Made by a program: the position numbers and the translations under genes | In this document: in pieces, positions 1 to 39,591 of the stretch | How positions within the stretch are numbered: the stretch's first letter is position 1 | Layout of the letters: each line of letters starts with the position of its first letter | The notes under the pieces: model-generated | Told to the model about the DNA's origin: nothing | The model's input: the letters and a program-made list of their open reading frames with translations, nothing else | Databases searched by the model: none | Assembly (NCBI RefSeq): GCF_013362045.1 | Contig: NZ_JABFWW010000299.1 | Coordinates: forward strand, 1-39,591 | Direction of reading: 5' to 3' | DNA length: 39,591 nt | From: Frateuria sp. | GTDB lineage: Bacteria; Pseudomonadota; Gammaproteobacteria; Xanthomonadales; Rhodanobacteraceae

Positions 1-1179
1 GGCCGCCGTCGCGGCGGCGGCGCGGTAGGCATCGCGGAACGGCACGCCGGCGGCGGCCTGCTCGATCGCCACGTCGGTGGCGTACATCGCCGGTTCGATT
101 GCCGCTCGCATGGCCGCCTCGTTCCAGCGCATGCGGGCGAGCAGGTCCGGCGCCAGTTCGAGCGCCGCGAGGCCGTGGGTCACGCCGTGGAAGAGCGAGC
201 CCTTGGAGAACTGCAGGTCGCGCTGGTAGCCCGAGGGCAGCGACAGCAACTGCTCGATCTCGCAGCGCGCCGCCGCCACGGTGGCATAGCTGGCGCGCAG
301 CAGCTCGACCACGTCCGGGTTGCGTTTGTTCGGCATGATGGAGCTGCCGGTGGTGTATTCGGGCGGCAGGCTGACGAAGCCGAACTCGGCGGTGGTGAAC
401 AGCGACAGGTCCCAGGCCAGCCGGCGCAGGTCCAGCAGCGCGCTGGCCAGCGACTCCAGCGCGGCCAGCTCGAACTTGCCGCGCGAGAGCTGCGCGTAGA
501 CCGGCGAGACCTGCATTCGCGCGAAGCCCAGCGCCCGCGTGGTGTGGTCGCGATCCAGCGGCAGGTTCACGCCGTAGCCGGCCGCGGTGCCCAGCGGGTT
601 GGCATCGATCCAGGCCAGCGTCTGGCGCGCACGCACGGCGCTGTCGATGAAGCCCTCGGCGAAACCCGCGAACCACATCGCCGTGGAGGACACCACCGCA
701 CGCTGCAGGTGCGTGTAGCCGGGCAACGGCAGCGCCGGCTGCGACGCGCGGTCCAGGCACACAGCGGCGATCGCCCGGCACTGCGCGCCGAGCGCGGCCA
801 GCTTTTCCTTCAGCCACAGCCGCGTGGCGACCAGGATCTGGTCGTTGCGGCTGCGCCCGGTGTGCACGCGCCGGCCGGCATCGCCGAGCCGCTCGGTGAG
901 CCGCGCCTCGATCGCCGAATGGCCGTCCTCGTAGCGCTCGTCGAGCACGAAGGCGCCGCCGCGGAAATCCGTCGCCAGCGCATCGAGCTCGTGCGCCAGC
1001 GCGGCGGCCTCCTCAGCGGATACCACGCCGATGCGGGCGAGGCCTTCCACGTGCGCCTTGCTGGCGGCGATGTCGTGCAGGAAGAACTCGCGGTCGAGCA
1101 GCACGTCGTTGCCGGCGAGGAAACGCATGATGCGCGCGTCCACCTGCACGTCGGCCTTCTGCCAGAGTAGGTCGGTCAT
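1..1179 (-). CDS. argH: Argininosuccinate lyase (C-terminus runs off the window edge)
   Basis: Reverse translation [32 protein letters not shown]... with HTGRSRNDQ and [12 protein letters not shown] signature; last gene of the arg cluster. Confidence 0.93.
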
Positions 1180-1205
1180 GGTCGTGTCCTTGGCGTTGGT
1201 GGCGA

Positions 1206-2156
1206 TCAGGCGAACGGGATGCTTTCGAGCTCGGGCCGGCCCAGCGCCAGGTTGATGTTCTGCATCGCCTGCGTGGCGGCGCCCTTGAGCAGGTTGTCGA
1301 GGGTGGCCACGATCACTACGCGCCGGCCGTCGGCGGCCAGGGCGAAGCCGCCGATTTCCGCGTGGTGCCTGCCGGCGATGCGGCTGACCCAGGGCGCCTC
1401 GTCGAGTACGCGCACCAGCGGCTCGGCCTCGTAGGCATGGCGGAAGCGCGCGGTCACGTCATCGCGCTTGAGTGCGCGCGCCAGATAAAGGTTGCAGGTG
1501 ACCGTAAGGCCGCGGAAATGCTGCGCCACGTGCGGCATGAACTCCACCGGCACGCCCAGGTGGGTGGAGGCCTCGCGCTCGTGCATGTGGCCGGTGAGCG
1601 CATACGGCATGAGGTTGTCGCGCAGCTTGTCCGGATCGTTCTTGTCCGAGGGCGTGGTGCCCGCGCCCGAGTAGCCGGACACGCCGAAGCACACCGGCGG
1701 CGCGGCCAGCAGGTCCTTCAGCGGCGCCACCGCAAGCTGCATCGCAGTGGCGTAGCAACCCGGGTTGCTGATCCGCCGCTGCCCGCGCCAGCGGCCGCGG
1801 GTCAGCTCCGGCAAGCCGTAATACCAGCGCTCGTCGAAGCGATAGTCGGCCGACAGGTCGACGATCAGCGGATCGCTGCCGCCCTGGTCGAAGGCCTCGA
1901 CGCAGGCGCCGGCCTTGCCATTGGGCAGCGCCAGGATCACTACATCGGCCCCGAGTCGAGGCAAGTCCTCGTGCGCGGGTGCTGTGTAGCGCAGCTCGCC
2001 GGCGTACTCGGGCACGTGCGCGTCCACGCGCTGGCCGTCCAGTTCGCGCGAGGAGACGTAGGCCAACTCGAGCGCGGGATGCCGCGCGATAAGGCGTATC
2101 AGCTCGGCGCCGGTGTGGCCGCGTGCCCCGACGATGCCTACGGTTTTCTTTTCCAT
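1206..2156 (-). CDS. argC: N-acetyl-gamma-glutamyl-phosphate reductase
   Basis: 316 aa; [37 protein letters not shown] active-site Cys motif. Confidence 0.95.
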
Positions 2157-2243
2157 CGATCACTCCGTTGCTTGGCTTCCCGCCGCGGGTGCAATGCGGG
2201 TACAGGGGAGGCCTTTTGCTCTGGCCCAGGGTGAAAAGCGTCC

Positions 2244-3602
2244 TTACCCGACCCTCTCCCCGGGCTGCGCCAGGGAAGAAGGCTCGCGGTCGAGAAGCGT
2301 GGGCACCCTCTGCGCACAGTGTTCCACGCAACGTTCGATCTTCCGGAAATCGTCGATGCCGTACCAGTACACCTTCCAGCGCGGCTGCTTCAGGCAGCCG
2401 TCGCATTCGGCGTCGTAGAACGGATTGACGTTGTTGCCGTGGCGCGAGCGCCAGAACAGCTGCGGGTTGCCTTCGCGCATCACCAGCCAGACCGCGCGCC
2501 CCAGGCCCTCGCCCTGCGCCTCGTCGAGCACGGCGAACTTGTCCAGGTAGGCCGTGCCTTCCGCGTGGGTGAGGATCATCGCCGCGCGGTAGTTCTCGCT
2601 GACGTAGACCCGGAACGGCTGCGTGCGCTCGAAATAGTCGGGCACCAGCGCGCGGCCGAAGCTCGACTCGATCAGCCCCCGCAGGCGCGCCTGGTCCACG
2701 CCGTCCCAGGAATCGAACGTCAGCACCTTCTCGCCCCGCCGCACCAGGGTGCCCGAGCCCTTGTGCGTGAACAGCTCCTTGGCCAGCTCCGCCGGCCGCG
2801 TGATCGACACCGACGAGGTGAGCGGCAGGTCGGCCAGCAGGTCGGCGATCTGCTCGATCTTCAGCCGCATGCCGCCGTCGATCCACGGTTGCGCCATCAG
2901 GTGCTCGTACTCGGTGGACAGGTTGATCGAGTCGATCACTTGCCCCTGCGCGTCGAGCAGGCCGCCGGTGCCGGTGAGGAACACGATCTTGTACGGCTGC
3001 AGCACGCGCACCAGCTCGTTGGCCGCCACGTCCGCGTTGATGTTGAGCAGCTGGCCTTCGGCCGTCTCGCCCAGGCTGGCGATCACCGGGATCGCATTGG
3101 CGCGCAGCGCCGCCTCGATCGGCGCCAGCTCGATGCCGGTGACCTTGCCGACCATGCCCAACGCCTCGCGGTCCAGGTAATCGGACGCAAAGACGCCTGC
3201 GGCGACCGACACGGCACGCGTATCCATCGCATGCAGCGCGTCCACCAGCCGCAGGTTCTGCTGCTGGAACACGCGGCGCACCACGCCCAGCGCCTGCGGC
3301 GTGGTCACGCGCAGGCCGCCCACCGTCTGCTTGACGATGCCGGCGGCGGCCAGCTCCTGGTCCAGCTGCGGACCGGCGCCGTGCAGCACGATCGGGGTCA
3401 GGCCCACCTGCTGCAGGAAGGTGAGCGAGGAGGCCAGCGCCGGCAGGTCGTCGCGCAGTACCGCGCCGCCGACCTTCACCACGGCGAAACGCTTGGCATC
3501 GATCTGCGAAAAGCGCTTGAGGTACTGCTGGATTTCCTTGGCGCTGCCCATGCTCTCGAGCAGCCGCACGATGGTCTTGCGCGTGTGCTTATGCGTTTCC
3601 AC
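2244..3602 (-). CDS. argB: Bifunctional N-acetylglutamate kinase/synthase (ArgB-ArgA type fusion)
   Basis: 452 aa; amino-acid kinase domain ([17 protein letters not shown]) followed by a GNAT-like NAGS domain ([42 protein letters not shown]). Confidence 0.9.
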
Positions 3603-4719
3603 GGCTCACGATCCGGTAGAGGTTGTCTGCGTATTGCTCGAGCTGGTCGAGCGCGATCCATTCGTCCGCGCTGTGCGCCTGGACGATGTCGCCCGGGCCA
3701 TAGACGAAGGCAGCGCAGCCGGCGGCGGAGAACAGCGCGGCCTCGGTCCAGAAATCCACGGCGTTGCCGACCGGGATCTCCAGTTCGTCGGCCAGGTCGC
3801 GCGCGGCAAGGCGGCGCGCCTCGGCGGTGGCCGTGTCGCCAGCCGGCAGCGAAGCGCCGCGGAAGGTTTCCTCGAAGTGCACCGGCGGCACGTCCCCCAG
3901 GCCGCGCAAGCGCGCGAGCAGATCGTCCGGGTGCATCGTCGGCAGCGGCCGGAAGCCAAAGCGCAGTTCCGCCGCCGGCGCGATCACGTTGGCCTTGATG
4001 CCGCCCTCGATCCGGCCGATGTTGAAACGCAGGCCGGTGAGCCCGCCGAAGCGCTCGTGCGACTGCGCGGCGACGAAGTCCAGCGCCGCCGCGCCCCAGC
4101 GCACCGCCTGGTGCAGCGCGCTATCGCCGGGCTTCTGCTCGCCCGAGGCATGGCCCGCCTGCCCGGCAAAACGCATCAGCACCGACTGGATGCCGCGATG
4201 CGCGAGCACCGCCTCGCCTCGTGTCGGCTCGGCCACGATGACGGCTTCGTAGGGAGTGGCGCTCCCCTCTCCGGATGGGAGAAGGGGAAAGGCCTTGAGG
4301 AAGCCCGCGATGCAGCGTGCGTCGTTGGCCTCCTCATCGGTGGAGAACAGCAAAGCCAGCGGGCCGTCGGTGGCGTTGGCCACGGCCAGCAGCGCGGCAG
4401 CGGCACCCTTGATGTCGCAGGCACCCAGGCCGATCGCGCGATCGCCCGCCACGCGCAGGACATGCGGGTCGGCGCTCCATGCCGGCGAGTCCGGCACGGT
4501 GTCCAGGTGCACGTTGAACAGCAGCCGCGGCTGGCCGCGCACGGCGTGCAGCGTCACTGCGCCGGCGCCGTAGTCGGTGACCGTCACCTCGAAGCCCGGC
4601 AGTTGCGCGCGCAGGTAATCGAAGAGGCCTCCCGTGCCGATGGCGCGCGGCGGATTGCGCGTGTCGAAGGCGACCAGCGCGCGCAGGTGCTCCAACGTGG
4701 CGTCCAGCAGCGCGCTCAT
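3589..4719 (-). CDS. argE: Acetylornithine/acetylcitrulline deacetylase (M20 family)
   Basis: 376 aa; [35 protein letters not shown]; overlaps argB start by 14 nt. Confidence 0.88.
4263..4288. repeat. REP-like palindrome inside argE'
   Basis: tcccctctccggatgggagaagggga; encodes LLPSGEGSA in frame. Confidence 0.5.
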
Positions 4720-4725
4720 CGCATG

Positions 4726-4826
4726 CTCCCGTCGGGAGAGAGGTTGAGCAGCGGGTTCGGCCAGAGCGCAGCGCCCAGGCCCGCCCGGCTGCTCACCCTC
4801 GGCCTCTCGCCCGCGGGGAGAGAGGA
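4726..4826. repeat. Structured intergenic element between argE' and argG with CTCTCC/GGAGAG palindromes
   Basis: ctcccgtcgggag...gagcagcggg...cccggctgctc...cctctcgcccgcggggagagagg. Confidence 0.5.
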
Positions 4827-4840
4827 GACAGGCGCGGCGT

Positions 4841-6046
4841 TCATGCCTTCGCGCCCCGGTTCACTTCCGCCCACAGCGTCGAGCTCATGCCGAACAGCTT
4901 GATGAAACCCTCGGCTTCTTCCACGCCCCAGTCGGCCGACTGCGCGTAGGTGGCGCCCTTGGCATTGAGGATGTGCGGCGAGGCGATGGCCACCGCGCTG
5001 ACCATGCCACCGCTGGTCTCCAGCGTCACCTCGCCGTTGACGGTGGACTGGCTGGACGCCAGGAAGGCTTCAAGGTCGGTCTTGATCGGGTCGTGGAAGA
5101 AGCCCTCGTACACCACCTCCACCCACTTGCGCGCCACCTCGGGCTTGAAGCGGTTCTGCTGCTTGGACAGCACGGCCTCTTCCAGCGCGCGGTGCGCGGC
5201 GAGCAGCGCGGTCAGGCCCGGCGCCTCGAACACGATGCGGCCTTTCAGGCCGATGGTGGTGTCGCCGGTGTACATGCCGCGGCCCACGCCGTAGGGCGCG
5301 AACAGCGCGTTGAGCCTGGCGAGGATCTCGTGGCCAGCCAGCTTCTGGCCATCCAGCGACACTGCTTCGCCGTTCTGGAAGCCGATCTTCACCCGCAGCG
5401 GTTCGGCGGGCCATTCGGCGCGCGGCTTGCACCAGCCGCGCGCGCCCTCGCCCGGCGCCTGCCACTTGTCGATCTCGCCGCCGGACATGGTCACGCCCAG
5501 CAGGTTCTCGTTGATGGTGTAGGCCTGCTGCTTGGCGCGCACGCCGAAGCCGCGCTCCTCCAGGTACTTCTGCTCGTAGGCGCGGGTCTGCGTGTGCTGT
5601 TTCTGGATCTCGCGGATCGGAGCAACGATCCGGTAGTCGCCCAGCGCCTTGACCGCCAGATCGAAGCGCACCTGGTCGTTGCCCATGCCGGTGCAGCCGT
5701 GCGCGATGGCGTGGGTGCCCAGCTCCGCGCAGCGCGCGAGCGCCGTCTCGACGATAAGGTAGCGGTCGGACACCAGCAGCGGGTACTGGCCCTGGTAGCC
5801 CTCGCCCGCCCACACGAACGGCTTGACGAAACCGTTCCAGATCGCCGGGCCGCCGTCGACGGTGCGGTGGCTGGCGACGCCCAGTTCCTGCGCGCGGTGC
5901 TCGATGAAGGCGCGCTCCTCGTCGTCCACGCCGCCGGTGTCGGCGAACACGGTGTGCACGTTCCAGCCCTGCTCCTTGAGGTAGGGCACGCAGAAGCTGG
6001 TGTCGAGGCCGCCGGAGAAGGCGAGGACGATGTCTTTCTGGCTCAT
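4841..6046 (-). CDS. argG: Argininosuccinate synthase
   Basis: 401 aa; [38 protein letters not shown]. Confidence 0.96.
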
Positions 6047-6067
6047 GGTGTTGTCTCGTTCGGGCAG

Positions 6068-7072
6068 TCAGGAGGCGAGCAGCGAGGCCATCACGGCCTT
6101 CTGCACGTGCAGGCGGTTTTCGGCTTCGTCGATGGCGATGCAATAGGGGGCGTCCATCACCGCGTCGGTGGCCTTGACGTTGCGGCGCAGCGGCAGGCAA
6201 TGGCTGAACAGGCCGTGGTCGGTGAGCGCCATCTTGGCCTCGTCCACGATGAAGTGCCGGTGTGCCTCGCGGATCGGCTTTTCCTGCTCCCAGCGACCGA
6301 AGTACGGCAGCGCGCCCCAGCTCTTGGCATAGACCACATGGGCGCCGCTGTAGGCCTCGGCGATGTCGTGGCTGACCTTGAGCGAGCCGCCGTTCTGCGC
6401 GGCGTTCTGGCGGCCGGCCTCCATGTAGCGCTCGTCGAGCACGTACTCGGGCGTGGGGCAAAGCAGGGTCACGTCCATGCCCAGCTTGGTGGCGATCAGC
6501 AGCGCGGAGTTGGCCACCGCCGTGTTGAGCGGCTTGGGATGGTAGGTCCAGGTCAGCACGTACTTCTTGTTCTTGAGGTCGCCCAGGTGCTCTTTCAGTG
6601 CCAGCGCGTGCGCCAGCTCCTGGCACGGGTGGGTGATCGTCTCCATGTTGATCACCGGCACCGTCGCGTAACGGGCGAAGGCCTTGATCACGCGGTCCTC
6701 GCGGTCCACCGCCCAGTCCTGGAACTTCGGGAAGGCGCGCACGGCGATCAGGTCGACGTAGCGGCTGAGCACGCGCGCCACCTCGGCGATGTGCTCTTCG
6801 GTATCGCCGTCCATCACCGTGCCGACATCGAACTCGATCGGCCATGCATCCTTGCCGGGCGCAAGCACGATGGCGTGGCCGCCCAGGTGGAACGCCCCCA
6901 GTTCGAAGCTGGTGCGCGTGCGCATCGAGGGATTGAAGAACAGGAGCGCGACGGACTTGCCGGCCAGCTGCTGGCCGCGCGGCGAGCGCTTGAACGCGGC
7001 CGCCTGTTCCAGCAGCGCATCGATCTCGGCGCGGCTGTAGTCCTGGGTGGTGAGGAAGTGTCGTGGGGCCAT
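6068..7072 (-). CDS. argF': N-acetylornithine carbamoyltransferase
   Basis: MAPRHFLTTQDYSRAEIDALL...FFNPSMRTRTSFE...HCLPLRRNVKATD; extension to 7126 in the ORF track uses a TTG inside the terminator tail and was trimmed. Confidence 0.9.
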   Translation of the reverse strand: MAPRHFLTTQDYSRAEIDALLEQAAAFKRSPRGQQLAGKSVALLFFNPSMRTRTSFELGAFHLGGHAIVLAPGKDAWPIEFDVGTVMDGDTEEHIAEVARVLSRYVDLIAVRAFPKFQDWAVDREDRVIKAFARYATVPVINMETITHPCQELAHALALKEHLGDLKNKKYVLTWTYHPKPLNTAVANSALLIATKLGMDVTLLCPTPEYVLDERYMEAGRQNAAQNGGSLKVSHDIAEAYSGAHVVYAKSWGALPYFGRWEQEKPIREAHRHFIVDEAKMALTDHGLFSHCLPLRRNVKATDAVMDAPYCIAIDEAENRLHVQKAVMASLLAS

Positions 7073-7124
7073 GATCGGGCTCGCGGTTCGTGGAAGCGGC
7101 TTCGGCGATCGCGGCGGGTTCTTC

Positions 7125-7155
7125 AAACAAAAAACCCGGCGCGAGGGCCGGGTTT
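7125..7155 (-). terminator. Intrinsic terminator or attenuator hairpin upstream of argF'
   Basis: Minus strand AAACCCGGC-CCTCGC-GCCGGGTTT followed by TTTGTTTG; 9-bp stem, about 50 nt upstream of the argF' ATG. Confidence 0.8.
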
Positions 7156-7191
7156 GTTCGTCGTCGCGCCCTGGGCGCGTGCTGCGACAGC

Positions 7192-7296
7192 CTACCCGGC
7201 CGAATGTCGGTCCAGCGGTCGGCGCGCACGCGAGGTCATGCCAGCGGCCATGCGGGCGCTGGTGAGCACGGTAGCGGTGTAGGCGGCTGCGGACAT
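7192..7296 (-). CDS. Candidate arginine leader peptide (34 aa) MSAAAYTATVLTSARMAAGMTSRARRPLDRHSAG
   Basis: ATG at 7296, TAG at 7192-7194; Arg codons CGT, CGC, CGA, CGA in the last 12 sense codons; 8-nt antiterminator complement overlaps the stop codon. Confidence 0.45.
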   Translation of the reverse strand: MSAAAYTATVLTSARMAAGMTSRARRPLDRHSAG

Positions 7297-7320
7297 GCGG
7301 GTTCCGGGTAGGGAGCGGGC

Positions 7321-7349
7321 ATCATGCCGGCATTCGTGCGGCGATGCAA
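7321..7349 (-). promoter_or_regulatory. Candidate sigma70-like promoter for the arg operon
   Basis: Minus strand TTGCAT-17 nt-CATGAT located 25 nt before the leader ATG. Confidence 0.35.
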
Positions 7350-7359
7350 CAACTATTTT

Positions 7360-7383
7360 GGACGTCCATACGAACGGACGTCC
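7360..7383. promoter_or_regulatory. Two GGACGTCC palindromes with 16-bp centre spacing (candidate operator)
   Basis: ggacgtcc at 7360-7367 and 7376-7383, just upstream of the candidate arg promoter. Confidence 0.4.
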
Positions 7384-7392
7384 ATAACGAAA

Positions 7393-7414
7393 ACCGCCGC
7401 CCGGAGGCGGCGGT
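7393..7414 (-). terminator. Intrinsic terminator after the glycine-zipper gene
   Basis: Minus strand ACCGCCGCC-TCCG-GGCGGCGGT followed by TTTCG. Confidence 0.7.
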
Positions 7415-7420
7415 CTTCGC

Positions 7421-7957
7421 TCATTCGGCGGGCGCAATGCTCACGCGCACCCGCAGGCGCTCACCGGGATCGTAGTTCAGGCGCGAAACGTAGACCTCGC
7501 CGTGGTAGCGGTACTCGACGTCGTAGCCCATCAGCCGGCGCTGCTCGCTGACCGAACTGACCTCGCGGCAACGGGTCACGGTGTCGTCATACTCGCGATC
7601 GCCCCGGCTGGCGACGCCGTGGCCTACCGCGCCACCGGCCACGGCGCCGACGACCGTGGCCGCCTTGCGCCCATCGCCTTTGCCCACCGTGTTGCCGAGC
7701 ACACCGCCGATCACCGCGCCCAGCACCGTGCCTGCGGTCGTATTGCCGCCGCCTTCGCGGCGAACCACCGGCTGGTCGTAGCACTCCTGCCGCGGCACCT
7801 CGGAGCGGGCCACGCCGTAGACCGGATCGACCCGCAACACGTCGGCCCAGCCGTAGTGCGTGTTGGTGTCGTCGCCATCGGCATAGCGCCTGTCCTGCGC
7901 ATGCACGGTGCCGGCCACGAGAGCCAACGCCAGCGCGGGGAGAAACATCTTGTTCAT
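7421..7957 (-). CDS. Glycine-zipper 2TM domain outer-membrane/lipoprotein-like protein
   Basis: [21 protein letters not shown] signal peptide, [38 protein letters not shown]; strong SD ggaggtcccATG. Confidence 0.8.
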
Positions 7958-8102
7958 GGGACCTCCAACATGGTCCGAAACGCGCTTCTGCGCGGTTCCC
8001 ATTGCAGCAAATTCACGCTGAATCAACGCTTAGAGCGCTTGACGGCCGACGCGCGGGCGCAATCCGGCCCGCCGGGACGTTTTCCCGCCTCCCTTTGCCC
8101 AG

Positions 8103-8124
8103 CCTTCTCCCCGTCGGGGAGAGG
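8103..8124. repeat. REP-like CTCTCC/GGAGAG palindrome upstream of cysS
   Basis: ccttctccccgtcggggagagg. Confidence 0.5.
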
Positions 8125-8172
8125 CAGCAGAAGCGGGCTGCTAAGATGCGCGGCTTGGCCCGCGCTACCGAC

Positions 8173-9546
8173 ATGCCAATGCCGATCTCGCTCTACAACA
8201 GCTTCACCCGCCGCACCGACACCTTCGTGCCGCTCGACCCGGAGCGCGTGACGATGTATCTGTGCGGGCCGACCGTCTACAACTACGTGCACATCGGCAA
8301 CGCGCGCGGGCCGGTGGTGTTCGACGTGCTGGTGCGGCTGCTGCGCCGGCATTACCCGCGCGTGGTCTATGCGCGCAACATCACCGACGTCGACGACAAG
8401 ATCAACGCCGCGGCGCTCGAACAGGGCGTGGAGATCGGCGCGATCACTGGCCGCTTCACCGCCGCCTATCGCGAGGACATGGCCGCGCTGGGCATCGCGG
8501 CGCCGGACATCGAACCCCATGCCACCGCGCACATCGGCCAGATCATCGCCATGATCGAGGCGCTGATCGCCAGCGGCCACGCCTATGCGGCCGAGGGCCA
8601 CGTGCTGTTCGACGTCGGCACCTACCCCGACTATGGCCGGTTGTCCGGGCGCGACACCGACGAACTGATCGCCGGGGCGCGGGTGGAGGTGGCGCCCTAC
8701 AAGAGGAACCCGACCGACTTCGTGCTGTGGAAACCTTCCACGCCCGAGCTGCCCGGCTGGGACAGCCCGTGGGGCCGCGGCCGTCCTGGCTGGCACATCG
8801 AGTGCTCGGCGATGAGCGCGGCCCATCTGGGCGCGACGATCGACATCCATGCCGGCGGCGTGGACCTCGCCTTTCCGCACCACGAGAACGAGATCGCGCA
8901 GTCCACCTGCGCGCACGGCGGCGAGGTGTTCGCGCGCTGGTGGCTGCACAACGGCATGCTCACCTTCGACGGCCGCAAGATGTCCAAGTCGCTGGGCAAC
9001 GTGCTGCTGGTGCACGAACTGCTGAAGCGGCATCCGCCCGAGGCGCTGCGCCTGCTGCTGTTGCGCGGCCACTACCGTCAGCCGCTGGACTGGTCGGACG
9101 CGGCACTGGCGCAGGCGGTGAGCACGCTGGATGGCTGGTACCGCGTGCTGCGCGACCTGGCGCACGTGGGCGTCGAAGACAAGCTGCCGGTGCCCGCAAG
9201 CGTGGAGGCCGCGCTGTGCGACGACCTCAACACGCCCCAGGCGCTGGCCGAACTGGCGCTGCTGGCGGACGCTGCGCGCCAGTCGGGCGACGCGGCCGCG
9301 AAGGCCGCGCTGCTCGGCGGCGGCGCCCTGCTCGGCCTGCTGCAGCAGGACCCGGAGGCCTGGTTCAAGCGTGGCGAGGTGGCGATCGACGAGGCGCGCA
9401 TCGAAACCCTGCTGGATGAACGCCGCGCCGCCCGCTCCGCCCGCGACTTCGCCCGCGCCGACGCCATCCGCAACGAGCTGGCGTCGATGGGCGTGGTGAT
9501 CGAGGACGGCGCCCAGGGCACCCGCTGGAGCATCCAGAAGAGTTGA
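8173..9546 (+). CDS. cysS: Cysteinyl-tRNA synthetase
   Basis: [18 protein letters not shown]...[17 protein letters not shown]...[10 protein letters not shown]. Confidence 0.96.
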
Positions 9547-9602
9547 ACCCGCGTAGTGGCGCCCTTCAGCCCGTGGCTTCCAGCCTGCGCGATAATGCCT
9601 GC

Positions 9603-10037
9603 ATGAACGCCATCGCCCCCAGCGCCGCGCAGGTCCAGCAGGAGATCACCGAGGAGTTCTCCTTCTTCAGCGACTGGTCCGAGCGCTATCAGTACCTGAT
9701 CGACCTGGGCAAGCAACTGCCGCCGCTTCCCGAGGAATGCAAGACCGAGGACTGGCGGGTGCACGGCTGCCAGTCGATGGTGTGGCTGGTGCCCAGCGGC
9801 GATGCGACGAAGATGCACTTCGCGGCGGCGAGCGACTCGGCCATCGTCTCGGGGTTGATTGCGCTGGCGCTGCGCGTGTATTCGGATCGCTCGGCCGCGG
9901 AGATCGTCGCTACCGAGCCCGAGTTCGTGCAATCGATCGGCCTGGCCAAGCACCTTTCGCCGACGCGTTCCAACGGCCTAGCCGCGATGCTGGGCAAGCT
10001 CAAGGGCTACGCAGCGGCCGCCCAGGCCGGAACCTGA
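9603..10037 (+). CDS. sufE: SufE family cysteine desulfuration protein
   Basis: SDWSERYQYLIDLGKQLPPLPEECKTEDWRVHGCQSMVWL; conserved Cys in VHGCQS. Confidence 0.9.
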   Translation: MNAIAPSAAQVQQEITEEFSFFSDWSERYQYLIDLGKQLPPLPEECKTEDWRVHGCQSMVWLVPSGDATKMHFAAASDSAIVSGLIALALRVYSDRSAAEIVATEPEFVQSIGLAKHLSPTRSNGLAAMLGKLKGYAAAAQAGT

Positions 10038-10091
10038 CGGACAGCCCGACGGCCACGCTCCCGCGACCCGCGCAAGCCTTCCCCTGAAATG

Positions 10092-10122
10092 GCGAAGCCC
10101 CGCTCATTCGGCGGGGCTTCGC
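10092..10122. terminator. Bidirectional hairpin between convergent sufE and dksA
   Basis: gcgaagccccgc...gcggggcttcgc, 12-bp perfect stem. Confidence 0.7.
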
Positions 10123-10146
10123 ATGGTGCGGCGGGCCGGTAAGGCG

Positions 10147-11325
10147 TCAGTCGCCCATCTGCTTCTGCAGGTGTTCGCGGCGTTCCTGCGCGTCGAGCGA
10201 CAACGTGGCGATCGGGCGCGCGTCCAGGCGCTCCAGGCCGATTTCCTCGTCGGTTTCCTCGCAATAACCGTAGCGGCCTTCTTCGATGCGGCGCAGCGCC
10301 TTGTCGATCTTGGAGATCAGCTTGCGGTAGCGGTCGCGCGTGCGCAGTTCCAGCGAATTCTCGGTTTCGCGGGTGGCGCGCTCGGCCTCGTCGCCGACGT
10401 CGCGTACCTCGTCGCGCAGGTTCTCCATCGTCTGGCGCGATTCCTCCACCAACTGGTCGCGCCAGTCGCGCAGCTTGTTGCGGAAGTAGGCCAGGTGCCT
10501 GGGGCTCATGTACTCCTCGTCGTTCGAGGGACGGTAACCCGGCGGCAGATCGATGTTGATCGTGGAGGGCAGCGCGTAACGACCGTCTTCGCGGGTCACG
10601 CCATTGTCTAGGCTTGTAGCATTGTTCATTGAGGACTGCGGGGTCTTCTGTTTCTTGAGTGGGGTATGGCGGGCGGTGGCGCTGGCCACGCGCGGGGTCA
10701 CCATGGCGACGGCACTCGCCACTTTGCCCTTCATGGGCGCAACGGCGGGTGATGGAGATGTTGGCCTGGCTGCAACCGATGTGGCCGGCTTGGCTGGAGC
10801 TGGCGTACCGGCGGGCTTGGCTGCGGCCTTCGCAGGCTGCGCGGCGGCGGGCTTGGCGACGATCTTGTGCGGGGCTTTCGGTGCCACTTTCGGTGCCGCT
10901 TTCGGTGCCGCCTTGGCGACCGGCCTGGTCGCCGCCTTCTTGGCGGGGGCCGCCTGCCGCGGCTGCGGCCGTGCCGGCTTCTTCGCCGGAACCGGCTTGT
11001 TGGGGGCGGCTTTCTTCGCGACGACCTTCTTGGCGGGAGCCTTCTTGGCCACGGGCTTGGCCGCCGGCTTCACCGCCTTCTTCGGCGCGGCCTTCTTCGC
11101 CACCGGCTTCTTGGCGACGGCCTTCTTCGCTGCAGGCTTTGACGCGACCGGCTTCTTTGCCGCAACCTTTTTCGCGGGCGCAGCCTTTTTGACGGCGGTG
11201 CTCCTGCCGGCCCGCAGGCTGGCAGCGGCTACACCGGACTTGCCGGACCTGGCCGGCTTCGCCTTGGCCGCAGTCTTTCCCTTCTGCGCCTTGGCGGCGG
11301 TCGAACTACGCGTCGTTTTCGCCAT
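10147..11325 (-). CDS. dksA: DksA/TraR-family RNA polymerase-binding protein with long Lys/Ala/Pro-rich N-terminal extension
   Basis: About 200 aa of PAKKA/KPVAKK repeats, then EEYMSPRHLAYFRNKLRDWRDQLVEESRQTMENL...YGYCEETDEEIGLERLDARPIATLSLDAQERREH. Confidence 0.88.
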   Translation of the reverse strand: MAKTTRSSTAAKAQKGKTAAKAKPARSGKSGVAAASLRAGRSTAVKKAAPAKKVAAKKPVASKPAAKKAVAKKPVAKKAAPKKAVKPAAKPVAKKAPAKKVVAKKAAPNKPVPAKKPARPQPRQAAPAKKAATRPVAKAAPKAAPKVAPKAPHKIVAKPAAAQPAKAAAKPAGTPAPAKPATSVAARPTSPSPAVAPMKGKVASAVAMVTPRVASATARHTPLKKQKTPQSSMNNATSLDNGVTREDGRYALPSTINIDLPPGYRPSNDEEYMSPRHLAYFRNKLRDWRDQLVEESRQTMENLRDEVRDVGDEAERATRETENSLELRTRDRYRKLISKIDKALRRIEEGRYGYCEETDEEIGLERLDARPIATLSLDAQERREHLQKQMGD

Positions 11326-11439
11326 TTCCTTCACCGTTTTGGCCGTGGCGGCCGGGTGTTATAGCCCATGCGCCTTACACCGGCAACAGGCATCTGGAAT
11401 ACTGTCCGACCACTACATGCCGCGTTCCGTTGGGACTGC

Positions 11440-11718
11440 GTGAACGAAGTGACCCGATTCCTGCTCCTGCTGCTCGGCCTGTACAAGCGCATCTTGAGCC
11501 CCCTGCTGGGGCCGCGTTGCCGCTTCCACCCCAGCTGTTCCGATTATGCACGGATTGCATTGCTGCGCTTCGGCCCGCTGCGCGGCAGTGCGCTGGCGGT
11601 CTGGCGCATCCTGCGCTGCCAGCCGCTATGTGACGGCGGCGCGGATCCGGTGCCGGAACAGTTCCATTTCGCCCGCTGCCGCTCCCACGCAGAACACCGA
11701 GGTCCTCCAGCCGGCTGA
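11440..11718 (+). CDS. yidD: Membrane protein insertion efficiency factor YidD
   Basis: [69 protein letters not shown]. Confidence 0.92.
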
Positions 11719-11726
11719 TCACTTGC

Positions 11727-12111
11727 CGACAAAGGCCGCCGTTTCCAGGCTGACCTGCGCATCAAGGGCGGCCGCATCGGCGCCACCGGCGGCAACCTGT
11801 CCGCGCGGGGAGCAGGTCATCGACCCAGCCGGTCCGTGGCTGCCGCCGGGCGTGATCGACGACCAGGTGCATTTCCGCGAGCGGGGCCTGACCCACAAGG
11901 CCGACACCTCCCCCGAATCGCGCACCTGCGCCGCCGAACCGCCGGTGGTCAACAGCACCTGCTACATGAGTGCGAGCGACGACCACCCCGAGGCGTCCGC
12001 GCGCTCGATCCCAAGGCCGCGCGCCGGGCGTGAAGGTGTTCATGGGCGTATCCAACGGCAACACGCCGTTCAAACCGGCCCACTCACGGGCAAGAAGATC
12101 ACACGCAACCG
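11727..12111 (+). pseudogene. pyrC: Decayed dihydroorotase (PyrC-type amidohydrolase) remnant
   Basis: Fragments in successive frames: [87 protein letters not shown]; frameshifts plus internal deletion. Confidence 0.75.
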
Positions 12112-12159
12112 CACGCTATGGCGTCTTCCGGCGCAGCCGGCAAGCGGCGCGTATCCCGC

Positions 12160-13107
12160 TCAACCGCCTTGCCCGTAGCCGCCCGGCACGCCCTTGCTGG
12201 CGTAGGCCACCGCATCGTGCGGATGCAGGCTCTCCTGATGCTCCAGGCGAACGTGGAAATCGGCGATGCGCGGGTCGGCATCCAGCGCCCTCTGGATGCG
12301 CCTCGCCGCATCCTCGCAGAACATCAGGTTGCCGCCATTGGCCAGCGCGAACGCCTGTTCGTCCTCGCGCTTGACCGCGGTCTGCACCGGCGTGCCCAGC
12401 GCCTGCTCGACGCGGTCCAGCGTCGAGATCAGGTTGAAGCCCATGCCATCGGCCAGGCGCACCAGCAGCCGCGCCACGCTGCGCTGCGCATGCGGCGTGG
12501 CGACGATGCCCTGCTCGCTGCCCAGCCATGCCAGCACCTCCGCATGGTCGACCGGCTTGGAAGCATCGAAGTCGCGTGCGAACTGCTCCTGGATCAGCTG
12601 CCGCGACAGCGCCGCGGACGCCGGGCAGGTCGACGAGTAGACCACCTCGGTGCCCAGCTCCAGCTTGAACCCGTCGGCGCACAGGCTGGCCTCGATCGAC
12701 ACCGGATAGGTTCGCCAGCCGCTGTTGGCGCTGCGCAACGCAGGCCGGCGCACCAGATGGTCGAAACGAATGCTGATGCGGGCGCGGTCGGAAAGATCCT
12801 TGTGCGATTCGAGAAACGCGCGCAGCAGCGACTCGATCATCGGCGCGTCCAGCGGCTTCGCGCCCAGGTGCCGGTCCACCAGCAGGTACAGGCGCGACAT
12901 GTGGATGCCGCGCTTGTCCGGCCGGGTCAGGTTGACGAAGGCGCCGACCTGCGCGCTGGCACGGTCGACCTTGCCGTCGCCGGCGTCGAAGTGCACCGGT
13001 ACCTCGATGCCGTCCATGCCCACCCAGTCCAGCGCGCCGGCCAGGTGCGGCTGCGCCTGAACGGCGACGTCGGGCAGCAGGCGTGCGGTATTTTCGTGGC
13101 TGTGCAT
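12160..13107 (-). CDS. folE2: GTP cyclohydrolase FolE2 (type IB)
   Basis: [70 protein letters not shown]. Confidence 0.9.
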
Positions 13108-13221
13108 GGGAATTCCTTGCGGAGGCAATGGCGCCGCGCAGCCCTATTTTGGGGCAGCGGACGCCGAGGCAACAGGCACGATGCGGAAACGCTGTGTCGT
13201 TTGCCGGTCGCCCGCGGTGAT

Positions 13222-14070
13222 TCAGGCGCCGATGTCGCGCTGCCAGCGTCGCGCGGCCTGCCAGGCGGCAAAGGTGCCCGCGATGCCGCCCGCCGGACGG
13301 GCGCGCTGCAGGACCGCGAGCGGATCAGGCGCGCGAGCCGCGCGTTGCGCCAGTCGTTCGCCTTCGCGCGACTCGAGCATGCGGAACACGCTGAGCGGCC
13401 CGGACAACCGGCCGGCCTCGCGCCAGGCTGCGGCGAGCGTGTCCAATTGTTCCCGCACGGCGGCGTTGCGCGCCGTGCCCGGTTCGCGAAGCTGGATGCG
13501 GTTCAAGCCGTGGCGTGCGAGGTTGGCCATCGGCAGTGGCAGACGGTCGCGTTCGGCATCGTCGTCCAGCCGGCGCAGCGCGTGCAGCAAGTGGGCAAGC
13601 GTGGCGAGCCGCGCCGCGCGTTCGGGCGAGGCCGCCTCGCCGAACCACCATGCGGTTTCCAGCGCAGCCAGCGCGCCATGCAATGGCGATGCGGCTGCAA
13701 GCTGGCCGGCAAAATCGGCGGCAGTGCCTTCTTCCAGCTGTTCCATCGCGGCGAGCACCGGCGCCACCCACCGGTCGCTGCCGAGGCGCCGGGCGCGTTC
13801 GTCGTCGAACAGCACCTGGGTCAGCGGGTGGCGCCCGCCGCTTTGCGCGGCGCCGGCCAGCTCCTCCGCCCACCAATTGAGCTTGCTGGCCGCCACGTGC
13901 GGTTCCCGGATGCCATAGGCGGCGTCGAGCAGTTCCTGCTCCAGCGCGGCCAGCGCGATGTGCCCGGGGTAGCGCGCGGGGTCGACGAAGGCGAGCGCAA
14001 TGCGCTGGGCCGGTTGTGCGGCCAGCCACTTGTCGACGTAGCTCTGCAGCGCGTCGTTGGCGCCTTCCAT
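13222..14070 (-). CDS. Squalene/phytoene synthase family protein
   Basis: 282 aa; AAYGIREPHVAASKLNWWAEEL and LATLAHLLHALRRLDDDAERDRLPLP resemble degenerate versions of the two Asp-rich motifs. Confidence 0.7.
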   Translation of the reverse strand: MEGANDALQSYVDKWLAAQPAQRIALAFVDPARYPGHIALAALEQELLDAAYGIREPHVAASKLNWWAEELAGAAQSGGRHPLTQVLFDDERARRLGSDRWVAPVLAAMEQLEEGTAADFAGQLAAASPLHGALAALETAWWFGEAASPERAARLATLAHLLHALRRLDDDAERDRLPLPMANLARHGLNRIQLREPGTARNAAVREQLDTLAAAWREAGRLSGPLSVFRMLESREGERLAQRAARAPDPLAVLQRARPAGGIAGTFAAWQAARRWQRDIGA

Positions 14071-14750
14071 CACGCGACCGCCTGCCCGTGCCGCAGCCAG
14101 TGGGCGAACTGCCGGGGCGTATCGAGCACGGCGTCGGCATTCCATTCGCGCGGATCGCCGCCATCTAGATAGCCCCAGGCGACGGCCACGGTATACAGTC
14201 CGGCCGCCGCGCCGGCCATGACGTCGCGGCGGTCGTCGCCGACGAACAGGCTGCACGGGGGATCGATGCCGGCGCGCTCGCATGCGAGCCGCACCGGTGC
14301 CGGGTCGGGCTTCTTCACCGGCAGCGTGTCGCCGCTCACCACCGCAGCGGCGCGCAGGTCCCAGCCGATCCGCCGCAACAGTTCGTCGGTGAGGAAACCG
14401 GGCTTGTTGGTGACGATGCCCCAGCGCATGCCGCGGGTTTCGAGCTGGTCGAGCAGGTCCTCGATCCCTTCGAAGGGGCGGGTGGCCTCGCCCATCGCCG
14501 CCTCGTAAAGCGCAAGGTAGCGCTCGACGCGCGCCTCCACGGCCGGCTCGCCCAGGTGCCCGAAGGCGCAACGCAATACTGCACGGGAGCCGCGCGAAAC
14601 CACCTCGCGCACCGGCGCGTAGGGCGGAACCGGCACGCCCTCTTCACGGCACTGGCGCTCCAGCGCAGCGTAGAGATCGGGCGCGCTGTCCAGCAGGGTG
14701 CCATCGAGGTCGAACAATACACCTTCGATGCGGGACGGCAGTGCCTTCAT
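14070..14750 (-). CDS. gph: Phosphoglycolate phosphatase (HAD family)
   Basis: IEGVLFDLDGTLLDSAPDLYAALE, GIVTNKPGFL, KKPDPAPV, FVGDDRRDVMAGAAAGL. Confidence 0.9.
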   Translation of the reverse strand: MKALPSRIEGVLFDLDGTLLDSAPDLYAALERQCREEGVPVPPYAPVREVVSRGSRAVLRCAFGHLGEPAVEARVERYLALYEAAMGEATRPFEGIEDLLDQLETRGMRWGIVTNKPGFLTDELLRRIGWDLRAAAVVSGDTLPVKKPDPAPVRLACERAGIDPPCSLFVGDDRRDVMAGAAAGLYTVAVAWGYLDGGDPREWNADAVLDTPRQFAHWLRHGQAVA

Positions 14751-15457
14751 GCCGGCTTGCGCGCGCAAAGCAGGTAGTTCACGGCGGTGATGCGGCTCAA
14801 CGCGGCCTTGCGGGTGAGCGGGTTGTAGGCAAGCCCGGAAACGTCTTCCAGTTCCAGCCCGGCGTGGCGCAGCAGGCGGCCCAGTTCGGACGGTTTGAGG
14901 AACTGCGCGTAATGATGCGTGCCGCGGGGCAGCAGGCGCATCACGTATTCGGCGCCCAGGATCGCGGCACCGAACGCGGCGGGCGTGCGGTTGAGCGTGG
15001 ACATGAACAGGCGGGCGCCGGGCTTGAGCAGCGCCGCCAGGTCGTTCACCAGCGCAGCGGGATCGGGCACGTGCTCGATCAGCTCCATGCAGCACACCGC
15101 ATCGAAGCTGGCCGGCTCGCTGGCCGCGAGCGCAGCCGAGGACTGCACGCGGTAATCGGCCTGGAGGCCGGATTCGAAGAGGTGCAGCTTGGCCACCTCG
15201 ATCACCTTTTCGCCGAGGTCGATGCCGGTGACCTTGGCGCCGTCGCGCGCCAGCGCTTCGCTGAGCAGGCCGCCGCCACAGCCGACGTCGGCCACGTTCG
15301 CGCCGCGCAGATCCACGCGTGCGGCCACGTAGGCGGCGCGTACCGGGTTGAGGTCGTGCAGCGGGCGCGATTCGCCGTCCGGATCCCACCAGCGGGCCGC
15401 CAGCTTGTCGAAGCGGGCGATTTCTTCGGGACTGACGTTGGCGGTGTGTTCGATCAT
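14747..15457 (-). CDS. ubiG: Ubiquinone biosynthesis O-methyltransferase
   Basis: EIARFDKLAARWWDPDGESRPLHDLNPVRAAYV...VADVGCGGGLLSEALARDGAKVTGIDL. Confidence 0.95.
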   Translation of the reverse strand: MIEHTANVSPEEIARFDKLAARWWDPDGESRPLHDLNPVRAAYVAARVDLRGANVADVGCGGGLLSEALARDGAKVTGIDLGEKVIEVAKLHLFESGLQADYRVQSSAALAASEPASFDAVCCMELIEHVPDPAALVNDLAALLKPGARLFMSTLNRTPAAFGAAILGAEYVMRLLPRGTHHYAQFLKPSELGRLLRHAGLELEDVSGLAYNPLTRKAALSRITAVNYLLCARKPA

Positions 15458-15556
15458 GGCCTGTTTCCTTGCGGACACTTCACCGGTCGGCCGTCAATTC
15501 CGCAAAAGCGGGGATGAAGGCCATACGGTGCAACTGCTGGTTCAAGTCAGGTGAGC

Positions 15557-15811
15557 CTAGCGCGCCTGCCATTCGTGGACCGTCACGTCCCAGCCGCCGC
15601 TGACGTGCGTCGGGTCGCGTTGGGCGATCGACTGTGCCTCGGCCAGGTCTCCCGCGCGCAGCAGGTAGGCACCGCCGGACTTGTCGCCGAACGGGCCCGA
15701 GCGCTCGATGCGACCCTCCGCGCGCAGCTCGTCGAGGAAACGGTTGTGCGCCGATACCACCGCAGCGTCGAACTGCGGGCGGCGCATCACCATCACGAGA
15801 TAGAGGTTCAA
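15557..15811 (-). CDS. YciI family protein
   Basis: 84 aa from TTG with aaggag SD: LNLYLVMVMRRPQFDAAVVSAHNRFLDELRAEGRIERSGPFGDKSGGAYLLRAGDLAEAQSIAQRDP. Confidence 0.8.
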   Translation of the reverse strand: MNLYLVMVMRRPQFDAAVVSAHNRFLDELRAEGRIERSGPFGDKSGGAYLLRAGDLAEAQSIAQRDPTHVSGGWDVTVHEWQAR

Positions 15812-15821
15812 TGCGGACTCC

Positions 15822-17153
15822 TTACGAGAACGCGGCGATGCGCTCGCGCCAGGCGTGCGCCTTGGCAAGGATGGCGGCCGCATCCATGTCGAGCAGTTCG
15901 CGTGCGGCCAGCTTGCGCCGGCCGGCGATCCACACATCGGTCACCTGGTGCCGCCCGGCCGCGTAGGCCAGCTGCGAGGCAACGTGGAACAGCGGCTGCG
16001 TCTCGATGTCGCCCAGCCGCACGGCGGCGAGGTCGGCCTGCTTGCCCGGCTCGATCGAACCGATGCGGCTGTCGAGCCCTATCGCCCTGGCGCCGTTGAG
16101 CGTGGCCGCGCGCAACGCATAGGCCGCGTCGAACGCGGCGGCGTCGGAGGCCACCGCCTTGGCCAGCAGCGCCGCGGTACGCAGCTCGCCGATCATGTCC
16201 AGGTCGTTGTTGGACGCGCAGCCATCGGTGCCGATCGCCACGTTGACCCCGGCGCGGCGCAATTTCTCCGCCGGGCAGAAACCCGAGGCGAGCTTGAGGT
16301 TGGACTCGGGGCAATGCACCACCGACACGCCCGCTTCCGCGCAGGCGGCGATCTCGCCTTCGGTCATCTGCGTCATGTGCACGGCGATCAGCCGGTCGTT
16401 GACCAGGCCCAGCTTCTGCAGGCGCTGGAACGGGCGCAGCCCTGATTTCTTCTTCTCTTCCTCGACCTCGTGCGCCGTCTCGTGCAGGTGCAGGTGCACG
16501 GGAATGTCGAGCTGGTCGGCCAGCATGCGGATGCGCTCGAAGCTCTCGTCGGACACCGTGTACGGCGCATGCGGTGCGAAGGCCGTGCCGACCAGGCCGT
16601 CGCCGCGGAAGCTGTCGTGTACCTCCCCCGCGCGCTCGAAGTATTCGTCCTGGCTCTTGGCCCAGGCGGTGGGGAACTCGATCACCGGCAGGCCGACCAC
16701 GGCGCGGAAGCCCAGGCGCCGATAGGTCGCGCCGATCACGTCGGGGAAGAAGTAGTTCTCGTTGGCGCAGGTGGTGCCGCCGCGCAGCATTTCGGCGACC
16801 GCGAGCTCGACGCCGTCGCGCACGAACTCCGGCCCGATCACCTTGGCCTCCGCCGGCCAGATGTGCTGCTGCAGCCAGGTCATCAGCGGCAGGTCGTCCG
16901 CCAGGCCGCGCAGCAGCGTCATCGGGTTGTGCGTGTGGCTGTTGACCAGGCCCGGGATCAAGGCGTGCTCGGGCAGCTCCACCCGCTCGCGCGGCACGTA
17001 GGCGGCGCGCGCCTGGGCGGTGGGCAGGATCGCCTGGATTTCGCCGTTCCGGATGGCGACGGCGTGATCCTCGAGCACGACGCCATGCGGTTCGACCGGC
17101 ACGACCCAGCGGGCTTCGATGAGAAGATCGACCTCGGTGGGGCCTGCGACCAT
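15822..17153 (-). CDS. mtaD: TRZ/ATZ family amidohydrolase (MTA/SAH deaminase-like)
   Basis: LIPGLVNSHTHNPMTLLRGLADDLPLMTWLQQHIWPAE, HLHETAHEVEE, GTDGCASNNDLDM. Confidence 0.85.
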   Translation of the reverse strand: MVAGPTEVDLLIEARWVVPVEPHGVVLEDHAVAIRNGEIQAILPTAQARAAYVPRERVELPEHALIPGLVNSHTHNPMTLLRGLADDLPLMTWLQQHIWPAEAKVIGPEFVRDGVELAVAEMLRGGTTCANENYFFPDVIGATYRRLGFRAVVGLPVIEFPTAWAKSQDEYFERAGEVHDSFRGDGLVGTAFAPHAPYTVSDESFERIRMLADQLDIPVHLHLHETAHEVEEEKKKSGLRPFQRLQKLGLVNDRLIAVHMTQMTEGEIAACAEAGVSVVHCPESNLKLASGFCPAEKLRRAGVNVAIGTDGCASNNDLDMIGELRTAALLAKAVASDAAAFDAAYALRAATLNGARAIGLDSRIGSIEPGKQADLAAVRLGDIETQPLFHVASQLAYAAGRHQVTDVWIAGRRKLAARELLDMDAAAILAKAHAWRERIAAFS

Positions 17154-17227
17154 GATTGCCTCGGGGGTGGTAAACGAAAACGGCACGGCGCAGAGCGGCC
17201 GTGCCGTCGAAACGGGCGACTCGCCGC

Positions 17228-17797
17228 TTACTTGCCGACGCGGCTGACGTATTCGCCCGTGCGCGTGTCGACCTTGATCATTTCATCCGTACCCACGAAC
17301 AGCGGCACGCGCACCACGGCGCCGGTCTCGAGCGTGGCCGGCTTGCCGCCGCCACCGGAAGTGTCGCCACGCACGCCCGGGTCGGTCTCGGTGATCTTCA
17401 GCTCGACGAAGTTGGGCGGCTGTACGGTGATGATTTCGACGTTGAATAGCGTCACCACGCACTCCTCCTCACACTTGAGCCACTTGGCCGCATCGCCCAC
17501 GCCGGCCTTGCCGGCCTGGTGCTGCTCGAAGGTCTCCTGCTGCATGAAGTGCCAGAACTCGCCGTCGGAGTACAGGAACTGCATGTCGGTGTCGGTGACG
17601 TCGGCGACCTCGAAGGAGTCGGACGACTTCATCGTCTGCTCGGTGGTGCGGCCGGTCTTCAGGTTGCGGATGAAGATGCGGGTGAAGGCCTGGCCCTTGC
17701 CCGGCTTGATGAAGTCGGCGTCGGTGATGACCCACGGGTCATTGTTGTGGAGGATCTTCATCCCCTTCTTGACGTCGTTGAGACCGGCGGTGGCCAT
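17228..17797 (-). CDS. efp: Elongation factor P
   Basis: [50 protein letters not shown]...; modifiable Lys in PGKGQAF. Confidence 0.95.
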
Positions 17798-17885
17798 GCG
17801 CTTTCTGCTCCAGGGAGTAAACACCGCCCAGCGGGCGGCTAAAATAGGGGCTTGCGCGGGCCCGACGCCCGCTTCAAGGCCCGTC

Positions 17886-18896
17886 ATGATAACCGCAAGC
17901 CCCGCCGGGCGCCTATCGCCCGCCGCCCCCGACTGGCGCGAACTGTGGCGCGACGCCGTCACCGACGCGCACGAACTGCTGCGCATGGTGGAGCTGACGC
18001 ACCTGGCCGACCGGCTGCCGCCGGCCGATGCCGGTTTCGCCCTGCGCGTGCCGCGGGGTTTCGTGGCGCGCATGCGCCCGGGCGACCCGCGCGACCCGTT
18101 GCTGCTGCAGGTGCTGCCGCAGCTGGCCGAACTGGACCGGGCGCCGGGCTTCACCGCCGATGCCGTCGGCGACTTGGCGGCGCGCGAAGCGCAGGGCGTG
18201 CTGCACAAGTACCAAGGCCGCGCGCTGCTGATCGCCAGCGGCAGTTGCGCGGTCAACTGCCGCTACTGCTTCCGGCGGCATTTTCCCTACGGCGAGGAGA
18301 TCGCCGCCGCGGGCCAGTGGCGGCAGGCGCTGGACCACCTGCGCGCGGACCGGACGATCAGCGAGCTGATCCTCTCCGGCGGCGATCCGCTGGCGCTGGC
18401 CACCTCCAAGCTGGAAGAGCTGTCGCGCGGCCTGGCCGAGCTCCCCCAGGTGACGCGCCTGCGCATCCACACCCGCCTGCCGGTGGTGCTGCCCGAGCGC
18501 ATCGATGCCCCGTTCCTTGCCTGGCTTGGCGCGCTGAAGCTGCAGAAGGTGGTGGTGCTGCACGCCAACCATGCCAACGAGCTCGATGCGCAGGTCGACG
18601 TCGCCTGCGCTGCGCTGCGCGGGGCCGGCGTCGCCGTGCTCAATCAATCCGTGCTGCTGCGCGGCGTCAATGACGACGCGGAGGTCCTCGCCGCGCTGTC
18701 CGAGCGCCTGTTCGCCGCTGGCGTGCTGCCCTACTACCTGCACCAGCTCGACCGCGTGCAGGGCGCGGCCCACTTCGAGGTGGACGATGCGCGCGCGCTG
18801 GCCCTGGTCGACGCCGTGCGCGCTCGCCTGCCCGGCTACCTGGTGCCGCGGCTGGTACGCGAAGTTGCGGGGGACGCCTCCAAGCGCCCGCTCTAA
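17886..18896 (+). CDS. epmB: EF-P beta-lysylation protein EpmB (lysine 2,3-aminomutase-like radical SAM)
   Basis: [18 protein letters not shown] (CxxxCxxC), [11 protein letters not shown]; divergent to efp. Confidence 0.93.
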
Positions 18897-19068
18897 GAAG
18901 CGGACGCCGAAGACGCCAGTCGCGCCTTCGAAGGTCGATGCTGGCGATCTTGCGGGGAATCCGTTAAAAACCGTGGATGGAGGGTGAACGGCCAGGCGAG
19001 CGTGCCTTCCGGTCGCGGCGAAGGCCGCCGGCGATTGGGCCGATCCCAGGGGCAGCCGCCAGGGCGCA

Positions 19069-21108
19069 ATGAAAAAAGATTCCGTCATCAAGATCCTCTT
19101 CGTCGAAAAATCGGTCGAGGATGCCGAGCAGGTGATCAGCCTGCTGCGCAACGCCGGCATCGCCGTTCGCCCGGCGCGGGCGACCCAGACTGACCAGTTG
19201 CAGGAGGCGCTGGACGAGTTGGAGCCGGACATCGTGCTGTTCGACCCGGCCGCGGGACTTGAGCTGCGGGAGGTGGCGCACCTGCTCGACGCGCATGGCC
19301 GCGACGTGGCGCTGGTGGCGCTGGTCAGCCAGCTCGACACCCAGAGCGTGGCCGAGATGTTCGCCGGCGGCATCCGCGGCACTGCGCTGCGCACCCAGCC
19401 CAAGCAGCTGATCGCCGTGCTGCAGCGCGAGTTCGAGGCGCTGCATACGCGCCGCCAGGTGCGCCTGCTGGAAGCCGCGCTGCGTGAATCGGAGCGCCGC
19501 TGCGACGCCTTGCTGGACTCCTCCGCCGACCCCATCGCATACGTGCACGAAGGCATGCACGTGCGCGCCAATCGCGCCTACCTCGAGACCTTCGGCTACG
19601 AGGATTTCGACGACCTGCTCGGCCTGCCCGTGCTCGACCTGATCGGCACCGCCGACGCCGAAGCCTTCAAGAACCTGCTGCGCAGCCACTCGCGCAAGGA
19701 AAAGGCGCCCAGCCAGCTGGAGCTGCAGGCGCGCCGCGCCGACGCCAGCACCTTCAAGGCCACGGTGGAATTCGCCCACGCCACCTTCGAGGGCGAGCCC
19801 TGCCTGCAGATCGTGTTCCGCCGCCAGCAGGTCGATCCCGCGCTCATCGCGCAATTGCAGCGCGATGCCGTCACCGGCCTGTTCAACCGCGCCCGCACGC
19901 TGGAATACATCGACGAGGCGGTCGCTGCTGCAGCCAAGGGCAAGAAGGGCCAGACCCTGTTGCTGATCGAGCCGGACAACTGGCAGAGCACCGTAGCCGG
20001 CATCGGCCTGGGCCAGGCCGACGAACTGCTGGCCGCCTTTGCCGGCCGGGTGAGCGCCCTGCTCGGCGAAGGCGACATGGCCGGCCTGCTGGCCGAGCAC
20101 ACCATCGGGGTGGTGCTCGATTCGCGCAGCGACGAGGTCATCAAGCAGTGGATCGACGCCCTGCTGCAGGCCATCGCCCGTGAAATCTTCGACGCCGGCA
20201 CCCACTCCATCACGGTCGCCGCCAGCATCGGCGGCAGCCTGCTGAGCGAGAAGAACGCCAACTCCGAGCTGCTGCTCAACCAGGCCAGCCAGGCGCTGCG
20301 CAACGCCCAGAGCCAGGGCGGCGGGCGCATGGAGCTGCACGACCCGGCCGCGCGCGAGAAAGCCGAGGAGGAACGCGAGCGCTACTGGCTGCAGCTGCTC
20401 AAGCAGGCGCTGACCAACGACGGCTTCGTGCTCTATCACCAGCACACGATCAGCCTGCAGGACGCCGAAGGCGAGTACTCCGAAGTGCTGCTGCGCATGA
20501 ACGGCCCGCAGGGCGAAGTGCTTCCGGGCTTCTTCATGCCTATCGCCGAGAAGCACCATCTCACCCCGGCGATCGACCGCTGGGTGATCAATCGCGCCAT
20601 CGGCGTACTCAAGGCGCGCGATGGCCAGGGCGTACAGACCACCTTCTTCGTCAAGCTGACGGCCGAGTCCATGCAGGACGCGACCTTCCTGGCCTGGCTG
20701 GAAGACCGCCTCAAGCGGGCGGCGCTGCGCCACGGCCAACTGGTGCTGGAGATGACCGAGAGCAAGGTGGTCACGCTGTTGCGCCCGGCGCAGGAGTTCA
20801 TCAGCCGCTGGAAGAAGATGGGCGGGCGTTTCGCGCTGGAGCAATTCGGGTCGGGCCTGAACTCGTTCCAATTGCTGGCCCACATCGATGCGGACTATCT
20901 CAAGATCGACCGCACCTACATGAACCAGCTGCCGCAGCATCCGGAAAACCAGAAGAAGATCGGCGAGATCTGCGTGCAGGCCCACGAGCTGAACCGGCAG
21001 ACCGTGGCCGAATGGGTCGAGGACGCCACCAGCACCTCGCTGCTGTTCGCCTGCGGCGTCGACTTCGTGCAGGGCAATTTCCTGCAGGAGCCACAGCGGT
21101 TGATGTAG
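19069..21108 (+). CDS. fimX: FimX-like REC-PAS-GGDEF-EAL protein with degenerate GGDEF and EAL domains
   Basis: 679 aa; EVLLR replaces EAL, FALEQFGSGLNSFQLL replaces the DDFGTG loop, no GGDEF motif. Confidence 0.75.
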   Translation: MKKDSVIKILFVEKSVEDAEQVISLLRNAGIAVRPARATQTDQLQEALDELEPDIVLFDPAAGLELREVAHLLDAHGRDVALVALVSQLDTQSVAEMFAGGIRGTALRTQPKQLIAVLQREFEALHTRRQVRLLEAALRESERRCDALLDSSADPIAYVHEGMHVRANRAYLETFGYEDFDDLLGLPVLDLIGTADAEAFKNLLRSHSRKEKAPSQLELQARRADASTFKATVEFAHATFEGEPCLQIVFRRQQVDPALIAQLQRDAVTGLFNRARTLEYIDEAVAAAAKGKKGQTLLLIEPDNWQSTVAGIGLGQADELLAAFAGRVSALLGEGDMAGLLAEHTIGVVLDSRSDEVIKQWIDALLQAIAREIFDAGTHSITVAASIGGSLLSEKNANSELLLNQASQALRNAQSQGGGRMELHDPAAREKAEEERERYWLQLLKQALTNDGFVLYHQHTISLQDAEGEYSEVLLRMNGPQGEVLPGFFMPIAEKHHLTPAIDRWVINRAIGVLKARDGQGVQTTFFVKLTAESMQDATFLAWLEDRLKRAALRHGQLVLEMTESKVVTLLRPAQEFISRWKKMGGRFALEQFGSGLNSFQLLAHIDADYLKIDRTYMNQLPQHPENQKKIGEICVQAHELNRQTVAEWVEDATSTSLLFACGVDFVQGNFLQEPQRLM

Positions 21109-21188
21109 CCGACCGCTCCGGCCGGTCGCTTGGCGTGGAAACGCGAGCGTAGATAGGGGCCCATCCCCGCCCAGTTCCAGGAACGCAA

Positions 21189-21216
21189 GAGCCCCGCGGA
21201 CCGCTCCACGGGGCTC
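21189..21216. terminator. Hairpin between fimX-like gene and rplS
   Basis: gagccccg...cggggctc between convergent genes. Confidence 0.55.
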
Positions 21217-21241
21217 CTGCGGTACGGCGAACCGCCGTCGC

Positions 21242-21634
21242 TTATTCGGCAGCGGCAGCCTTGGCAGCGGCCTTGGCGGCCGATACGGCGGCGACGTCTT
21301 CCTTGATGCGGGCCGCCTTGCCTTCCAGGTTGCGCAGGTAGTACAGCTTGGCGCCGCGCACCTTGCCCTTGCGCTTGACCTGCACCGAATCGATCGCCGG
21401 GCTGTGCGCCTGGAACACGCGCTCCACGCCGGTGCCGTGCGAGATCTTGCGCACGGTGAACGCCGAATGCAGGCCGCGGCTGCGCTTGGCAATGACGATG
21501 CCCTCGAAGGCCTGCACGCGCTCGCGGTTGCCTTCCTTCACCTTGACGTTGACCACCACGGTGTCGCCGGGGCCGAATTCCGGCAGCTGGCGGGTGATCT
21601 GCTCGGCTTCGAACTGTTCGATGATCTTGTTCAT
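21242..21634 (-). CDS. rplS: 50S ribosomal protein L19
   Basis: [54 protein letters not shown]. Confidence 0.96.
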
Positions 21635-21712
21635 GGCAACCTCTGTGGTTTTTGCGGCCATCCCTGGCCGCGAGAGTCAAAAAGCGGCCGTCCTTGGCCG
21701 CACTCTTCGTTG

Positions 21713-22471
21713 TCAACCGTCGCGACCGTTCTGGCTGGTGTGCTCGCGGCGGAATTCTTCAAGCAACGCGCGGGATGTCTTGTCCAGCGTGCATTGCGCC
21801 AAAAGGTCGGGCCGACGCAGCCAGGTTCGTCCCAGCGACTGCTTCAGGCGCCAGCGGCCAATCGCCGCGTGGTCGCCGGAGAGCAGCACCTCCGGCACGT
21901 CACCCAGTGCGTCATGCACCGGCTTCGCATAGTGCGGACAATCGAGCAAGCCGTTCGAGAACGAATCCTGCTCGGCGGACGTCGCGTCGTTCAACGCGCC
22001 TTCCTGCAGCCGCCCCACCGCGTCGATGACCACCGCGGCGCCCAGCTCGCCCCCGGACAGCACATAATCGCCGATGGAGAGCTCTTCGTCGACTTCGTGC
22101 GCCAGCAGGCGTTCGTCCACACCCTCGTAACGCCCGCAAAGCAAGGCGATGCGCGGCATCTTGGCCAGCGCTTCCACCCTGCCCTGCGTCAGCCGCGCTC
22201 CCTGCGGGCTCAAGTAAATCACGTGCGCCGGTTCCGGCGCCGCCTCGCGCATGGCCTTCATGGCCGCCCGCAAGGGCTCGATCAGCATCACCATCCCGGG
22301 TCCGCCGCCGCAGGTGCGGCCGTCCACGGTGCGGTAGTTGTCGGTGGCGTAGTCGCGCGGGTTCCAGGTTTCCACCTGCAGCAACTGCCGCTGCTGCGCG
22401 CGTCCCACCACACCGACGGCGGCGCACTGGCGCATGAAGTCGGGAAACAGCGTGACGACGTCGATGCGCAT
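21713..22471 (-). CDS. trmD: tRNA (guanine-N1)-methyltransferase
   Basis: [62 protein letters not shown]. Confidence 0.96.
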
Positions 22472-22485
22472 CGGATCCTCGATTC

Positions 22486-23001
22486 CTAGAACTCCGGATC
22501 CCAGTCCACCACCATGCGTCCGCCGGACAGGTCCACCGAACGCACGTAAGTCCCCTGGACGAAGGGCACCAGCCGCTCGCGCGTGCCGTCCCTCACCACT
22601 ACCACGTCGTTGGCGCCGGTGGCGAACAGGTGGCTCACCCGTCCCAGCGGCACTCCTTCCGTGGTGACGACCTCCAGACCCTCGAGGTCGACCCAGTAAT
22701 ACTCGCCCTTGGCCGGGGGCGGCAGCAGCTCGCGGGCGACATGGATGTCCTTGCCCACCAGCGCCGCCGCGGCATCGCGGTCATCCACACCGGGCAATTG
22801 GCAGATCAGCCCCTTGCCCTGCGGACGCCCGTTGATCCCGGCGGCCTCCATCACCTCGCCCGGCGCCTTTTCGAGCAGCCAGGGCTGGTACTTGAAGATC
22901 TGCGTGCGGGGCTCGGTCCAGGATTCGATCTTGAGCCAGCCCTGCACGCCGTACAGCCCGACGATGCGTCCGACCAGGACGCGCCGACCGGCTTGCGACA
23001 T
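22486..23001 (-). CDS. rimM: Ribosome maturation factor RimM
   Basis: [24 protein letters not shown]...[14 protein letters not shown]; between trmD and rpsP. Confidence 0.94.
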
Positions 23002-23003
23002 CG

Positions 23004-23258
23004 TTAGGCAGCCTGCTGCTTGCCGGCTTCCTTGACCAGGGCGGCGACCTTGTCGGTCAGCTGCGCGCCCTTGGCGACCCATTCGTTGACGCGCTCGACA
23101 TTGAGCTCGAGGCGCTTGTCCTTGCCCGAGGCGACCGGGTTGTAGAAACCCACGTTCTCGATGCTGCGGCCATCGCGCTTGCTGCGCTGGTCGGTGACGA
23201 CGACGTGGTAGAACGGACGGCCCTTGGCGCCGCCGCGCGAAAGACGAATCTTGACCAT
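23004..23258 (-). CDS. rpsP: 30S ribosomal protein S16
   Basis: [41 protein letters not shown]. Confidence 0.96.
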
Positions 23259-23363
23259 AAGTAAAAGCTCCAGAGGTGCCGGCGATACCGGCAGCACGCA
23301 CGGGATCCGCGCGCGGTAAACGCGGCATTTTAGTGGAATTTCGGTAAAAGGGAAGCCCTGGAC

Positions 23364-23481
23364 GGGGAACGGGGAACGGGGAACGGGTTGTCGCAACCTG
23401 GCGGGCTTTCCGCGAGCGCGCATCGCTGGCGCAGGGATCTGGGCGGAACGGGGAGCTACGTGTTCCCCGTTCCCCGTTCCC
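23364..23481. repeat. Inverted arrays of the heptamer GGGGAAC/GTTCCCC between ffh and rpsP
   Basis: Three ggggaac units at 23364-23384; gttcccc gttcccc gttccc at 23462-23481. Confidence 0.75.
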
Positions 23482-23489
23482 TGCTCCAC

Positions 23490-24872
<1,383 letters not shown>

Positions 24873-25075
24873 GGGCTGGCTACGGCATCGGCAGGAACAA
24901 GCAGGCCAATATATCAGAGGGCTCCGCCGGCGGCGGTTTCGAAGACCCTGGCATGGTCGAGGGCACCGGAATTCGTCGCCTGCGGCCGCAGGCCGACCGT
25001 TGCAGCCGTCCATGGCACCGTGGAGTGGCCCATGCGCATGGCCCGGAGGGGCTTCGTTCACCCGGCGCAAGCCGT

Positions 25076-25912
25076 ATGCGACACTTCCCGCTCATGTTGC
25101 CCGCCCTCTCGCTCATCGCCATCGCCTGCTACCTGCTTGCCTCCGGCCTGCTCGCGTGGCCGCTGTTCGGACGCGGGAGAACGGCGCCACCGGCCTTCTG
25201 GCAAAGCCCTGCCCTGACGGTGGCGACGCTGGCCGTACTTGCGCACGCCGGCGTCCTGCTGGGCATGCACCGTGGCGCGCTGGACCTGCATTTCTTCGCC
25301 GCGCTGTCGCTGGTCGCCTGCGTGGTTTCGGCGCTCACCCTGCTTGTCAACCTGAGCCGGCCCGTCGCCGCACTCGGCGTTGCGGTATTCCCGCTGGCGG
25401 CGGTGCTGCTGGCGGTGGACAGCTTCCTGGCGCCACCCACCACGCCCGTGGCGATGGACTGGCAGATCAAGCTGCACGTGACGGTGGCGCTGGTGGCGTT
25501 CAGCCTGCTGTCGATCGCCGCAGTGCTGGCGCTCGGCCTGGCGGTACAGGAACGCGGCCTGCGCCATCGGCAGTTCGGTCCCTGGCTGCGCGCGTTGCCG
25601 CCGCTGACGCTGACCGAGGCGCTGCTGTTCCGCATGATTGCGGCAGGCTTTGCCCTGCTCACGCTGACCCTGGTCACCGGCGCGCTGTTCGTGGGCAACC
25701 TGTTCGGCCAGCACCTGGTGCACAAGACGGTTCTATCGATCGTCGCCTGGCTGGTGTTCGGCGTGCTGCTCTACGGGCGCTGGCGCTTCGGCTGGCGCGG
25801 ACGCCGCGCAGTCAACCTGACGCTGATCGGCATGGCGGTGCTGGTGCTGGCGTTCTTCGGCTCGAAGTTCGTGCTGGAACTGGTCCTGCATCGGCCGCTG
25901 CCGCGGCTCTAG
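25076..25912 (+). CDS. ypjD: CcsA/HemX-like inner membrane protein YpjD
   Basis: Multi-TM; adjacent and divergent to ffh; HKTVLSIVAWLVFGVLLYGRWRFGWRGRRAVNLTLIGM. Confidence 0.82.
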   Translation: MRHFPLMLPALSLIAIACYLLASGLLAWPLFGRGRTAPPAFWQSPALTVATLAVLAHAGVLLGMHRGALDLHFFAALSLVACVVSALTLLVNLSRPVAALGVAVFPLAAVLLAVDSFLAPPTTPVAMDWQIKLHVTVALVAFSLLSIAAVLALGLAVQERGLRHRQFGPWLRALPPLTLTEALLFRMIAAGFALLTLTLVTGALFVGNLFGQHLVHKTVLSIVAWLVFGVLLYGRWRFGWRGRRAVNLTLIGMAVLVLAFFGSKFVLELVLHRPLPRL

Positions 25913-25979
25913 CGTAGGGTGGGCTTCAGCCCACCGGCTCTGGCCGGAAAGCAGCGGTGGGCTGAAGCCCACCCTACGC
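25912..25979. repeat. Perfect 25-bp inverted repeat (REP-like, nested palindromes) between convergent genes
   Basis: gcgtagggtgggcttcagcccaccg [18 nt] cggtgggctgaagcccaccctacgc. Confidence 0.9.
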
Positions 25980-25989
25980 CACCCTCGCA

Positions 25990-27381
25990 TCAAGCGTCGC
26001 GGCAAGCGTCGATGGCCTGCGCCAGGCGCTCCACGCCGATGACTTCCATCTCGCCCACCTTGCCTTTCTTCGGTGCGTTGGCCTTGGGCACGATGGCGCG
26101 GCGGAAGCCGTGGGTGGCCGCTTCCTTCAGGCGCTCCTCGCCGTTGGGCACGGGACGGATCTCGCCGGAAAGGCCGACCTCGCCGAAGGCGATGGTCTTG
26201 TCCGGCAGAGGGCGGTCGCGCAACGACGACAGCACGGCCAGCAGCACCGGCAGGTCGGCCGCGGTTTCCTGCACGCGGATGCCGCCGACCACGTTGACGA
26301 ACACGTCCTGGTCGTAGGCCGCCACGCCGCCGTGGCGGTGCAGCACTGCCAGCAGCATGGCCAGGCGATTCTGCTCCAGGCCCAGCGCCACGCGGCGCGG
26401 GTTGCCCAGCGAGCTCTGGTCGACCAGCGCCTGCACTTCGACCAGCAGCGGGCGGGTGCCTTCGCGGGTGACCATCACCGCGCTGCCGGAGGTCGGCCCG
26501 CTGTGCGCGGAAAGGAAGATCGCCGACGGATTGGGCACCTCGCGCAGTCCCTTGTCCGACATGGCGAAGACGCCCAGCTCGTTGACCGCGCCGAAGCGGT
26601 TCTTGAACGCGCGCAGCACGCGGAAGCGGCTGCCCGACTCGCCCTCGAAATACAGCACCGCGTCGACCATGTGCTCGAGCACGCGCGGGCCGGCGATGCC
26701 GCCCTCCTTGGTCACGTGGCCGACCAGGAACACGCTGGTGCCGGTTTCCTTGGCGAAGCGCGTGAGCTTGGCCGCCGACTCGCGCACCTGGCTGACCGAT
26801 CCCGGCGCCGCGGTGAGCAGTTCCGTCCAGATGGTCTGGATCGAGTCGATCACCAGCACGTGCGGGCGTGTCGCAATGGCCTGCTCGAGGATGCGCTCGA
26901 TGCAGGTCTCGGCCAGCGCCTTGAGCGGCTCCAGCGGCAGGCCCAGGCGCTGCGCGCGCGCGGCCACCTGCGAGAGCGATTCCTCGCCGGTGACATAGAC
27001 GCTCGCCAGATGCGCGCCCAGCGTGCCCAGCATCTGCAGCAGCAGTGTGGACTTGCCGATGCCCGGATCGCCGCCGATCAGCACCACCGAGCCTTGCACC
27101 AACCCGCCGCCGAGTACCCGATCGAGCTCACCGATGCCGGTGTGCGTGCGCGCCTCGGTGGTCAGCGCCACCGAAGTGAGCGGCGTGACCTTGGCCGAGC
27201 CGGCGGCAGTGCCGGCGTAGCTGGAACGTTGCGCGCCGACCGAGGTCTTCGCCGTGGACGCGGGCGCCAGCACGACTTCGCTCAGCGTGTTCCACACGCC
27301 GCATTCGACGCACTGGCCCTGCCACTTCGAGTGTTCCGCGCCGCAATCGGTGCAGACGTAGGCGGTCTTGGCTTTGGCCAT
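25990..27381 (-). CDS. radA: DNA repair protein RadA
   Basis: YVCTDCGAEHSKWQGQCVECGVWNT zinc finger, GGDPGIGKSTLLLQ, KNRFGAVNELGVF. Confidence 0.96.
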   Translation of the reverse strand: MAKAKTAYVCTDCGAEHSKWQGQCVECGVWNTLSEVVLAPASTAKTSVGAQRSSYAGTAAGSAKVTPLTSVALTTEARTHTGIGELDRVLGGGLVQGSVVLIGGDPGIGKSTLLLQMLGTLGAHLASVYVTGEESLSQVAARAQRLGLPLEPLKALAETCIERILEQAIATRPHVLVIDSIQTIWTELLTAAPGSVSQVRESAAKLTRFAKETGTSVFLVGHVTKEGGIAGPRVLEHMVDAVLYFEGESGSRFRVLRAFKNRFGAVNELGVFAMSDKGLREVPNPSAIFLSAHSGPTSGSAVMVTREGTRPLLVEVQALVDQSSLGNPRRVALGLEQNRLAMLLAVLHRHGGVAAYDQDVFVNVVGGIRVQETAADLPVLLAVLSSLRDRPLPDKTIAFGEVGLSGEIRPVPNGEERLKEAATHGFRRAIVPKANAPKKGKVGEMEVIGVERLAQAIDACRDA

Positions 27382-27460
27382 GGTGGTTTCCGGATGCGAG
27401 GACAGCGAGATTAGCCCGCCCCGCTCGCACCGCGCGAGACGGTAAAGGCTGAAACCACGG

Positions 27461-28549
27461 TCAGCCTTCGTCTTCGACGAACAGCACGCGGCGGGTCATG
27501 CCGCAGGTGAGGTCGTAGCTGATCGTGCCGGCATGGCGCGCAACGGCCTCCACCGGCAACCCTTCGCCCCACAGGAAGACGCGGTCGCCGACCTTCGCCT
27601 GCGGCGCGTCGCGCAGGTCCAGCGTGATGAGATCCATCGAAACACGGCCGATCAGCGGCACGCAGGTGTTGCCGACCAGCACGGGCGTGCCGCTGGCGGC
27701 GCTGCGCGGATAGCCGTCACCGTAGCCGACCGCGGCGACGCCGACCGGCATGTCCTCCGGACAGGTCCAGGTGCCGTTGTAGCCGATGCGTTCGCTTTTA
27801 CGCACGTGATTGACGGCGATCAGCCGCGTGGCCAGCGTCATCGCGGGACGGAAGCCGAAGTCGGCACCGCTCTTGCCATCGACCACCGACAGTCCGTACA
27901 GCAGGCCGCCGGTGCGCACCCAGTCCACTCGCGCCTCGGGCCAGCCCAGCACGGCGGCGGAGTTGGACAGCGAACGCGGGCCGGCGAGGCCGCCGGTGGC
28001 CTCCTCGAAGCGGGCGATCTGCCGGCGCGTGGTGTCGCCGTCGAATACCTCCGACTCGGCGAAATGGCTGAGCAGGCCGATCTCCGGGTCGAGGCCGGGC
28101 ATCGCGGCCAGGCGCGCATGCACGTCGGCCGCGCGCTCCGGAGCAAAGCCCAGGCGGTGCATGCCGCTGTCGATCTTCAGCCACACGCGCAGGCGTCCGC
28201 GGCCGGGGCGGGCTTCGGCCAGCCAATGCAGTTGTGCCTCGTGGTGAATCGCGGCGTCCAGTTGCAGCCGTTGCATTTCGGCGATGTCGCCAGCCTGGTC
28301 GGGGCCCGCCAGCACCACGATGCGCTGGCGATGGCCGGCCGCGCGCAGGCGCAGGCCATCGCCCAGCGCGGCCACGGCGAAGCATTCGGCGTCGGCATCC
28401 AGCGCGCGCGCGACGCGCTCCAGGCCGTGGCCGTAGGCGTCGGCCTTGACCACGGCCATCACCCGCGCCGGCGCCGCCATCGCCTTGATGCGGGCGAGGT
28501 TGTGACGCAACGCGCCCAGATGGATGGTGGCGGTGGTGGTGCGGCTCAT
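27461..28549 (-). CDS. alr: Alanine racemase
   Basis: VMAVVKADAYGHGLERVARAL, GYGDGYPRSAASGTPVLVG, GRVSMDLITLDL. Confidence 0.94.
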   Translation of the reverse strand: MSRTTTATIHLGALRHNLARIKAMAAPARVMAVVKADAYGHGLERVARALDADAECFAVAALGDGLRLRAAGHRQRIVVLAGPDQAGDIAEMQRLQLDAAIHHEAQLHWLAEARPGRGRLRVWLKIDSGMHRLGFAPERAADVHARLAAMPGLDPEIGLLSHFAESEVFDGDTTRRQIARFEEATGGLAGPRSLSNSAAVLGWPEARVDWVRTGGLLYGLSVVDGKSGADFGFRPAMTLATRLIAVNHVRKSERIGYNGTWTCPEDMPVGVAAVGYGDGYPRSAASGTPVLVGNTCVPLIGRVSMDLITLDLRDAPQAKVGDRVFLWGEGLPVEAVARHAGTISYDLTCGMTRRVLFVEDEG

Positions 28550-28615
28550 GGGTGACGGGATTGGAGATGGGCGATTCGGAATTCCGCGAAAGGCAAAGGC
28601 CTTCCCTTCTTCCCC

Positions 28616-28650
28616 GCCCTCTCCTCCGGGCGTTGCCCAGAAGAGAGGGC
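28616..28650. repeat. REP-like CCCTCTC/GAGAGGG inverted repeat between dnaB and alr
   Basis: gccctctc...gagagggc, 8-bp arms. Confidence 0.5.
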
Positions 28651-28706
28651 GCCAGGAGCGTGGCGGCTCTTGCGAATCCCGGCTTCCGGTTGCCGACTCA
28701 CAGCCT

Positions 28707-30104
28707 TCAATCGAACGACCCGACGAAGGAGTCCGGCGCGTAGTTCTCGAACTTGGTGTAGTGACCGAGGAAGGTCAGCTTCACCGTGTCGGTCGGGCCG
28801 TTTCGCTGCTTGCCGATGATGATCTCGGCCAGGCCTTTGTCGGGCGATTCCTTGTTGTAGTACTCGTCGCGGTAGATGAACATGATCACGTCCGCGTCCT
28901 GCTCGATGGCGCCCGACTCGCGCAGGTCGGACATCATCGGGCGCTTGTCGGCGCGCTGTTCCAGCGAACGGTTCAACTGCGACAGGGCGATCACCGGCAC
29001 GTTCAGCTCCTTGGCGAGGCCCTTGAGTGAACGCGAGATTTCTGAAATCTCGGTGGCGCGGTTCTCCTTGTTCCCGGGCACCTGCATCAGCTGCAGGTAG
29101 TCGATCACGATCAGCCCCAGGCCGCCGTGCTCGCGGTGCAGGCGGCGCGCGCGCGAGCGCAGCTCCACCGGCGAGAGGCCGGGCGTGTCGTCGATGAAGA
29201 TCTTGGCCTCGGAGAGGATCGCGATGGCGTTGGTCACGCGCGGCCAGTCCTCCTCGGACAGGTCGCCGTTGCGCAGGTGCTGCTGGTGGATGCGGCCGAT
29301 CGAGGAGATCAGGCGGAAGGCCAGCTGCGAGGCGGACATTTCCATCGAGAAGATCACCACCGCCTTCTTCGCGCGCAGCGCGGCGGCCTCGGCGATGTTG
29401 ACGGAGAAGGCGGTCTTGCCCATCGAGGGGCGCGCCGCGACGATGATCAGGTCGGAAGGCTGCAGGCCGGAGGTCAACTCGTCCAGGTCGTTGAAGCCGG
29501 TGGAGATGCCGGTCAACTGGCCGCGGTTTTCGTAGCGCTCGGTGAGCAGGCGGAAGGCGTCCTTGACCGCCTCGCGCATGGACACCGAATCCTTCTTGCC
29601 GCGCGCGCCCGACTCGGCGATCTTGAACACCGCCTGCTCGGCGTTCTCCAGCACCTCCTGCACGCTCTTGCCCTCGGGCCGGTAGCCGTCCTCGGTGATG
29701 CCGGTGCCGGCGTCGATCAGCTGCCGCAGCACCGATTTCTCGCGCACGATGTCCGCATAGGCAGCGATGTTGGCCGCGCTCGGCGTGGCGTTGGCCAGCT
29801 CGATCAGGTAGCTGGCGCCGCCGACCATCTCGGCCAGGCCGTTGGCCTCGAACCAGTCGCCCAGGGTGACCGCGTCGCAGGGCATGCCCTTGTTGGCCAG
29901 CTCGTTGATCGCGCGCCAGATCAGGCGGTGGTCCTTGCGGTAGAAGTCGCCCTCGCCCAGCTTGTCGGCCACCTTGTCCAGGGCGTCGGGGGCCAGCATC
30001 AGGCCGCCCAGTACGGCCTGCTCGGCATCGATCGAATGCGGCGGCACGCGCAGCGCCTCGACGGCGGATGCGTGGCCGCTCTTGCGCTCGGGAACGAAGG
30101 ACAT
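28707..30104 (-). CDS. dnaB: Replicative DNA helicase DnaB
   Basis: RVPPHSIDAEQAVLGGLMLAPDALDKV, IVAARPSMGKTAFSVNIAE, DLRESGAIEQDADVIMFIYRDEYY. Confidence 0.97.
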   Translation of the reverse strand: MSFVPERKSGHASAVEALRVPPHSIDAEQAVLGGLMLAPDALDKVADKLGEGDFYRKDHRLIWRAINELANKGMPCDAVTLGDWFEANGLAEMVGGASYLIELANATPSAANIAAYADIVREKSVLRQLIDAGTGITEDGYRPEGKSVQEVLENAEQAVFKIAESGARGKKDSVSMREAVKDAFRLLTERYENRGQLTGISTGFNDLDELTSGLQPSDLIIVAARPSMGKTAFSVNIAEAAALRAKKAVVIFSMEMSASQLAFRLISSIGRIHQQHLRNGDLSEEDWPRVTNAIAILSEAKIFIDDTPGLSPVELRSRARRLHREHGGLGLIVIDYLQLMQVPGNKENRATEISEISRSLKGLAKELNVPVIALSQLNRSLEQRADKRPMMSDLRESGAIEQDADVIMFIYRDEYYNKESPDKGLAEIIIGKQRNGPTDTVKLTFLGHYTKFENYAPDSFVGSFD

Positions 30105-30207
30105 GGGTTGGGCTTCCTCGCAGACGACTGCGCCCGACCGGCGACCGGGCGGCAGGCATGAGCCGGAAGCATACGCGTCGGCCTCTCAGCCGACGAGACA
30201 ATAAGTC

Positions 30208-30237
30208 TGTGGAAAACCTGTGGGTGCCGGTGGATAA
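30208..30237 (-). promoter_or_regulatory. Two candidate DnaA-box-like 9-mers upstream of dnaB
   Basis: Minus strand TTTTCCACA (30208-30216) and TTATCCACC (30229-30237). Confidence 0.3.
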
Positions 30238-30258
30238 AACCGGCGCGGCGGGCGTCGA

Positions 30259-30525
30259 CTAGCGCAGCTGGCTGTCCTTGCTGCCGCGGCGGTTGTAGCC
30301 GCCGACCGCACGCTGCGCCTTGTCCTGCGCTTCCTGGCAGGCGACGCAGAGCCGCACGCCCGGCACGGCCTGGCGCCGCGCCTCGGGGATGGGCGCATCG
30401 CACTCCTCGCAGTGGCTCAGGCCCGGCCCCTGCGGCAGCTTGCTGCGCGCGCGCTTGATCGCGTCCTTGACGGTCGCGTCGATCTGGTCCTGCACGGCGC
30501 CGTCGCCTGCCCAGCCGATCGCCAT
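30259..30525 (-). CDS. DksA/TraR C4-type zinc finger protein (YbiI-like)
   Basis: GPGLSHCEECDAPIPEARRQAVPGVRLCVACQEAQD with four Cys. Confidence 0.85.
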   Translation of the reverse strand: MAIGWAGDGAVQDQIDATVKDAIKRARSKLPQGPGLSHCEECDAPIPEARRQAVPGVRLCVACQEAQDKAQRAVGGYNRRGSKDSQLR

Positions 30526-30613
30526 GGCGTTCTCCACAAGATCATCGGGGATACCGATGCTAGCGTGTTGCGCGTGAATGCAGGCGCGAAGGCCGCCATT
30601 GCAGGAGAACCGC

Positions 30614-31078
30614 ATGCCCGCCACCAGCGCCGGCATCCTGATGTTCCGCCGGAGGGGAGGCGCAGCACAGGTGCTGCTCGCCCATCCCGGCGGGCCGTTC
30701 TGGCGCCATCGCAACGAGGGCGCGTGGATGCTGCCCAAGGGCGAGCTCGCTTCCGGCGAGCAGCCTGCGGATGCGGCCCGGCGCGAATTCGAGGAAGAGC
30801 TGGGCGCGCCGGCCCTCGGTGCGCTTCACCCGCTGGGGCGGCTGCGCCAGAAGGGCGGCAAGTGGATCGAGGCGTTTGCGCTCGAAGGCGAATTCGATCC
30901 AGTCGACCTACACAGCAACCTGTTCGAGCTGCAGTGGCCACCGCGCAGCGGACGAGTCGCCACTTTTGCCGAAGTCGACCGCGTGGCGTGGTTCACGCTG
31001 GCGCAGGCTCGCCGGATCATCCTGCCCAGCCAGGCGCCACTGCTCGACCGGCTGCAGGACCTGCTGGACACCGACTGA
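30614..31078 (+). CDS. NUDIX hydrolase
   Basis: GAWMLPKGELASGEQPADAARREFEEELG; SD aggag upstream of ATG. Confidence 0.9.
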   Translation: MPATSAGILMFRRRGGAAQVLLAHPGGPFWRHRNEGAWMLPKGELASGEQPADAARREFEEELGAPALGALHPLGRLRQKGGKWIEAFALEGEFDPVDLHSNLFELQWPPRSGRVATFAEVDRVAWFTLAQARRIILPSQAPLLDRLQDLLDTD

Positions 31079-31126
31079 GCGCCAAGCCTGGACTTCGCTG
31101 TCCCTGCCTGAATTTCCTCACACGCT

Positions 31127-31624
31127 ATGCCTTCGTCCCGCGAACCCCGTCTGTTTTGCGATGCCATGCTTGCCGGGCTCGCCCGCTGGTTGCGCGCGGC
31201 CGGCTACGACACCGCGCTGGCGCCGACCGCTTCCGACGATCGCCTGATGCTTGCCGCGTGCCGTGCCGAGGCGCGTGTCCTGGTCACCCGCGACCGGCAC
31301 CTGGCCGCCCACGCGGATGAGTCTGTCCGGCTCGTGCTGCTGGATGTCGATGGGCTCGATGCGCAAGCCGCGCAACTGACCGCAGCACTATCCATCGACT
31401 GGGTCCGCGCACCCTTCACCCGCTGCCTGCTGGACAACACCCCGCTGCACCCGGCGACACCGGACGAGCGTGCCCGCGTGCCGCCGCGCGCACGCGACCT
31501 GCCCGGCCCCTTCCGCGCCTGCCCCTGTTGCGGCCGGGTCTACTGGCCGGGCAGCCACGTGCGACGGATGCTCTCGCGCCTGCAGCAGTGGCAGGCGCGC
31601 GCGCGGCTGGCACGCGACACCTGA
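31127..31624 (+). CDS. Mut7-C RNAse-domain (PIN-like) protein
   Basis: RLFCDAMLAGLARWLRAAGYDT, RVLVTRDRHLAA, FRACPCCGRVYWPGSHVRRM. Confidence 0.85.
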   Translation: MPSSREPRLFCDAMLAGLARWLRAAGYDTALAPTASDDRLMLAACRAEARVLVTRDRHLAAHADESVRLVLLDVDGLDAQAAQLTAALSIDWVRAPFTRCLLDNTPLHPATPDERARVPPRARDLPGPFRACPCCGRVYWPGSHVRRMLSRLQQWQARARLARDT

Positions 31625-31632
31625 GCGCAGCC

Positions 31633-33420
31633 TCAGGCGACCACCATGCCCTCGCCCGCCTTTCCAGCCACCACGCAGTTGCGCCCGGCGCGCTTGGCGC
31701 GGTAAAGCGCGTGGTCGGCATCCATCAGGAGCTGGCGCAACTCGTAGCCGGACTCGCCGGTGAAGGCCACGCCGAAGCTGGCCGATATCGCGACGTCCGG
31801 CTCCTCCTGGCCTCTGAGCGCGGCGATGGCGCGGCGGATCGCCTCGGCGCGCTCGATGCCGGCATCCAGCGCGCATTCGGGCAGCAGCACGCCGAACTCC
31901 TCGCCGCCCAGGCGGCCGAACACGTCGGTGGAGCGCATGTATTCCTGGCAGGCCTGCACTGCGCGACGCAATACCTGGTCGCCTGTCGCATGCCCGTAGG
32001 TGTCGTTGATCAGCTTGAAATGGTCCAGGTCGATCAGCACCAGCGACGCACGCCGTCCGGACCGCTCCGCGTAGAGCAAGGCATGCTCCGCCTCGGACAT
32101 GAAATGCTTGCGGTTGTAGATGCCGGTCAGGCTGTCGCACTGGGCCATGCGCATGAACTGAAGCTGCGAACGCTTGAGCCGCAGGAGCCACAGGCCGATC
32201 GCCAGCAACCCGAGTGCGAGCACCACTATGTACAGCCGGCTGGCTTCCATCGCCTTGCGGTCGAGCGCCCGCTGCAGTTGGAGGATCCTGTTCCGTTTGG
32301 CCAGCGCGTCGACTTCGGCCTTCCTGGCCTGCACCTGCTGCTTGACCACCTGATAGGCCATCGCCTTGGCGCTTACATCGTCCAGATAGGCCTTGTCGGC
32401 CTCCATGTAGCGTGCGTGCCAGCTCAGCGCCGACTTGAAGTCGCCGCGTTGCTGGTCGATCTGGTACAGGGTCTTGCAGGCCATACGCAGCGGATCAGTG
32501 AACTCTCCGGGCGTACTGGCCTGCCAGGCCGCCAGGGCATAGGTGCGCGCCTTGCTGGATTGCCCCATGGCGAGGTACGCCTGCGCGAGCAGTGCATCGA
32601 AACGCAGGGTGGTGATCTGGTATTGGTCATGGCGCACGCTCGAATAGTGCTTCTCGAGGAGGGCCGCCGCCTTGCCCGGATGCCCAGCCTGGATCTGCAT
32701 ACTGGCCAGGTCGGCACGCAGCGCGTTGGCGAACACAGACTCTCCAGCGCTGGCGCAATTGTCGATGGCCTGTTGTGCCTCCTGGTCGTCCTTGTCCAAC
32801 TGGCCGCTGCTGTAGCGCGCGTGCTCGATGAAGTACGAGGCCTTGCACGCGGTTTCCCCTGACGGGATGACATCCATCATCTGTCTGGCATAGCTCGTGG
32901 CGAGGTCGTATTGGCCCGCCGCAGTCAGCAACTGGGCGATCTCGCCGAGCCCCTGCCACCGCGGTTCACGATCGGTGATCCGGGGCAGTTGTTCGATCAA
33001 CTGATTCAGCTGGGCGAACGCATCCTCGTAGCGGTGCACGGCACCGAGAACGTTGATCAGCGTTGCCGTTGCACGGAATCGCAGCGTAGGGTCCGGCGCG
33101 TCACGAATGATGGCTGTCAGCGACGCTCGCGCCGCACGGTAGTCGCCCAAGTAGTCGAGCTGCCAGGCGTCCAGGTACTTCAGGAGGAGGTGCTGCTCGT
33201 CGCTGAGCCTGACCTCGCGATGGTGCAACTGGTCCAGCAGAGCAACGAACGCCGGGTTGTCCGACGTCTTCAGGTGGTCGGCCCGTACCAGCATCCGAGT
33301 GGTTTCCTCGGATTCGGGCACGGTCGATCCGATCACCGGCCCCAGGAAAAGAGTCAGGCAACACACGCCCCCCGCCCACCAGAACCGGTTCCGGCAAGAC
33401 CCAGGCATGATGCGAGCCAC
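31633..33420 (-). CDS. Signal-peptide/TPR/TM diguanylate cyclase (GGDEF)
   Basis: [20 protein letters not shown] with intact I-site RxxD; TPR-like N-terminal half; [19 protein letters not shown]. Confidence 0.87.
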
Positions 33421-33444
33421 GACGGGGGGCGAAATGGCAGCGGG

Positions 33445-33714
33445 TCAGGCGACGCCATCCTCGTCATGCGGCGGTTCCTCGCCTTCGTCCCCATCGAGCG
33501 GCGCCTCTTCTTCCTCTTCGCCCGGCATGATCACGCTGAACTGCGCCCCCGCCCCCATCAATGACTGGAGTTGCACGCGATCGCCCGACAACATCGCCGC
33601 ACGGACGCTCACATCAATCTGTTCCGCCGCCAGAGCCCGCTCCAGTTCCTGCAGGGGCGCATCGCGCAACCCGGCGTCGCTGCCCAACTTCTCGAGAATA
33701 TCGATCACGTCCAT
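33445..33714 (-). CDS. Split-borosin precursor peptide candidate (SonA-like), 89 aa
   Basis: MDVIDILEKLGSDAGLRDAPLQELERALAAEQIDVSVRAAMLSGDRVQLQSLMGAGAQFSVIMPGEEEEEAPLDGDEGEEPPHDEDGVA; downstream of the borosin-type methyltransferase; SD AAGGGGGG. Confidence 0.8.
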   Translation of the reverse strand: MDVIDILEKLGSDAGLRDAPLQELERALAAEQIDVSVRAAMLSGDRVQLQSLMGAGAQFSVIMPGEEEEEAPLDGDEGEEPPHDEDGVA

Positions 33715-33835
33715 AAGGCCCCCCTTCTGTGATGTCTGGTATCCGAGACGACCGCTCCCCGCGGCAACCGCACACCCTTCTTGATCATAGCCTGCTTCGC
33801 CGCCATTGAGCGCCGCCGGAAAAAATCCGGCTGGG

Positions 33836-34648
33836 CTACGCCGTGACCTGCTCCGAAATGGCATCCAGCACGGCCAATCGCGCCCGAATCTCCTCGTCGG
33901 GCTCCATGGCCCGCGCTGGTGGAATGGCCAGGGTGTCGGTCATGCCAAGCTGTGCCCCGGGGAGCGCTTGCAGCGTCGTGCGCTCGATCCGGGGTTGCCC
34001 GATCGGCAAAGTCGCGGCCTGGTAAATGATCACCTCGTGCTCCATCGGGTAGTCGCGCGCCAGCACGTCGACCAGCACCTGGCGGTACGCGGCGCCGGTG
34101 GAAAAGCGTTTCAGCGAACGGTCGCCCGCCAGGCCGGCCTGCCACAGGATCAGCCACGCGCTCGGATCGATGCGGCGCCGGTAGACAAGCAACTGGCTCG
34201 CCTCGAAGTGCTGACAGCCGCAGGTGCCCGGATCGATGCCCAGGTCGGCGTACAGGCAGTCCTCGGCCGAGATGCCCGGCTCCATGCGCGCGTTGTAACC
34301 CTCGCTGCGCGCCGTCTCGATGGCCTTGTGCGGCACCCAGGCGAACACCCCGGGATGGCCGTAGAACACGCCACATACGCGCCTGCCCGCACGCACCTCG
34401 ACGAGCATCGCCTCCACCATCTGCCGATACGTGCGCATGCGCGACTTGCCGTGCGCGTAGTATGGCTGCAGGCTGCGCACGTCCGCATGCATGCGCTGCA
34501 ACCAGCGCTCGACCAGGCCGTCCGATACGCCGGCGAACACCAGGTCGGCCTGCTCGATGTAGCTGCGCGCCAGCGGGCTGATGTGCGAGCCGAGAGTCAT
34601 GCCGATGCCGACGCAGACCAGGCGGCCGGCGGTTGGGTGCGTACTCAT
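33836..34648 (-). CDS. Borosin-type peptide alpha-N-methyltransferase (TP-methylase fold, SonM-like)
   Basis: RLVCVGIGMTLGSHISPLARSYIEQADLVFAGVSDGLVERWL, RTYRQMVEAML, YGHPGVFAWVPHKAIETARSEGYNARMEPGISAEDCLYADLGIDPGTCGCQHFEASQLL, EHEVIIYQAATLPIGQPRIERTTL. Confidence 0.88.
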   Translation of the reverse strand: MSTHPTAGRLVCVGIGMTLGSHISPLARSYIEQADLVFAGVSDGLVERWLQRMHADVRSLQPYYAHGKSRMRTYRQMVEAMLVEVRAGRRVCGVFYGHPGVFAWVPHKAIETARSEGYNARMEPGISAEDCLYADLGIDPGTCGCQHFEASQLLVYRRRIDPSAWLILWQAGLAGDRSLKRFSTGAAYRQVLVDVLARDYPMEHEVIIYQAATLPIGQPRIERTTLQALPGAQLGMTDTLAIPPARAMEPDEEIRARLAVLDAISEQVTA

Positions 34649-34813
34649 GCCCGGTTCCCCGTCCGGCGATGGCGCAACGGCCAATATTCTTGAGTGTGCC
34701 AAATCACCGTTGCGCGCACCATGCAGCGCGGTGGCCCGGAAAAAGACCGGCGCCAGACCGCAGATCCCGATAAACCGCTTTTCTCCAGCACCGGAAGCTT
34801 GTCCACGGAGGAA

Positions 34814-36082
34814 TCAGACTGACTCGTTGCACGCAGGCGCGTTCGCATCGCCCCCGCGTATGGGCGCGCCGTCGCCCCCCTGCCGCATGCGCGGCGATGG
34901 GCCGCCATAGGTCATCCAGCGCCACAGCCATTCCAGCGGACCGTAACGAAAGCGCGCCAGCCACAGATGGCTCAGCAGCACCTGGGTGCCGAAAATCAGC
35001 ATCCAGGCCCCGAGCACGCCAGCCATGCCCCAACGAGGCCCCAGGCCCAGCCCGATGCCGTAGAACAGCATGACGCCTAACAGGCTCTGCGACAGATAGT
35101 GTGTCAAGGCCATGCGGCCCACCGGCGCCAGCACGCGCAGCCGGCGCTGCCAGGCGGGGCGCTGGTACAGGAGCACGAAGCCGGCCGCATACCCGATGCC
35201 CAGGGCCAGCGGGGCAATGCCGTCGAGTATGCGAGCAACCAGTTCCCGTGCACCGACGTCGAGTTGCGGCAGCATCGTGCGTGGCGCCGTTCCTGCCCAT
35301 GAAAGCAGCCGCGTGGCCACGCCGATCGATAGACCCCACACGCACAGGCGACGCAGCAGCGGCTGGTGTTCCAGCGGCCGCTGCAGCAGGCCGCGCCGCC
35401 CTGCCCAGAGGCCGAGCAGGAAACGGCCCAGCACGAAGCCCACCAGCGCCAGGCTGGATACGCGTTCCCAGCCCGAAACCACCAGGTTGGCACGTAGCGT
35501 GCGCGTCCACGAGGTCGATGTGAACGCCGCGGCGCTGGCTGCGGACACCTCGGCCTGCCCCGGCATGGCCGACAGCAACGGATGCATCCATGGCTTGAGC
35601 AGCGAAGGCAGCGCCACCGCGGTGACGAGGCCCAGTGCGACCAGCACGCGATCGGGCAACCGCGCGAACGCCAGCATCAGCAGGCCGACCACTGCATAGG
35701 TCAGCAGGATGTCGCCCCACCAGACGAAGAAGCCGTGCACGGCGCCGATGGCGGCCAGCACCAGCAGCCGACGGGCATACCGCGCGATCCCGCCAGCGCC
35801 GCGCGCCCGGGCGCGCTCGAGCTGCAGCATGAAACCCAGGCCGAACAGCAGGGAAAAGAGCGTAATGAACTTGATGTTGACCAGCAGCTCCGTCACCGCG
35901 ACGGCCACGCCATCGAACGCAGCGGTCGGCAGGGTGGCCTGCCGCGAAGCGGGAAGCAGGGCGTAGACGCTCAGGTATTCGAGATTGACCAGCAACACGC
36001 CGGCGAGCGCGAATCCCCGTAGGGCGTCGATCAGCGTGTAACGCTCCTCTGGCGCAACGGGACCTGCGAGAGATGCCTGCAT
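34814..36082 (-). CDS. DUF418 domain-containing membrane protein
   Basis: YTLIDALRGFALAGVLLVNLEYLS, multi-TM; C-terminal LSQSLLGVMLFYGIGLGLGPRWGMAGVL...LARFRYGPLEWLWRWMTYG. Confidence 0.88.
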   Translation of the reverse strand: MQASLAGPVAPEERYTLIDALRGFALAGVLLVNLEYLSVYALLPASRQATLPTAAFDGVAVAVTELLVNIKFITLFSLLFGLGFMLQLERARARGAGGIARYARRLLVLAAIGAVHGFFVWWGDILLTYAVVGLLMLAFARLPDRVLVALGLVTAVALPSLLKPWMHPLLSAMPGQAEVSAASAAAFTSTSWTRTLRANLVVSGWERVSSLALVGFVLGRFLLGLWAGRRGLLQRPLEHQPLLRRLCVWGLSIGVATRLLSWAGTAPRTMLPQLDVGARELVARILDGIAPLALGIGYAAGFVLLYQRPAWQRRLRVLAPVGRMALTHYLSQSLLGVMLFYGIGLGLGPRWGMAGVLGAWMLIFGTQVLLSHLWLARFRYGPLEWLWRWMTYGGPSPRMRQGGDGAPIRGGDANAPACNESV

Positions 36083-36410
36083 GCGTGAATCCTGAAGGTG
36101 CTCGCTTGATTTTGCCACCTCCGGCTGCGTTTTCTCCTCCAAACCGGAGCCGCCGCCCGGGGGCAAGCTCTTGTTTATCGCACCGCCGATCGGTACCAGG
36201 ATGCACGCGTCGGCGCCCTGCCAGCCGGTCATGTTCTTGATATGCAGGGAGACATCGTCCGCCTTGAGGAAATTCACCGTCTCGGCCCGGGCAACCGCAG
36301 CGCGAACTCCAGCCGGTAGTCGTGCTCTCGCGGCTGTCACTGCCGCTGAACGCGAAGGCGCCTACAACCGGATGGCCTGCAAGCGGCAGGCGCCGAGGAC
36401 ACGCACAGCC

Positions 36411-36590
36411 ATGAACGACGACCGCATCGAAGGCACCAAGCACCAGGTCAAGGGCGCGATCAAGGAAGGGGTCGGCAAGCTCACCAGCGACACACCCAAG
36501 CGGGTGGCCGGCAACCTGGAGAAGAACGCCGGCAAGGTGCAGAAGGAGATCGGCAAGACGCAGGAGGACATCCGCGACGAGAACGAGTGA
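36411..36590 (+). CDS. CsbD family stress protein
   Basis: MNDDRIEGTKHQVKGAIKEGVGKLTSDTPKRVAGNLEKNAGKVQKEIGKTQEDIRDENE. Confidence 0.88.
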   Translation: MNDDRIEGTKHQVKGAIKEGVGKLTSDTPKRVAGNLEKNAGKVQKEIGKTQEDIRDENE

Positions 36591-36699
36591 CCGCGGAACG
36601 CGCCATAACAATCGACGCACGCACTGCTCACCCGGCGGGGCGAAAGATGCCGCTGACGCCCCGTCGTGCGCTGGCGGGGCCTTCGCCCGGGAGGCTTCC

Positions 36700-37209
36700 A
36701 TGAAAACCCGCTGCGTATTCAGCACACCTGACCTGGCCACCGCGCGCACCGCCATGATGGTCGCCCGGCAGGCCGGCATTCCCGATGACGACATCTCGCT
36801 GATCGCCCGCGAGGACATCGAGCTGCAACAGATCCCCGACCACCTGATGATCGGGCGCACCGACTTCTACCCCGCCGCCGCGCGCGGCGTAGCCTGCGGC
36901 GGGGGTGCCGGCATGCTGCTCGGCCTGATCGCCGTGGCCGTTCCGCCACTGGGCGTGACGGTGGCCGGCGCCATCGCCATTGCACTGGCCGGCGCCGCGG
37001 TCGGCTGCTGGACGGGTGCGTTGGTCGGCCTGGACGTGCCCGATGCCGTGCACCGCAAATTCAAGGACGAGATCGAGGCAGGGCGGATCCTGCTCGTGCT
37101 CGACGCCAGCAAGGAGCGCCTCGCGGTGGCCGGCCCGGCGGTGCTGGCGAGCGGCGCCAGACACCTGCCGCTGCATGCGCATCCGGAGGTGCCGCAGCTG
37201 GCCGCATAG
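36700..37209 (+). CDS. Glycine-rich transmembrane stress-type protein of unknown function
   Basis: 169 aa; GVACGGGAGMLLGLIAVAVPPLGVTVAGAIAIALAGAAVGCWTGALVG. Confidence 0.65.
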   Translation: MKTRCVFSTPDLATARTAMMVARQAGIPDDDISLIAREDIELQQIPDHLMIGRTDFYPAAARGVACGGGAGMLLGLIAVAVPPLGVTVAGAIAIALAGAAVGCWTGALVGLDVPDAVHRKFKDEIEAGRILLVLDASKERLAVAGPAVLASGARHLPLHAHPEVPQLAA

Positions 37210-37226
37210 CCCGGTGCCAGGGCCAC

Positions 37227-37697
37227 CTATGCCCGATGGTACGGATGCCCGGCCAGCAGCGTGCTGGCACGGTAGATCTGCTCGATGACCACCAGGCGCA
37301 CCAGCATGTGCGGCAACGTCAGCGGACCCAGCGACCAGCGCTGGTCGGCCCGCGCAAGCACGTCAGCGGCATGCCCGTCGGGACCTCCGATCAGGAACGC
37401 CAGGTCGCGTCCGGCCATGCGCCAGTTCGCCAGCTGCGCGGCCAAATCCTCGCTGGACCAGGTCTTGCCGCGGCCATCCAGCGCGATCACGTGGGTATCG
37501 CGCGACAGCGCCGCGAGGATCGCGGCGCCCTCATCCTGCATCGCACGCGCGTCGTCGCGGCCCTTGCCGCGCGCGCCGGGTTTCAGCTCGACCAGTTCGA
37601 GCGGCAGCTCGTGCGAGAGGCGCTTGCAGTATTCGGCGAAGCCCTCGGCCACCCAGCCGGGCATGCGTTCGCCGATGGCGATCAGGCGGGTGCGCAC
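37227..37697 (-). CDS. rlmH: 23S rRNA (pseudouridine1915-N3)-methyltransferase RlmH
   Basis: MRTRLIAIGERMPGWVAEGFAEYCKRL...FLIGGPDGHAADVLARADQRWSLGPLTLPHMLVRLVVIEQIYRASTLLAGHPYHRA. Confidence 0.95.
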   Translation of the reverse strand: MRTRLIAIGERMPGWVAEGFAEYCKRLSHELPLELVELKPGARGKGRDDARAMQDEGAAILAALSRDTHVIALDGRGKTWSSEDLAAQLANWRMAGRDLAFLIGGPDGHAADVLARADQRWSLGPLTLPHMLVRLVVIEQIYRASTLLAGHPYHRA

Positions 37698-37739
37698 GCT
37701 TCAGGGAAACCGGGCTGCGCGCAGACCAGGCAAAGCACG

Positions 37740-38147
37740 TCAGCCGGCGTTCGCCGCATCCATGCCCGGCTCGCGGTCGCCCACCGTCCACAGCCGTTCC
37801 AGGCCGTAGAACTCGCGGATGCGCGGCAGCATGACGTGCACGATCACGTCGCCCAGGTCGACCAGCACCCACTCGGCCTCCTGCTCGCCCTCGACGCCCA
37901 GCGGCATGACGCCGGCCTTCTTGGCGAACTTGACCACTTCGTCGGCGATCGACTTGACGTGGCGGGCCGAGGTGCCCGAGGCGATCACCAGCAGGTCGGC
38001 GATGGAGGTCTTGCCGCGGACGTCGATCTCGCGGATGTCCTTGGCCTTGAGCTCTTCCAGCGCGTCGATCACGTGCTTGCGGAGTTGCTGGGCGTCGGCG
38101 GGCTTCCTGGCGACGAGGGAAGGCTGGCTGCGGGGAGACGTACTCAA
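37740..38147 (-). CDS. rsfS: Ribosome silencing factor RsfS
   Basis: [46 protein letters not shown]...[29 protein letters not shown]. Confidence 0.95.
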
Positions 38148-38222
38148 GCGGAAGTGCCTCGGGGCGTGCGTAGGGCGCGGAATGGCGCAGGGGCAGTATA
38201 ACCGCGCCGCTTCAACGGCACG

Positions 38223-39287
38223 TCAAGCGAGCGCGCGACGGGCCGCGGCGTACTCGGCCATCAGCACGCCGACCAGCTCTGCAGCGGGCATCGGTCGCAC
38301 CCTCGCTGCCGCCTGCCCGCACCATTCGGAAAGCAGGTCGCCGCGCCCCGCGATGGCCGCCGCGCGACGCAGCGGCGCGGTCAGCGCATTGAGGACCGGG
38401 TACGGCGGAAGCTGCCCGGCGAACGGCCCCATCGCCTCCACGAAGCGGTTGCGCAAGCCGCGCGCGGCGCGGCCGGAGAAGCTGTAGATGGTGCCGATGC
38501 GGTGATCCTCGGCCATCGGCAGGTCCTCTTTCCATGCCTGCGCCGCGGCCGATTCCGGGCAGGCGAGAAAAGCCGTGCCGAGCTGGCTGGCATCCGCGCC
38601 CAGCACGTGCGCGGCCAACATGCCCCGTCCGTCCATGATGCCGCCTGCGGCGATCACCGGGATGTCCACCGCGGCGGCGGCCGAGGGCAGCAGCGCGAAC
38701 AGTCCGATGAGTGCCTCTTCCGGCGCATGCAGGAAGGTGCCACGATGGCCGCCGGCCTCGGCGCCCTGCACGCATACCGCATCGGCGCCGCGCCTGGCCC
38801 AGGCCCGTGCCTCGGCCACGCTGGTGGCGGTGCCCGCCACGCGGATGTCCAGCGCCTGCTGCCTGCGCGCGTCGGCCTCATCGAGCAGGTCGAAAGCGAA
38901 GCTCGCCACCGCCGGGCGCGCCTCGCGAAGGGCGGCAAGCTGGTCGGAGAAAACCGGCGCCCAGCGCGGGGGCCGCTGCGTACGCACGGCCAGGCCTTCG
39001 CGCTCCATCAGCGCATCCAGCCGACGGCGGGTCGCGTCCACCTGCGCCTCGTCCACCTCGAAGGCATCGGGCAGCACGAACAGATTGATGGCGAAGGGCC
39101 GGTCGGTGACCGTACGGATCTGTGCTGCCTGGTCGAGCAGCGCCTGCGGCTCCAGGTAGCCCGCGCCGAGCGAGCCCAAGCCGCCGGCGCCGCTCACCGC
39201 AGCGACCAGCGCCGGCGTGTTGGAGCCGGCCATCGGCGCCTGGATCAGCGGATGCTCGACACCCAGCGAACCGAGAAAGGCGGACAT
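38223..39287 (-). CDS. Nitronate monooxygenase
   Basis: HPLIQAPMAGSNTPALVAAVSGAGGLGSLGAGYLEP, GAEAGGHRGTF, VIAAGGIMDGRGMLAAHVLGADASQLGTAFL. Confidence 0.9.
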   Translation of the reverse strand: MSAFLGSLGVEHPLIQAPMAGSNTPALVAAVSGAGGLGSLGAGYLEPQALLDQAAQIRTVTDRPFAINLFVLPDAFEVDEAQVDATRRRLDALMEREGLAVRTQRPPRWAPVFSDQLAALREARPAVASFAFDLLDEADARRQQALDIRVAGTATSVAEARAWARRGADAVCVQGAEAGGHRGTFLHAPEEALIGLFALLPSAAAAVDIPVIAAGGIMDGRGMLAAHVLGADASQLGTAFLACPESAAAQAWKEDLPMAEDHRIGTIYSFSGRAARGLRNRFVEAMGPFAGQLPPYPVLNALTAPLRRAAAIAGRGDLLSEWCGQAAARVRPMPAAELVGVLMAEYAAARRALA

Positions 39288-39327
39288 GGCGGACTCCTGT
39301 GCGGTGAGCCGCCATTGTCGCGCCGGA

Positions 39328-39591
39328 TCACCACGCGCGGCAGGGAGGCTCGCCGGCCAGCGCATGCAGGCGTTCCACCGCCAGCTCCAACGCCGGTGCC
39401 ATGACCGCGCCACGCTGCGTAAACAGATCGGCGAGCAGGCGGTAGTAGGTCAGCGTGCCGCCGCGCCCGCCGGTGAAGCGCTCGAACACCCGCCGGCCGA
39501 CCTGCGGACTCTCGAGGTCGTCCAGGATGGCGCGGACGAACGTCTCATCCCGCGCGACGTCCGGCGCCCGCGGAAAGCAGCCTCCCGCCCA
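39328..39591 (-). CDS. Hypothetical protein (N-terminus beyond window)
   Basis: Open reading ...WAGGCFPRAPDVARDETFVRAILDDLESPQVGRRVFERFTGGRGGTLTYYRLLADLFTQRGAVMAPALELAVERLHALAGEPPCRAW*. Confidence 0.55.
   Translation of the reverse strand, partial: WAGGCFPRAPDVARDETFVRAILDDLESPQVGRRVFERFTGGRGGTLTYYRLLADLFTQRGAVMAPALELAVERLHALAGEPPCRAW

Follow-up and report, generated by a model that had tools for sequence, protein, structure and literature searches.

What a pair of genes for a borosin-type methyltransferase and a small partner protein is for, and which further genes share in that function, is the question raised by a locus of Frateuria sp. located on contig NZ_JABFWW010000299.1, of which positions 1 to 39,591 are referred to here as the window. 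The original prediction, made for the span 33445-34648, recognized the methyltransferase and the precursor, both of which lie within it, but this span ends short of a third gene of the operon (31633-33408), which was missed together with a second set of borosin genes in the same genome. The features of the first two genes are as follows:

33836..34648, minus strand: alpha-N-methyltransferase of the SonM type (270 aa; Pfam TP_methylase, PDB SonM 7ltc, active-site residues)
33445..33714, minus strand: candidate borosin precursor peptide of the SonA type (89 aa; homologs beside the methyltransferase, profile match to SonA, five-helix model)
33556..33714, minus strand: predicted borosin binding domain of the precursor, residues 1-53 (AlphaFold2 helices, Foldseek SonA matches)
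33520..33546, minus strand: predicted core AQFSVIMPG, residues 57-65 (alignment with SonA)
33448..33519, minus strand: acidic C-terminal tail, residues 66-89 (sequence; acidic tails recur in Xanthomonadales precursors)

The methyltransferase and its candidate precursor

The predicted 270-aa borosin methyltransferase ORF was found on the minus strand, with all of the motifs quoted for it. Database searches, proposed as a check on the enzyme, placed it in the SonM/OphMA family: it is matched end to end by SonM (PDB 7ltc, 263 aa; E 1.2e-78, 267 bits) and, with E-values of about 1e-50, by the structures of the fungal enzymes OphMA/dbOphM (about 175 bits for OphMA). This match to the solved SonM means that the locus is not a product of chance. 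Equivalents of SonM residues Y58, R67, Y71 and Y93, mutants of which have been studied (PMC8429565), are all present in the window enzyme and in every aligned homolog. The enzyme is encoded without a fused clasp or core, and its side-clamp loop is 3 residues shorter than that of SonM, as in nearly all of the Xanthomonadales enzymes.

An ordinary tetrapyrrole methylase beside an unrelated small gene would agree with the Pfam TP_methylase match (2.5e-19), and porphyrin/cobalamin methylases as the closest homologs had been named in the original prediction as an outcome fatal to it. This alternative can be practically dismissed, given that NCBIfam cobalamin models score only 12-20 bits (cut-offs 93-391), SonM is matched so strongly, the core-binding Tyr/Arg residues are kept in all homologs, and the precursor is paired with the methyltransferase everywhere. 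As judged from these comparisons, the locus almost certainly encodes a split borosin, i.e. an enzyme together with a small peptide whose backbone it methylates. Split (type IV) borosins are an already known kind of system, to which the window locus adds one more.

The small downstream gene was located where it had been predicted, on the same strand and separated from the methyltransferase gene by 121 nt, with the purine-rich stretch AAGGGGGG preceding its ATG codon; a plausible ribosome-binding site is present in front of each of the two ORFs. Comparison with the nearest relative (genome G001, locus L065; approx. 72% identity) yielded dN 0.15 and dS 0.52, with no differences between the two precursors in the stretch SLMGAGAQFSVIMP; this indicates that the gene is real. 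In nearly all of the loci compared, the methyltransferase gene is followed by a precursor homolog.

The claimed resemblance to SonA proved to be real, but is insignificant when single sequences are matched (E 0.8). A profile built from Xanthomonadales precursors with Shewanella excluded reached SonA among the PDB sequences with E 7.5e-5 (residues 1-64); this is the valid test, since the profile including Shewanella, which finds SonA at 7e-22, is circular. In the AlphaFold2 model (mean pLDDT 74) five helices (residues 3-12, 14-17, 21-30, 35-43 and 46-52) precede a core and tail modelled as disordered, the same anatomy as that of the SonA borosin binding domain. A Foldseek search with this model ranked SonA chains first, and these made up 18 of 20 among the matches listed (target TM about 0.75); the E-values are poor (best 1.7) because the domain is small. 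These sequence and model comparisons support the assignment of the small protein as a precursor of the SonA type, its borosin binding domain being made up of five helices.

No signal peptide was found in the precursor sequence. The core is hydrophobic (FSVIM-P), and its P64, being a proline, cannot be N-methylated. In the alignment I62 corresponds to L63 of SonA, which is the first N-methylated residue of that protein (PMC8429565). In Rhodanobacter precursors at four loci (L037, L038, L039 and L047) the core is followed by proline-rich stretches (PPGPPGPGPSPMQPAVPPPPPEE), which replace the acidic run.

The third gene and its conservation

The third gene begins 24-36 nt downstream of the precursor, depending on whether an alternative GTG start at 33420 is used, and encodes a protein with the following features:

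31633..33408, minus strand: TPR-TM-GGDEF membrane diguanylate cyclase, the proposed cognate receptor (591 aa; Pfam GGDEF, locus conservation)
32284..33315, minus strand: TPR superhelix predicted to be periplasmic, residues 32-375, containing the invariant Cys188 and Cys218 (AlphaFold2, alignment, topology)
32176..32232, minus strand: sensor transmembrane helix, residues 393-411 (hydropathy 2.31; a transmembrane helix here in 39/39 sensors)
31678..32145, minus strand: GGDEF domain with an intact GGEEF motif and RxxD inhibitory site (Pfam, motifs, Foldseek)

An N-terminal hydrophobic segment is followed by the TPR domain, the transmembrane helix and a GGDEF domain (Pfam, 2.1e-45) carrying RSTD at position 492 and GGEEF at 501. 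The AlphaFold2 model (mean pLDDT 89) consists of a TPR superhelix spanning residues 32-321, a long signalling helix running through the membrane, and a cyclase, for which Foldseek retrieved the WspR, DgcB and PleD cyclases. No solved chain gave a sequence match to the TPR part below E 0.1. This part is predicted to be located outside the inner membrane, in the periplasm, and the invariance of Cys188 and Cys218 across 39 diverse sensors fits a periplasmic disulfide.

We compared 51 loci, chosen by homology of the methyltransferase, from Dyella, Rhodanobacter, Lysobacter, Pseudoxanthomonas, Shewanella and further relatives, a few of them from the same genome. Clustering of the neighbouring genes revealed the sensor in 49 of them, and every other family, precursors aside, in at most 8; the sensor is thus the only neighbour conserved across families. 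No tailoring, protease or transport/export gene was conserved in the 51 loci. The DUF418 gene upstream of the window locus recurs in the nearest relative alone, and a scan for promoters and terminators gave nothing above chance.

Elsewhere in the window, inspection by eye picked out an arginine cluster at 1-7126 (minus strand; argH, argC, a kinase-acetyltransferase fusion, an argE-like gene, argG and a transcarbamylase), apparently of the Xanthomonad type. A 395-aa protein encoded at 10147-11334 (minus strand) combines a long N-terminus rich in Lys, Ala and Pro, reminiscent of histone H1, with an apparent DksA-type C-terminal domain, and the C-terminal 59 residues of an ORF at 36171-36590 (plus strand) resemble a CsbD-type stress protein.

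Among 100 related genomes, in which the TPR domain was searched for without the GGDEF domain, the methyltransferase was present in 57 and the TPR domain in 58. Both occurred in 56 genomes and neither in 41, the discordant cases being one with the enzyme only and two with the sensor only (Fisher p 2e-24 over the 100 genomes, shared ancestry not being corrected for). Only 4 of 369 genomes of the class gave a match below 1e-15 over the whole length of the ectodomain, and all 4 contain the methyltransferase.

In the case of Shewanella, a SonM homolog is present in 52 of 60 genomes, and 20/20 loci share the same order of methyltransferase, SonA-type precursor (detected in 18) and TPR-GGDEF gene. 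These include locus L131, whose methyltransferase is 99% identical to SonM, so the published SonM/SonA model pathway very probably contains this gene as well. Neither the sensor nor a recognisable precursor accompanied the methyltransferases of lower identity (33-42%; L153-L157) elsewhere in the class. The link with the sensor is therefore not general to all borosins, and our claim is limited to SonM-type loci.

Precursor-sensor pairs and exchange of the output domain

The precursor lies directly upstream of the sensor in 83 of the 97 sensor copies, mostly within 70 nt, and in 16 of these 83 pairs there is no methyltransferase just upstream. For at least 12 precursor-sensor pairs (L088-L098, L100), and in addition for L106, no methyltransferase is found within the fetched stretch. 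The precursor and the sensor of the pairs distant from a methyltransferase both resemble the class of the window locus, and the methyltransferase-linked sets recovered from several of the same genomes (e.g. G002, G003, G005 and G007) belong to the other class. Precursor and sensor have moreover been duplicated together in L035, L063 and L105. By comparative genomics the precursor and the TPR sensor are shown to be linked one-to-one, and several precursors presumably share a single methyltransferase that acts in trans.

The genome that contains the window locus holds a second set of this kind:

G000:C47:3070-6168 (L064:2980-6168): second borosin set, with a methyltransferase 69% identical to that of the window, a precursor with the core LNQVPQVVQTPG, and its own TPR-GGDEF sensor

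The two sets represent two classes which recur through the family. This genome is about 86% complete, and further borosin copies may exist.

In two other gammaproteobacterial lineages the same TPR ectodomain, again encoded beside borosin genes, is joined to a hybrid histidine kinase and not to GGDEF:

L151:7477-10434, minus strand: TPR-hybrid histidine kinase (ectodomain match E 9e-46; two proteins searched)
L152:7883-11128, plus strand: TPR-hybrid histidine kinase (ectodomain match E 2e-23; two proteins searched)

At L152 the gene order is methyltransferase, precursor, TPR-kinase. Since the ectodomain is kept and the output swapped, it is the TPR domain, not the cyclase, that is conserved with the borosin genes. 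Judging from the domain architecture, a conserved TPR part with an exchangeable output would be expected of a receptor.

Possible function of the peptide and comparison with known systems

With moderate confidence, based on the comparisons described above, we propose that the three genes form a split-borosin operon whose methylated peptide is the ligand of the cognate TPR receptor and alters cyclic di-GMP synthesis. Because the enzyme belongs to the SonM/OphMA family and its partner is a SonA-type precursor, it is very probable that the methyltransferase binds the five-helix leader and adds methyl groups to the backbone nitrogen of I62, and perhaps to those of neighbouring residues in QFSVIM. 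The methylated core would then be released by a protease, reach the periplasm or the outside, perhaps by diffusion helped by N-methylation, and bind in the groove of the TPR superhelix of its cognate sensor. This binding would change the synthesis of cyclic di-GMP by the GGDEF cyclase, the borosin product thus acting as a peptide signal and the third gene encoding its receptor.

Several findings count against the receptor reading: the lack of a conserved protease or exporter in the loci, the 14/97 sensors for which no upstream precursor was detected, and the moderate partial correlation between precursor and sensor given the methyltransferase (0.41, without a significance test). In genome G384 no precursor was found alongside the other TPR copies (L185 and L187). 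A search for a pepsin-like protease gave no match in the window genome, but none in the controls either, and is therefore uninformative; the protease shewasin is said to act on a borosin precursor.

The main rival to the receptor reading, in our estimate a rather unlikely one, is that the peptide is a secreted metabolite (e.g. an antibiotic or a metal-binding compound) and that the cyclase controls its production or shares its regulon, and is not a sensor of the peptide. RiPPs are commonly secreted metabolites, and three closely spaced genes on one strand would fit simple co-regulation. However, this explanation leaves unaccounted for the precursor-sensor pairs located apart from a methyltransferase, the matching of precursor and sensor classes, and the swap of outputs behind a retained TPR ectodomain; nor are export genes conserved in the 51 loci.

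It is less probable still that the precursor remains unprocessed, and that the whole or methylated SonA-like protein is a regulatory partner of the sensor, a small adaptor whose conformation is switched by methylation. The core of SonA does change from a helix to an extended form upon methylation (PMC8429565), and both the one-to-one pairing and the lack of a conserved protease would suit such a role. The predicted periplasmic location of the TPR domain speaks against it, as the precursor has no signal peptide.

Extending the receptor reading beyond this locus, we suggest more tentatively that proteobacterial split borosins could constitute a form of peptide signalling, with an N-methylated RiPP as the ligand, cyclic di-GMP or a phosphorelay as the output, and a methyltransferase shared in trans. 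As stated in 2021, no split-borosin pathway had yet been tied to a final product (PMC8429565). The near-exclusive co-occurrence with one family of TPR sensor kinases and cyclases suggests for the split-borosin peptides a function that can be tested, and in a strain amenable to genetics. If the proposal is true, backbone N-methylation would be a modification for making bacterial signal peptides, and the TPR receptors would provide a first handle on the chemistry of mature borosin products.

The association of borosins with GGDEF proteins may be partly known already: the legend of Figure 1 of PMC11395268 mentions a GGDEF-containing domain among borosin types, and we claim no priority for the adjacency of the genes. 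A literature search, from which the main bioinformatic surveys of borosins were absent, found no paper that connects borosins to diguanylate cyclases or to cyclic di-GMP. The results of the present analysis are the co-occurrence, the precursor-sensor pairs separate from a methyltransferase, the exchange of outputs and the proposed receptor role.

The closest known system is SonM/SonA of Shewanella oneidensis MR-1 (PMC8429565), which is similar in its separate enzyme and five-helix precursor, in gene order and in residues Y58, R67, Y71 and Y93. It differs in that the window enzyme is about 50% identical to SonM, the core is SYLVIS in SonA and FSVIM-P in the window, the 24-residue acidic tail of the window precursor is absent from SonA, and the window genome holds two diverged sets. 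The fungal enzymes OphMA and dbOphM share a homologous methyltransferase fold and active site, but their precursor is fused to the enzyme, whereas at the window locus it is separate. The catalytic domain of the sensor, with its intact GGEEF and RxxD motifs, is like those of the WspR, DgcB and PleD-type cyclases, from which the protein is distinguished by a TPR ectodomain tied to a RiPP precursor. By analogy, the proposed sensing of a small peptide through a TPR superhelix recalls the RRNPP-type receptors of Gram-positive bacteria, which are cytoplasmic transcription factors or phosphatases and sense unmodified peptides.
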